Shown one piece after another: positions 1 to 64,000 of a DNA stretch of 64,000 nucleotides. The first letter of the stretch is position 1, and each line of letters starts with the position of its first letter. The position numbers and the translations under genes were made by a program. The notes beneath the pieces were generated by a model. It was given only the letters and a program-made list of their open reading frames with translations. It made no database searches and was not told the origin of the DNA. Source of the stretch: Trichodelitschia bisporula (Eukaryota; Ascomycota; Dothideomycetes; Phaeotrichales; Phaeotrichaceae); NCBI GenBank assembly GCA_010356995.1, contig ML996699.1, positions 341,697-405,696 on the forward strand, written 5' to 3'.

Positions 1-3000
1 TAATCCCGACAAGCCTCAAATTAACGCTCTTATCGAACCACCTCTCTCGCCTAACCTCCCTCCTTTCCCCCCTCTCCCCGCGACTCGCCCTCGTCACCCT
101 CGCCTTCTTCCTCCCCTCACACGCCAGCCCCGCACGTACCCGCTCCTCCTCCCGCCTCAACTCGCACGCCGCGATACCCCGCACATACGGCGCCACCTCT
201 GTGACGACCGTCGCGAACGGGCCGTCGAGCACCGAGGCTATGAGCCCGGTGCCGGAGGGGTGCGTTTCGCCCAGCGGATCCAGCGCGAGGGAAAACGTAG
301 CCCGCGTCAGGCGCTCAGGCGCGGTGACATGCTCCAGGATCGCAGATGGCAGGGCCTCCTCCGGGGCGCGGGCTCTACGACATGTCGTGTGCTGCGCGGT
401 GTATGCCGCAAGCCGCGCGCCGAGCTGGGCGTAGTCGGCCGGCGTTTCCGCGGCGAGCACGCGGCAGTCAGTGATGTAATTCGCGCGGGCGCGATCGGAA
501 ATATCCGGGATCGAAGCGTCGAGCGGCTGCTCGGACTGCGGGCGCAGGGTGTGGCCTGCGTATACATCCGCCGCGCTCTGGAACTCGAGTTCGCGCTCGA
601 AGTCCGCGAGGGTGGATGGCGGGCCTTGGGGCTTGCACAGCGTGCCGACGGCATGTGCGTCGAGGCCCCATTCGCGCATCGCCTCTAGGGCCAGGGTGAG
701 GGACTTCTCGAAGGCCGGGGTATCGGGTGCGGAGGCGAGGGCGGGGGAGAACCAGCCCATGGACTCGCGGTAGGTGTCCTTGCTGAAGACGCGCAGGGGC
801 CGGCCGTTGGCATCGAGGTCGGCGCCAGGGGGCCCGCGCTGGAAAATCCATTCTAGCCCGCCTTTGCGGTCACCGACGCCCATTTGGCACCAGAAGGAGA
901 GGTCGGAGATGGTGGCGCGGAGGTCGTGGGAGCGCGAGGTGTAGAGGGATTCGAGGGCGGGGCGGCGGAGGATGTGGCCTTCTTTTGCGGCGAGGAGGAG
1001 GAGGTAGTCTGTTGCTAGGTCGATGGGGGGAGGGGTGAAGCGGAGGATTGCGTGGACGGGGAGGGCGTTCAGCGGGAGGCGGGTTTCGTCGTTGCAGGTT
1101 AGGATTATGGGGCGTTTGGTGTGGGCCGCGAGGGTTAGGACGGTGAACCAGAATTGCCGGTCTTCGTCGAAGAGGATGTCTACCTCTTCAAGGAGGATGA
1201 CGCATTGCTTCTGCTGCGCTGGGGTATTGGCCTCTGTTGCTTTCGGAGCTTTGGGCTTTGCGGCCTTCTTGGATGCGTTTGACTTGAAAAAAGAAGTCAC
1301 TTTGCGGCTAGAGACGTCCTCTTCGTCCTCCACGACCTTCTCGATCCGCATTTTGCCCTTGGCAGGCACATTGCCCTCCGATAGAGCTTTGGACACCTGC
1401 TGAACGAGATGGTTCTCCGCCATGTCGCCGATCCGGTCGAGAACATCCTTGCCACTGCGTCGTGATGCCGAATTCAGCTCGAACACTTCGAAACCTAGTT
1501 CATGGGCAACAGCGTACGCCGCCGCGGTTTTGCCGCAGCCATGGGGTCCACTCAGGATGATGGCGTTGGGCGGTCGCTCCACTTCCTTCGATTGGGTGAA
1601 GGTCGTGTCTTTGACCCGGATGACTGACAAAGGCTGCGGAGGGCCAGGAATGTCGCCCACCCGTTCAATGTCGACGAATTCGCCCAGATCATCGAGCTCA
1701 TCATTGCTGGTGATGATGAAATTGTCCAGCTCGTCGTCCCGCTTGCGCTTGCGCTTCTTTTTTTCCTTTTTCTCGGTCTCCTTAGGCACAGGGTTCTTTC
1801 CGCTGGCCTTTTGACCAGTGTTGACGGCGGTAACGCTGCACGCTTGCAGCCAGTCACGCAGGATGGTAGTCTCCTTTCCGCTCTGCAGTACATGGGCAGC
1901 CGACTTAGGTGTGTATTTTTGCACCCAGGCCTCGGTTTCGCACTCGAACCTGTCAAAGGCGGAGAGATCGCTCATTGACGCGGCAAGATTCTCGACGGCT
2001 GGGTGGATGCGAGGTTTAGGGGGATTGTTCGACTTGAGTCTCAAGCGGAGCGGAACACATCGGTAACGAAGGGACGGAGCCATGTCACCGTACACTTCTT
2101 CGCCAGCCTTGATGAGACGTTTGGGCAAGCGAGGTTCCCATTCCGAAGAAGGTTGGACTTTCAGGTGGCGCAGAAGCTGGTTTAGCAAATCGTCCGACTC
2201 GGACACAACCACAGCGCGTTCCTTGAGTTTCTTCGGCCGAGTAAGCTCAGGGTCGAGAGATGCAGGTGCAGTTGGAATGTCCACGAGATCGCGTACGTGA
2301 ATAGCTCCATCCCATGGGGCGTCGGGGAACTTGGCGTACTTCCTCAGGATGCTGTCACCGGATTGTGCTACGGGAGCGAAAAGAGTAGCAGGCTTGGACT
2401 GCGACTTCACCACGTATGGTCCTGTAGGCGCCGGCTTCAAGCTTCCGGAGCTTCCGGGTCTAGGCGAGGTAGCCCGCGATTCAGATGCGTTGGAGGCGTT
2501 GTCTTTCCTAGCCTCCAGCTTCGGCTTTGGGGCGGCTTTTCCGAGAAAGAAGGGATGCGTGACCTTTTTCGGTGACGCCGGCCGTTTGGGGTGCTGCACT
2601 ACGACTGCGGGTTTGGGGGCGGGAGCTTCAGGCTTGGGGACGGTAGCTGCGGGCTCCTTGACTGCCTTGACTGCATCCGGTTTGGGAACAGGAAGCGCAC
2701 GCTTCTTGACTGGCGGGGCTGATTCTGGTTTCGGAGCGGCTAAAATAGCCTCGATCTTGTTGCCAAAGTCAGCACGCTTGTCGGGTGAAACGGGAAAGGC
2801 GATGGTGACAATATGACTCTTCTGCTTGCGCCTTTTCCCACGCGGTGCAGCACGGCCCGCTGGTGTATCTGCCGCTGGTGTGTCTACCGCCGGCCTCTTC
2901 TTGGATTTCGGCGAGGCGAGCTTTCCATCGGGGCGGAGCACCATGACGCGCTTTGTATTAGAATCTGGATGAGTGGGCGCAACCACAGGTTTTGGAGTGC

Positions 3001-3619
3001 GAGCCGGTTGTAGCGATGGGGGAGATGTCGGCTCACTCGGCGGAGTGACTGGAGAAGGAACTTTGCTGTTGCTAGCAACGTTCACCGATGTTGTGTTTGG
3101 TTGAAGTTTCTCGGCGGTGTTGTGGACGTCGGTGGGAAGTGCAAGTTTGCTATCGGAACTAGCTTGATCTGGTTGAAAGTTGTTGCGTGGTGCAGTTATA
3201 TAAAGTACGGACTCGGGCGTAAGGTGGGGAACCGCATCGTTGTTCTGATGCTCCGGACTAGCCCGTGATGAGTCGTCCGGTGTAGTCTTACGACGCTTGC
3301 GCCGCTCGTAGTTGATATCCTGCTGGCTCATGTCTGCCTTCATGTCGTCTGAAGGCTGTACAGGTCGAAATAAGCGATCAATGGTGACTTGTACGGTTCC
3401 GTTGGTCTTCTGCAGAGGTTTGCGGACTTCCGGTTTTTGAGGTTCGGCCACTTGGTCCACAACAGCGGTGACTGGTGAATCCTCACCGGCTGAGGGGCCC
3501 ATATCTACCCATGTTAGTGAGCTCAGACGAGAGGAGACGAGCAACAAACCTTTGGGCTGGAAGAATGGATGTACGACAGGTTTACTGTCCGAATCCACTG
3601 CGACAGCTAGAGACGCCAT
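1..3619 (-). CDS. ELG1: Elg1/ATAD5-like alternative RFC large subunit (3' end clipped)
   Basis: Large subunit of the alternative clamp loader that unloads PCNA from chromatin. Seen: ATG at 3619, a 45-nt intron at 3505-3549, then one frame open to the window edge (about 1,190 residues). The N-terminus is disordered and lysine/proline rich and carries two HPFF motifs (near residues 17 and 340). RFC-family motif WVQKYTPK lies near 555, Walker A GPHGCGKT near 680, Walker B ILLEEVDILFDED near 800 and sensor-1 LTCND near 825. The extreme C-terminus reads RRERWF, a motif I associate with fungal Elg1 C-termini, so only a few residues should be missing off the left edge. Long loop insertions between Walker A and B are normal for Elg1 and argue against Rfc1, Ctf18 or Rad24. 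It is divergent from the Utp8-like gene. Confidence 0.88.
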   Translation of the reverse strand, partial: MASLAVAVDSDSKPVVHPFFQPKGLLLVSSRLSSLTWVDMGPSAGEDSPVTAVVDQVAEPQKPEVRKPLQKTNGTVQVTIDRLFRPVQPSDDMKADMSQQDINYERRKRRKTTPDDSSRASPEHQNNDAVPHLTPESVLYITAPRNNFQPDQASSDSKLALPTDVHNTAEKLQPNTTSVNVASNSKVPSPVTPPSEPTSPPSLQPARTPKPVVAPTHPDSNTKRVMVLRPDGKLASPKSKKRPAVDTPAADTPAGRAAPRGKRRKQKSHIVTIAFPVSPDKRADFGNKIEAILAAPKPESAPPVKKRALPVPKPDAVKAVKEPAATVPKPEAPAPKPAVVVQHPKRPASPKKVTHPFFLGKAAPKPKLEARKDNASNASESRATSPRPGSSGSLKPAPTGPYVVKSQSKPATLFAPVAQSGDSILRKYAKFPDAPWDGAIHVRDLVDIPTAPASLDPELTRPKKLKERAVVVSESDDLLNQLLRHLKVQPSSEWEPRLPKRLIKAGEEVYGDMAPSLRYRCVPLRLRLKSNNPPKPRIHPAVENLAASMSDLSAFDRFECETEAWVQKYTPKSAAHVLQSGKETTILRDWLQACSVTAVNTGQKASGKNPVPKETEKKEKKKRKRKRDDELDNFIITSNDELDDLGEFVDIERVGDIPGPPQPLSVIRVKDTTFTQSKEVERPPNAIILSGPHGCGKTAAAYAVAHELGFEVFELNSASRRSGKDVLDRIGDMAENHLVQQVSKALSEGNVPAKGKMRIEKVVEDEEDVSSRKVTSFFKSNASKKAAKPKAPKATEANTPAQQKQCVILLEEVDILFDEDRQFWFTVLTLAAHTKRPIILTCNDETRLPLNALPVHAILRFTPPPIDLATDYLLLLAAKEGHILRRPALESLYTSRSHDLRATISDLSFWCQMGVGDRKGGLEWIFQRGPPGADLDANGRPLRVFSKDTYRESMGWFSPALASAPDTPAFEKSLTLALEAMREWGLDAHAVGTLCKPQGPPSTLADFERELEFQSAADVYAGHTLRPQSEQPLDASIPDISDRARANYITDCRVLAAETPADYAQLGARLAAYTAQHTTCRRARAPEEALPSAILEHVTAPERLTRATFSLALDPLGETHPSGTGLIASVLDGPFATVVTEVAPYVRGIAACELRREEERVRAGLACEGRKKARVTRASRGERGERREVRRERWFDKSVNLRLVGI

Positions 3620-4058
3620 ATACAGATGTGAAGCATGTTCCCAAATAGAGCTTAGAGAGCGCACAGGAACGAAAAGACAGTGATAAGGAAAGAAGTATGC
3701 AAGTGGCTAAGTCGTGAAGGTTGTGGGGGGAGACGTGGTGTCTGTAGACGCGTTGGCTTGCCGTCACGTCGTCTGCAGTCTCGGACTTGAGGTACGAGGT
3801 CTCGTCGCGACGCGCTCTCACGCTTCCCAAGTGACAAGGATCATAATTACGCGACGACTAGTGCCAAGACTTAAGTGTGGAGCAAATCTTGGCGGCAGCC
3901 CCCCGCCGCTTCGGAACCAAGAGTGCCGTGGTCCCGACAACTTTTTTCTGCCTTGCAGCTTTTCGCGACGAAGCTGGGGAGACAGTGATACGACCGACCC
4001 ATCCTCAAGCCTAATTCAGCCTATACGAACGGCTTCCTCAGACTCCACTCAGCAGGAA

Positions 4059-6925
4059 ATGGCGTCTGGAAGCCTTCTGGGCTCCATCTTCACTTTGGCC
4101 AGCCTCCCAAGGCCATTTGACTCTGCTCACGGCCGTACGCAGGCTGCGCCCGTCTTTGCGCTATCCGAATCGAAGCGGACGAAGCGGCCGGAGGTTGTCA
4201 CGAGCATTGATGGAGAAAGCGTGAATATATACAATGTACGTTTCGTGTCTTGATATTATATCCTGTAGTGGAGAAAGGAGGCTCCTCTTTTGTGGCAGTG
4301 AATTAACTTCTGCAGGTGTCAAACTCTGCCTTGATAGCAACCTACGCCGTCCCACCGCAAACTCGCTTCGTTGCTGCCCCGTGCTCTCTGTACCAGAAGC
4401 ATGGGAAGAACCAAAGCGCCCGGCGCTACACATACACGGCCATACAAAACCGGAGCAACAAGTTGCAAATAGCCTGCTTCGACGAGGAACTCCAAAGGGC
4501 GGAGACCAGCAAGCCGAAGACCACATTTAAGGATCTGCCTTCCACAAGCGCCGTTGCCTCAATACGGGTGGTGCCCTCTTACAGCTTCGTCAACGGCAGA
4601 GAGGACTCGCACGACGTCATTGTCATTCAAGAGGATGGGAAGACGTCCTGCTTTTCAGCCGCGCTCCAGGATCTGCTCTGGCAAAGGGACGTCAAGGAGC
4701 TTGTCAGCGTTGATGGAGCGGAGGCTGTAGACACCCTCAATGTCGTATTTGCCGATATCACCGATGTCCGTGCAGCTAAAAAGGGATTGCTTCAGGGACG
4801 GGAAGACGTTCTGGCACAGCTTGACGCTGGGGATGCGCGTACGGCGGAGCACACACAAATCCTCTTTGTGGCAACACAGGCCTCCGGTAGCAGCTCTGAT
4901 TGTCCTAACGTACACGTCTTTGCGGTCCGACCCCGCTTGTCCACCACTGGCCAGGTCTCCGTTCCGCAACACCTGCTCACATGGCATATACCCGCAAACC
5001 GGCTGGCATCACCGTTTGCGCAGACTGATTCCTACTTCCTCCAGCCGGCATCTGGTCACTTTTACCACCTGGCCGGGGAGTCCATTGTGACGTACGATCT
5101 CACTGGGCTGTCGCCAGTCATTACCTCTGAGCTTCAAAGCGACACCAGCTCTTTTGGAAGCTTTGTCAGAATCTCGTCATCGCTACTACTGACAGCTTCG
5201 TCCACCGAATACAGCGTTTATGACGTCAAGTACGGTACGGTTCAAGCGACGCAGCGCGTCTCACGCGAGCCTGCTGTCACGGGCAAGAAGCGGAAACACG
5301 CAGACATCGATTCAACAACACCCCCTAAGCTCGTCTCTTACTTCGCAAAACTTGGTATCGCGGTGGCTCTTTTCGAGCGGAACCTCGTTGCTGTGCAGAT
5401 TGGCGATAATGTATCCGGATCCAAGGCGCAAGCAAAGGGCATCACGCTGGCTGATTCGCTTGGGAAGGGGACTCGTTGGGCTCCGGCGGTTTCCTTCCGC
5501 GGAGAGCCGATTGAGCCCTTTGCCAACGTTCTGCGCGATTCGACTGTTCTGAGGACAGATGAACCCAGTGCTTGGAAGACGGCAGCGGAGAATCTCGAGA
5601 GACTCGCTCGGAGCGAGGATATCATGGGCTTTGATCGAGCCTTTGCCCCTGAAGTGGGTGTCCATGTGCATGCCAACGCAAAAACTCCAAAGAAGGCAGA
5701 AGAGCAGGAAGAACTGGTGGAATGGACCTTCCCGGGCGAACGGTCCACGAAGCTTCTGGGATTGTTTCGCGAAAAGGCCTTGTTCGCTTTACGCCAAATA
5801 TTTCAGCCCTCAAGACCCACAAGCAGCGATAAGCTGAACGCGGCTCCAGTCTCCCTTCGCATCCAGTTTTATCCGCCTAATGTCTTCCACTGGTTAGTCC
5901 GAACCGGTCAGCTCACTTCTCGGCTTGCCGGGCAAGCGCTGCGCGTAGAGGCTGGGAACGAGCAGCTCAACCTCCAGCCCGGAGCCGTGGTGACTGCCAT
6001 TGTCGATTACGACCCATCGCTGGAACTTCTCTACACCACATTGCAGGCGCACCCCCATCTCGAGATCGACGACCTCGTTCGCACTGTGCAGGTCATCATT
6101 CAGAGCCTGAACAACTCGACCCTTTCCCTCAGCGACGCCACTTTGGCCGCCACCGCCCTCGCCCTCAACAACGATGATGACGTCGCCAACGGGGTCATCG
6201 AGCCCGAAGCCGACGCCGCCATGGCCGATCTCGACCACGCGGTCGAAGTACTGGAGACGGGCCTGCCCCTCCGCGGCGAGAGCCTGCGCTACGCCCTGAC
6301 GAAACTAAACGCTTTCCCTGTCCCGCAGATCGTCAAGGCGCTACAAACCGGCCTTGCGCGTCAAGAAATCGTCTTCCTGATCCACATCCTGCGCATCGAA
6401 CTCGCGGACGGTGGGTGGACGGCCCGGTATATCGACGTCGGGCCCGTCGGCGCCGAGTCCGGCGAGCCCTCGGACCGGGCGATCACGGTGATCGCGAAGC
6501 TGCTGAGCTGCGCCGTGGATGCGTTCGGTGTGAATGGGTGGCTTGTGGCGTCTTCAGCGGACCCGGCGGATGCGCTGGATGAGGTGCTCGTAAGCTTGCG
6601 GACGGAGATCACGGCTGCGCTGGAGGGGATCCACGAGGCGAGTTTCATGCAGGGGCTTCTTGTTGACTTTCTGCGGTTTGCGCATGAGAATGGCCCGACG
6701 CTGCGGCAGAAGAAGAAGCAGAAGAAGGAGCGGACGTTGCTGCCGCAGACGGTGGAGGCGGAGGCTGAGAATCCCGTGCTGCCGCTTGGGCTGAAGGTGC
6801 CGGAGGGGGTGGCGGATACGACGGTGGATGTTACGGGCAAGGTGTTGAAGAAGAGTAAGCGGCAGATGGGGTTGGAGCTTAGTATGCGGGTGGGGCAGTA
6901 TAGCTTCGAGCGGATACGGTTTTAG
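4059..6925 (+). CDS. Utp8-like small-subunit processome protein
   Basis: Probably a t-UTP/UtpA subunit acting in early 18S pre-rRNA transcription and processing in the nucleolus. Seen: exon 4059-4235, intron 4236-4315 (GTACGT...TTAAC...CAG), exon 4316-6925, giving 928 aa. The N-terminus (LASLPRPF, then SKRTKRPEVV and DGESVNIYN, then YAVPPQTRFVAAPCSLY) resembles the start of the fungal Utp8 beta-propeller. The middle looks beta-rich and WD-like. The C-terminal third is helical with a lysine tract (KKKQKKE near 805) and ends SMRVGQYSFERIRF. Family assignment is from memory of fungal Utp8 proteins; another t-UTP propeller protein such as Nan1/Utp17 is the main alternative. The coding frame and intron are clear. 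Confidence 0.62.
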
Positions 6926-8059
6926 TGGGTGGTGCTCGTGGGGGGGGGGAGGGTGCTGACAATGTAAATGACTACGTCTATGGCGATGTTGGTAATGCAT
7001 GCTTGGGGGCAGTATGTTGCAGGCGCGAACGGATGTTTACTGATCCATATTCTGGCCATCCAGTTGTTGTTCTTCACGGAACGGTGTCAGGCATCCCATG
7101 GTGCTTAATATATCGCTGGCCGCGTCACATTGGCCAGCCTCGAAGCCATTGAGTGAGCAGTGCTTGCTAGTAGGACAATACTTAACTGCCAACAAGCCCG
7201 GTACAACCTTAAAATGACCTCAAACTTCAAAGATCATTGACAGCCTTGGAACTATCGTCGATAACTAGCCCGAATACTCTATCGTAGTCTGGGAGCACAT
7301 CTATCGGTGCGGTTATCCTCGCTTCAGCCCAACATCGGAAGCGAGCTATCTCCTCTTACCTCCGCTAACTTAACCCAGATCTCACTCCCCTTCTACCGTC
7401 TTCTACCGTCTTCTGCCGTCCACAATTTAACCATCACGACCTCCCCCCGCAATCCCCGTCACAAACTCCGCAAACCTGCCCTCCTTGTCCGAGACCGCAC
7501 GAACCATCCATGACGCCCATCAGACCCTCTCCCCCACCAACCTCACCCGTCAGCTCGACGCAATGCGGCTCACCTCACGCCCTTCGACAAACCGGTGTAA
7601 CCTCACCTACACCCCAACTGACATAATGACATCGGCTCCGAGCGCCTTGCCCACCCGGGCCATCACCTCTAGCCGCTCCTCCACCCACGGGGCCCTCCCT
7701 GCTCGTATCTGCACGATGCGTAAATAAGCAGCAACAAGACTCGCAGCGAAAGCGCCACACCCGCCCTAACCCCGCTTAACCCCGCCCCTCCATCCCGCGC
7801 GCAGATGTCGCTAACCCGTAGCGCGGAATTCGGCACGGGCAGCAGCGATCCGCGCCGTAGGATCGCAGCGGACGAGCCTGGCGGTGTGGACGCCCTGCGT
7901 TGACGTACCGTAAGGTTACTTATCGCCGGCGCCGAGATGGAAGGAGCGCGGGGGTGGATGTCTTGTTCCTGCTGTTGTGCTTCCAGCGGGTGCTTGGTCT
8001 CGGTCTTATAAGCATTCGCTCGCGCCCAGCGGTTTTCGAGTGAGTAAGGCTTGAGAAAC
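6926..8059. other. intergenic, no gene seen
   Basis: About 1.1 kb between the Utp8-like gene and the MFS carrier. It holds a short imperfect repeat of CTTCTACCGT near 7390-7420 and many short unrelated open frames. I see no convincing gene. Confidence 0.6.
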
Positions 8060-9823
8060 ATGACGCTTATACCGCGACCCCGCTCCCCACCCGCCGGGCC
8101 GGACCGCGCTGCGCTGGTCGACCTCGCGGCCGCGGAGGGACATGATGCTGATATACCGAGTAACATCGGGCGCGTGCCCGACGAAAAGACACCGCACTCG
8201 CTTACACCCGACACGCCCGTTTCCACCGGCCCGCATGGCCTCGACAAGGACTTGGAAAAGGAAGCCGGGTCCGCGCAATCTTCCGCCAGCAGCGTCGCGG
8301 AGCCTGAACCAACGGATCCGAATATAGTCGACTGGGACGGCCCGGACGACCCCGCGAACCCGCAGAACTGGAGCACGCTGCGCAAGACCGGGGCGATACT
8401 GATTATAAGCGGGTTTACGTTCTTGATTCCGCTGGGGAGCAGTATTTTTGCGCCCGGGGTGCCGCTGGTGATGGAGGAGTTTCATTCGCACAATACGCTG
8501 CTGGCGGGCTTTGTGGTTAGTGTGTACGTCCTTGGGTTTGCGTTTGGGCCGCTGGGTAGGATTCACCCCCCCCCCTCCTCTCCCTAGAGCTACAGAGATC
8601 TAACCGACCCCCCAGTCATCGCCCCCCTCTCCGAAATGCACGGTCGCCTCCCCCTCTACCACGCCAGCAATGCCCTCTTCACCATCTTCACCATCGCCTG
8701 CGCCCTCGCCCCCTCCCTCAACAGCCTCATCGCCTTCCGCTTCATCGCCGGCGCCGTCGGCGCCGCGCCCCTGGCCCTGGGCGGGGGCACGATTGCCGAC
8801 GTGACGACGCGCGAGCAGCGCGCCACGGCGATGAGCGTGTGGATGCTCGGGCCGACGGTCGGCCCGGTTCTTGGGCCTATTGCGGGCGGTTTCATAAGCG
8901 CGGGGCTGGGGTGGCGGTGGAATTTCTGGGTGGTGGCGATTGCGGCGGGGGCGTTTGGGGTCGGGGGCTTGGTGCTGATGCGGGAGACGTATGCGCCCGC
9001 CATACTCGCGAAGAAGGCGGCGCGGTTGAGGAAAGAGACCGGGAATTCGGCGTTGAGGAGTAAACTCGACTCCGGGCTTGCGCCACGGGATCTATTCCTG
9101 TTCAGCATCGTCCGGCCGACGAAAATGCTCTTCCTGTCCCCTATCGTGTTTTTCCTCTCCGCGTATGTGGCGCTGGTGTACAGCTACTTGTACCTCATGT
9201 TTACGACGTTCACGGATATCTTTCTCACGCAGTATCATTTCGCGCCCAGGCTCGTCGGGCTCAGTTTCGTAGGCATCGGGATCGGCGCGTTTGTTGGGCA
9301 GTTCGGGTACTCCTGGCTTGCGAACAGGGACGTGCGGAAACATATTGCGGCAGGGACGTTCACGCCGGAGCGCCGGCTGGTGTTCATGTGTCCCGGCGCG
9401 TTCCTCGTCCCGATTGGGCTTTTCTGGTATGGGTGGGCGGTACAGGCGCGGGTGCATTGGATATGTCCGATTATGGCGACGGTGGTGTTTGGCGTGGGGT
9501 TGTTGTTGATTTTTGTACGTCCTGCTCCCTTCTTCCCTTTACGGTGCTTTTGACTGTGCTGACGCTCGGACTAGATGCCCGCAAACACATACCTCGTCGA
9601 CGTGTACACCGTGCACGCGGCCAGCGCGATGGCGGCCAACACGGTGCTGCGCAGTATCGCAGCGGCGATATTGCCGCTTGCCGGGCCGAGCATGTTCAAG
9701 GCGCTGGGGTACGGAGGGGGCGGGTCGTTGCTCGGCGGGTTCGCGGTGGTGATGTTGCCGGTGCCGTTTATATTTCTTAAATATGGAGAGAGGTTGAGGA
9801 CGAGGTTTGTGGTTAAGCTTTAG
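8060..9823 (+). CDS. MFS drug/polyamine transporter, DHA1 type
   Basis: Proton-coupled exporter of the major facilitator superfamily at the plasma membrane; DHA1 members export drugs, toxins or polyamines. Exons 8060-8555, 8616-9514 and 9575-9823 with two 60-nt introns (GTAGGA..CAG and GTACGT..TAG) give 547 aa. A cytoplasmic N-tail of about 95 residues ends in VDWDGPDDPANPQNW, the signature preceding TM1 in the fungal Tpo1/Flr1-like group. About 12 hydrophobic segments follow. IAPLSEMHGR near TM2-3 and RFIAGAVGAAPLALGGG near TM4 match DHA1 motif positions. Each intron lies at a phase that restores the expected motif (GPLVIAPLSE across intron 1). No biosynthetic cluster surrounds it, so the substrate is unknown. 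Confidence 0.88.
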
Positions 9824-12142
9824 GGACATTGGGAGGAAGCATGGGTGGCGTTAGGATATGGATATGGGTATTCGGGATTGGGGGGCTCGTGGGGGTGCAT
9901 TTGCAAGGCTGGAAAATACGAGGCTTAGTTGATATACTGTTGAAGTTCTAAATACTGTGTTGAAGCTCCTGTACCGGTTGCCCAGGAAGAGCTATATTTA
10001 CCCCGTGCTCCCCCAGCATATACCCAAGCTCTAACCCACACTCACAAATCCTCAGCCTTGCCTTGGCACATCCGGTCGTCGGTCCTCTTCAACATTCCGC
10101 ACCAGGCCAGGCCATCAATGAGGCTGATCAGAATGTCAAACAGATACGTACGGTCTTTGGGCTTACTTGTTAGGGTACTATACACATGCCGCTGCTGATG
10201 TATGTGGACACCATCCACATTCTGAAGTTCCCAACATTGAGTCCTTTGATCGTGCATGAGGATCCATCACGCTCGGAGACCATTTTCCCTGTCTGACGGT
10301 TGATATGGAGCCTCATCTTACCGTAACCGTGGCGGCTGCGGAGGGGACTAGTCCAGTAGAATAGGGTGCATGTACTCTCCCTTTTAACTTGGTACGAGGG
10401 GCCTTGGTTGACCGTAAATGTATGGCCAGTTTGTGATTTCAGAGGCATGGCGAGACATGATGTTGGCGTCCGGGAATCCGTTTCGAGTTCCAAGATGGCC
10501 GGTCAAACTCCGCGCTCTGGTTCCCGAACGGTACATCCTCGTTTGCATTGATACGGTGTATGGGGAGGGAAGATATCTTGTGCACCTGTATCGCTAGCCG
10601 CGGTGAGCAGACATAGCTTTGGCAGCGTGGAACAAACAGAGACGAGATTGAGGTTTAGTGGTCGGTCTATATGCCCCGGTCCATATGCCCCATATCACCC
10701 ACGGAAGGCCGCTTTGTAAGAAAATCGAACTCCGGCAGGCACATCTCCAATTCGAAACATTGCCGCTTGGGTTAGATGCCTTGGAGATATGTCATTTGGA
10801 TCATCGTGCCATGCACAAATCCTAGGTCTATCGGCATCGTTAAGATACCTACTTCCATTCTCGAGACGCCGTAGCGAAGGCTGAAAACGTCCAATCTTGT
10901 AGAATGTACGCTCCGTACTTGTGAATGGTATCCGGTTTACATCATACTTCGATATAGTGGTAAGCTGATGTCCCCTAGCTGCGTCATTCAGTTAGTTGTA
11001 CCTCGACCGCCGCACTGAACTCAAAGTATGGAATGTTAACGGAGGTATCCTCGTCCCTTACCATTATGACTCTTTTCAGAGCACTTTGCGTGTCCCCTAC
11101 TTCTCCGGAGAGAGCATTGGCGTTGTGATAAACGGTTTGACGATACCTGGGCTGGTGGCGAGGCCCTGAAGCGACTGCTGTTTGGAAGCACGCTGTAGTC
11201 CTAGTTCGGCTTCGAAACGGGGTCGAATCGGCGCAATATGCTGCTCATGTTTCCGGGCAAGGATAGGCCGCCGATAGCGTTCACGTCACCAACGAACAGT
11301 CAAATGACAAGGTGAGCTTATGAGCAGCACAAAACGGGAATCCGCATAGTTTCTCCTTCTATTGACATTAGCGTGGACTGGTTTAAGTAGACAGACTGAC
11401 AATGCCCGGGTGTGAATATGCCGCCCTTGTCGACCATTTCCCGCGATAGTGTCTTTGAAGGGATCTACAGTAACCTTATGCTAAACAAAGGAACCCGATC
11501 CAGATCAGGCGGAAGCCTATGAATTTTTTCGTCGTCGACCACACGGGAGTCCGCATGAAAGCGATATCGAATGATCTTTTCTTCCACGAGTTAACTCTCA
11601 GAGTAGGAGAATATATAGAGTAGGTGGGTCCGCTGGCCAATTCGGCCACAATATGAAACCTCAAAAATCCATCGATAATAACCTGGACTTAGAATGATGT
11701 GAGGTACTACGTACCACACCCTGTACCCCAAATCACCACGAGGCCTTACCAACAAGCGGGATATGGCTGGTCTACGATTGCTTGCTTAGGTTCTAAATCT
11801 ACACTGCAAATAATGTTTCGGCAGTCTACGGTAGGAGCGAGTGCCAGGTGAGGACCGGGCGTGTTGAACTGCACTTCTCACCCATGGATGGGACGTCAGA
11901 ATCCGGCCGTACTGTATCTCCGAATTTGTACAGTATGCGGAACGCACTAGGATAGATATGGAGTGTCAGGCAGTTGCATTGACGATAATGTTGAAGGTAC
12001 CATTAGGCTACGTAGTACGCGGAAGCATCTGCAACGTACGGTACGTACGTTGGTAGAAGCATGCAATTCATTCGCTTACGTAGTACCGTACTTCAGTCGC
12101 CCATGGTGCTATCCACCCATGACGTAGAGCATGCAGGTAGGA
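9824..12142. other. 2.3 kb gene-poor stretch, possible decayed coding remnants
   Basis: No intact gene. On the minus strand short protein-like runs appear (around 10170-10493, 11476-11664 and about 10990-11170, the last ending near FEFSAAVEVQLTE), but stops separate them and no splice model joins them convincingly. Repeated TACGTA/GTACG palindromes occur at 11700-12090. It looks like eroded or regulatory DNA. Confidence 0.35.
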
Positions 12143-14206
12143 TTAGCGCCACCGCTTCCTGTCCAATGGCGCGGTAAGGTTAGGTTCTCCCGAATAGTGG
12201 GAAAAAAAGAAGAAAAAAAAAAAGGCATCGCTTTCATAATCACGTAGTTTTTGGCTCGATCCGCACAATTTCCTTGAAGTCACACAGACTCTTTGGGCAA
12301 AGGTGTCCATGAAAACTGAATCATCCAGGTCGCTTGACACGGAGAAGTCACATGAACTGGCTGTGCGTCCTTTGACGGCTTGATATCCTGAAGTTATTAG
12401 TAGGGTGCTGGCAGACAGGCGACTGTACAAACCTTTCGCCTCAAGAATTTTGATCAAGTCACGGATCGAGGTGTCCGCGGGAAGATTCAGAACAACATCT
12501 CCGCAGCTGGCTGGCTGACCACATTCTGAAAGTTGCAGACACTTGATTGTAAGAGTCACCTGCTGGGAGGTGGCTGTACTGATTGATGATGACGTTGGTG
12601 GTGGCAAGGCTGACAATGTACCAGGCTCATATTCGGAAGGAACGGTGTCATCTAGCTCAAGGACTTGAGAGGAAATATCTGATGCTCTAACTGAGACGAC
12701 TTTTTGCCGCTTTGCGATACTGGCCGTATCTTCTGCTTTCCGAGACAGTGGTTTATGTGGCGGTCTCGGCGGCGGATCCGATCCTGTAATTGGAGAACGG
12801 GGAGATTGACGATGAGCCGTATCTTCAGCAGTGCTGCTTGCAGATGGGTTCTGGGACGAAGCAGAGCATTCGGTGGTAGGTGGTTGAGCGAAGGTGTCCA
12901 CCGCGACCATGTCAACGATGGCCTGTTCGATCGGAAGATAACTCTGGCTGGTCGCATTGGGGAACCTGCACATAGCACGGTGGTCGGCCATTATTGGAGC
13001 CATCCTTTCATTTGGGATACCGATGGTCGCGGAGTCACGGTCCACAATCTGATATCATAAGCAAACACCAGCCTCGTTGCCGCCTACTTACCAGATTGGA
13101 CCTGGTTCCAATGCCTCGGCGCTCGTAGAATGAGACAATTTGCATATTTTTTGCTCGTTGAACGAACTGACGGGAAATCGCCTGGAGAGGGTCGGACTTC
13201 GCCTTGAGAACCCGTAGGAGGTCGGTTCGGAGTGCAGACCCGAAGGCAAGGGCGTTGGGTACTCTGCCTATCTTCTCTGCCCGGGAAGCAAGATCGGCGC
13301 CGCGATGGGGTGTCCCAAAAAACACAATGCCTTTGCAGCTTTGAAGGATGTGACCGTACTGGCTGTCATTCTCGTGGGCTGTGATGAGAGCCTGGGACGT
13401 GAGAGCCTGCACTTTATGCAAAGGCGAGACTAACCTTCTTGACCACAATTCCGCCGAGGCTGTGGCCAACAAATATCAGAGGCCGGTCGATCGAAGCCTG
13501 CTTGAGGTCAGCCATGTTGGTACAGGATGCTTTACTTGCCTTGGTGCGACGGTGATCCGAAAGTCGGTTCAACAAACTCAGCGCAAAATCATCCAGGTCC
13601 GCCGTACTCCCGCTGAAAGCCAGCCGGGAGTCGTATCCGAAGGTCATGATGCGGGCATTCGGAAGCTTCCGGGGAAGGAAGTCTTTGAGCCACAACTTGC
13701 CCGTTGAGGGATCGGTGAAAGTGTTTCGACAGTGCCCATTGAGGCCATGAAGAGCGACGATACTATAACTGTTAGAGCGAGTTAACAGTTATTGGCGAAA
13801 GCGGACATACTCAACATCTACTTGGGCTTCCGACCCAGGAATCACATCAGGCTCGTACAAGATAAAGAGCCCGAAGGGCTCTTCAGTGACTTCTTCACGA
13901 GCATCACTGGACTGAGAAGTCGATGCCAGGTGTACTGCAGTAACTCCTTCACGAGCATCACTGGACTGAGAAGTTGATGTCGGGTGTAATGTAGTGCTAT
14001 CAGACAAATGCGAGCTCGAACGTTTGGACTTGAAGCTGAAAAGCCGTTGCGCCTGCGAAGGTAAACAGACCGCCTTGTCTAGAGCACGATCCGCCTACCT
14101 GTCTCTTGTACTTGCTGGGAAAACCAGGCTCTCTCGGGCTCTCGTTGGATGCGACATCTCCCGGCACCAGTGGCCCACTTTCGGGCCGATCCTCGGATGG
14201 TGGCAT
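12143..14206 (-). CDS. SesB/SERAC1-like alpha/beta-hydrolase, stand-alone
   Basis: Putative serine esterase/lipase of the type found at the N-terminus of many fungal NLR proteins (SesB) and in SERAC1. Six exons: 14206-14099, 14052-13811, 13768-13435, 13391-13092, 13048-12433 and 12387-12143, with introns of 42-46 nt; all phases fit and give 614 aa. Motifs: VALHGLNG near 121, nucleophile elbow GHSLGG (Ser about 220) followed by IVVKKALI, FFGTPHRGAD, and ADHRAMCRF with the likely catalytic His about 351. No NB-ARC or repeat domain follows; instead there is a Ser/Pro-rich linker and a roughly 100-residue C-terminus I cannot place. A 54-bp tandem duplication sits in the N-terminus. The last intron (45 nt, 12388-12432) is in frame and could be misread as coding. 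A role in allorecognition or defence is inference. Confidence 0.8.
12197..12223 (-). repeat. homopolymeric A/T tract in 3' end of esterase gene
   Basis: Runs of A on the + strand encode seven consecutive phenylalanines near the esterase C-terminus. They may instead be the pyrimidine tract of a further 3' intron. Confidence 0.5.
13882..13989 (-). repeat. 54-bp tandem duplication in esterase N-terminus
   Basis: Two copies with a 54-bp period, about 85-90% identical by eye, each encoding STSQSSDARE followed by eight less conserved residues. Being in frame, the duplication lengthens the disordered N-terminus by 18 residues. Confidence 0.85.
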
Positions 14207-15207
14207 GGCGTACTAGGCGAATATGATTTTCGAGTATCGTGAGGAACAGATGGCAACCACGAAAACGAGGCCAGGTGAAAAACTGTAAGGCAGCAGAAGA
14301 CGAGGCTCAGCTGCTTCACCCACACAAGTGAGGCGGGGGACGGCGCTGACTCTGTTGCCCAAGGCAGACTGCGTTGGCCTACTGCCAAGACGTTACACAG
14401 CGGCCGTGACCAGTCAAAAAATTCATGGCCTGCTTGCTTGTGGATCTTTGCTGAAGGGGCGCATTACGACTTTTTCACGCAGCCCTTGGGCGGTGGAGCG
14501 GCCTCCAATTGATACGGGAGCCCATTTCGGTTGCCGATATCACGTGATCTAGCCTCGTCTGGTATTCGTACATCTACGACCTTGAACCTCAACGACGATC
14601 AGTACAGGACTTGTAAGAGGTGGATGTAAGTTATGAGCTTATACCACAGCTATAGAGTCGAAGTAGTCTCAGACGCAGCGACTGTCGAACATCGGACATC
14701 GGACACGGCGCTGTTCAACAATGACAATGCCCGAAACCCATCGGGTCACTACCCATCGTGAGACCTCGTGCTTTTCCATCATGCAGTTTGGACTGAAGAT
14801 TGCCAGACAGTCATTGTCATGCCGGCTGTCATCCACAAGCACCCGGTTACCGCAACCGAGCGATATGTTGTCAGATCCCGGTAGTCACCGATGCTGCCAC
14901 GTGATACTTGCTTGTCGATGTGATCTCAACGTCATCCTAACCTCCACACCAGTCACCTAGCCTCGCCGTGGAGAGGGCCATTCAATAAACGATCCAAATG
15001 TTCCTATCTTGATCATGAGCGCAGAGAGGATCGGGTAACTTTGACCGCATCGTAAGCTCGGATCGGCATTGCACCCCGCCGAGGTTACCCCTCAGTCGCG
15101 TCATCTTGCGCTAGAGTGCCTCTAATGGAGAATCACCTTTCGATGCAACATGCGACGTCTTCGTAACCTATCGGCAAGGAATTCGCCGCTCCGATTGCCA
15201 TCCCGCA
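14207..15207. other. intergenic, no gene seen
   Basis: Shared upstream region of the SesB-like esterase (minus) and the oxygenase (plus). Only short open frames, no TATA box or RNA gene recognised. Confidence 0.6.
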
Positions 15208-16332
15208 ATGTCCGCACTCCCGATCCTCGACCTCTCGGCCACTGCCGACACTAACCGGCGGCCCGAACTCCTTGCACAGCTCCGAGCCTCCCTCTTCGAC
15301 ATCGGGTTCTTGTACATCTCAAACCACGGCGTCCCGGAGCCCGTGATATCTCACCTAACTGCCTTCCTGCCGCGCCTCTTCGATCTCTCCGAAGCATCCA
15401 AAGCGGCGCTCTCGAAACTCAACTCCCCGCATTTCTTGGGCTACAGCGGCTTTGCCGAGGAGACCACGCGAGGCGAGCGGGATCTGCGCGAGCAATTCGA
15501 CTTCGCAACGGAGCTACCCCTGGTTTGGACCGGAGGGGATGTTGGAGCTGCGAAGGGCGGAGGTGAAGCCTATTCACAGCTGTTCTGGCGGCTGCGCGGA
15601 CCGAATCAATGGCCCGAAGAGTCGGAGCTGCCCGGGTTTCGGGCCGCGCTGACCGAGTAGGCACGCACTCCTCTCCAGCTAACACCACCTCACACTCACA
15701 GCTACCACGACGCCCTCGCCGCTCTTTCCTACTGCTTCGTGCACCTCGTCGAGGAAGCATTCTCCATTCCGGTAGGCACGTTTGACAACTTCTTCCGCCC
15801 GGCGCCACAGCACCGCATCAAACTAGTCAAGTACCCCCCAATCACCCCTTCAATCACATCATCCACGTCCCTCGGAGTAGGCCCCCATGCCGATACATCT
15901 GGCTGGCTGACGTTCTTGCTTCAACCTTCCCCACACAACAGCCTGGAGGTCCTCTCCCCACAGACTGGAGAATGGATTCCAGCTCCGCCGGTGCCAGGTA
16001 CGTTTGTCGTCAACTTCGGCCATGCCTTTGAGGCGGCAACGGCGGGTGCGGTTCGTGCGACTGTGCATCGCGTGCGTGCGCCGGAGCAACCTGCTGAGCC
16101 CAGATACTCGGTCCCCTTTTTCATGGGTCTACCACTTGGCGCGCGGGTTAGCAATGTTAGAGAGTGGATTCCGCGGCATGTGCTTGAAATGAGGAAAGAT
16201 AGAGAGGAGCCTGAAGAGGATCCTAGATGGGAGGTGCTGGGGGAGGCGCAGTTGAGGAAATGGATCAGGAGTCATGTGGACGTTGCGAAGAAGTGGTATG
16301 GGAGCGACGCGGTTGCCTATTATTCACAGTGA
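15208..16332 (+). CDS. 2-oxoglutarate/Fe(II) dioxygenase, IPNS-like
   Basis: Non-haem iron oxygenase of the isopenicillin N synthase-like superfamily; such enzymes hydroxylate or desaturate small molecules using 2-oxoglutarate. Exons 15208-15656 and 15702-16332, intron of 45 nt, 359 aa. N-terminal DIOX_N features: PILDLSA, then GFLYISNHGVPE and FLGYSGFAEE. Catalytic jelly roll: iron ligands HAD (His about 212, Asp about 214) in GVGPHADTSGW and a distal His in RATVHRV, with the 2-oxoglutarate-binding Arg-x-Ser in EPRYSVPFF. All key residues are present, so the enzyme should be active. Substrate unknown; there is no adjacent biosynthetic core enzyme. Confidence 0.85.
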
Positions 16333-17640
16333 GCGATTCAGGTGTGACAATGATGCAAAATTGGAAATCAGTGTGCTCTTTGTTGTGCGAAGCCAAGGTT
16401 GAGATGTATGGGACTTCGGTACCACAGCTTCAAGCCCGAAGGTCGGAAGAGCAAGTTGGGAATTGCCCTGTCTTATAGAGGATACCGAGCTGCACATCAG
16501 TGCCCTAACCCACAGCATCTTGGTCCCGAGACAGGAAACGTACTACATCCCTGCATGCTTGAAGTACTGATCCATGGATTCCTGCTGGCTTAAGCACGGA
16601 ACGCTTCCTTAAAGCTGGACGAAACTGCATGATGTATTCGAATACAGGACCAATAGGCAGTAACCGGACACCGATATCAAAAGGCTAGTTCCTGATTGGA
16701 TGAACCGGTTGCTTTTCGGTTCGGCAGTTAGTATCCACCATGCTTGCGGGGCAGTTTTCCCATATGTAGCTAACAACGGATGGGGGAAAAGAAGGAACTT
16801 CTCTTCAGATCCCAGCGGCGACCTTAGCCCAAGACCATTGTATTCGAGCTGAGCTTACGGAGTATATCTGGAAAGATACTGCAGTATCCCGCTCCGGCCA
16901 TGAAATCGGTAGTTCCAGATCGAAGAGACGTTAGGAGTGTCGATAAAAGAAGACGGTGGGGTTCAATCGCGATCCGCCATTGGAGCATCGCCATGCTTGT
17001 TCGCCATCGGAAAGTCTTTCCCTTTCGGACCAATAACCTGCAAGCATGGGGTATCGGGAGATATTGACTTTTTTTGGTACTACGTCCTCATGGCGACTGA
17101 AAAGTCCCCAAGCTGCCTTCCCGCTTTTCCGCCCCTAGAATACAGTGTGGAGAAGAGGGATGGAGGTGGGGAAAAGGGTCCGATAGAGTCGTAACTGATG
17201 ATGGGAGAGGCAGTGTGAAGGCCTTGCAGAGAGTCAAGAAGTCATGACTATGATATCTTGACCATCGAGCGAGAGTTTTGAGAAATAGGACATCGGCTAA
17301 CGTGAGCCCACAAAGAGTCTTCCCCCGTTCAAGAATGAGTTGACGGTGTAGCTATTGAACTCGATTTCATATTTCAGTCAAGTGAGAGGGTGGAGTGCAC
17401 CCTTGGCTTGGCAGGGAACAATCTGTTCTTCTCCGGGCACGGACCACCAACGCCTCCCAACTCCCTTTCACAAGCTTTCGGCTTCCGATAGCCCGTCTAC
17501 ACCCAACTATCCACGTTTCTGTCCCTCTCTCCGCCCATATCCTCCCGCCTTACTCCAGCCCTCCACGATCCTCACGTATTCGCATCCCGAAGGCCATCAA
17601 TTGGACACTTAGACCGAAACCCTCTTCCCCCACCGAAACC
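16333..17640. other. intergenic, no gene seen
   Basis: 1.3 kb between the oxygenase and cytochrome b5. The last 250 bp are CT-rich, as is common just upstream of fungal start codons. No gene recognised. Confidence 0.6.
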
Positions 17641-18159
17641 ATGAGCCAAAAGCTGTTCACCTACGCCGAAGTCGCCGAGCACAGCACGAAGAAGGACTTG
17701 TACGTGGTCGTGCACGACAAGGTCTACAATGTCTCCAGCTTCGTGGATGAGCACCCGTACGGCACCCGTGGCAGCTGCATCTCCCCCTCCTAATGTGCTT
17801 GCTGACACGTATCCGCAGCGGTGGTGAGGAGGTCCTCGTAGACGTCGCGGGCCAGGACTCCACCGAAGCCTTCGAGGACGTTGGGCACAGCGACGAGGCG
17901 CGCGAGATCCTGGACGGCCTCGAGGTCGGCGTGCTAAACCGCCAGGTACATCCCTCCCGTACACATATTTTCCCTAGGCTAATACGCGCAGCCCGGCGAC
18001 CCTGTGCCCAAGGCTTCGAAGCCTGCATCTCAGTCCGCAAACTCGTCGTCAGGAGGCGCCGGCGTTGGTGTTGGCCTGTATGCGGTTCTGGTTATCGGCG
18101 GTGCGCTCGCGTTTGGCGCGTACAAGTACCTCGAAATGCAGAAGGAGAAGCAGGTTTAG
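17641..18159 (+). CDS. cytochrome b5, tail-anchored
   Basis: Microsomal electron carrier for desaturases, P450s and sterol enzymes. Exons 17641-17756, 17819-17945 and 17992-18159; introns of 62 and 46 nt; 136 aa. The haem domain begins [20 protein letters not shown]. Axial ligand motif HPGGEEVL is created precisely by the first splice (His about 38), and the second ligand is in [13 protein letters not shown] (His about 62). A Ser/Gly-rich linker leads to one C-terminal membrane helix ([21 protein letters not shown]), a tail anchor for the ER. Length and architecture match the microsomal form. The desaturase-like gene 31 kb away is not obviously linked. Confidence 0.93.
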
Positions 18160-18920
18160 ATGAGCTTGGGCAGACGGTGGGAGTGTGTGGACTGGCGTAG
18201 AGCACGATGGCGCGGTGGATATCTGCGGGGCATTGTACAAGATTTGCACCAGGTACGCGCGGGCAGCATTTTGATCATGTAGCGCGGTCGAGGGGACGCT
18301 GCTTGTGTATTCATGGGCTGGGATTAATGGCTGCAGTGGGATTCTGCGCCGGGCGTCCTCATCTTTAGAAGTCATTTGCGTCTGCAATTTTTTCACCTGC
18401 CGTATTTCTTTGTGTAGTTCGCTAACATTGCACGAGAGACTTCACTGACATCCTCCTACCATCTGCGCATTTGTTTGTTCCTCGGGACATGTTTGGATTT
18501 GGGTATGTGCTCGGAGCTCACGTAAGGCGCGTCCTGATTCGTCCATCTGTCCGATCGGCGAATACTCGGACTAATGGCCTGACGCCTTACTGACCACGTG
18601 TACGGATACGGAGGTAGTTAATCTTCAGATCTGATGGGTGAGGCTGGCGTAAAGCAAAATATCGCACACATTGTAGAACTACTCAGTCAAGTCAAAGTCT
18701 GAAAGCCTCGTAACTTCGGCGTCTCGAGTGTAAATTCGTACTCTAAGCTGACGGTGGAATGCATGTCTGGCACCCACATTAGGGAGCACAGAAGACGACA
18801 GAACCCCCACTATTCAAGCTCGATCCTAACACCGTACACCCAGATACAAGTACACCATGATCCATAGCAGCATCACCCAGCCTGATCCTAACGCCAAACC
18901 GAGCATCCGTCAAATCCACG
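18160..18920. other. intergenic, no gene seen
   Basis: Downstream ends of the convergent cytochrome b5 and RSC9 genes. No gene or RNA recognised. Confidence 0.6.
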
Positions 18921-21900
18921 CTACTCCTGCAGTTTCGCAAAAGACCCAGCATACATCAGACCCTCGATCAGGGGCATGTACTCCCGCAGAGTCTGGTTGT
19001 ACGCCATGACGTGGAAGATGCGATCGCGCACGGGGATGAAGCACTTATCAACCAGCTGCTCCGCCTGCTGTTCGTCACGCATGCGGCGACCTTCGTCGAT
19101 CTTGCCCATCTGGCGCGCCAGATTACGCAGGACAAACACACTCGCAACCGGAATGCCTGTCGGCTCGCCGCGCTCATCCACCTGGGTGTTGAAAAACACC
19201 GTCGGCGGCAGAGGCTCCGGCACCACCTCGTCTGGCATACGGTTATGACGGCGCCGCAACTCCGCCTTCTCTGACTTGTCAGGCAAGTGGACTTGGATGT
19301 GGTTGCACACAACACGCAGATCGGGTACACCGGAGACGGGGAAGTGGCGGCAGGTGCTCCAGTGGCAGTTGTAGGTCCGAGTCTCGCCCTCGGGAACGGC
19401 GGGCGGGATGAACTTCCCCGTCGTCGGGTCCTTGGATCCGCCGAGGTGGACGGTGAAGATGTGCTCCCAGAGCTCTTGGGGATTGAGGACACTGAGTCCG
19501 CACTCAATCATGGGCGGAGGCGGACCCATGGTTCCGACAGTACCGTTCGCAGGCGCAGGTACAGGAGAACCATTCGTCTGGACCGGACCGCCGTTAGTAT
19601 TGCCAGGACTCATAACACCGTTGGTAGGCGCCGGAGTTGGGGCAGCCGGGCTACGCCACAGACACTGCGGATAGCGCACACCGCGGGGATCGACCGGCGC
19701 AACCCTCGGGCGTACACCGCGTATAGTGTACTTAGGCCGGGCCGGGTCCACCTTGTTAGGAACGACCATCGCATTAGCACCCGGGTATGTAACCGAAACA
19801 TTGGAGATGAAGTCTTTAGCCTGCATGTGCCTGGGCTGTGGAGAAGTGGCAAAGGACTGTGTGTAGGCGGACCACAACTCCAGCTGCGTGATCTCGGAGT
19901 TTGGATCTTCCTCTACGCATGCGCGCAACCTGATCCGTTAGCTTTATCTTTGGCCATTGATGCTATGGGGGAGCTTACCAAGCTGCGCTTTGTTCGCGCT
20001 CACCGCCGGTCTTGAGAAGATTCTGGACGATCGATTCCGACAGCTTCGGCGCCATGTTGCCCGGGCGCGTGTGACGCGGCACCGGCGGGGCGGCATGGAC
20101 GGCCGTAGTCGCTCCATACATGAGCATACGCGCCAATTGATGGACCAGAGCCTCGCAGTCGATGCTGTCGGACAGAAACTCGACGTTCTCCGTAATCGCC
20201 GTATAGTGATGAAGAAACTCGAGACACGCGTGGCACATATCCTCGTCGGGGAGTAACAAGGAGTCGCTGATCAGCTTCAGAGCAGCAAGCGGTACGTTTC
20301 TGAGCGTGTTCTTGGCTTCCAGATTGTTTGCGATCCGGGCAAGCGCGCGGAGGGTCGTGATGAACACGCCTCTGTCCTTCGTTTGGAGTTGCTTCAGCAG
20401 AGTGACATACATCGGGTCAGCGGCGTCCAAGGCGAGGAACTTGGTGAACGCCTCGGCAATCTCCAGCGCGTAGTGCTGAGATTCCGTGACGGCAGGGTGA
20501 TTCGGAAGATTGAGCATGATAGTGATGAGGTCGCGAGTCAAGTCCATTGTCGAGAGGTACTGTGCATTCTGTTCAAGCATGGACATGTTTCGCAGCACCA
20601 GCATCGCTTCATTCATGTCTTCGATGATCCGAGCAGCTTCGTCGGACAGCACGTTGTTCTCGGTAAAAGGACGCGCGTCTTTGAGCTTCTCCAGTAGATC
20701 GGAAGTTCCAGAAAGGCCATCAAGGACGTTTTTCTCAGTGGTGGACTCGCCGGTATACGAGACCCTCCACTCGATGCCATGGAACGGGATGCTCACCTTC
20801 AGCACACGCTCCATAAGTGTTTCGGCAAGCCCAGGAAACAGGTCGAACATGAACTTGTCGCCCCGCTCGTGAGAGATCTTGACCAAATGGTGCAAAGCGT
20901 AGCGGACTTCGGCAGGGATCCCAGACTGTAGAGCCAACTTGGCACGGACGTAGATATTAGGGCCAGGGAAACCCGCTGAGGAATTTATCAGATCAGGATG
21001 AGGGGGTACGGAGTTTGGAGGCTTACTGCCAGGAAGCATGGTAGGACCACGGGGTTGCGGCACACCCTTTGCAGCACGGCGCTGCGCCATCATGCGCTTC
21101 GCCATCTCACGATAGTAGCCCGGGTTGTTGCCTGGCGTGGTAACCTGCTTCACGCTAAGGGGAATCTGCGGCATCGGATCGTAGCTCATGATGACGTTCG
21201 CGGAGCTCTTCTTTTCGCCGTTCGCGTTCGTCGTTCCGCCAGGCGTCGGCGAGTTGGTATGCCGCGCCGAGTTGCGCGCACGGGAGCTCGGCGTGTCTGG
21301 CTGACTGCCGAACAGGATGCGCTGCGGAGGAGCTTGTCGGAGGCCTGGGGACGTCAGCGTGAGGGAAGAAGTTTTGGGCGGTGTACCTCGTGTTGCACGG
21401 GCAGCGATATTGGGGGCTTCATCGGTGTCCATCTTGTCGTCCTTCCTGGGGGTTTTCCCATCACTGTCCTCACCTTCAGTGTTGTTTCCGTTAGCAGTCC
21501 CTTCGGCTTCCTGAGTGACGCGCGGTACGTAGTTTTCCACGGTTCGATTCAGCAAATCGCCGCCCCTCGCAGAGACGTCCTCTAGAATCTCCTTTGGAGG
21601 TGGCTCGCGCTTGTGGTGGTCCGATATCTCGTATGCGCTGTGGGATTAGCCTACTGTATTAGATGCAACGGTCCCACATACGCAAGATTTCTGTAGTAGG
21701 CGCTCTTGACCAAGAACGCCAGTGCAATGACATTCGCGTTTGGTGGCAAGAACTCAGCCGCAATCCGCCTCCAAGCTAACTTGTTGCCCCTTGTATCAGA
21801 CGCAATGTCGTAGCCACCCTCAGCTAAAACGCGCTTGTAGAGGCGTAACAGATCGATATGAACGGGGCCGACCTTTGGCGCGGGATCGAACACAGTCCTA

Positions 21901-22187
21901 TAGGCGTTAGCTTCGTTTGTCTGAGATTCTTGTAACTATTTGCTATGGCCTCAATTTGTTTGCCATCACTGGTCGATCTTCGTGCTGCATCAACTTGTAG
22001 TAGGGTGCACGAGAAAGTACGAAGTAGTCGCAAAGGCCCGAAACAAGTAGATGTGAATATCAGAAACTAGGGGCTCTTACCCTCGCTTCTCATGGTATGC
22101 ACGCAACTTCTCTATGAATTCATCATATTCTGGCGTCTTCTCGATGGCTACGGATGAACCGCCCACCGAGCTGCGACGCGGAGGCAT
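18921..22187 (-). CDS. RSC9: Rsc9-like ARID subunit of the RSC chromatin remodeller
   Basis: DNA-binding subunit of the RSC (SWI/SNF-class) nucleosome remodeller. Exons 22187-22081, 21897-21682, 21637-21027, 20975-19979 and 19929-18921; introns 183, 44, 51 and 49 nt; 979 aa. The ARID domain fills about residues 15-105 (YDEFIEKLRAYHEKRG, then VHIDLLRLYKRVLAEGGYD, LVKSAYYRNLAAYE). A helical repeat region follows (SGIPAEVRYALHHLVKISHERGD). The C-terminal half has a C2H2 finger (CHWSTCRHF...CNHIQVH) of the kind annotated as RFX-type in Rsc9 homologues. The 51-nt intron (20976-21026) is a multiple of three and contains no in-frame stop, so only splice signals and the restored GTGFPGPNIYVR reveal it. 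Divergent from the Rec114-like gene. Confidence 0.88.
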
Positions 22188-22763
22188 CGTGAATGAGCGT
22201 GTACGTCCTTGCGGACGACGAGTAACGAAAGGCAGCTCCGGACAGCTAGGATGTATGCAATTTCAGGGATGGCTAATGGTGTTGGCGTTGCTGAAGGGTG
22301 GAGCGCATTCGGGCGCAAAACACGGATCTGCGGTGGTCGAATGTCGTGAAGTCGCGATTCGCGATCTCGAAACGCGGCAGCACACAAGGGTTGCGGGCTC
22401 GGCCTGAGGAGTCACGTGAAATTTTGCCAAGTCTTTCATTTGCGCGCTAAGCTGAGGCTGGTGAGCGCCACATATCTGGGTGGCGCGCTAGGGCCACCCT
22501 TGCTTGTGGGAACCTGAGACGATAAGGCGGAAATAGACATCACGACGACGCTTGCTCCCTCAACTTCATCCCTTCTACTCTACTGCGACCTCAATGCCTC
22601 TAGACCTTAACGAGCCAATGCTTTTCACTGCCACTTGACTGTACCATCGCTAGCAATTTACTGCACCAGTACTCGTAACTGCAGCTTTCATCTCATATAA
22701 ATTCGAGAATTTCGCCTTGTATCCCATCGCCGACTCGTGGCATCACGGCCCTTTTACGGCAAG
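22188..22763. promoter_or_regulatory. divergent intergenic region RSC9 / REC114-like
   Basis: 576 bp separate the two start codons, so both promoters must lie here. No individual motif was recognised with confidence. Confidence 0.45.
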
Positions 22764-24372
22764 ATGCCCCAGTTCCCGCTGCTCAAGTACTCGAAGGCCA
22801 CTAGCCCAGTAGGCGTCCTCAAGTACACCTGGAATCATGCCACCCATGATCTTGCTCTCGTCTTCGACTCTGGCAGCAGCGGTTTCTCGCAGCATCTAAG
22901 CATGCTGAAAGTTTTCCAAGGAGGAACCGCAGTGGTGAGACAATAGTGGCGCTGCTGCTCTATTGGAACCCCATTGTGCCTTCTTCGATTGACTTTGTAT
23001 TGACTTGTGTCGTGCAGGATGCCGTTGACCTTAGAAGCAAGATCCAAGAGGCAAATCAGTTCGCCGAGCAGGCTCGAGAGGCGGGCGTTATCCTGAAAGC
23101 GGAGCAGCTTCACACGACTGTGCTGCACCGGAGAACCGCCTGCTCGGTAGCCATAAAGTATCAGCTAGACGACAGGATGGTTTGGTGATGTCTGGCTTTG
23201 CTTGATTTTTGCTGATCCTGTTGCAGACTCGAAGAATCCAGTTACGATTCTGCTCAGTTCAAGACTTCGATGAAGTCCTTGGAATTCTGAAAGGGATGCA
23301 GTGTACACTCATTGCGATCGACCCCCAAGACGGTCAGAGTCAAGATGGAGATCAATCTCGACCGTCCACTGCAGCGTCCGCTATGATCGAGCATACCCGC
23401 AAACCTACTTTTCTAGCTCCCCAACCTGGTCCTCCATCAAGTGTGGGTTCGGGCTCACATTCGCGGACCGCGAATGCGGATGAGCGGCAGCTTCAGCTTG
23501 ACGTTACGCCTCCTGTGGAATCGCGTTCTTCTTTCGCTGTTTCCAATCGTCACTTCTCGCGACAGCTCCCGACCATCGCGGAGCGCCAGCAGCTCGAACA
23601 GCAATCCGAGCCTTTTATGGACCGACCAATGACTGCCTTGGACCGCACGATGGAGCAGTATGCGGATGATGCTTCGGTCGTTGCTGAGAGTGCTCGGCCG
23701 TCGACTGCTCCAATTCAGCAGGCACCTTCAATGCTACCCCCGAGGAGATTGTTGCCTTTTCAGAAACCGGGTTCGAATTATAAGGGTCACTCTAATGCTG
23801 GATCAAGCTCCAGCAGGCCGCCCAGTTCGGGGTACCCCCTCCCGCCACTCCCTATCCCGAGCTTTGTCAATAAGCCGTCTCCGAAGGGTACTCCGCCCAC
23901 ATCAAAGCGGGCTCAAGCCGAGCCTCGTGTCGGTAAGACGACGCCGGCGGGTTCTTCAATCTGGTCCAATTACGGTAAGGCAAACTCAGCGACAAAGCCA
24001 CCACCCTCCGCTGGAAGTGAGCCGATCACTGGCACTCCGCCCTCGAAGGAGCACAACTTTCGGAGCAGCCCTCCGCTGAATCTCAACCGGATGGCTCAGC
24101 CCAAACCTCCGAACGAGGATACATCAACACCTTCGGAACTCGTAGTTGAGGGCGATGTTTCGAGTGCTCAAGATCAGGTTGGCGCCGAGTCTTTGAAACT
24201 CATCGACCGCAGCATGACTGGGGACCTCGCCGAGTACGCCGCCCTTCCGTATGCGGAACGCATGTCAATGGTAGAGAGCATGATCATCGAGCTTGCAGCC
24301 GACCCTGACTTTCTGACGCTTTGCGAGGATGTCAATGGCTGTTGGCAGAGGATCGGTCTTGAACTCAGCTAA
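22764..24372 (+). CDS. Rec114-like meiotic double-strand-break protein
   Basis: Tentatively Rec114, the Spo11 accessory factor that works with Mei4 and Mer2 on meiotic chromosome axes. Exons 22764-22934, 23018-23179 and 23227-24372; introns 83 and 47 nt; 492 aa. The first about 150 residues read as a compact beta-rich, PH-like domain (LALVFDSGSSGFSQHLSMLK, then KIQEANQFAEQAREAG, IQLRFCSVQDFDEVL). A Ser/Pro-rich disordered middle of about 270 residues follows. The last 35 residues form a conserved-looking helix pair (ADPDFLTLCEDVNGCWQRIG) with the Trp-x-x-Ile pattern of the Rec114 C-terminal dimerisation/Mei4-binding motif. This layout (PH, linker, C-terminal helix) is the Rec114 architecture, but family sequences diverge fast, so the call is a hypothesis. 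Confidence 0.55.
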
Positions 24373-25126
24373 ATCCACTACAGCTCTAAACTGTAAGAAC
24401 GTGGTTTGAACGTGGTTCTTTCCTTTGCTGGTACGTTCCTCTCACAATTGCCTAGCCTTGTCTCCTGACCTCCCGCTCGTTTAAGTTGCCGTAACAGTTG
24501 TACGCGTCCCGCACTCTTACCCCGCACAAAAGCACGATACGGGCTCTTGGCTTGTGTATCACGCCGCTCTAGCGGTGCTTGGTTGCCGGAAGCGGCCCGC
24601 CTATATGGCTCGTCATACCTCGACGCAGCAATCCCCGGTTCCGCATCGTCTAAATAGACGACGAGCCGCATCGTCCGGCTGGCGCCCGTTTCCCGGCACC
24701 GGTCAAATCAGCCTCCACGTCACGCGGCTCCGCCATAGGACCCCACACTCTGATAGAACGGTGAACGAACTAAGTATAGCAGAGCACACATAGCACACAT
24801 AGCACAAATACTAAACCCAAGACACTATTTCCGAGTATTCGGTCCGACTACCGACTATGCAAGTGCGCAGTGAAGTTGGCCGCCCTCGCTCAGCGTGGGG
24901 AAATAGTTACATTGGGCACGCACACCGTATTTACAAGATACCGTGCCCGTGGCTCGCAAATGTGAATAAACCAATTATTCCCCAACTCCGGCCCGATGCT
25001 ATTCCCGCAAACGGCAGTTGCCCACGGGCGGGATCGTGCTACAACTTTTCCCCAGGCCGCCACTCGCCCGAAGCACCTGCACCAATGCTTCCTCTGTTCA
25101 CATCATATCTACAGCCCGGTCTACCC
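24373..25126. other. intergenic, no gene seen
   Basis: Convergent 3' ends. A small imperfect repeat of ACACATAGC lies near 24785-24805. Nothing else recognised. Confidence 0.6.
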
Positions 25127-25765
25127 CTAATTCCCCGGAAGCGGCGTGAAAATAACCGGCGCCTCCATCGCCGTCGTCACCACACTGCTCACCGGCGGGA
25201 GTAAATCCGCCGCCTCGAGCGTCGGCAGTCCGACTGGGACGGTAATCACGGTCGTCGTGTCGTTCAGCGTAACCACCATCGTGGTCTTGCTCCGCGTCGG
25301 CCTAGAACAATACCCGATCTCCACGCAATTGAGCCCGCCGTTCCCCTCGTAGGGAGGCGTGTATTTAGGCCGTGGCGGGGCGGTTAGGGTCGAGGTGCCG
25401 TTGGAGGCCAGGACCGCGCCTTCGCAGTTGGGGGGGGCGGGGAAGGGGCACCCTGCCCGTCGGTAGCAGAATATTGCGGCGTTGTATTCGCAGGCGCAGA
25501 GCTGGGGGGTGTTAGTTGGGGGGGGTTTGAAGGAGGGTGGGGGTGGGTTTGGGGGTTTGGGGGTAGGGGATGGGATGGGACCCACGCTGCCTTTGGCGAG
25601 ATACGGCGGGCAGGCAGGCGCGTCGCACACGCACGCCTTGCTGCTGTCGTCTTTTTGCACGCTGCCCGGCGCACCGGTTATCATGGGCAGCGGCGGGGCG
25701 GCGCCGTGGGCGTGGGCAGCGACGCGCAGGGCCAGGAGGGCGAGGGAGAGGATGAGGGCGTGCAT
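25127..25765 (-). CDS. small secreted cysteine-rich protein
   Basis: Unrecognised secreted protein. ATG at 25765 opens a clear signal peptide (MHALILSLALLALRVAAHA). Mature part: CVCDAPACPPYLAKGS, then CACEYNAAIFCYRRAGCPFP and NCEG, a cysteine pattern seen in fungal extracellular proteins. A Ser/Thr-rich C-terminal region follows with no GPI signal. Between the cysteine blocks a frame-neutral proline-rich stretch of 28 codons (25502-25585) starts GTGGGT and ends CTAAC...CCCCAG, so I read it as an 84-nt intron; the product is then 184 aa, or 212 aa if it is retained. An upstream in-frame non-ATG extension was not used because it would bury the signal peptide. Confidence 0.68.
   Translation of the reverse strand: MHALILSLALLALRVAAHAHGAAPPLPMITGAPGSVQKDDSSKACVCDAPACPPYLAKGSVGPIPSPTPKPPNPPPPSFKPPPTNTPQLCACEYNAAIFCYRRAGCPFPAPPNCEGAVLASNGTSTLTAPPRPKYTPPYEGNGGLNCVEIGYCSRPTRSKTTMVVTLNDTTTVITVPVGLPTLEAADLLPPVSSVVTTAMEAPVIFTPLPGN
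25527..25583 (+). other. G-quadruplex-prone G-tract cluster
   Basis: More than five runs of three to five G separated by one to six bases on the + strand, inside the putative intron of the secreted-protein gene (its transcript would be C-rich here). Confidence 0.6.
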
Positions 25766-28736
25766 GGCGGCGGATGAGGACCGGTCCAAAAGAGTGACGG
25801 TGGGTGAGGTATGAGCGAGCGTGGTGGAGCGGAGGATGCTCTGCGGGTTGGCTAGAGTCGATGGCTGCGCTCACGGCGGGTCCGGGGTGTGGGCGGCATG
25901 GGGCGAAGGCTGAAAAGCGGAAGACCAGATGGGTGCTGGCTTTGTATTTGAGGCAGGGCGGCAGCACGGGGGTAATATGGGTTGATTGGGGAGGTGCGTG
26001 GGCGGGTGGGCGGTTGATGGGTGAGCTTAGAGTGCGGATATTTGGCGAGGGGGGGGGGGGAATATACCTCCGGGGGCCGAGGGTGCGGTGGGCTGGGGTG
26101 GGATATGGGGGTCCCGGATGGCCCGGTGGGTGGAATTGGAGTACTGGTGGGGGGGGGTTGGAGATCTGGGTGCGAGAGTGTGGGGATGACTTGTTGGGCG
26201 GTTGGACTACTACGCAGTACGATCGCTGGGTGAGGGAGGATGGGTGATGGGCGGTGGGCGGCAGGGCTGTAAAGCGGAAACACGTCAACCGAGGCGAGAG
26301 CACAGTAAATACGGGACGGGCACTACGGGATATAGTGCGCGTGTCCCAGCGATGGAACTAGGAGTTTGGGTCAAGGCAGAGAATGACGAGTATGTGTGAT
26401 ATTTGCGCTTTCGAACCAATTGCGCACTGAAGGCAGAGAGAAACGGGTGTGCGAAGGGGAATATGGCAGCGAAAAGAAGGCCAAAACGAGTGAGCTTTTT
26501 TCCCTGGCCCACGTTTTGGGACCACGGAGGCGGCCGTGCCTGGAGATCATTGCTGAGGAACCCAGGCGAGGGGGGTTAGGGCCAATATGGCGAGTTATTG
26601 CGGCTCACGCAACCTAAGGAAATGCTGAGGAAGCTGTCGTGTGTTTCTCGTATCGGGTGTACCGTGGAAATTCGTGGCTAACGATGAACGGTTAATCGGG
26701 GTCTCTTCTGCTTGATGGGAAACTTACGGGATGTGTTCGTGCTGTTGCGTTGATATCATGCAATTACGGAGGTAGATCGTGGCATAGTGAAAGACGTGGA
26801 GGCAGCGAAGGACAAAGGGGAAACGGGCAGAGACGTAGCAGAAAAGAGAGGATTGCAATAAAGCTCAAATCATAGGGAAAGAACCGTACTGGAATGCGCG
26901 ATGCATCATAGAGAGAATGGAGAGAAGGTATTCCATGGGAAGCATTCTGATCAACTTCATTTTGACGTCGAAGGTGATGGAGCAAAAGGAAGATGCACTC
27001 ACCAAACCTACGCGGCCGAGAGCTCCATTAAATCACAGCAGTCAATTCAACCTGACTCTGGGCGAGCATACTTCAGAGAATATGCTTCTCCAGACATCGA
27101 AGCGTCTTTGGCCAGCACTCGTCTCAATTCATGAGTGCGAGACGTGAAGCCCTGACGCATAATGCCACCGCCCACGGTCAATCAGTCCGTGCAAGTTTCC
27201 CATTCCTCGAAGAACGCAAGGAACAACGGAGGAGCACACCCGCGATGGGGAGGATCCTCACGTTCGAGCACCATTGGGTCGCCCGTTCCATACCTCTTCC
27301 CCTGGTAGGGGGGGCTGTTGATGAGCTGGTGACGGTCAAACAGGACGACGTTTGATTTTGAGAGGTGGTTTCCCCGCTGGCGGCCTCGAGGGTGCGACCC
27401 CGCACGACGACGGTGAGAGAGCGCAGCGGGAAGCCTCCCTCGTGACGTGATACTGTGCCCGCGAGGTGTGGTTGGCACATTGTTCTATGTTACGTGAGGA
27501 TGGGAGCTGGAACGATGGAAGCGCCGCGCTCGTGTTTGAGCCGCCGGCGCCCGTGTGAGAGGTGGGAGGGGAGCGGGCTTGGCTGTTGCAGGGGCGGTTC
27601 TCGATGCGGTGCACGGAGGACGACGTCTGGGGATGCATAAGCTGCACGGATGGCATATTCTCGCAATAACGCATCGAAGGAGTGTCGATAACTCAGCGGC
27701 ATAGGAAGAATGAAGTCGGATGTGGTCTGTGAGATTCGGGCGGAGTCGTTCGCGGGGGCGGAGTGCCGAGTTGTCCTCTGAGCGGACCGATTGCCTGGGC
27801 GACGGAGCGGAGGCTTCCGCCCCCAACGTTAGACAACCCCGTCTTGCGGCACGATCCTGTCAACCCTGACGAAATTGCGAATTGCAGTGCAACGCCCCCA
27901 GACGACATCTCACGCACTTCAAGGCAAGAGCGCGTCAAACCGGGGAGTAGGCTAGGAGCCGCCACTTCACGATGCCTTCCTCCTCTGCTGTCCCGTTGCG
28001 GCCTTCTGACGCCTCCCCTTGTGTCAATCACCGTTTACGCCTCCTCCAGAGCACTTAATATGTCGTTCACGACGTCATTGACGACTGATCGTCCATGTCC
28101 CTGAGGCTGGTAGGAAAGGCCTCCGTCGTTCATCCCAAAAGTGCAAGATAGTAGCCCCTGTCCTCTACTACGTACGAACTCTGTAAGCGCTGTCACCATC
28201 TTGTGACTTCATCTCTCGCTTGTGAGCCGCGTGAGGTAATTACAGGAACTATCGTGAGCGCCCGTTGCCTCCCCCGTCTCGGATAGCCTGGATGGACGAC
28301 TTCCGGCTCAGCACATCTTGGCTCCACGCTTAAGCAGCTTCAGCGTACAGCTTCTTTTTCTTGGGACACGGCTTATTCAGATACAAGCAGGTTTGGCCGA
28401 GAAAATGAAGCACATGTCCCTCAAACTCCCCCAACCTCACGCAGTCCAAAAAGCATCGCATCGCTTGGCAGGACCGCTCGGCTGGGGTTCAAGCTTCTGG
28501 GCGCAATGTCAACAAGGCTGGAATTGCCTCGATCGGGCGTAGCAAGTCCTGCTGGGGCATAGTCAATGCCTTCCCCGATGTGCTCTCTGACGCTGCGAGC
28601 GTCGAACCCGTTCCCATGTGCGGGAGCCCCGCACCCCCAGTGACCAGGGTATGAAGAATAACGGACGCCACGGCCTGGAGACGTGCATGGTTTCAGACGA
28701 CAGCCTCGCGTGTGGAGGCCACGAACATGATCGTCA
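25766..28736. other. 3 kb gene-poor region
   Basis: Upstream DNA of two secreted-protein genes. 25,800-26,240 is strongly G-rich on the + strand, including a run of twelve or so G near 26050, which creates long spurious proline-rich open frames on the minus strand. 26.3-28.7 kb holds only short, unconvincing open frames and no RNA gene I can see. Confidence 0.5.
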
Positions 28737-28743
28737 ATATAAA
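28737..28743 (+). promoter_or_regulatory. TATA box candidate
   Basis: ATATAAA 166 bp upstream of the secreted-protein start at 28909, in the only sensible position for a core promoter there. Confidence 0.4.
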
Positions 28744-28908
28744 CCGGCACAGCTTCCACCTCACTACAGAATCCAACCGCAAGTTCGGCCAGAGCAACAC
28801 CGATACCTTCTTCTCAACCTTCCTTCTGTTCATCTTGCCGGTCAAGATTTTTGATTCTATACATTCTTTTCCTCACTCCGGTCCACTCCTTGCAGTACTT
28901 CCTTCATC

Positions 28909-29923
28909 ATGAAGCTTTCAGTTCCCGTCGCTTTCTTCCTGGCGACGCTAGTCGTCGCCGCTCCTTCGCAGAAGCGCGGCTTCGGTTCTGCACTCGCCGC
29001 CGCCAAGGGCCAGCAGGGCCAAAAGGCGAATGCTGGTGCCGGTGCTGGTGCCGGTGCCAACAAGGGCGGCAACAAGGGCGGCAACACCGGCACCACCCAG
29101 ACGGGCAACACCGGCAACTCCAACGCCAGCAACGGGACCAACACGGGCACCACCAACACGGGCACCACCAACACCGGCACCACCAACACCGGCAACTCCA
29201 ACGCCGGCAACTCAACCACCGGCACCACCAACACGGGCAACACCGGCGCCGCCAACCAACCCGCCATCCAAGACGGCGCCAACGACGTCAACGCAGCCGG
29301 GAGCGTCTCCGCCTCGGACGCCCTCCTCATCAACACCGCCATCGACGCCTGGCAGCGGGACACCGGCGTCGTAACCAACTTCCTAAACATGGGCGCCAGC
29401 TTCACCGACGACGCAACCTTCAAAAACCAAGCCCTCATCGCCCACTCCGCCGAAGTCGACGAACTGACGCACAAGAACGTGCTCGACCAGTTCACAGCCG
29501 GCAACGCCAACGTCCAAGCCGCCAACGCCACGCTGACCAGCGGCGCGTTCCAGCTCGTCGTCGATCGCCTTTTCGATATGAGCGTCAACGGGCGCGCGGA
29601 TATTGCGGGCATTGATCAGATTAACAAGGATCGTTGCGTCAACGTGTTGCCCAATATTGATACGTATTTGAGGGAGAGCGCGCAGTTGATTGGCGGCGGG
29701 CAGAAGGTTATTCAGAGTGTGAGGCCTGCGGCTTGTGGAAATATTGTGCCGGGCCAGAATGGCGCGCTGAAGGTTAATGAGATTCCGGCTGGGTATGTGA
29801 ATGGGAAGTTGCAGAATGGGAATTCGAATACGAACCCTAACATCCCCGCCACTGCGGCTGATGTAAGTTCTCCTCCGCCCTCCACTTTGAAGAGCAACCA
29901 GCTAACGCGCACAGGATGGTTGA
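28909..29923 (+). CDS. secreted protein with NTGTT repeat region
   Basis: Uncharacterised fungal secreted protein. Exon 28909-29862, intron 29863-29914 (GTAAGT..GCTAAC..CAG), then a tiny exon of two codons plus stop to 29923; 320 aa. Signal peptide MKLSVPVAFFLATLVVAAPS followed by a Lys-Arg (QKRGF), a likely Kex2 site. Residues about 45-125 are a low-complexity Asn-Gly-Thr repeat (GTTNTGTTNTG). The C-terminal about 190 residues form a conserved-looking helical domain (LINTAIDAWQRDTGVVTNFL, then EVDELTHKN, RCVNVLPNIDTYLRES, RPAACGN) with two cysteines. I recall similar domains in many ascomycete secreted proteins without assigned function. Cell-wall or effector role is guesswork. Confidence 0.78.
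29095..29245 (+). repeat. coding minisatellite (NTG/TT)
   Basis: Tandem copies of a roughly 15-bp unit, ACCACCAACACCGGC and variants, encoding Asn-Thr-Gly-Thr-Thr repeats in the secreted protein; likely length-variable between strains. Confidence 0.75.
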
Positions 29924-30809
29924 ACAAGCATTCAAAACATCAGTGCGAAGGTCGCAGGGGGGTGAACGGTGATGGGAAACGGTTCGGAGTGGAAGGGGTA
30001 GGGGTTCATCGCACATAGCTTCCATTCTGGGAATGGTTGAGAAGTCGAACAAAAATCGAATTAGCTCTGGCCAGAAACAGATTCCACACTGTGCTTCCCC
30101 CTCTCCAAAACGAACCTGACGAAATTCTCAACCCCAGAACTGACCTTCCATTGAATGTCGCGCATGAATCCGCCAAGCCTCAGCCTTGCCAAGCGAGGAT
30201 CTGAAACCCTGCCGAAGCACATGGCGGATTTGGCGAGTGTCTCACCTTTGCTTCCGGTGAGGGGTTTGAACTGACGGTGGGGGGCGCTGCCGCTGCGGCG
30301 TGAGTGTGGGCGAATACAAAAGGGAGAAAATGTTTCTCCGGGGAAATAAGCGGAGCACGGAGTATAAACAAGAGAGCTCCAGCCGGGGATTTTGCGGGAA
30401 GTTTTGCGGAGTTGGACAAGCTCGTCGTGCTTTGGTGCACCGCCTGTGCCTCGTTGGGGGAGGCTTCGTGGCTTGGCACGGGTAGATTTGTTGGTCGAGT
30501 TGGCATTTGGAGGGCTCGTGAGGTCATGAGCGAAGACTGGGAAAACGCAGTGCTGCAGATGGAAGGTCTCCATTCCCCTACCCGCCAGGTGCGTACCGTC
30601 GAGGAATTGCAGTGCTGCGACAAAATGTGCCTTGATGTGCTTATTCAGGTTTTCCATTCTCACTGTGACGAGGCTCTAGAGTGTCCGTACCCGATGCTCC
30701 TCGTACGTCTCCATCCATCCTAGCCTGCCAACCAGACTCCTAAACCCTTGTACATCTCCATTCTACCTTGCCAACCAGACTCCAAAAAATGCAAATGGGT
30801 ATCTCAAGA
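29924..30809. other. intergenic, no convincing gene
   Basis: Convergent 3' ends of the secreted protein gene and TFB3. A 200-codon open frame on the minus strand (30061-30663) has no recognisable domain and overlaps open frames on the other strand; not called. Confidence 0.5.
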
Positions 30810-31970
30810 TCAGGAAACATCCGTCATTACCGTATCTGTCATCGCCGCCATACCAGCCCCCGCAGTCGCCACATCCTCATCCTCCCCAACAAACACACCA
30901 AACCCAACGTACAAATCCGTCAACATACGAGAGCAGTACTCGTCGATGTCGTATCCGCCCGCCATGATCCGTCTATCCTTCTTCGCTTGTTCCAGAGGCT
31001 GCCAGCGGTAGTTGTCGTGCACGATGCCGTACTCGTGCTTCGCCGTAAGTCCGTCAAACGGATCGTACGGGTTCACGGGGCCGGCCTTGACTGTCTTCTT
31101 CAGGCCCTTGACCTGGAATCCCGTATCCACCGGTTCTGGGCGCCGCTCGTATTGCTCACGCAGCGCCTTACTCTTCTTGAGAACCGTCTGTCCCCGGCGA
31201 GCGATTGTATCTGCATCCCCACGACCCGTTGCCAGTTGTGAGATGACGTTACGGCGGGCCGCGTCGCGCTCCGCTTTGTAGGCTTGTGCTTCGCTCGCGG
31301 CACTTTGCTGCCGAAGACGGGCTTGCTCCTTCTCCGAGGCGAGACGCCGCTTCTCGTCGCGCATGCCCTGGTTTGAACGTTTCGAGTTCTCCGTGATGGC
31401 TTGACGGTTCGCGGCTTCATACTCGCGGAGCCGCTGCTCCATGGCGTCGACTTCGATGTTGTGGATCAGGTTGTGGGTGATGTCTTCGACATCGTTGAGA
31501 TAGTTGTTGTAATCGAGCAAGGTGTCAAAGTCATCTTCTTGCTTGTTGAATCTGGCATGTTAGAAGGATAGCAAACGGAGGCGGAAGACATACACTTGAG
31601 ACACACGTTTCCGGATGTCGACTTCGCGCTCTAACTGAAGGTCCTGGAAAGTGGGTGCCCTGAAGCGGTGTCTGCGGAGTGTCTTGCCACAGCCGGCAAC
31701 AGGACACGGAGCGGGGCCATGCGAGAAGATGCGGTCGATGCAGCTCTCGCACATCCGGTGGTAGCACTCCGGGTTGATGAGGAACCGCATATCACGGCGG
31801 AGGTAGCGCTTGGAGTGGCAGATGGGGCACTCCTCATCTAATTCGAAGTCCATGGTGTCAGTACTTCCAGCGAGCTGGATGTTGAGTGTTGCAAGGTGGT
31901 TGTGGAGCTCACCACCATCCTCCGGGTGTATGCGCTCGGGCACATCATTGTGCAGTGCGGTACGCGACAT
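30810..31970 (-). CDS. TFB3: TFIIH subunit Tfb3 / CAK assembly factor MAT1
   Basis: RING-finger subunit that tethers the Kin28/CDK7 kinase module to core TFIIH for RNA polymerase II CTD phosphorylation and repair. Exons 31970-31594 and 31551-30810, intron 42 nt, 372 aa. C3HC4 RING near residues 35-85: CPICHSKRYLRRD, then NPECYHRMCESCIDRIF and CPVAGCGKTL. Next VDIRKRVSQVFNKQEDDF and LLDYNNYLNDVEDITHNLI, the MAT1 core signature, then a charged coiled coil (about 190-260) and the C-terminal cyclin/CDK-binding region. The splice restores VSQVFNKQ exactly. The start MSRTALHND is preferred for its match to the family; an in-frame ATG at 32048 would add 26 residues. Divergent from the URI-like gene, 285 bp between starts. 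Confidence 0.93.
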
Positions 31971-32255
31971 GTTTTTGCCGTCGAAGGAGGACGGGAGGCG
32001 AGCTGGAATGTATTTCGGTATAGCAAGGGATGGAAGCTTGTTCTGCAATGATGGCTTGTGTGGTGCTGGAGAGATGGATGTGGCGTCTCTTCTGATATTC
32101 TAGGCGGTCCGTGCGTCATGACAGAAGCAACTTGGTCGGCCTTTTGTTAAGGACCCGGTCTCTCCCCTCCCCAACCAACTCCCTCACACACTCAACCTCG
32201 TTTTTGGTAATAAAATCACGCGACTGCGATACACTCTCTTTCCAATACAGCGAAC

Positions 32256-33851
32256 ATGGCTTCCAATACCGACCTCTCGAGCGTCGACCGCGCTCGTCAG
32301 GACCTCGAAAGCAGCGTAAACAAACTCCGCAACGCGCTCCGCTTCTGGCAAACCTGGGAGGCGGAGTACGAAGGATTTAAGGAGGAGCTTGAGGCCTTGG
32401 AGACAGAACCTACAGTCGATGAGATGGTCGCGCTCGGTGTCTCATTTGGCGGCACTGTCATCAATGAGAAGGAGATAAAGGATCTCATCGGACTCCCTCG
32501 GACGCCTCGCACCCGCACACAAGTGATCGCCGGCTTATCTCACCGAGCGGAGACGGGCCGGAAGAACGCAGAGATGATGCAAAAGCGCATAGAGGCTGAA
32601 GAACAGAAGCTGGAATCACTGGCTGCCATCAGCGACGCGAAGTTGACCGACGACCACGGCAATCCCCTCATGGAAATTTTTGAAGAGCTGGATGACGACG
32701 ACAACGTAGTCTCCAGTCGACTTACGAATGCCGATAAGGCTGCAGATCAACTGGATTCCTTGATAAAGAAGCAAATGGGGAAAGCTGAAGACGCTTTGTC
32801 TACTCCTTCCGCAGCGTCGACCGCTCCAAGCACGACTCCGTCACTCGCAGCATCCAGCCTGGCCTCCGAGCCGCCGAAGCAGCTTGCAGTCCGGCCGAAA
32901 CCGGAGGCGTCAACACCCAAATCCAGTGACCAGATACTTCCAAAGGCTCAGCACAAGCCTGTCGCAAATCCGGCACCTCCTCTGCCCTCTGACACGAGCC
33001 TTGACCCTCTTCTAGCTGCTCTCAAGGATGCGTCCCCACACCCACCCAACATTCCGAAAGGAGACAATGTCATGCTGGAGGTCAACGAGCATGACGAAAT
33101 CATCGGCTATAAGCCACTGGATGCTGTCACCAATCCAAGCGCGTATGCGCCCCATAAAGACGAGATGCTACAGAACATGAGAGAGATTGGCCCAGTGGTT
33201 GCCACGATGGATATCGAAGACGACACTGACTCCGAGTGGGATGACGTGGATGAAAGCTCCTCCGAGGAAGAGAACGAATACGGGATGGTTGACATCCGAA
33301 GTCAAATGTCCGACGATTACGTGGCGGAGATGGAAGCTCTCATGCGGAAACACTCCCTGGCCATGGAGAACGTCGGGCCCACGCGCAAGAAATCCGTTTT
33401 GGAGTCAGTGGCGGAGGATATCGCGACAGAGGATGTTCCCATGACGGATCCACCACCGTTTGAAGTTATCGAAAAGCCCGCCGAAGCGGTCCCATCCATC
33501 GCGGTTGTGGAGCCTATTGAGGACCCACTGGCTTATCGGGCAAAGCCCCTCCAAAGTGCGTTATCCAAAGGCAAGAACACCAATGGGAAGCCTACCCCAG
33601 AGAAGAGCGTCAGGTTCTCGGACGACCTCGATGTCTCACCTGCTCCTCCGTCCAAGTCATCGTATAAGACTGCAGCCAAGAAAGCTGCAAAGGCTTCCAC
33701 TGCGCCCGTCAAACCCGCGCCCGTCACAGCGGCGGTTGCTGAAGCGATAGTCGAGCGCAAGGCCGCTCCTGAGCCACCAAAGGTGGCCCCGCCAACAAAG
33801 AAGATGAGTCGGTTCAAGGCCAAGCGACTCGACCCGGATGCGGCTCCGTAG
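32256..33851 (+). CDS. URI/Bud27-like unconventional prefoldin
   Basis: Likely fungal URI (Bud27) homologue, a prefoldin-like co-chaperone linked to RNA polymerase assembly and translation. Single exon of 531 aa. The N-terminal about 130 residues have the prefoldin alpha-subunit pattern: a coiled coil (SVDRARQDLESSVNKLRNAL), a middle turn region (VALGVSFGGTVINEKEIKDL) and a second helix (HRAETGRKNAEMMQKRIEAE). Then EIFEELDDDDNV, an acidic stretch (DDTDSEWDDVDESSSEEEN), KKSVLESVAED and a basic C-terminus ending KKMSRFKAKRLDP, which matches the terminal motif of the fungal DUF3835/URI family. The middle is disordered Pro/Ser-rich. Confidence 0.75.
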   Translation: MASNTDLSSVDRARQDLESSVNKLRNALRFWQTWEAEYEGFKEELEALETEPTVDEMVALGVSFGGTVINEKEIKDLIGLPRTPRTRTQVIAGLSHRAETGRKNAEMMQKRIEAEEQKLESLAAISDAKLTDDHGNPLMEIFEELDDDDNVVSSRLTNADKAADQLDSLIKKQMGKAEDALSTPSAASTAPSTTPSLAASSLASEPPKQLAVRPKPEASTPKSSDQILPKAQHKPVANPAPPLPSDTSLDPLLAALKDASPHPPNIPKGDNVMLEVNEHDEIIGYKPLDAVTNPSAYAPHKDEMLQNMREIGPVVATMDIEDDTDSEWDDVDESSSEEENEYGMVDIRSQMSDDYVAEMEALMRKHSLAMENVGPTRKKSVLESVAEDIATEDVPMTDPPPFEVIEKPAEAVPSIAVVEPIEDPLAYRAKPLQSALSKGKNTNGKPTPEKSVRFSDDLDVSPAPPSKSSYKTAAKKAAKASTAPVKPAPVTAAVAEAIVERKAAPEPPKVAPPTKKMSRFKAKRLDPDAAP

Positions 33852-34726
33852 ACAGCTCCATCTCGGCAATTGAATTTGTCTGATTTCTCAGCCCACGCCC
33901 CCGCGTTGGAGAATTGGTGATGCGTTTGTAAGATTGAAACCAACTCCTGCACTTCTTGCTGCATTGTGGACCGGAACGCGCGATACCAACCATGCTATAA
34001 ATGGGACATCTAGACCTGTGGATGGTTCCATGATGCGCAGTTCCAAGATCAAGAAACAGGGCTCTCTGACACACCACCGCGTTCCCATGGGTGGCAGTGA
34101 TTCGTTTCACTCTGTACATTTCTTCACGCCAGTAGAGCTTGGATTTGGCGACATGCGTGTCGGCAGACTCCCGTACCCACCGGCGTTCGTCGCTGGGACC
34201 GGTTTAGGCACCATTGTCAAACTCAATTTATCAGAGCTAGCTCACCATAACTTGTCACGATAGCGCCTTTTGTCCAAGTCGGACGGGCTTCTCCGCCGTC
34301 TGGACTAAGTGACAATGTTGCTGTAGTCTAACCCCGGTCGAGTTCGACGGCCTGCTAACCTTGTTCGTTTAGGATGTCGAAGCTTCCTTATCGGAGCTAG
34401 GCCCGGCTGATACAGCTGTCCAATTGTGTCCGGGCTGAAGTAAGGCACTTACCAAGCCGACCCCACTTAGTTGAGCATTTTTATTCCATTTCGGCATGAC
34501 GTCGTTTCAACATATGCGTAGTGATCAATGGTACCGAGACGGGTCGCACCGAGGCCCATGTCGACGTAGCAATATCGCATAGCAACATTCGGCTGATGTG
34601 AGATTCTAGCGCCGTTCAGAGGCCTTGGACCAGTCAATGCAGCATCTCTACATCCACAACGGTATCATTCAGGAACACACAATTGAATTCGCTCAACTAG
34701 GGAGTAAACAGGCACCAAGCAGTCCC
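33852..34726. other. intergenic, no gene seen
   Basis: Convergent 3' ends of the URI-like and catalase-related genes. No gene, RNA or repeat recognised. Confidence 0.6.
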
Positions 34727-35749
34727 CTACTCCTTCTTCGACGTCCCATCCGCAACAGCCTTGCGCCTCTCCCGTCCACTAATTAGGTACAACCCCGCCC
34801 TAAACTCCAAAATGGGATCATCACTCGGCTCCACGCCCTCCACCCGCGGAATCGGATCAAAAATAATCGTCTTCGCCTTCTCATCCCCATCCGGTACCAC
34901 GGCATCCACCACAATCGTCCCCAGCGTCACCACATCGCGCTCCGCCGGCCACACCACCGTCGCATCATCCGTAACATCGCCCTCAGCCGCAACCTGCGCC
35001 TTGAGCTGCCAGGTCACTTTCCCACCCCCCAACCGCGCCGCAATCTCCTCGCGTAAGTAGTCTGCACCCTTCGCGCCGACCTCCTTGTCGCTCAGCGTAG
35101 CAACCTGCGCCTCCGGCTCCACAATCCAGCGCACAAACGTCCCCTTCCCCTCAGGCGAGATCAGCTTAAACGCATTAATCCCATGGTACTCCTGCCCCGC
35201 CCAGCTCTCGAGCGCGGGCTTCGGATACCCAAGGAAAGCCTGCGTGTACGGCCTCGCACCCACGAATTTCTGCACTGGGCTCGGTTCTGCGCCGCCTGGG
35301 GGCGAGGTCGCGATCGCGGTAAGTAGACCGAGGAATTCCTCGCCGGTGCGGACGGGGAACCGGGGGGTGCTGTGCGCGACGATGTCTGTGTGCTTGCGCC
35401 CGCCGAGGTCGAAACGCAGGCCTAGGCCGTGAGGGCGGGAGTCGGCGACGGTGTCGGGGATGGCGGGGAGGCCGGTGGAGTCGCTGAGGCGGGCGAGGAT
35501 GGGGGTGGGGGCGTTGAAGTGGGGCGCTGTGCTGAGGGTTTTTGCGGTTTCTGAAGGGGTGAAGGTCCCGCTTAGGAGGATGCCTTTGGCGTGGGCTGCG
35601 GGGGGAGGTTAGGGTTGGGTTTAACTTGGTGGATGATAGGGGGGGGACGTACCGGGCCGGTAGCCGGGGTGGTCGCCGAAGACTTTGTGGAAGAGGGCGA
35701 GGAGGTTTTCGGCTGTTTTTACGAGCTCGGGGTCGCTGGGAAGGGGCAT
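34727..35749 (-). CDS. catalase-related haem peroxidase
   Basis: Small haem protein of the catalase superfamily (catalase-related/SrpA-like peroxidases), which use peroxide with organic substrates. Exons 35749-35653 and 35595-34727, intron 57 nt, 321 aa, well under the about 500 of true catalases, as usual for this subgroup. Distal His in RPAHAKGILL (about 34), then GLGLRFDLGG, HSTPRFPVRTGEEF, QEYHGINAFKLISPEGKGTF and the proximal haem-ligand region FRAGLY (Arg-x-x-x-Tyr) followed by SGRERR. It ends SKKE with no clear PTS1. A TATAT element and inverted CCAAT box lie 100-120 bp upstream. Physiological substrate unknown. Confidence 0.85.
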
Positions 35750-35855
35750 GGTGGGTGGTTGGGGAAGTACGTAGATAGGTGTAGCTGGGATGTAGAACTA
35801 GAGAATTGATATCGTAGTCGAAGCCTGATGCCGTTCCTCCTCCGCCCACCTCCCC

Positions 35856-35870
35856 CTTATATACCCCAAT
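35856..35870 (-). promoter_or_regulatory. TATA plus inverted CCAAT of the peroxidase gene
   Basis: Reading on the minus strand, ATTGG is followed by TATATAAG about 110 bp before the ATG at 35749, a canonical core-promoter arrangement. Confidence 0.5.
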
Positions 35871-36652
35871 CACTCAGGCGATCTCCAAACCCGTCACAGC
35901 AGTGAAAGTAATCACCAACCACACCATCGCTGACACACTCCACCTCCCGAGCACACCAATCACCGCCAGAATTACTAACCCTTCGCTCGGAAGGACTACA
36001 GAAACACAAATACTCTCAAGGTCCGGACCAGGCTAGCTCCCAGCGTCTGCAAGCGGACTTCGCGCGTCGCGCGCGGCCCAACCGCGGCGCGCGAGCGTCC
36101 AGGCTGCTGGGAAGCGCGCAGGAAGGACGTGACAAATATGCACCTCTGGGGGTGTTCGGCGAGGGGACATGGTGGATGGGGGGAGAGGCCGCATGGTGGG
36201 GTGCGGGTTGGGTGTCAGCGCTGGGGGGAGTTACTCAGCATGACGGCGGGGGAGGAGGGGTATGGAGGAAGGTGGCTTGTGGGGATGCGTGAGGAGGAGA
36301 GCCCAAGATGGATAGCGGGGTTATCGCGACGGACAGCTTGGGACAGGTGCATTGCGAGCTGCAGGTCGCTGCTACTGTGGTACCGCAGAATGCGCGCGGT
36401 GGGATCGGGCTGCTTGAGAGTGGGGTGGTTCTCATGCAGACGATCGGCGCGCGGGCCTGGAGTCGTGATTTGTATTTCACATCTAGCCTCGATATTCCGG
36501 ATGAGACCCTTTGCGGCTGCGGCGAGCACGCTGCATGGCGCCATCTGCACCGCAGCCATGATCATCCCCAGATCGGCTACCGGCAAAGGCGTCACGAATG
36601 CAGTTACGCCGTTTGATCTGATATAAGCTTTGAAGAAAAGAAGACATGAAAA
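35871..36652. other. intergenic, no gene seen
   Basis: GC-rich CpG-dense segment near 36055-36110, then overlapping unsupported open frames on both strands (36130-36620). Nothing callable before the tRNA. Confidence 0.55.
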
Positions 36653-36744
36653 GCGTTGGTGGTTTAGTGGTAAAATCCGTCGTTGCCATCCGGATTCATT
36701 CGGGACGATTCGACGGGCCCCGGGTTCGATTCCCGGCCGACGCA
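36653..36744 (+). tRNA. tRNA-Gly (GCC), with a 21-nt intron
   Basis: Full cloverleaf: acceptor GCGTTGG pairs with CCGACGC (one T:G), discriminator A at 36744; D arm GGTTTAGTGGTAAAATC; anticodon stem CGTCG/CGACG with loop TTGCCAT giving anticodon GCC; T arm CCGGG-TTCGATT-CCCGG (B box). The intron, about 36689-36709, is at the canonical position after base 37. Followed by a T-run terminator. Confidence 0.95.
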
Positions 36745-36757
36745 GTTACAGCTTCAC

Positions 36758-36768
36758 TTTTTTTTTTT
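36758..36768 (+). terminator. Pol III T-run terminator
   Basis: Eleven consecutive T beginning 14 bp after the tRNA-Gly(GCC) gene. Confidence 0.85.
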
Positions 36769-37257
36769 GGGTGCTGTGGAATTGTGAAGTTGAACCCGAG
36801 GTCGGGGAATTGGCGGGGTTGAGAATCGGCCAGGGTGTTGGTTGTCCCGAGATAGGCGGGGGAACGATTGTCCGGGCACATTGGGGTCTTAAAATCCGCG
36901 CCTGTTCTCCACCGAACCAGAGAACTTCAACCCGCAGCTAGCTGATGGAGCTAGACCCTCTTATCAAGCTTTTTGGGCTGGTGAGTATCAATGACATCTT
37001 TAAAATGTCGTCTCTGGACCTCGTTACGATGATTGCCTATTATTATTCATTGTTTCAACCCCTTATGATCTTTCTTGATTAGGCTCGTGCTTGAAACTCT
37101 GACATCGAGGATATTTGTAGTCTTCTATCCTTTCTCTGCTTTCGACGCAGCGAGGCTGACGGTTCGACGGCCAGATTGCGAGGGACCAATGGGGGTCCCT
37201 CGCTGACGTCACTTCGCGTGGGTTTGAGCATCTCGATATTGGTAAGCAACTCCTTCA
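36769..37257. other. intergenic, no gene seen
   Basis: Lies between the tRNA and the long inverted repeat. No gene recognised. Confidence 0.55.
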
Positions 37258-37478
37258 CCTTCACGTTTAGGCGTTGTGCCTCGCATCCAAGTGTGAAGAC
37301 GTATTAACAACCTTGCCAGCAACTGGAAACAATATGATCATCTTCAACCCGTCGTCGTTCCACGCTCTTGAGGGGGAACGACGACGGGCACGAAGCTGAT
37401 CGTGATGTTTCCCCTTGTTGGCAAGGTTGTTAACACGTCTTCACGCTTTGGTGCGAGGCACAAAGCTTCAATGTGAAC
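37258..37478. repeat. long imperfect inverted repeat (hairpin)
   Basis: Arms about 37258-37361 and 37375-37478 around a 13-nt loop. The inner 88 bp (from TTGTGCCTCGCA to CCCGTCGTCGTTCC) are roughly 85% complementary by eye, with one indel; the outer 16-20 bp are weaker. Many mismatches are transitions. No open frame spans it. It could be a small MITE-like element, a hairpin RNA locus or an inverted duplication. Confidence 0.8.
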
Positions 37479-37662
37479 GGGAGCGGTATCGTCCATAAGA
37501 GTTAGATGCCTCGCGTCCACCTCATGGCCACAGCGTAAACTGCTCAAGTAGTGGCCACTTGCAGGATAATAGGTTTCAGATAGCTTCCAATTGATATCAT
37601 TTGCTAGTTCAATCCCCTTCCATGCGTGACCCATCCCCAAACCCTCCAACCTCCAGTCCCTC

Positions 37663-38118
37663 CTACTTATCAGTCGCCTTCAACCCCTCCATCAGCGCCT
37701 CACTCGTCTCAACAACCTCCTTCCCAAACTCCACCGCCTGGCCCGGCGCCTCCTGCCCCAGCAGCTCCATCTTCCCACTATTATCATGGAACAAAACATC
37801 CGCGAATACGGTCCGCTCGTTCACCTCCTCCCAGACCTTCTTCGTGCTCCGCGGCAGGCTGGCATCGATAGCCAGCGCCATCCCCAGCGTCCGCCCGCAA
37901 AAGTCCCACATGAAGTAGACGCGACTCTTCTTGTTTGCCGGCGTCATGAACGGCTGGTCGATGTTGGGCTCCATTGCCGGGTGGTAGGCAAGGGCGCGAA
38001 GGACTTTCTGTGCGCCGCTGACGAAGGTGCGGTACTGCGGGGTGGCGGCGTCGGGGATCGGCCGGTTGAGCATCGCCTCTGTGAACTCGCGGCGCGTGTT
38101 GGTGTAGGGGTCTGCCAT
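37663..38118 (-). CDS. hypothetical protein, 151 aa
   Basis: Not recognised. A single open frame with ATG at 38118. The predicted protein is soluble, with no signal peptide or membrane helix, and has a mixed, globular-looking composition (NIDQPFMTPANKKSRVYFMW, then FCGRTLGMALAI, KKVWEEVNERTVFADVLFHD). The acidic helical C-terminus (GKEVVETSEALMEGL) could be a coiled coil. Upstream to 38230 lies a CT/GT-rich stretch with a T-run, consistent with a fungal promoter. Codon choice (many GCC, CTC, ATC) matches neighbouring real genes, which supports it being expressed. Confidence 0.62.
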   Translation of the reverse strand: MADPYTNTRREFTEAMLNRPIPDAATPQYRTFVSGAQKVLRALAYHPAMEPNIDQPFMTPANKKSRVYFMWDFCGRTLGMALAIDASLPRSTKKVWEEVNERTVFADVLFHDNSGKMELLGQEAPGQAVEFGKEVVETSEALMEGLKATDK

Positions 38119-39483
38119 TTTAAGGGAGATGGGCTGGTGAGGTTGGGGAGGTGTGGTGTTGGGGGTGTTGTTGGGCTGAGGGTGGAAGGGGTGTGTTGGT
38201 GAGGAGGTGTGGTTTTTTTTTTTTTTGGAAGAGCTGGCGATGTGGTGTGAGGGGCAGTTTTATGGGAGAGGTTCTGGGCTGGCTTCCAGGAACGCGCTGA
38301 TCGGCGGGGTAGATGGCGGGGCTGGAGGTTTGGTTGGCTAGGTGGAGGCCAATCAGCGATAGGGCTTCATCTGATCTTTCCAGCCAAGATTGAGGACACG
38401 ACAGGATGGCGTGGATGGGTGCGAGTGCGAAGGCTTTTGATGTTCAGGACGGGATTGCGGAAGATGATCGCATCGGAGGAAGATGACCAGATGGGCGGCG
38501 ATCGATGTGCCGTGGGCCAGTGTACCGTAAGGTTAGCGGCTCCCTGCCTCGAGTTGCTGTAAGGTTACTCGTACTATCCAAGAGCCACCCAGAAACATCG
38601 CGGCCGCTACCCGCTGTGGTCTTTGCTGTGATGTGCAAAGGCCTGAGGAATAGACAGCGGGGAGGGGGCGGGGGTTGCACGACAATTTTCGGGCGGCCCT
38701 TGGTCCTGCACTGTCCCGTCGTATCCGTACGACTGCGAGTTCCGGGCCGACTCCCGAGATGTCGTCTCCCTGTGTCACCGGTGCCTGCCATCATCTTGAG
38801 GCTTAAAGATCTCACTCATCCGAGCATCGTCCGGCCCGAGTCTGACTCCTCTCATCGGCGCCGACATAACCCCTCAAATCCCAACCAAAAAGGCCTTATG
38901 ACATCACCCAACCACCGCCGCGCCCCGCGCACACCGCGCGCCTCACCAAGCGCCACACAGCCACCACCACCTCAGCATCGGCTGTATCCGACCACTCCTC
39001 CCCTTCCCCAAAACGCACAACAGGCAAACCAGCATCTCCGGTCGTTCTAGAACGGACTCAGCCGCTTTGTCACTGCGTATTGAGCTGAAAACCCCATGCC
39101 CCAGCAAGCCCATCTGCACTTCCCGCTCCATCAGTCAGCACCCCGGACCGGTGAACCCGATCACACATCCCGGCCCTGAAGCCTGACCGGCCTGACTGGA
39201 GCCCCGCATTAACCCCGCTATCCTCCATTCGGCGCGACGAGTGACCAGTCCCAGCGGGGCGCAGTGCTTGCGCGGTTCGGCCTGAGGCGCGCGCGGAGTG
39301 AGATAAGAAGGCGCGAGTCGCTGTCGCATCGCAGTCAGAGGCAGGCACGATTACCCCGCTATTCGAACCATCTTGAATATTGCTCAACCCCTCAGTCCTA
39401 CACTTAACATTTGCGCACATCACAAACCCTTCATCGCGAAAGCACCCACACATCCCGTACAAAGCACTTCCACATTCCGCACA
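38119..39483. other. intergenic, no gene seen
   Basis: Divergent spacer of 1.37 kb between the 151-aa protein gene and the glycine-zipper gene. Open frames here are short and mutually overlapping; none has a recognisable domain. Confidence 0.55.
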
Positions 39484-40182
39484 ATGAGCAGCTACGACGC
39501 GCCCTACCCCTCCCACGGCGGCGGCGGTGGCGGTTACGACCAGCAATACGCCCCGCCCACCGCCTACGCCCCCAGCACCACCAGCTACGACACCTACCAA
39601 CCGCCGCAAAACGACGCGCTCATCCCCACCCCGCGCCACCACCACGAGCGCAGCCACTCGCGCCACTCACACTCCCGCCACCGCGACCACTCCTCCAGCC
39701 GCCATCGCGACGCCTCCGCCTACTCGGGCTCCGACGAGCAAGGGGACGAAGACCGTCCGCGCCGCCGGCACCGGCACCGGCACCACAGCCGCGACACGCG
39801 TCGCGACGACGATGCCTCAACCGAAGACGGGGAGCGCGGGGAGCGCGGGTTGACGAGCTTGTTTGGCAGGCGGAGCCGGAGTCAGAGTCGGGGGAGCAGG
39901 GGGAGTGAGGGTGAGAGGGGGCATGGGCATGGGAAGCATGCTGATGCTGCCAAGTGGGGGGCTACGATTGCCGGTGCCGCGGTAGGTGGATTGGCGGGCC
40001 GGACGGCGAAGAAGGATAATTGGGTGCCGGCGGCGATTGGGGCTGTTGTTGGTGGGCTTGTGGCACGCGAGGCGGAGAAGGGATGGGAGAAGAGGAGGGA
40101 TCGGAAGAGGGGGGAGAGGGAGTGGGAGGGGGATAGGAGTCGGAGTCGGAGTCGGAGTCGCGGGGAGAGGAGGGAGTGGTAG
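39484..40182 (+). CDS. glycine-zipper, Arg/Ser/His-rich protein
   Basis: Uncharacterised 232-aa protein. ATG at 39484; upstream in-frame extension lacks a better start. The N-terminus is Tyr/Pro/Gly-rich and disordered (YDQQYAPPTAYAPS), followed by a His/Arg/Ser-rich section (HHHERSHSRHSHSRHRDHSS). Residues about 155-200 form two small-residue helices (GATIAGAAVGGLAGR and PAAIGAVVGGLVAREAEKG) matching the glycine-zipper 2TM pattern. The tail is a Ser-Arg repeat from GGAGTC iterations near 40137-40160. Similar low-complexity glycine-zipper proteins are common in ascomycetes and functionally unknown; membrane association is likely through the zipper. Confidence 0.7.
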   Translation: MSSYDAPYPSHGGGGGGYDQQYAPPTAYAPSTTSYDTYQPPQNDALIPTPRHHHERSHSRHSHSRHRDHSSSRHRDASAYSGSDEQGDEDRPRRRHRHRHHSRDTRRDDDASTEDGERGERGLTSLFGRRSRSQSRGSRGSEGERGHGHGKHADAAKWGATIAGAAVGGLAGRTAKKDNWVPAAIGAVVGGLVAREAEKGWEKRRDRKRGEREWEGDRSRSRSRSRGERREW

Positions 40183-40655
40183 TGGTAGTTGTGTGGGTTT
40201 GATGCTTGGTGCTTGATATCCTGTAGTGCGAGTAGCCTTCGGCTTTTTCTCTCAATGACATGATTGTGCTTGTATTCATTTGTATATGACTAGACGAGAA
40301 ATATGCCTTTGAACCGTGTCAGGACAGTTTGATATGCTAGAAAGATCATCGTAGCCCGTATCGGATGAACGTCGGGGCCGTCTCAAAGTTTCAACAGACA
40401 CAAGATGAATGAAAGGATTGCCTCAGCTAAGATCAGACGAAGGTAAAAAGAATGTCTGAAAACTGGTCAGGCAAAAGAACAAGACTCGTCCCGGCGCTGT
40501 TGGGACGAGCGTTCACGAAGCCGTTTCAACATCACCAAACCGACATCCAGTACTCCAGACAGTAACAACCTCTCCATGGCTTTCCCCACACGCAGCATTA
40601 ACTTCACCCATCTGATGTCGAAGAAGGTATCCCTCCTCACAACCCGTAAAACAGC
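40183..40655. other. intergenic, no gene seen
   Basis: No gene recognised between the glycine-zipper gene and the tRNA. Confidence 0.55.
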
Positions 40656-40660
40656 AAAAA
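40656..40660 (-). terminator. Pol III T5 terminator
   Basis: Five T on the minus strand directly after tRNA-Gly(CCC). Confidence 0.7.
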
Positions 40661-40663
40661 CAG

Positions 40664-40734
40664 TGCGCCGGCCGAGAATCGAACTCGGACCTCAGCCTTG
40701 GGAAGGCTAAATTCTACCCTTAAACTACCGGCGC
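40664..40734 (-). tRNA. tRNA-Gly (CCC)
   Basis: Cloverleaf read on the minus strand: acceptor GCGCCGG/CCGGCGC with discriminator A, D arm TAGTTTAAGGGTAGAATTT, anticodon arm AGCC-TTCCCAA-GGCT with anticodon CCC, T arm CCGAG-TTCGATT-CTCGG. No intron. 71 nt. Confidence 0.94.
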
Positions 40735-41817
40735 TGAACAAGCCAGCTATACTGGGATTAGATGATGGGACGTGGTAGATTTCAAAATATGTTCTGGGCA
40801 AATGTGAGACGGTGGGGCTGGGTGTGGTGTCGGGACCTCGGCTTAGGCTTCGACGACGGGTTAGGGTTTCGGGAAGGGGTACCGTAGTCGGAGGAATGAG
40901 CGGTTGGCCGTGTTTTGGGACATGGGTTAGTTCTACGGTACAGGGGTGGTAAGGTTTGGCGGTGGTGGATCATTTGGACTCGGCTCGACGAGCCGCGACT
41001 ATCTCCTTGGGCAATCTTCGAGTACAGGCACTAGTTCTAGTTTCCCTACATGTAGGATATGCAAACGGAAGTTCGTGCAAAATGTTTCAAAGACTGGATA
41101 TAAGGGAGTGGATGCATGTCACAGGGCACGTGGCTGCGAAAGCTCCTGGAATCGCGCAAAGGTGACGGGGGAATGCACAAACGCCACCACCAGGCCGTGA
41201 TTCAGCCTTGCGACGATACCAGCCTCGACCTCACCTGGCAACCCACACTTTATGTAAAGGGATGACAAAGCCCAGAACCGGCACCTCTCCCTCACAGGCC
41301 GATATTACGCATAAACACCATCGAGCACCACTCTCTCCGGCACCCAAAATAACCCTTCGTCCAAGCCGATCCTCAACCTCAAACGCCACACGTCAGACCA
41401 GGCTCACGGCACCGCCAGTCCAAAAAGCGCAACCCACCCATCCCTCCGCTCTGCAAGCAGCCAAAAAGGCGTCGCCTACTCTCCAAATTCGCCGCTATAT
41501 CTCTCAATCTCCCCCTCGCCACGCGTCATCGCCGTATTATAAAGCTCACGGACCAAATTAATCCACGCACCTAATATCCAAGCTCCAACTCCGCCAACCG
41601 ATCCACCAATCGCCCCCTTCCCCACCCGTGCCCACCAACCCCACAAATTACCTCCCGCACCGGCGCTCTGCCACCTCCACACCACGCCACCGCGCCTCTA
41701 ATTCCCCATCTCTCCTCGCCGCAGCTTGGCCGCTGAGGAGTGAACCGCCGACGACACACTTAACCACATGCCGACGTCCCACCTCAGTCCGCAGGCCATG
41801 CCCTCCCAGCGACCACG
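40735..41817. other. intergenic, no gene seen
   Basis: 1.08 kb upstream of the rhamnosidase; the last 400 bp are C/T-rich on the + strand, creating spurious proline-rich frames. No gene recognised. Confidence 0.55.
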
Positions 41818-43928
41818 ATGCGTCTCCTTCACCCCCTCCTCCTCGCTCTCTCCTTCTCCCTCGAGACCACCGCCCAACGCTGCTGGCGCCAGCTAACCTG
41901 CACCGGCCCCTCAGCTCCCTCCTTCCCCGGCCCCTGGGACGTGCAAAATTTCGCTCCCGCCTCGCGCACCCTCCAGCCCAAGCGCATCCTTTCCCTCCCC
42001 GCCGGCGCGCTCCTTTCCCAATACCCGGGCCCCGCCCCCCTATCACGCAACGGCTCCGCCCTCGTCTTCGACTTCGGCCTGCTCGTCGGCGGCCTCATAA
42101 CCCTAACCTACACGTCCACCGGCCCGGGCCGCATCGGGCTCGCCTTCAGCGAAGCGCGGGACTACATCGGCGAATGGAGCGACGCGTCGAACGGGCGCTT
42201 TCGCGGGCCCGATGGCGCGGTGTACGGAACTGTAAATGGCGGAGGGAGGGGGCGGTATGTCATGCCTGACTGGGCGCTCAGGGGGGGATTTCGGTATTTG
42301 ACTGTGTTTTGGACGACGGGGGCGGGGGCGAGGTTGGAAGTGCAGGATGTGGAGCTGGAGATCGCGTTTCAGCCTACATGGGCGGATTTGAGGGCGTATC
42401 AGGGGTACTTCCACTGCTCGGATCGGATGTTGAATAGGATCTGGTACGCCGGGGCGTACACGCTGCAGACGAATGCCGTGCCTACAAACACCGGGAGGAT
42501 GGTTCCGATGCTCAACCGCGGGTGGGCGAATAACGCGACGCTCGGGCCCGGAGATAGTATTATCGTGGATGGAGCGAAGAGGGACCGCGCCGTGTGGCCG
42601 GGGGACATGGGCGTTGCGGTGCCGGCTAGTTTTGTGTCCACTGGGGATTTGGAGAGCGTGCGCAATGCGCTGCAGGTTATGTTCGATTATCAGAACAAGG
42701 ATGGGAGTTTTCCGGAGGCGGGGCCGCCGCTGCTGCAGCAGAATTCGGATAGTGAGTTCCCTTGGGTTTCCTGGGTTGATGAGGTCTTTGCTGATGGCGT
42801 AGCGTATCACATGTGGACGCTCATCGGCACGTATAACTACATGCTGTACACGGACGACACTGCCTTCTTAGATAAGAACTGGGCCAAATTCCAGCGCGCG
42901 GTCGCGTATATCGCGGATAAAGTCGAGGACGGCCTACTTCACGTCAGCGGGACGCGCGACTGGGCGCGCTGGGGGCAGGGCGGCCCGAATGCGGAGGCGA
43001 ATATGATGTACGTTCCCCCTTCCACACTCACCATCCTTCTAACACCCCCAGCCTGTACCACACCCTCACAACCGCCGCCCTTGTCGCGACCTGGACGTCC
43101 CGCGCCCCGCCCTCCCTGGCACAATCTTACACCGTGCAGGCCAGCGCCCTGCGCACCGCGATCAACGCCCAGCTCTACGACCCCCCCTTCAATAGCTTCA
43201 AAGACAACACAACCCGCACAGCACTGCACCCCCAAGACGCCAACGCCCTTGCCATCCTCTTCAACATCACCTCCGGGCCCCGCAGCGCCGGCATCTCAAC
43301 CTCCCTAACCAAGAATTGGACGCCTATCGGCCCCTCACCCCCCGAGTTACCAGGAAACATCTCGCCCTTCATAACCTCCTTCGAACTCGCCGCGCACTTC
43401 TCCATCAACCAAACAGCCCGCGCGCTCGACCTCCTCCGAAGAACATGGGGCTGGTACATCGACCACCCAAACGGGACGCAAAGCACGCTGATCGAAGGGT
43501 ATCGCACGGATGGGAGCTGGGGCTATCGCCGCGAGCGCGGCTACAAAGACGAGTCGTACGTCTCGCACGCGCACGGGTGGTCCGCAGGACCAACCAGCGC
43601 GCTCACGCATTACATCGCGGGGCTAGACGTTATTGAGCGGCTGGGGCGGCGGTGGAGCGTGCGCCCGCAGTTTGGAGACCTGCGTTTTGCGGAGGCAGGG
43701 TTTGTGACGCGGCTTGGCAAGTTTAGGACGGGGTGGAGGAAGGTGGAGGGGGGGTATGATGTAGAGATTGAGACGCCGGTGGGGACGGAGGGGGATGTTG
43801 TGCTTCCGGTGCTGAGCGCGGGGGTCATGCCGACGGTAATGGTGAATGGGGCGGCGGCGAGGGCGAGGCTGGCGGCGGGGGTGGAGATGGTGCTACCTGG
43901 GGGACGGTACAACATCACTGTACGATAG
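41818..43928 (+). CDS. secreted alpha-L-rhamnosidase, GH78-like
   Basis: Extracellular glycoside hydrolase that removes rhamnose from plant glycosides or pectin side chains. Exons 41818-43007 and 43052-43928, intron 44 nt, 688 aa. Signal peptide MRLLHPLLLALSFSLETTAQ. An N-terminal beta-sandwich region (FDFGLLVGGLITLTYTSTG) precedes the six-hairpin (alpha/alpha)6 barrel, whose active-site block reads VDGAKRDRAVWPGDMGV with DGSFPEAGP following; a second block near 570 has YKDESYVSHAHGWSAGPT. These are GH78 barrel hallmarks. Shorter than multi-domain bacterial GH78 but usual for fungal ones. N-glycosylation sites are frequent in the second exon. Confidence 0.85.
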
Positions 43929-43999
43929 GGCCTGTACATAAACTTGTGCGTGCGTGTAAATATTGACAGCGGCTCGAAGCCTCACCTAATACTCCAAAT

Positions 44000-45712
44000 C
44001 TAGTCATCTCCCTTTTCGGGAATCGGGATGTCGTCAGCGTCGTCCAGATGGGCCCGGAGACCGCTCTTCCCCACATTCATCGCCCGATCGAGCTCCATCT
44101 CCTCCTCTCTGAGCCTGCCACGTCCGTACGCGAGGTCCTTCTGCTGTTTGCGTTTCGCCTCCTGGACGCGCCGCTCCCGTTCCGCCAATGCCTTTTCCCG
44201 GCGCTCGCGCTCCCTGCGCTGGGCCACGAGTTCCGCTTCCTGTTCCGCCGACAGCGGGGCCTCCGGTGGGGGCGGCAGTGTCGAGATGTAAGCTTCGATA
44301 AGCGGGTCGCGGTCCCTTGGAGAAAGCGAAATGTAGCGCAAATCCGTCAGAATTGAGGGCGGAAGGGAAGCAATAGACGTCGAGCGGTTCAGCGCCGACA
44401 ACGGCGTGCCCTTGAGCAGTGCCGTCAGATCGGCCTTGAGCGTCGAATGCGCCATCTGCAGCCGCTTGACGTGCTCGCGGTACCACTTCTCGCGGTCCTT
44501 GTCCGTGACCTTCGCGTCGCGCATGGCGGGCTCCTTGCGGTACTTGCGCTTGAATTCGGGCCAGTAGAGCTTTGGCGTGGCCTTTTCTTGCAGGAAGGCG
44601 AAGTAGGGGATCTTAGGGTCCTGCTTTTCCTGCTTCTTGCGCTGTTCCTGGAGTTGGTGGATCCGCTCGCGCGACCATTCGTCCCAGAACTCGCGGCGAG
44701 ACCGCATGTTCGGCAGGGCGAGATAGCGGTCGTCTTCGATGATGCGACCTTCTTCGACGATCTGGTCCCATGTCTTGTAGGGGTTGGTGACGAAATCCTC
44801 TAGTAAGTCGCGGAACAGGGCCTTGGAGTCGTCTTCTGTCAGTGGTATGCCCTCGGCGCCCTCCTCCATTTCCTCGTCGCCGAAACCGTACTCCCCGCTT
44901 TCCAGGCCATATTCCTCTCCCATGGCCTGCAGCTGGTAGGCAATATCGTCCTCGTCGAACTCCACGTCCACATCTTCAGGGGGCTCCTCAGTGCGCAGGC
45001 GCTTCGACGGGCCGTCCTCCCCCTCGCTATCCGTAACCTCAACCTCAACCTCCTCATACTCATCGCTTGATCCGCCCGCCTCATCCGGCTTGCTCGGCCC
45101 CTCAACCGTAGCAACCGGCTTTTCCTCCGGCTCGGCCGGCCCCTTCCCAGCCTTCTTCCTGGCCTCTGCTATGTCAAACTCAAGCACACCCTTCAGTACA
45201 TCCTCCGGAATCTTCCAAAAACTCTCTCCCGTTTCCGTATTATGTACGAACCGCCGACCGAGCTTCGTCTTGACTAACACCCAGGCGTCGAACCCAGGAA
45301 TGACATACTTGTGTTTCGGCCGGTCGGCCGGCTCCCGCCGTCGATCTTGATACCCATGACCGCCGCGGAAGCTTGCGTGCCCGCCTCGTGCTGACGATTC
45401 GGAGCCCTGGAACTGGCCTGCGTTGAATCCGCCCGCGAAGGCGCCGGAGGCGTAGCTTGGGATGGGGGCTTCCTGTTGCAGGAAGTGCGGTTCGATTATG
45501 GGGCGTTTGTAGGTCGATTGCTTGGTCTCAGCGTGATAGTAGTAGGTGTGGCCTGCTCTGTTAGCTATGCCGAGACGTGCAGCAGGCGGCATACCGGCGG
45601 GCGCCTTGTGCTCCGTCCATCCCGGTGGCAGCGGCGGAAGCGCAGGCGCTGCAGACGTGGATGGTGCAGGCTCTGCAGGTTTCTGATTGAGGTGATATGT
45701 AGACTTCAACAT
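44000..45712 (-). CDS. WW/FF-domain transcription or splicing factor (TCERG1/Dre4-like)
   Basis: Adaptor that binds proline-rich splicing factors through WW domains and the RNA polymerase II CTD through FF domains. One exon, ATG at 45712, 570 aa. First WW near 30-80 (LPPGWTEHKAP ... HTYYYHAETKQSTYKRP, with a short insertion), second WW-like near 140-170 (AWVLVKTKLGRRFVHNTETG). An acidic linker follows, then FF-type helices: LFRDLLEDFVTNPYKTWDQI near 300 and YWPEFKRKYRKEPAMRD near 380. The C-terminus is a basic coiled coil (RRERERREKALAERERRVQE). Fewer FF repeats than Prp40, so the TCERG1/Dre4 group is preferred. Divergent from the proteasome gene, 228 bp between starts. Confidence 0.75.
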   Translation of the reverse strand: MLKSTYHLNQKPAEPAPSTSAAPALPPLPPGWTEHKAPAGMPPAARLGIANRAGHTYYYHAETKQSTYKRPIIEPHFLQQEAPIPSYASGAFAGGFNAGQFQGSESSARGGHASFRGGHGYQDRRREPADRPKHKYVIPGFDAWVLVKTKLGRRFVHNTETGESFWKIPEDVLKGVLEFDIAEARKKAGKGPAEPEEKPVATVEGPSKPDEAGGSSDEYEEVEVEVTDSEGEDGPSKRLRTEEPPEDVDVEFDEDDIAYQLQAMGEEYGLESGEYGFGDEEMEEGAEGIPLTEDDSKALFRDLLEDFVTNPYKTWDQIVEEGRIIEDDRYLALPNMRSRREFWDEWSRERIHQLQEQRKKQEKQDPKIPYFAFLQEKATPKLYWPEFKRKYRKEPAMRDAKVTDKDREKWYREHVKRLQMAHSTLKADLTALLKGTPLSALNRSTSIASLPPSILTDLRYISLSPRDRDPLIEAYISTLPPPPEAPLSAEQEAELVAQRRERERREKALAERERRVQEAKRKQQKDLAYGRGRLREEEMELDRAMNVGKSGLRAHLDDADDIPIPEKGDD

Positions 45713-45940
45713 ATCGGCGTGTGTGCTAGTCAGTAACAAGTGGTGGTAGATCAGACGCGCAGATCAAAAGAAGTCGCCAAAACCGAGATGATGTTGGATG
45801 CGGAGGCTTGGCGCGGCGTCGACCTTCTTACGCGTTGGAGCTTGCCTAGCTGGAAGCTCACAACGCCGCATCACCACCACCCCCTCCAAAACCACCCACA
45901 CCCATCCATCTCACTTGTCTAACCCGTCTACGCCGCAATA

Positions 45941-46835
45941 ATGTCAAGACGCTACGATTCCCGCGTATGTCCATCGCCCGTCTCACCGCCCGCTAGCTAA
46001 CGCCCTCCCAGACAACCATCTTCTCGCCCGAAGGGCGCCTGTACCAGGTCGAGTACGCCCTAGAGGCCATTTCGCACGCCGGCACCGCGCTCGGCATCCT
46101 CGCGCAGGACGGAATCGTGCTGGCAGCCGAGCGCAAGGTGACGAGCAAGTTGCTGGAGCAGGACACGTCGGCGGAGAAGCTGTACATTCTGAACGAGTGC
46201 GTCCCCGCCCCCCGCCCCAACAAATATCTAACCGCCCAGCAACATGATCTGCGCCGTTGCGGGCATGACCGCCGATGCCAACATCCTGATCAACTACGCG
46301 CGCCAGGCGGCGCAGCGCTACCTGCTGACGTACAACGAGGATATTCCGTGCGAGCAGCTGGTGCGGCGGCTGTGCGATCTGAAGCAGGGGTACACGCAGC
46401 ACGGTGGGCTGCGGCCGTTTGGTGTTAGCTTCATCTATGCGGGGTATGATCCGCAGCGGCAGTTCCAGCTGTACCAGAGCAACCCGAGTGGCAACTATGG
46501 CGGGTGGAAGGCGACGAGCGTGGGGGCGAATAACACGAGTGCGCAGTCGCTGCTGAAGCAGGACTACAAGGAGGAGTGTGATCTGAAGGAGGCGTGTGGG
46601 CTGGCGGTCAAGGTGTTGAGCAAGACGATGGACTCGACGAAGCTGAGCAGCGAGAAGAGTGAGTGGCTTGTCGCGAGATGGGGCTCGGCTAATGTGTGCA
46701 GTCGAGTTTGCTACGGTCGGCAAGACCAAGTCTGGCGAGGTTTACCACCATCTATGGAGTGCTGAGGAAATCGACGCGTTGCTCAAGGAGCATGGGCTAG
46801 CGAAGCCCGAGGACACGGACAATGCGGAGAGCTAG
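45941..46835 (+). CDS. PRE9: 20S proteasome subunit alpha3 (Pre9/PSMA4)
   Basis: Structural, non-catalytic alpha-ring subunit of the 20S proteasome. Exons 45941-45964, 46012-46196, 46240-46658 and 46702-46835; introns 47, 43, 43 nt; 253 aa. The alpha signature is split by intron 1: MSRRYDSR then [19 protein letters not shown]. Further family blocks: [55 protein letters not shown] and [18 protein letters not shown], which are diagnostic for alpha3. The C-terminal tail is acidic and Lys-rich. The tiny eight-codon first exon is easy to miss. Confidence 0.96.
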
Positions 46836-47071
46836 GGTGGTGCGATGGGGTACCTTAGGCGGCGCTCTCGGAATATGACATAGATACTTGGGTTATGACT
46901 TCAGCGTGATGGCAGTGTTCGATGTAGGGTGGAGCAGTCAATGAGGAGCTTTCGTTGCATCACGGAGCGAGGCGTCACAACAGGCACATGTCAGGCCATT
47001 GACATGCCGCCCCTCAATGAATACGATAAATACCAGTCTATCCTACGACCAAGCATAAACAACCCCTGTTC
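46836..47071. other. short spacer
   Basis: 3' flank of PRE9; nothing recognised. Confidence 0.5.
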
Positions 47072-47519
47072 TCACGGCACCCAAGCTGAATATGCCGGCG
47101 GCGACGTCCTCTCGAAGACGATGTACATGCCCTTGAATTGGTTCCACAGGTATTGCTTCATGTAGAGGGGAGTGATAACCTCGCCACGTGCTTGGGCGGT
47201 AAGCTTCGCTGCAGCGGTGACGAAGTAGCGGTTGCTCTCTATGGTGACGAAAGGATCGAACTTGAGAAAGAGAGTTTGGTCTAGCCGTCAATGGGTTGTC
47301 GTCGTAAGACTTATGACGGAACCCACTGTTGTCCAACCACCTACAGAGTCGATGCATCTCCATAATCCGCAGGGTTCCTCCCTTGTACACGAGCACAGGT
47401 CTATGGCTGTGGTGGTTGACGCCGGTCGTCGCGGAGCGGCAGTTCCATGGTGGGCGAGAGTGGCATGTGCAGAGGGTTTGCCAAATTTGCAAGAGGCGTC
47501 GCAGGGCGGATGGAGACAT
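47072..47519 (-). CDS. tentative small hypothetical protein, spliced
   Basis: Not recognised, but part of it looks genuinely coding. Exon 47519-47345, intron 47281-47344 (GTAGGT..GGCTAG, 64 nt), exon 47280-47072, giving 127 aa. The convincing segment runs across the splice: VLVYKGGTLRIMEMHRLY then QTLFLKFDPFVTIESNRYF, KLTAQARGEVITPLYMKQYL and FKGMYIVFERTSPPAYSAW. The first 35 residues are cysteine/arginine-rich and less credible, so the true start may lie upstream; another protein-like run (YEIFDWRIRPDSKIEWSVEN) is found at 47650-47890 on the same strand but no clean splice connects it. It may be a partly decayed gene. Confidence 0.38.
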
Positions 47520-48595
47520 CAGGTCGGTGTGCGATGGTGAGGATAAAGGGAGCTCTTAGGACCGATGCGCGGAGGTTTCATTCCGATTGCTTGCAGGAGA
47601 TCGTGTCGTGGTCATCGGACAGCTGGAGTAGAACGTCTTGTTGCCCCTCTGCACCAAGCACCCGTCCGTACCTGCTTCGGCGGGGCGAAGTACACGCTGT
47701 ATATGCCTTCCATCCAGTATCAACGCCTTGCCCCAAAGCCAGGGCATTCGCGGATATCCGCACAATCCGAACGTCCAACCTCCACGGTTCTCCACACTCC
47801 ACTCAATCTTTGAATCGGGTCTTATCCTCCAGTCAAATATTTCATAGATATCCGTTAGGTAATTGCCTCTCCCAAGGAAAGTGTCCTTCGTCATTTCCTA
47901 GGACTGAGCAACCCTCTTTCCGATCACTCACGGCTTCTTTACGGGTACGATACATCCAAAGGCCGCTGGACATCTGACTGCCTCTTTCAGCACATGTCTA
48001 GACAAAAGAACGTCAAGAACCCAAAGGTGAAGTCCAGGACTGGATTCTAGCTACGAGCTTCTCGCCGACAGACAGCTGGTCTTGCGTCGTCCAGGGAGCT
48101 GAAGTCGCGGGAGCCGACGGGCCGAAAAAGGCGTTGCCGAATTGGAGTCACTAGGCCGCTTCGGCTCCGGCGCAAGAAAGCAGGCCGTTACCGCTTGACG
48201 CGTTCGAACAGCGCCAATGCCGACGTAGTTACTCCAGTCGTTCATGCTATCGACAGCTCCAAGATACTTTCAACATGACGCAATGCCCTTCATTCAAGCT
48301 CTGAACTTGCTCCAAATTCCTGCACAACCACCCTCACTAAAAAGAGCAATCCCCGCGCCACACCCTCCCGAAGCGGAAAAAGGGGCGGCACCGCGCATGC
48401 TAACTGGCCAACAAAATCCAACACAATCCCAAAGCAGCAAACCCAGCAAAAGCAATAAAAACTCCGTAACGTGATCCCAGCGACTCGGAAGTACTCCGAA
48501 AAGAAAAGCCCCCGTCGACTACATACGTACTCTCGCTCGTCAATTAGCCTCCGGAACTCAAAAGGCGTGTTTTCTCGACGCCTGAAATTCCGGCC
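47520..48595. other. intergenic with possible upstream exon remnants
   Basis: The minus-strand frame at about 47556-47894 (112 codons) reads like protein in its first 65 residues but has no known domain and no good junction to the gene below it. The rest, up to the desaturase start, shows nothing. Confidence 0.4.
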
Positions 48596-50126
48596 ATGCC
48601 TTCCTCGCCCTTCGTCGTTGACCCGAACTTGACCCGGCCTGATAACCTCGTGCTACGCTCGCTGATCCGCGACGTTGAGCGTGGCTCACCTAAGCTGCGG
48701 ACAGGGGGGAGCCTGGCTGCGTCGAATTTCACTTCACGACTTGCGGGGGAGGGCAGCGAGGCCGAGAGTGACGCGAGTGGGCGTGCGCGACCCAATGGGA
48801 AGGAAAACTCGCGGAAGCGCTTAGGAAGGGATGCGCGTAGGTCTAGAGCTCCCCAGATGTCCAATTTTCCCTCTGCGCGACCGCCTACTAACTTCCAAAA
48901 GCTGCGGAAACCGGCGATGAGGCTGCAGCTCAGCTCCCCGACGACAATACCATCCTCGCACACCTCGCCGCTATCAACAATCCCAAGGATCCCGCCTTCG
49001 AGCCCACCGTCATCGTCTCCAAAGACCTGCCCTTAACCGCAAACCCCATCATCGACACATGGCTTCTACAGCCGTACATCGCCTGGGCGCGCCGCGTCGT
49101 ACGCGTCCAAACCGACGTCGTGATGCTAACCCACCTCCTCCTCTACTTCAGCACCTCCGTCCCCAGCGCCATCCTCCTCTTCCTCCACTTCTCCTACCCG
49201 CACGCCGTCATCCACTTCGTCATGCAAATGTACTACGTCGGGACATACACGCTCATGATGCACCAACACATCCACATGCGCGGCATCCTCGCGCCGCAAT
49301 ACCGGCTCTTCGACACCATTTTCCCGTACATCACCGATCCGCTCATGGGCCACACTTGGAACTCGTACTTCTACCACCACGTGAAGCACCACCACGTCGA
49401 GGGGAACGGGCCCGCAGACTTATCGTCTACGCTGCGGTACCAGCGCGACTCGGCTCGCGACTTCCTGCGGTATTTTGGACGGTTCCTGTTATTCGTCTGG
49501 CTGGAGCTGCCGCGTTACTTCCTGCGCAAGGGCAAGCCCGGGCTCGCGGTGCGCACGTTTTGCTGGGAGGTCTCGTCGTACATCATGATCGCTCTGGCGG
49601 CAGGGGTGAATCTGCGTGCCGCTGTTGCAGTACTTATGTTGCCGCTTTTCTTCATGCGGATCGGCTTGATGGTCGGGAATTGGGGGCAGCATGCTCTGGT
49701 GGATGAAGAGGAGCCGGACTCGGATTATCGGAGCAGTATCACGCTCATTGACGTTGCGGTGCGTTGTGTATCCCCCATTTTTGCTGCCCCATGCTGATGT
49801 TTTAGTCGAATCGCTTCTGCTACAACGACGGGTATCACACGTCCCACCACCTCAACCCGCTTCGCCACTGGCGTGACCATCCGTCTGCGTTCCTTAAGGG
49901 GAAGGCTACATATGCGGAGCAGCATGCGCTGGTGTTTCATGATATCGACTACATCATGCTGACGGTGCGGCTGTTGACGAAGAACTACACGGCGCTGGCA
50001 AGGTGTCTTGTGCCTATTGGCGAGGCGCAGATACGGCTGAGCTTGGAGGAGAGGGCGGAGATGCTAAGACGCAAGACGCGGAGGTTTAGTGAGGAGGAGA
50101 TTAAGGCGCGGTTTGCGAAGGCGTGA
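48596..50126 (+). CDS. membrane fatty-acid desaturase-like protein
   Basis: Di-iron membrane enzyme of the fatty acid desaturase/hydroxylase superfamily. Exons 48596-48836, 48902-49758 and 49806-50126; introns 65 and 47 nt; 472 aa. The N-terminal 80 residues are Arg/Ser-rich. Histidine boxes: MMHQHIHMRG, then YFYHHVKHHHVEGNG (HxxHH type), and GYHTSHHLNP created right after the second splice. Hydrophobic segments lie around LLLYFSTSVPSAILLFLHF, LLFVWLELPRYFL and LRAAVAVLMLPLFFMRIGL. The substrate cannot be told; it is not an obvious Ole1 (no fused cytochrome b5). The first intron has a good branch site (CCTACTAACTTCC) and restores the frame exactly. Confidence 0.8.
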
Positions 50127-51185
50127 TGGTGCATGGCAGGTGTCTTTTGTGGAGTTGAGCATATAGACGGGCGCTGGTCTAAGAGCAATGTAAGGTTGGG
50201 ATAGACGTGCATTTGTCGGGCTTTGGGCTATCTCGGGTAGGGTGATTAGTACTGTTGCTTGGTTGGCAGCCTACGAGCATAGACAGGCGTACTCACAACC
50301 AACTAGAAAAACTCAACCCTTCCAAACTGATCCAACTGGTCCCCCGCTATCCCCGCTATACCCCGCGAGCAATCCACTAGAACTAACCTCCACGTTTCAC
50401 CAATCTCGCCTTCCGCCGTCCTCCACCCCACACCCCTCTGCGTCAAAGCCCAATGTCTGCAAGCGTCGTGTGGCTATCCGAGCTGGTGATGGAGGGAGAC
50501 AGTAACGGCCTATCTCTTTGGTCAGTTGGATCAGGCTGGCCGTGTCCAAATGCGGAGCAATATACATATCGACACGCCTCGATCCTGTCCCTCCGCCCAT
50601 CGCCAACACATGCGTGCCACATCGTGACGCGCAGTCCGACTCCACCCCCTGTTCATCACCGTTTAATTGCCGCATTGTCAACGGGCGTAGAAGCGCGGAG
50701 TGTCCGCGAGAGCCTCCAAGGTCGCATTGGCGCCCAAGGGCGAAGTTGGCAAAGCTCAGCCTGATTCGGGTTCAATATGATCTCCAGTTCTAGAGACGTT
50801 CACGTGGATCATGACTCCTCGTTAGCATGCCTGATGTGTCTCTATTCAGACGTATCTGTCCAATTTTTCCCGTTCTCATAAGATTTTTGCTCGTAAAGAT
50901 ACTGGATGGTCTGGAAACTGGTGGATGTTCCACCTCTGTTAACAAGGCTGTGAGCCTACGCCTTGCATTGCTGGGAGAGGTCGGCACTGCCATCTTATTC
51001 GCATCGGGTAACACTCCCAGTTCCTATGTCTGCCCGATTGGTGGCCATTACCACAATAAATGTTGTAGTTGCTGTACTTGCTCAGGAGCTTTCGGATCAA
51101 CTTCAACTCTCACGACTTCACCCGCCATTTTCTCTCCAGACCATTACCGGCACGCGGCCCAGCTATTCCCCGTCCTTGCCATACT
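50127..51185. other. intergenic, no gene seen
   Basis: About 1.06 kb between the desaturase-like gene and the first mini-zinc-finger gene; only short, overlapping frames. Confidence 0.55.
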
Positions 51186-51529
51186 ATGACTACAGAAGAG
51201 CAACATCTTCCCGATCTCCATGGAGTGGGCTACATCCCCTCTCGTTCCGTTACACCCAAGGTACGCCGCCCTCGTTGTCATGTTAAATCCCAAACCGAGC
51301 AAACACCACTAACGACATCCAGAGAGCAGGCGCCAGGCTGAAACTAGTCACCTGCTCCCTCTGCGACGGCTTCGGGGAATACGATAAGAAGTGCGCATCG
51401 TGCGATGGTGCTCGGATCGAACGGGAGAGGGGTATGCATGCACGTGAGGAGTGTTTAGCCTGCTGTGAATACGGGGCGGTGTTGGTTGAATGTGAGGCCT
51501 GTGACAACAGTGGCCAGTTTTTGGCCTAG
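51186..51529 (+). CDS. mini-protein with DnaJ-type CxxC zinc repeats (copy 1)
   Basis: Small cysteine-rich protein resembling the central zinc domain of type I DnaJ without J or client-binding domains. Exons 51186-51260 and 51323-51529, intron 62 nt, 93 aa. Four CxxC pairs: CSLCDGFGEYDKKCASCDGA, then CLACCEYG and CEACDNSG; two keep the CxxCxGxG spacing and the other two have drifted. The N-terminal 25 residues (MTTEEQHLPDLHGVGYIPSR) are unrelated to known motifs. A paralogue follows 390 bp downstream on the same strand. Stand-alone CxxCxGxG proteins can act as assembly or redox chaperones, but function here is unknown. Confidence 0.72.
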
Positions 51530-51917
51530 CTCTGCGGAAAATGGGGAACGGCAGATGTATTACGGGTACTGGTATTTTTTCTGAGTGGTCCAGCGGCGAG
51601 GCCAGCTGGTCTATGGGCTTGCCTTTTCTTTTGCCTGAAGCATTCAGGGATAGAACTGGAGAACGTCTCGAATGCTGCCTGCAAGGCTGAGCTGGCGCCT
51701 GGAGCATGCTGGAGAGGTTGGCATTGGCATTGGCATTCGCATGCGGTGACATCCCGTTGTCTGCAAGTCTGCACAATTTTGATGGCTATGTGCCTCGACG
51801 TATAAGTTGTCGTTGCTTCACTTCATTCGCAGCCTTGTCTGTCCACTTTAACCCCTTCAACTCACCCGCACCGTTCCATCCAGCGTCCACCTACACCCAA
51901 ACCAGCTCTCACCAGTC
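51530..51917. other. spacer between the two mini-zinc-finger genes
   Basis: 388 bp containing the promoter of copy 2; a GCATTG/GCATTC hexamer run near 51718-51740. No gene. Confidence 0.5.
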
Positions 51918-52348
51918 ATGTCTTCCCACCAATCTTCCCACCAAGTAAGCCGCCTCACCATCACGTTGACTCCCAGAACCCACAAGCTAACCAACCCATC
52001 CAGCCCAGCAGCACCCGCTCCAAAACGGCGCGGTGCAACATCTGTTACGGCAACGGGCAATACGACCGGGCCTGCATCCCCTGCGCCGGTTCCGGGTCCC
52101 TCGTAAGAACCATACCGGCCGGAAATGCTCAGAACCCAGGACCTCAGAACCTGAGATCCCGGGACTTGAAGCTTCGGAATACAAAGGGGCGGGACACTAG
52201 GCCTCAGTATGCGAATGAGGATACGAATGAGGAGCAATATCTGGAGGAATGCTCTGAATGCTCGGGCACGGGCATGGTGACTTATACTTGTAACTATTGC
52301 GATGGTGGTCACCAAGATGGGGCCACGGTCGGGGAATGTGGGTATTAG
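51918..52348 (+). CDS. mini-protein with DnaJ-type CxxCxGxG repeats (copy 2)
   Basis: Paralogue of the preceding gene. Exons 51918-51944 and 52004-52348, intron 59 nt, 123 aa. Four CxxC motifs in two pairs: CNICYGNGQYDRACIPCAGS, then CSECSGTGMVTYTCNYCDGG, three with the full CxxCxGxG pattern. A polar linker of about 45 residues (NLRSRDLKLRNTKGRD) separates the pairs, longer than in copy 1. The first exon encodes just MSSHQSSHQ. Same strand and intron position as copy 1 (just after the short N-terminus), which supports tandem duplication. Role unknown. Confidence 0.74.
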
Positions 52349-52604
52349 GATGTGGTGGATGTTGGAGTTAGGCCCGTCTTCATAGTGCTTATACACCCCC
52401 ATGGAATGAGGGACTGGTCAGGCAATGCTTTTGGACTCTGAACGAGCAACGATGGCATCATCGGACAGTACCTTAAGTCTTAGCCTGGGGTCTGCGGAAG
52501 CCTGGTCTGAAGAAGCAGTGAATCCGAACTGGAAGCGGGCTGATCGTTGATCAAGCACTAATCTGGCCCAATACTGCGGGCCAACTATTCCATCATGCAT
52601 CTCT

Positions 52605-55004
52605 CTACGCCTCAATCTCCAACGGCAAAACCTCACCCAAGAACTCCCCCCCCTCCCCCCTAAGCAGGGCATCAATATCCACAACCCCACTCGTCAAATA
52701 CCTCTCACTAACCCCCACATTAACCTTTTGCCTCAACATCCCCTTCAACTCCACCCTCCACGCCGCCACCTCCCTCGGATCAACCATCTGATCCTCGCGT
52801 TCCTTCCTGCGCCGATCATTTCCCCTCCCCCTCTTCCCCCCCTTAACCTCCTCCAAACTATCAAGATCGATCCCCAGATCCTCCGCCGCTTCTTTCATAA
52901 CCAAATCCTCGCTATGCTTCTTCTCCTTCGCGCTCACCACATCCGCAATCTTCTTCGCCAGGTCAGCGCGCGCCTTGAGCTTGGCGACTACCCGCCGATC
53001 AACGTCGACGTTGCGCATCCCCCGGCCCCCGCGCTTGCGATGTACTTTCCCGACAAGGCGGCCGTACGCCTTCGCCTCCTCCGGCGCGCAAATAACCACA
53101 CTCGCCCCACCAGCCCCCGCCCGCGCCGTCCGCCCCGCACGGTGGATATAATCCTCCGCCGTGCGCGGGAGGTTATAATGCACCACCAGCTGCACATCCG
53201 CGATATCCAGTCCGCGGGCCGCCACATCCGTCGCCACCAATATCGAGTTCTCGGTAGAGGCAAAGCGCTCCAGAGCCCTGAGACGGGCTTTTTGGACCAT
53301 CTGCGAGTGGAGGGCGAGGGCCGGGAGGCCTAGGTTTTGGAGGAAGGGGGTCAGGCGCCGGACTGCGTGGACGGAGTTTGTGAAGATGAGGGTGCGGGTG
53401 CGGGGGTGCATTACCAGCAGGGCGTAGGTGTATAGGTCTTTTTCTTTGGCGATGCATTGCAACAGGCCCTCGCGGAGCTGCGCCGCGGTATGCGTTGTCG
53501 GGTCCACGTCGATGAATTTAGGCCCGCCGGCGCGGAAGTGCAGCTTCTTTAAAAGGAACTCGAGGGATGCTTCGTGGTTGGCTGGGTCGCCGGTGGACTT
53601 GCTCTTGCCCGCGAGTTTTTGGTGCAGGCCCTTGTGGAAAGTGGCGCTGAAGATAAGGGTCTGCCGGTCGGGACGCGGGGCGGGGGCGCTGGGGACAGCG
53701 TTATCTCCTGGATTCTCTGAGACGGTGATTTCGCCGTCCAGCGCGTTGATAATGGCGTCCAGCTCCTTGAAGTGGCCCTGGCTGAGGAGCCGGTCTGCTT
53801 CGTCGAGGACGAGGAAGTGCACTTGGCGCAGGCGCTTGACGGCGCCGGGGGCGCTGGACATGACTTCCCAGAGGCGGCCGGGAGTTGCGATTATGACGGA
53901 GCTGACGTCAAGGAGACGTTGCTGCTTTTGAATGGAGAGTCCGCCGGTGATGGTTGCTACCTTGGGACCGTCCGTGCCCTCGGCGAAGAGGGCGGTGAGA
54001 TGGGTTCCGATTTGGTGGGCTAGTTCGCGGGTGGGGGAGAGGATGAGGGCTAGAGGGGGGGTCTTGCTGCTGTTGGTCATATTTTTGCTTAGATAGTGTT
54101 CCAGGATGGGGATGCCGAAGGCGAGGGTTTTGCCTGAGCCCGTTGATGCCTTGCCGATGACGTCGCTGCCTGCGATTATTTCTGGGACGGCGGCGGCTTG
54201 GATGGGGGTAGGGCGCTGGAACTTGAGCTTGGAGAGTGCTGCCATGGTTCCGATGGAAAGATCCAAGGGCTGCCACTCCGAGACATCGACGCCGTCCTCA
54301 TCTTCCTCCTCCTCTTCCAGGAGACCTGCGAACGGGACACTGGCGATGATCGTCTCAGGTGCCTTCTCCTTCTTCTCCTTCTTCTCCTTCTTCTCCTTCT
54401 TCTCCTTCTTCTTCTTCTGGGGTTCTTTGGCAGGCTCAGGAGCAGCCTTGCCCTTCTTCTTCAGGATTCCCTTGATGGAAGCAGGCTCCTCAACAGGAGA
54501 AGGAGCCGCAGGCGTGTTATCACTATCTTCAAATCCTTTCCACTCCTCCTCTGTCTCCTCAGCTGCAGAGGCAGTAGCTGTTGCGTTCGACTGTCCTTTG
54601 GATTTGGTCCCATGCTCCTCGTGATCTTGTCCATTGATATGCGATTCCGCACTGCCGTTTGTAGCTTTCCCAGTACCGTTGGATTCGGGTTCTGCAGTGT
54701 CCTCGACTTCGGGCCCAGTGTCCTCGTCCACCTCGCCCAAAAGCGCAGGCTCCTTCGTCTTAAACCACCCCATTCCACGCTCATCCCTCTCAAAGTCCAC
54801 GCCATCAATCTCTTCGAGCCCAAAGAAGCCCTCATAGTCGTCCAATTGATCGGGGATCTCAACTTCCTTCCATGGCAGCTCGTCGAGGCGGACGGCACGG
54901 GCTGGGCGGTTAGATTTCGTTGAGGATACGCCGTTGGATTTGGGGCGCTTATTAGGCTTCGCGCCGGAGGACGTCGCCTTGCGCTTCTGTTGTCCAGAAG
55001 CCAT
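52605..55004 (-). CDS. MAK5: DEAD-box RNA helicase Mak5 (DDX24-like)
   Basis: ATP-dependent RNA helicase for 60S ribosomal subunit assembly in the nucleolus. Single exon, 799 aa; ATG at 55004 chosen because upstream in-frame sequence is unlike protein. Motifs: PTPIQAAAVPEI (Q), ASTGSGKT near 290 (I), PTRELAHQ (Ia), TPGRLWE (Ib), VLDEADRLL near 400 (II), FSATFHKGL (III), FTNSVHAVRR (IV), ATDVAARGLDIADVQ (V), HRAGRTARAG near 625 (VI). The N-terminus has WKEVEIPDQLDDYEGFFGLEEI, a Mak5/DDX24 signature, and a Lys/Glu repeat KKEKKEKKEKK encoded by a 9-bp microsatellite. Motif II reads DEAD, as expected. Divergent from TRM7, 212 bp between starts. Confidence 0.92.
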   Translation of the reverse strand: MASGQQKRKATSSGAKPNKRPKSNGVSSTKSNRPARAVRLDELPWKEVEIPDQLDDYEGFFGLEEIDGVDFERDERGMGWFKTKEPALLGEVDEDTGPEVEDTAEPESNGTGKATNGSAESHINGQDHEEHGTKSKGQSNATATASAAEETEEEWKGFEDSDNTPAAPSPVEEPASIKGILKKKGKAAPEPAKEPQKKKKEKKEKKEKKEKKEKAPETIIASVPFAGLLEEEEEDEDGVDVSEWQPLDLSIGTMAALSKLKFQRPTPIQAAAVPEIIAGSDVIGKASTGSGKTLAFGIPILEHYLSKNMTNSSKTPPLALILSPTRELAHQIGTHLTALFAEGTDGPKVATITGGLSIQKQQRLLDVSSVIIATPGRLWEVMSSAPGAVKRLRQVHFLVLDEADRLLSQGHFKELDAIINALDGEITVSENPGDNAVPSAPAPRPDRQTLIFSATFHKGLHQKLAGKSKSTGDPANHEASLEFLLKKLHFRAGGPKFIDVDPTTHTAAQLREGLLQCIAKEKDLYTYALLVMHPRTRTLIFTNSVHAVRRLTPFLQNLGLPALALHSQMVQKARLRALERFASTENSILVATDVAARGLDIADVQLVVHYNLPRTAEDYIHRAGRTARAGAGGASVVICAPEEAKAYGRLVGKVHRKRGGRGMRNVDVDRRVVAKLKARADLAKKIADVVSAKEKKHSEDLVMKEAAEDLGIDLDSLEEVKGGKRGRGNDRRRKEREDQMVDPREVAAWRVELKGMLRQKVNVGVSERYLTSGVVDIDALLRGEGGEFLGEVLPLEIEA
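54360..54420 (-). repeat. TTCTCCTTC microsatellite in MAK5
   Basis: About six copies of a 9-bp unit (TTCTCCTTC on + strand) encoding the KKE repeats; probably length-polymorphic. Confidence 0.8.
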
Positions 55005-55216
55005 GTTTGCGGTAGTGGTATGTCGGTTGTAGTGAAGTGAGAGTTGAATCGAAGTGTCGCGAACGACTATCCAGAAATCTTTTGCGCACGGACCCATCCA
55101 AAGTTGTAAGCGCGGAGAAGCTGCGGGCCGTGACTCTGTCAGAAAGGAACATCAACCCCACTAGCCGACCATCAACCAAACCTCACAGCAACAAACCGTG
55201 CCCAAAATCGTTCGAA
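55005..55216. promoter_or_regulatory. bidirectional spacer MAK5 / TRM7
   Basis: 212 bp carrying both promoters of two RNA-biology genes. No textbook element recognised. Confidence 0.45.
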
Positions 55217-56287
55217 ATGGGCAAGTCTTCCAAAGACAAGCGCGATGCCTACTACCGCCTAGCCAAAGAACAAGGCTGGCGCGCCCGCAGCGCCTTCAAA
55301 CTCCTCCAACTCGACGAAGAATTCAACCTCTTCGAAGGCGTCACCCGCGTCGTCGATCTCTGTGCCGCGCCGGGAAGCTGGAGTCAAGTCCTCTCGCGCA
55401 TCCTCATCAAGGGCGAATCCTTCGGCCGGTCAGCATGGGAAGATCGCTTTGCTAGAGACAGAATGGCCGCTTTCGGCCTCCCGTCCCCCCCGGAAGAACC
55501 GGCTGAGACCCCGCAATTGAAGCCCAGGAAGGACGTCAAAATCGTCTCCATCGACCTGCAACCCATGAGCCCACTAGAAGGCATAACAACCCTCAAAGCC
55601 GACATCACGCATCCCTCCACCATCCCCCTCCTCCTCAAAGCCCTAGACGAGGACTACGACCCCTCCTCCCCCTCCGCCGCCCAGCCCGTCGACCTCGTCA
55701 TCTCCGATGGCGCCCCGGACGTCACCGGCCTGCACGATTTGGATATCTACGTCCAGAGCCAGCTCCTCTGGGCGGCGCTGAATCTCGCGCTCTGCGTCCT
55801 CAAGCCAGGCGGCAAATTCGTCGCGAAAATCTTCCGCGCGAACGAGGTTGATCTTTTGTACGCCCAGCTGCGGGTCATGTTTGCCCGCGTGCACGTCTCA
55901 AAGCCGCGCAGCAGTCGCGCAAGCAGCATCGAAGCCTTCGTCGTATGCGAGGGCTTCCAACCACCCCCCGGCTTCAAAGCCAGCCTCGAGAACCCCCTCG
56001 GCCCAAAGTCTGTCCCCGCAAAGCTCGAGCCCCAGGCCCCGTTGAGGACGGTGCGTGAGGACGGCGTCACGGTCCTCGATCTCGGCGATGAAGAGGACGG
56101 CCGCTGGATTGCCCCTTTCCTGGCCTGCGGCGACCTTTCAGCCTTCGACTCGGACGCTACGTATCAACTGCCTAAGGACAGGGTGACACTCGACCCTGTG
56201 CAGCCCCCGACGGCGCCGCCGTATCGAAGGGCTTTGGAGATGCGGAAGGCGGCTGGGGGGGCGTATGGGAAGACGAAGGGCGTGTAG
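55217..56287 (+). CDS. TRM7: tRNA 2'-O-ribose methyltransferase Trm7 (FTSJ1-like)
   Basis: Methylates ribose at tRNA positions 32 and 34 using SAM, with partners Trm732 and Trm734. Single exon, 356 aa, ATG at 55217 (MGKSSKDKRDAYYRLAKEQG). SAM-binding motif VVDLCAAPGSWSQVLS near 48-62. The catalytic K-D-K-E tetrad is visible: Lys28 in RSAFKLLQ, Asp near 165 in VISDGAPD, Lys near 204 in KPGGKFVAKIF and Glu near 240 in SSIEAFVVC. GWRARSAFKL and APDVTGLHDLD are typical of Trm7 rather than Mrm2 or Spb1 (which is much longer). A 30-residue charged insertion after the SAM motif (RSAWEDRFARDRMAAF) is a fungal feature I cannot explain. Confidence 0.93.
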   Translation: MGKSSKDKRDAYYRLAKEQGWRARSAFKLLQLDEEFNLFEGVTRVVDLCAAPGSWSQVLSRILIKGESFGRSAWEDRFARDRMAAFGLPSPPEEPAETPQLKPRKDVKIVSIDLQPMSPLEGITTLKADITHPSTIPLLLKALDEDYDPSSPSAAQPVDLVISDGAPDVTGLHDLDIYVQSQLLWAALNLALCVLKPGGKFVAKIFRANEVDLLYAQLRVMFARVHVSKPRSSRASSIEAFVVCEGFQPPPGFKASLENPLGPKSVPAKLEPQAPLRTVREDGVTVLDLGDEEDGRWIAPFLACGDLSAFDSDATYQLPKDRVTLDPVQPPTAPPYRRALEMRKAAGGAYGKTKGV

Positions 56288-57663
56288 GGAGTTCGCGCTG
56301 GGAGATGAGGTCGCTAAACGACTAATCCTTGCGCGCGTGCCTGCTGCTGCTGTTCGTATTGGAATGGTGCCTACGGGATGACGGACTGAGGCCCTGGGCA
56401 ATGGCTCCCCGGCACTGAGGCGCTGAGGGCTTGGCTGGGCATGCGGCGAGGGGTTTGGATGCGATCTCCAGTCCCGCATTGAGGATGATGGGACTTTGAG
56501 ATCTTTATCGGCTTGAGCCAAGCGGCGGGATCATCAGAGAAGCTGCACTGTTCCCAGTTTATCCCGGCCGATGAACGCTACCCATCGACTCAAGGCACGA
56601 CCATCTCCGCACCACGACCAAGGAAACGCACGACTGTGCCCCCACTTCCCCATGCCTCACTTCCAATCCGCGTGGTTCGACGGATTGGATTTGGGAAGGG
56701 ACAAGCCGTTAAATCTGAAGCTCATCCCTCGAGACGGGTAGACACCAACAGATTTTCAACGTTTCGACGCCTCGATGGACAAGCTTCAGATCTAACGGCT
56801 TATCCCTTCTCAAACGTTCAATCCATCTCTTCCACCAGGCTTCTGTCTCCCAGTCCTCATGAAGATCGATAAATACCTCTTTGTAACGATAGGTAGAAGG
56901 CTGTGGTGCCGCAATAAAGGATCCAGGACTTTGAGATGTCCATGACGATCTTTGAAGGCTGCACCATCGCCTTCCCCCTCTTGTTACAACGATGCTTTTG
57001 TTGGTCTTCAGGAGGACTCCCAGGAGACAGAGCCTGGTGGAAGAGAACGCACATGGCCCAAGGTTCGGAAGCACTAGGCCTTGTTACTCGCCAGCTCAAG
57101 TGACGAACATCCGCGCTGTATTCAAGGGCATGATGAATAACAATATATCGATCGAATTCCCCAGACGAGCTCAGGTCCCGACTGAGAACACTTACCGGAA
57201 GCCTGCAAAAGTTCCCTTAATTCTTACACGTCGGGAGCACTAGCCGCGCACATTCTTTTCGATGCCTTTCGGGGACGAAAATATATCTGTATTGGATTCT
57301 TCTGACTACATGGGCACGAGGCGGCGTTGTTTGGCACGGCTTGAGTCCCCCGGCTTATGATGCGGCCATTTTCCTGCTCTCGCCCCGGGTGTGTAGGATA
57401 GAATCAACTCCCTGCCATCTCACACGTTATTCACCAGCTGCTTCGTGACGTGCAATATTTTCTGCTTCCCCCCTTATACGTTCAGCATCCGTTGTTGTAA
57501 CCATTCTTCGGTAGCCGCGATGTCATCCTGCATTCATTCCGCTCCTAGCGGAATTCCCCCGTCGCGCTAGTGCAACACCTAGCAACGCGCCTTATCAGTC
57601 TCCGCATCAACGCCACGGCCTTGCCCCGCAGCCTGATCGCCGCGGCAGAGCTTACCCCTCACC
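56288..57663. other. intergenic with an inverted repeat, no convincing gene
   Basis: Besides the inverted repeat at 56672-56835, minus-strand frames at 56709-57099 have protein-like patches (WETEAWWKRWIERLRRD) that overlap the repeat; I cannot build a gene. The remainder shows nothing. Confidence 0.45.
56672..56835. repeat. imperfect inverted repeat (hairpin)
   Basis: Arms about 56672-56736 and 56765-56835 around a 28-nt loop. The core arm GGGACAAGCCGTTAAATCTG pairs with its partner with transitions only (4 mismatches in 30 bp by eye); outer parts are weaker and contain small indels. Similar in style but not in sequence to the repeat at 37.3 kb. Confidence 0.65.
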
Positions 57664-57670
57664 TATAAAG
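57664..57670 (+). promoter_or_regulatory. TATA box of the amidase gene
   Basis: TATAAAG 73 bp before the ATG at 57743, followed by a CT-rich leader, a typical fungal core promoter. Confidence 0.5.
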
Positions 57671-57742
57671 AAACTCCCATTCTCTCCCCCACTCACCCAT
57701 CTCCCCTCAGCTCCCCCTTCCGTCTTACACCCATTGCGCAAA

Positions 57743-59553
57743 ATGTCAACCTACCTCGAGCGCGGCGCAGCCCGGCGCGCCGAAATCGACGCCGCGATCC
57801 CAGAAGAATGGCGCCTCCCCTCCATCCCCTCCCCCTCAGAGCAGCGTGACATCACGGGGCCCTACATCTGGCAATTCCTCACCTCGCGAGAAAAGGAAAT
57901 CACCGAGACAGAAGCCGAAGCCATCGTCCAAAACACAACTTCCGGCACCTGGACCGCCGTCGAAGTAACCCGCGCCTTCTGCCACCGCGCCGCCATCGCG
58001 CACCAACTAGTAACCCTCCCCCCCACTTCACCCTCAGTATCCTCGCTAACACCCGCAGCTAAACTGCCTCCACGCGCCGCTCTTCACCGCCGCGCTGGCC
58101 TCGGCTGCTGAACTGGATGCGCACCTCGCAGCAACCGGCTCCCCCGTCGGGCCCCTCCACGGTCTACCTATAAGCCTCAAAGACCAATTCCATGTCGCAG
58201 GCACGGATACGAGCATGGGGTACGTCGGCTGGATCGGGACCTTCGAGGGCAACGCCGACGATCCGCGGACCGGGGTGTTCGAATCGGAGCTTACGAGCGC
58301 GCTGCGCGGCCTCGGCGCTGTTATCGTAGCTAAGACTTCCGTACCGCCTAGCTTGATGGCGGGCGAGACGCGGAACTACATTGTGGGGAGCACGTTGAGC
58401 GCTAGGAATAGGTTGTTGAGCGCGGGGGGGAGCAGCGGGGGCGAGGGGGCCTTGCTAGGCGCCCGCGGGAGTGCGCTCGGGTGGGGCACGGATATAGGTG
58501 GGAGTGTGCGGATTCCCGCCGCGTTTAACGGCTTGTATGGGCTCAAGCCCAGCACGGGCCGGATGCCGTATGAGGGCGCGGCGAATAGCATGGATGGGCA
58601 GAATAGTGTGCTGTCCGTAGTCGGGCCGTTGGGGAACAGCGTGTCCGCGTTGAGACTCGGGTTCAAGGCCGTGCTTAGCACGCGGCCGTGGGAGCGCGAC
58701 CCGCTGTGTCTCGAGATCCCGTGGAGAGAGGACAAGGCGGTTCTTCCTTCGAAACTGCGGTTCGGGGTTTGGAAAGACGATGGCGTGGCGCGGGTCACGC
58801 CGCCTGTGCAGCGCGCGTTGGATGTTACGGTCATGAAGCTGCAAGCCGCGGGACACGAGGTGCGCTTTCCCCCCCCTTCCCACGCCGACCGCAGCTGATG
58901 AAACCTAGGTCGTGCGCTGGGCGCCGGCGCCGGAGTTTCAGGAGGAGATCACGGCGCTGCTGGCGCAGGTGTGGGCCTTCGACGGCGGGGCCGACATCCA
59001 CCGCGCGCTGGGCCTGAGCGGCGAACCGCCCATCCCGCCCATCGAAGCTGCGTTCGGGACTTCAGCGAGGCCGGCTATGGATGCGGGGCAGGTGGCGGCT
59101 GTGAATGTGCGGATCCGGAAGGTGAGGAAGGGGTACCTGTATTGGTGGCAGAGCAGGGGTGTGGATGCGATTATTGCACCCGTGGCGCCGGTGCCAGCTG
59201 CGCGGGAAGGGATGTATGCGGACTATGGGTATACGATGTGGGTTAATTTGCTGGATTATGCGAGTGTGGTAGTGCCGGTTTCGAAGGTGGATAAGGGGTT
59301 TGATGGGGTGGTGGAGGGGTATGAGCCGCGGAATGAGCAGGATAGGATTTGTTGGGAGAGTTGTGAGTTGTCCTGCTTTCTTTCTGGGTTGAAACTGTGG
59401 GTTTTGGGAGCGGATGACTGACTTCGACTAGATGATCCCGAGATCTTCGATGGCGCCCCGATCGCTCTGCAACTGGTAGGCCAGAGACTGCAGGAGGAGA
59501 AGATGCTGGCAATTGCGGACGTCGTGGTTGAGGTACTCAAGGGCTATGAGTAG
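57743..59553 (+). CDS. acetamidase-type amidase (amidase signature family)
   Basis: Hydrolyses carboxamides to acid and ammonia; similar fungal enzymes (AmdS group) let the cell use amides as nitrogen source. Exons 57743-58009, 58059-58859, 58909-59362 and 59432-59553; introns 49, 49, 49-type and 69 nt; 547 aa. N-terminus like AmdS (PYIWQFLTSREKEITETEAE). Ser-cisSer-Lys triad: Lys in LPISLKDQFHV near 130, cis-Ser region GGSSGGEGALLGARGS near 225, nucleophile Ser in GTDIGGSVRIPAAFNGLYG near 248. The C-terminal block (DGAPIALQLVGQRLQEEKML) is intact after the last splice. A TATA box lies 73 bp upstream. No regulator gene is adjacent. Confidence 0.9.
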
Positions 59554-59742
59554 TTGGGCCAGCATGCACTAGATTCCCTATGTACCTATCTTGCTGCAGC
59601 ACTACTCACTTGGATAGATAACACGAGACCAAGTACAAAAACAGACCGAATTGTCGAGTAAACCCCTAAAACCCATCCCCGCGCCATCATCAGCTCTTCA
59701 TCTGGCTCACCAACACCAAGGGGCGTCATATCCGCCACAGGC

Positions 59743-62700
59743 TCACAGGAGGGGAACGAGGTCCAGATCCGGAATCTTGCGAATCCACGTCGGCAGAAGC
59801 TTCTTCGCATCGCGGGACGACTTGTCGGTGACGTCCAAGTCAAACTCCTCAAACGCCGCCTCCTGAACCCGGGCCGCCTGCTTGAGCAATTCCGCAACCG
59901 TCTGCTCACGGAACATTTCTCCAGGCCCACAGTGGTTCTTGAAGAAGTTGTACCAAAGATCAGGACCTACACATATTAGTTCAATCCTTCCGTGAGACAT
60001 TCCTCCTTACCTGCATGAGTCTGCAAGCCAGCCGCAAGCGTGACAAGCTCGCGCTCAGACCACGGCTCCATTGGCTGCGGCGTATGCGGAATCTGCGAGC
60101 CCGACCTCCGCGCATGGAACATCTCCAGCCGCTCAAACGGAAAGCCGTTCGCATCGATAGACAACGCGTTCGGGTCCGGCAGCTTCGGCGTCCGCAACTT
60201 CGCCTTGCGCCTAAAGTCCGGCTCGAACTCGCGCCGCTGCGCATATAACAGCATAAGACGCGCCTTTAGGACCTCGAACTTTTCCTTTTTCTCCATAAGA
60301 CGGCGCTCCTCGGACAGACGCAGACCTAGGTCCTGCGTCTCCGCGGCTTGCTGCTCGATGCAGATTTTCATACCGCACCATTTCACGATGAGGGCACGCA
60401 GATGTGGAAGTGAGCCGGCCTTGATGTACTTGGAGAGGCCGAGCCGGCGCAACGGGCGTAGGGGCCAGTTAGCAAGGACGTTGAGGCAGGAGCTCACGGC
60501 TTCGGCGAGGCGGATGAACGAGGTGAGCACGGGGATGCTAGCGGGTCGAGTGGCCACCTCGACGAAGCTGAGGCAGGCACGCTCGAAAAGGCCGACAAGA
60601 GCGGGCCACACCAGGGCGTGTGCTTGGTCGATGTAGTTTTGGTGCTCGGCTGGATCGGAAATCTTTACCTGACCGAGCTCCTGGGAGAGCATGAGGAGGA
60701 CGTCGGCCGCCTCGGCTAGGGTTTCCACAACGTTTTCGACAGTACGAGGGCTCCGGAAATGATCCTTCGTGTTTTGGATCTGCTGGCGAACAACGCGAAC
60801 GATGGGGTCGAGCGGAGGCTTGCCGAAGACCTGATTGACGTGGTCTTTGTATTTTCTGTTGTCATTTCTCAAGAGGCGAAGGAGGGAACCGGCCTCGTGA
60901 AGCAATGCATCTATAGCCTTAACATGAGGGTCGATATCCTCTTCAGAGTCGGATGGTTCGATGCCCTCAACCGGATCGTCCTCGCTGGACTCGTCTGGAG
61001 TCATGAAAAGGTCGTCGTCGTCTTCCTGGCCTTGCACACGTTCCTTCTGATGGCCAGCCCCATTAGTTCCGTTCGCTGCCTGCTGCTCATTAGTCTGGGT
61101 TTCCTCCTCGTCGGATTCATCGTCTTCCTCGTCGGACTGATCATCTTCTTCATCGACCTCATCATCTTTGTAAGCTTCATCATCCTTGCCGGCCTCATGA
61201 TCTTCCCTGGCCTCATGATCTTCGTCGGTCTGATCTTCTGCGTCGACAAGATCAAGTTCCTCGATTTGGGCACCTTCGCCGGCTTGATCATCAGCGACTT
61301 GATCATCGGTGACTTGATCATCTTCGACGACTTGATCATCCTCGACGGCTTGATCATCTTCGGCAACCTGATTAACTTCGTCGGCCTGATCAGTTAGGTC
61401 GGCTGGAACTTCTTCGCCGGCTTGGTCATCTTCGTCGATCTTATCTTCATCTTCCGACGACTCATCGCTTGAAATGACAATCGGACGACGACGCCGTTCA
61501 GCCTCTGGAATAGCAGGGGGGTCAACCTCCATAGACTGTCCAGGAAGCGGAGTCTCCGCTGGGGGTGTCCACTGAACTTCCTTGGCTGGATGAGCACTAG
61601 GAGCAGGTTGATCAAGGATACGACCGGAGGAAGTCGACTTGCGGTTGGCCTTACTGACAGGAGACTTTGATGCTGATCTTCCGATACGGGGGCGCTTGGG
61701 GGTTGAAGCGTCGGGTTTATCAAGGACACCACCGGGGCGAAACGACTTGCGGGCAGCCATTGTGGTTATGGCGTCCCTTGGTGAGCTCCTCGTACGGGCG
61801 CGCTTGCTGGTCTGAGCCTTGAGCTCGTCCTCGTGTACGAAAATCGAAGACTCCTTCGGGTGTGTCCTCTCAAAGTCCAGGGCGGGAGGAGTAGGAGAAT
61901 CAGGTTGATCAAGGGGACCACCAGACGGAGCTGACTTGCGGCTGGCCATAGATGCCAAGACTTTGCGACCCCTGGGGATGGGAGCCTCAACCTCGTCCTC
62001 GTCAACTGAACTCGAACTCTCCTTCGGGGATGTCCTCTCAACATCACGTTCCCGTATCTTAGCGTCATGGTCCTCGTTCCAATCGTCATCTTCCGGAGAA
62101 GTAGGAGAGTCGGGTAGATCAAGGATACTACCGGACGGAGCTGACTTGCGGTAGGCCGTACTAGCTAAGACACGGCTGCGCTTGGGAATCGGAGCCTCGA
62201 GCTTGTCTTCGCGTACGGAAATCGGAGTCTCCTCCATGGGTGTCCTTTCAACACCCTGGGCCGGAGGGGCAGGAGGATCAGGTTGATCAAGGACACCACC
62301 GGACAGAGCTGACTTGCGGGCAGCCCCCAATCTTTTGAAGTACTCTCTACCTGATATTCCGGGAGGGCGGGTGCGCTTGCTGGGCGGAGCCTCAGATTTA
62401 TCCAGGACCTCACCGGGTCGAACCGACTCGTGGTACGCATTCATGGCTTCGTTGTACCTGAAGTCGTGGTTGTGCGTGGAATGCGGAGTCTCCTGCCGGG
62501 GTGTCCTCTCATCATCATGACCCGGACACTCATCACCATGTTCTGGACAAGGAGGAGAATCGGGTAGATCAAGGACACCACCGGACGTAGCTGACTTGCG
62601 TATAGCCCTCATTTTCAGAGAACAGTCTGGATTTGATGTTGCGGGAAAGCGGATACCCTTGCTGGGCGGAGCCTCTAACCTTTTCCCAGGCCGTCGATGT

Positions 62701-64000
62701 GATAGCACGTTCTCCTGAGGTTCTCCGGGCTGTTAGCATAAACTGCTTGGCTTCATATAGGCTAGGGGCTTACCTGCTCCCTGCGGCGTACCCGATATTG
62801 TCGCATCGTCATCGACGAAACCGTAGCCTTGGGCGGGCCCTAAAATATCGCGCAGGGACGGGATCAGATATCGCGGATGCGGACACCACTCGTCTCCTAG
62901 GCTAGCTGCTACCTCCTCCGCATCCGGCGCGGCGCCTTCCCAGCCGGCCTCAAGCCACGTGATTGCCAGGTTAACGTCGCCGACCTGGAATGCCTCAAGG
63001 AGTGGCCGCCCGCGGCCCCCGTCTCGCAACAAGCCGCTCTTCCTCCGGTCTAGAAAGGCGCGCGCAAGGGAGCCAAGGACTTCCGACTCGCTGCGGTGAT
63101 CCAATAGGGAGAGGCGGGCAAGGCGGGCGAGGCGCTTAAGCAATGTGCTCGACGGTTTCCCCTCCGGCCGCTGAACTAGGGCGGTTGGGTCGAGGAGGAG
63201 GCTGCTAAGTCTCTTGTAGCCGGTGTCGCGTATCGTCTTCATGTCTCGCCTCCACCGGGCGTCTGTGATGCGCTCGTCACTGCGGTGATTCTTTAGTTCC
63301 CCCACGGTCGCGTCCTCCAGGTGTGTTCTCTCAACATCCGGGATCGGAGGCGTAGGAGGAGCAGGATGCTCAGGAATACTATAGGACGGAGCATCATGAT
63401 TGAAGATACCGCCGGGCGGGGCAGGATGATCTAGGACACCACTGGACGGAGCAGGGTAATTATGAACACCACCAGACGGAACAGGATAATTAAAGACCCC
63501 ACCGGACGGGGCAGGATAGTCAGGAACACCACCGGCCGGAACAGGATGATCACGAACACCACCGGACGGAGCTGACTCGCGGTGGGCCTTACTGGCTAGG
63601 AGACGGTAGCGCTCTGGGACTGGAGCTTCGAGCACGTCTTCGTGTACGGAAATCGGTGTCTCCTCCGGGTGTCTCCTATCAACATCCTGGGCCGGGGGAG
63701 TAGGAGAAGCAGGTTGATCAAGGATACTACTGGACGGAGCAGACTTGCGGGCAGCCTTTGAGGCAAAGCCAATCCTTGGTTTGCTGATACGGGCGCGTTT
63801 GGGGTTCGGAGCCTCGAGCTCGCCTTCGTATCCGGAAACCGCCTCTGGGGCTGTCGACTCAACATGTTGGGCCGAAGAGGTGGTAGAATCAGGTTGATCG
63901 AGGCCTTGGACACCACAGAACAGAGCTGACTGGCGGGCTGACTTATTGGCCACAAACTTCGATGCTGAGCCTGGAACACTGGGGCGCTTGCCGTTCGAAG
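59743..64000 (-). CDS. large nuclear SANT-like protein with repeated histone H3 K27-tail mimic (5' end off window)
   Basis: Family not recognised. Exons >64000-62774, 62722-60011 and 59966-59743; introns 62723-62773 (51 nt, weak GAG 3' site) and 59967-60010 (44 nt); at least 1,386 aa, N-terminus missing. The N-terminal two thirds are tandem units of about 60 residues with consensus EAPxPKRxR (NLS-like), then LASKAARKSAPSGGVLDQPD, then SPTPPAQDVERTHPEETPIS and VHEDELEAP. The middle of each unit matches fungal histone H3 residues 20-35. A non-repeat helical segment of about 170 residues interrupts the array. Then come an acidic Asp/Gln tract (EDDQAVEDDQVVEDDQV), a helical region (IDALLHEAGSLLRLLRNDNR onward), a coiled coil and a C-terminal SANT/Myb-like domain (EPWSERELVTLAAGLQTHAG, then YNFFKNHCGPGE). 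Chromatin function is inferred. Confidence 0.78.
61230..61420 (-). repeat. acidic DDQ minisatellite in the SANT-like gene
   Basis: Short units built on TTGATCATC (with CTTCGACGA) on the + strand encode EDDQVVEDDQV-type acidic repeats. Confidence 0.75.
61601..63953 (-). repeat. degenerate tandem array with H3-tail-like cores
   Basis: Nine recognisable cores, at about 63899-63953, 63711-63770, 63543-63602, 62551-62615, 62275-62331, 62105-62172, 61893-61970, 61706-61765 and 61601-61656, plus a weaker tenth near 62395-62450. DNA around each shares a block like GGACGGAGCTGACTTGCGG on the + strand, so the units arose by duplication. Confidence 0.85.
63370..63602 (-). repeat. 30-bp nested minisatellite within one repeat unit
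   Basis: Seven or so copies of a 30-bp unit encoding PSGGVxxYPA-like decapeptides, apparently amplified from the SAPSGGVLDQP part of the core. Register matches codon frame, so the array is expressed. Confidence 0.82.

Follow-up and report, generated by a model that had tools for sequence, protein, structure and literature searches.

Ten repeat units in one predicted fungal protein carry a segment whose likeness to residues 20-35 of histone H3 is significant over other proteins, and the residue best kept among the copies is not the lysine that would make the array a Polycomb decoy. As a tentative reading, we favour a multivalent array of phospho-sites founded on an H3-like segment.

The gene and its repeat units

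The window, that is, the whole 64,000-nucleotide stretch of Trichodelitschia bisporula DNA that was analysed (contig ML996699.1), holds at its right end most of one gene on the minus strand, whose start lies 820 bases outside. Its predicted product has 1660 aa and is encoded by three exons; intron 1 was picked among 11 frame-keeping GT-AG pairs by its donor and branch-like CTAAC (Table 1). No paralogue was found in the genome, in which the gene is single-copy. Protein searches, in which the ~8000 candidates sharing most words were scored each time, returned no homologues; these covered words of the first 500 residues only, short proteins only, and the C-terminal part with longer proteins, and this null says nothing on how widespread the gene is, as the searched collection may lack relatives.

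The ten R/H-x-S units lie mid-protein, with cores at 61617-63953 on the minus strand, where a sequence-only reading of this DNA had correctly placed the array. That reading had counted at least nine R-K/E/Q-S cores; all nine were recovered, and a tenth, worn unit (HES) was added. It had also called the array tandem, which is a loose term here: the repeats are present, but they form two clusters, set apart by an array of half-units and by ~190 residues of non-repeat sequence, and the spacing within clusters runs from 36 to 70 residues. Since the units were first listed by a regular expression on the core, which could favour R and S, we also used core-blind anchors. LDxP-type anchors gave 13 matches, namely the ten units and three in the half-unit array, and EAP-type anchors gave 8, with R-x-S following in 8/8; the full units from core-blind anchors have R-x-S in nine cases and H-x-S in one.

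Table 1. Features of the gene, in window coordinates
Feature	Position	Strand	Basis or remark
Exon 1	62774..64000, extending beyond the window to position 64820	-	open frame of 708 aa, spliced model
Helix-turn-helix-like segment (in exon 1)	~64161-64292, outside the window	-	sequence
Unit 1 core VANKSARQSALFCGV	63909..63953	-	8/15 to H3
Unit 2 core FASKAARKSAPSSSI	63723..63767	-	11/15 to H3
Unit 3 core LASKAHRESAPSGGV	63555..63599	-	13/15 to H3, Glu at K27 place
Half-units [AV]P[SA]GGVxxYP without RKS core, 30-bp (10-aa) degenerate tandem array	63358..63572	-	repeat listing, anchor search
Non-repeat stretch between the clusters, residues 497-682	62775..63332	-	spliced-model coordinates
Intron 1, 51 nt, GTAAGC...CTAAC...GGAG	62723..62773	-	predicted from donor, branch-like CTAAC, frame
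Exon 2	60011..62722	-	spliced model
Unit 4 core LKMRAIRKSATSGGV	62574..62618	-	10/15 to H3
Unit 4b core EAMNAYHESVRPGEV	62406..62450	-	5/15 to H3, worn, HES at residue 780
Unit 5 core KRLGAARKSALSGGV	62292..62336	-	10/15 to H3
Unit 6 core LASTAYRKSAPSGSI	62124..62168	-	11/15 to H3
Unit 7 core LASMASRKSAPSGGP	61914..61958	-	12/15 to H3
Unit 8 core ITTMAARKSFRPGGV	61725..61769	-	8/15 to H3
Unit 9 core PVSKANRKSTSSGRI	61617..61661	-	8/15 to H3
Acidic tract after RRRR, short D/E/Q-rich repeats	61020..61496	-	limits by eye
PIVISSDESSEDED, which we take to be a putative SUMO-interacting motif, then acidic/CK2-type serines	61443..61484	-	by eye
C-terminal region, residues 1280-1660	59743..60932	-	helical-looking, end SANT-like, both by eye
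Intron 2, 44 nt, GTAAGG...CTAATATGTGTAG	59967..60010	-	predicted from signals and frame
Exon 3 and stop	59743..59966	-	spliced model

Judging from the helix-turn-helix-like segment, the basic stretches and the acidic tract, the protein is probably nuclear, and it is probably a chromatin protein. In the N-terminal segment the best Pfam model was Sigma70_r4_2 (20.0 bits, below the cut-off of 25.7), with two Myb models at 13 bits, and the best PDB match was a Myb chain (E 0.031), next to response regulators (E 0.032-0.036); a Myb/SANT-like DNA-binding protein was rejected, no domain being above the Pfam cut-off. The non-repeat stretch has no Pfam match, and the C-terminal region has no Pfam or PDB support.

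Likeness to histone H3

When the plurality residue is taken in each column from -6 to +8 across the ten units, the result is LASKAARKSAPSGGV, which equals H3 20-35 minus T32 in 15/15 columns with no ties; the consensus claimed earlier thus stands, though column support is uneven (of ten: L4, A6, S5, K4, A9, A4, R9, K7, S10, A7, P4, S7, G8, G6, V6). The stretch ASKAARKSAPS, noticed earlier as identical to H3 21-31 in 11 of 11 residues, was confirmed in unit 2 (residues 353-363, window 63732-63764), and the unit described as having Glu at the K27 place is unit 3.

A profile built from the units only, run against 177,635 PDB sequences, ranked H3 first (best E 0.002), and the best 60 of its 109 matches were all H3. 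This profile scored 20.4 bits against H3, while 300 column shuffles gave at most 7.5 bits and reversal gave -0.4; leave-one-out profiles scored 18.5-21.7 bits. When the organism's own H3 tail was searched against the whole genome, the H3 gene and the repeat-array protein were the only two matches, unit 7 being the one unit matched. A 10-residue pattern was restricted to H3 and the repeat-array gene. A short degenerate ARKSAP pattern occurred at 30 places on both strands versus 11 for its reversed control, and is common in part because the codon sets admit other residues too. The PDB ranking, the column shuffles and the genome-wide H3-tail search together rule out chance likeness. Membership of the H3 family was rejected as well, since the whole-protein Pfam scan gave no histone domain and the protein is not among the eight histone matches of the genome.

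Single units match H3 at 5-13 of 15 positions, so that no copy is as H3-like as the plurality. This favours a functionless relic, a possibility that we consider unlikely overall: a very short H3-like piece would have got into the unit by accident or from captured H3 DNA, spread to all copies as the unit multiplied, and decayed since. A hAT transposon that captured and amplified H3 is described in Dothideomycetes (PMC6710886), in line with such an origin. Codons are identical to those of the organism's own H3 gene at 48 of 96 shared residues, versus 34.2 +- 4.4 expected from the protein's codon use, a comparison that the common descent of the units makes uninformative. Against a relic, the likeness ends sharply on both sides (flank P 0.17-0.99 upstream, 0.28-0.99 downstream), and a DNA search of the genome with the H3 exon gave no other copy. 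Broad capture of the H3 exon was rejected, as the likeness is confined to 20-35 and a search of the genome showed no further H3 DNA; capture of only ~45 bases of the H3 gene may have occurred.

Constraint among the copies and candidate roles

Among the units, where dN/dS mixes duplication, conversion and selection in ten related, non-independent copies of one gene, the ratio is 1.20 for the H3-like block (-6 to +8) versus 0.40 for the non-H3 LDQPD part; inside the block it is 1.16 at -6 to -3, 0.75 at -2 to +3 and 1.74 at +4 to +8. The sequence-only reading had held that neutral drift of the core would count against a functional likeness, and a block ratio near 1 is drift of this kind, which favours the relic. 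However, plain decay would not be expected to leave S28, A24 and LDxP conserved. In single columns, whose values rest on very few changes and with unit 1 shifted two residues after V35, S28 is kept 10/10 despite silent changes (pN 0.00, pS 0.60), A24 has pN 0.10 and pS 0.73, Leu+9 and Pro+12 have pN 0.10 with pS 0.37 and 0.47, and Asp+10 is invariant across units. A25, which supplies the Ala in the ARKS motif recognised by readers, is free (Ala in 4/10, pN 0.66). K27 has pN 0.19 and pS 0; it shares with R26, A29 and G33 a lack of silent changes, so that constraint at these four places is indistinguishable from codon youth.

The best-kept pattern among the copies is A-x-R-x-S, then [VI]-L-D-x-P, and not the lysine. 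Lys had been counted in seven of nine units, which was confirmed and becomes 7/10 with the tenth; the other three have Q, E and E, and together with the preceding residue the place reads R-K in seven units and R-Q, R-E or H-E in three. The check proposed earlier, whether this Lys is kept above its flanks, came out negative among the copies: it equals A29 and S31, falls below S28, A24, R26, G33 and LDxP, and exceeds the freest columns (2-4/10). As S28 is present in every unit while K27 is swapped in three, the strongest constraint is on the serine.

These counts bear on the possibility that the array mimics H3 for PRC2, the units being methylated or bound by E(z), or bound by EED, and the array activating, recruiting or titrating the complex, in the manner of JARID2, PALI1 or EZHIP though with many copies. 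The seven lysines and R26, kept in 9/10, fit this possibility, since R26 to Ala in an H3K27M peptide is described as weakening PRC2 binding 22-fold (PMC4853476), and partners of PRC2 are known to use non-histone mimics (PMC8319299, PMC12713659). The genome search also found the expected PRC2 genes: a CXC+SET protein that matches PRC2 chains in the PDB at E 9e-52 (SET proteins were typed by Pfam for 5 of 15 genome matches) and a VEFS-box protein. The writers needed for K27 mimicry, E(z)-type and VEFS-box, are thus probably encoded. BAH proteins, which are possible H3K27me3 readers, gave two matches. On the other hand, three units have Q, E and E in place of K, the block drifts while its non-H3 neighbour does not, A25 is mostly not Ala, and no RKS core took part in the expansion of the half-unit array. 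We regard PRC2 mimicry as rather unlikely, and of the K27-mimic function proposed earlier there stand the H3 likeness beyond chance and the probable presence of writers, but not the conservation of block and lysine. In an elaborate version, which is improbable, Lys units would be methylated by PRC2 and would then bind EED and promote spreading, Glu/Gln units would be blind spacers, and S28-type phosphorylation would be a mitotic off-switch; if true, the array would be a multi-copy methyl-phospho switch in a non-histone protein, and a tenfold tunable copy of H3 20-35.

In the favoured phospho-site array, a founding unit of ~60 residues would have held a 15-residue segment equal or near-equal to H3 20-35 minus T32, and its multiplication would have given the ten diverged copies in a single-copy fungal protein. 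The founding segment may stem from selection for likeness, or from a very short captured fragment of an H3 gene. The copies would form a disordered multivalent array of basic phospho-sites, sharing a kinase and a phospho-reader with H3 S28, whose partners are an Aurora-type kinase and 14-3-3, and activity of the H3 S28 kinases may make the protein collect on its partners or come off them. In this reading, any role of the lysine and of PRC2 would be secondary or ancestral.

A further alternative, which we consider quite improbable, is an import or chaperone array, in which the segment copies the basic H3-tail stretch held by importins or H3 chaperones and PKRxR with KAARK makes a bipartite NLS. 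In six of the eight anchored units the EAP-type anchor is followed, ahead of the core, by a KR-type basic cluster, approximately at bipartite spacing. However, one or two signals would be enough, the core Lys is not the best kept, and this model does not account for the VLDxPD half.

Comparison with known histone mimics

Known non-histone mimics of the H3K27 region have single or few sites and belong to animal PRC2 regulators, and no array of this kind was found among the matches listed from the literature on histone and H3 mimics, where coverage of subscription journals is thin. A multi-copy 15-residue array in a fungus would be a natural experiment, with ten peptide variants in one chain, on which H3-tail residues the partners need.

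PALI1 K1241 and JARID2 K116 are described as lysines that act like H3K27, being targets of PRC2 methylation to which EED binds (PMC8319299); the array, too, is in a non-histone chain, with Lys at the K27 place in seven of its ten units. PALI1 and JARID2 differ in having few sites, which have in common a methylated lysine followed by an aromatic residue, whereas the array has up to ten sites, a 15-residue H3 likeness and Ser after Lys. EZHIP/CATACOMB of placental mammals is presented as a fast-evolving endogenous protein that has both a peptide resembling H3K27M and tandem repeats (PMC12713659), its repeats being, in that account, a separate feature, whereas in the array the H3-like peptide is itself repeated. 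An inhibitor of EZHIP type was rejected, the K27 place holding K, E or Q in all ten units and never Met. The H3 mimic of Swi6 is of K9 type. Swi6 (HP1) of fission yeast, a fungal protein of chromatin in which an internal mimic of H3 is described (PMC7192584, citing Canzio 2013), differs in having a single mimic, in a chromodomain protein. The ARKS motif of SARS-CoV-2 ORF8, viral and of four residues only, was read as an H3 mimic, and this mimicry is reported as disputed (PMC10833455), which makes it a cautionary case.

A known counterpart of the proposed phospho-site array is H3S28ph, whose A-R-K-pS-A-P segment is described as read by 14-3-3, with a role for Pro at +2 (PMC3538786); the array differs in being non-histone. 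Pro at +2, wanted by the 14-3-3 reading, is kept in only four of the ten units, which counts against a phospho-site array, while R/H-x-S is found in 10/10.

Gene structure and layout of the repeat protein

The window spans C13 (contig ML996699.1):341697-405696. The protein carrying the H3-like units is encoded on its - strand by a single gene close to the right-hand edge; the gene crosses this edge and was read 10 kb across it. A 51-base intron links two open frames, one of 708 and the other of 918 aa, and the final exon follows a 44-base intron, giving a predicted spliced product of 1660 aa; both introns are based on splice signals and reading frame, the first (GTAAGC...GGAG) being chosen among 11 frame-keeping GT-AG pairs. 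A search of the genome (25,654,952 bases, 30 contigs) with the protein matched only itself. The CXC-SET protein, histones and short GT-AG introns of this genome are consistent with a filamentous fungus. Its ten diverged units (1, 2, 3, 4, 4b and 5-9) roughly follow the layout EAPxPKRxR, 0-9 residues, LASKAARKSAPSGGVLDQPDSPTPP, DVERTxPxE, HEDELEAP, and the half-unit array, in which the APSGGV part was amplified without the RKS core, is a second level of repeat growth.

Features of the repeat protein and of the window
Feature	Window position (strand)	Residues	Remarks
Spliced gene	64820 (beyond window) to 59743 (-)		C13 (contig ML996699.1):406516 to 401442
Helix-turn-helix-like segment		177-220	under all Pfam cut-offs; nearest PDB chains Myb and response-regulator, E 0.03-0.05
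Units 1-3 and half-unit array		about 280-480
30-base degenerate tandem array	63358-63572		half-units [AV]P[SA]GGVxxYP of the larger unit
Non-repeat stretch		497-682	no family match
Seven further units		about 700-1060
RRRR, then PIVISSDESSEDED, then acidic tract		about 1092-1250
PIVISSDESSEDED	61443-61484 (-)		by eye, a putative SUMO-interacting motif, its acidic tail phosphorylatable
15-21-base repeats	61105-61438		encode the D/E/Q-rich acidic tract
Frame over acidic tract	60720-61397 (+)		225 open codons, LIIF/FLVG repeats; probably a shadow frame
C-terminal region		1280-1660	no family match
Stop-to-stop frame	52605-55151 (-)		by eye, DEAD-box helicase of Mak5 type; diverges from the next
Stop-to-stop frame	55016-56287 (+)		by eye, FtsJ/Trm7-like methyltransferase
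Amidase-signature gene	57515-59550 (+)		by eye; interrupted by short introns
12-15-base tandem repeats	29031-29244		CAACACCGGCAACAC type

Likeness of the units to the H3 tail

When the ten units were aligned on the core Arg and the plurality residue was taken per column, columns -6 to +8 read LASKAARKSAPSGGV, identical at 15/15 positions to H3 20-35 minus T32. The five weakest-supported columns were L20, K23, A25 and P30 (four of ten units each) and S22 (five), and single units matched H3 at 13, 12, 11, 11, 10, 10, 8, 8, 8 and 5 of 15 positions. A profile of the whole units (alignment A1, ten rows, limits set by us) gave 109 matches at E <= 10 among 177,635 PDB sequences, the best 60 being H3 proteins, H3-tail peptides or, ranked first, a Cse4 entry with an H3-type tail; among the matches listed, the best E was 0.002 and yeast-type H3 had E 0.0048. 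Against H3 the profile scored 20.4 bits in true order, at most 7.5 bits in 300 column shuffles and -0.4 with reversed units. Leaving out one unit at a time gave 18.5-21.7 bits, while dropping units 2 and 3 lowered the score to 16.5 bits (E 0.08) and units 1, 4, 4b, 5, 8 and 9 alone reached 13.1 bits (E 0.86); the best copies therefore hold much, not all, of the signal. The whole protein also had the Cse4-entry tail as its best PDB match, yet at E 0.62. Conversely, the fungus's own H3 tail (37 aa), searched against the six-frame genome, found the H3 gene (E 1.1e-17) and, at E values of up to 10, nothing else but the unit 7 stretch (E 0.25, two candidates scored).

The profile, shuffle and genome searches rule out a chance likeness. 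Descent from a long piece of H3 is unsupported, as the likeness stops at residues 20 and 35 and alignment of the flanks to H3 did not exceed that of shuffled flanks (P 0.17-0.99 in 20 tests). This leaves a founding segment that was identical, or nearly so, to H3 20-35 and several positions of which were free afterwards.

Among known cases, PALI1 and JARID2 are mimics (PMC8319299), EZHIP evolved with tandem repeats (PMC12713659), G9a has ARK substrates (PMC6172828), a Swi6 mimic is described (PMC7192584), the ORF8 case is disputed (PMC10833455) and hAT elements captured H3 in Dothideomycetes (PMC6710886); none of the papers cited here, and none of the others among the matches listed, describes multiple H3-tail copies arrayed in one protein.

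Constraint among the units and their possible role

Pairwise codon comparison of the ten units, which are few and related copies, gave dN/dS values of 1.02 (saturated) for the upstream flank, 1.20 for the H3-like block, 0.40 for the downstream LDQPD, whose Leu+9, Asp+10 and Pro+12 are retained, and 0.79 for the next three columns. Within the block the values were 1.16 (-6 to -3), 0.75 (A24-A29) and 1.74 (P30-V35). Changes were silent only at S28 and almost only silent at A24; K27 showed Q, E and E substitutions and no silent change, R26, A29 and G33 likewise had no silent change, and A25 and P30 varied freely. The sequence-only reading, which proposed mimicry of H3K27, had named drift at the core as refuting it: such drift is seen for the block as a whole and not for A24, R26 or S28. 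This weighs against K27 mimicry, as a leaning rather than a proof given how few the changes are and that the units are copies related to one another.

As Ser, Arg and Ala24 are best kept and Lys less so, we tentatively rank first the possibility that the units would form an array of phospho-sites having kinase and reader in common with H3 S28; 14-3-3 with H3S28ph is treated in PMC3538786. Decay without function comes after it and seems rather unlikely, level with PRC2 mimicry by the units. The latter, doubtful as we consider it, would fit the R-K still present at seven sites and the importance of R26 for the EZH2 site reported in a paper on H3K27M in EZH2 (PMC4853476). Against an ARKS reader, A25 is Ala in just four of ten units, the others having H, I, Y, Y, S and N.

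H3K27 methylation likely occurs in this fungus, judging from the CXC-SET and VEFS-box proteins that it encodes. Five best of 15 SET matches were typed by Pfam: an AWS-SET protein with weak WW (SET2 type), another AWS-SET protein, an N-SET protein (SET1 type; PDB H3K4-specific SET1, E 3e-64), a Pre-SET protein (PDB DIM-5, E 5e-48) and a CXC-SET protein matching PDB PRC2 chains (E 9e-52 to 5kkl_B, which we take to be a chain of the Chaetomium PRC2 complex). The one VEFS-box protein (E 4e-7) lies above the Pfam cut-off, its top PDB match having E just 0.0017. The genome also holds two BAH matches and eight histone-domain matches, with one H3 gene with tail found.
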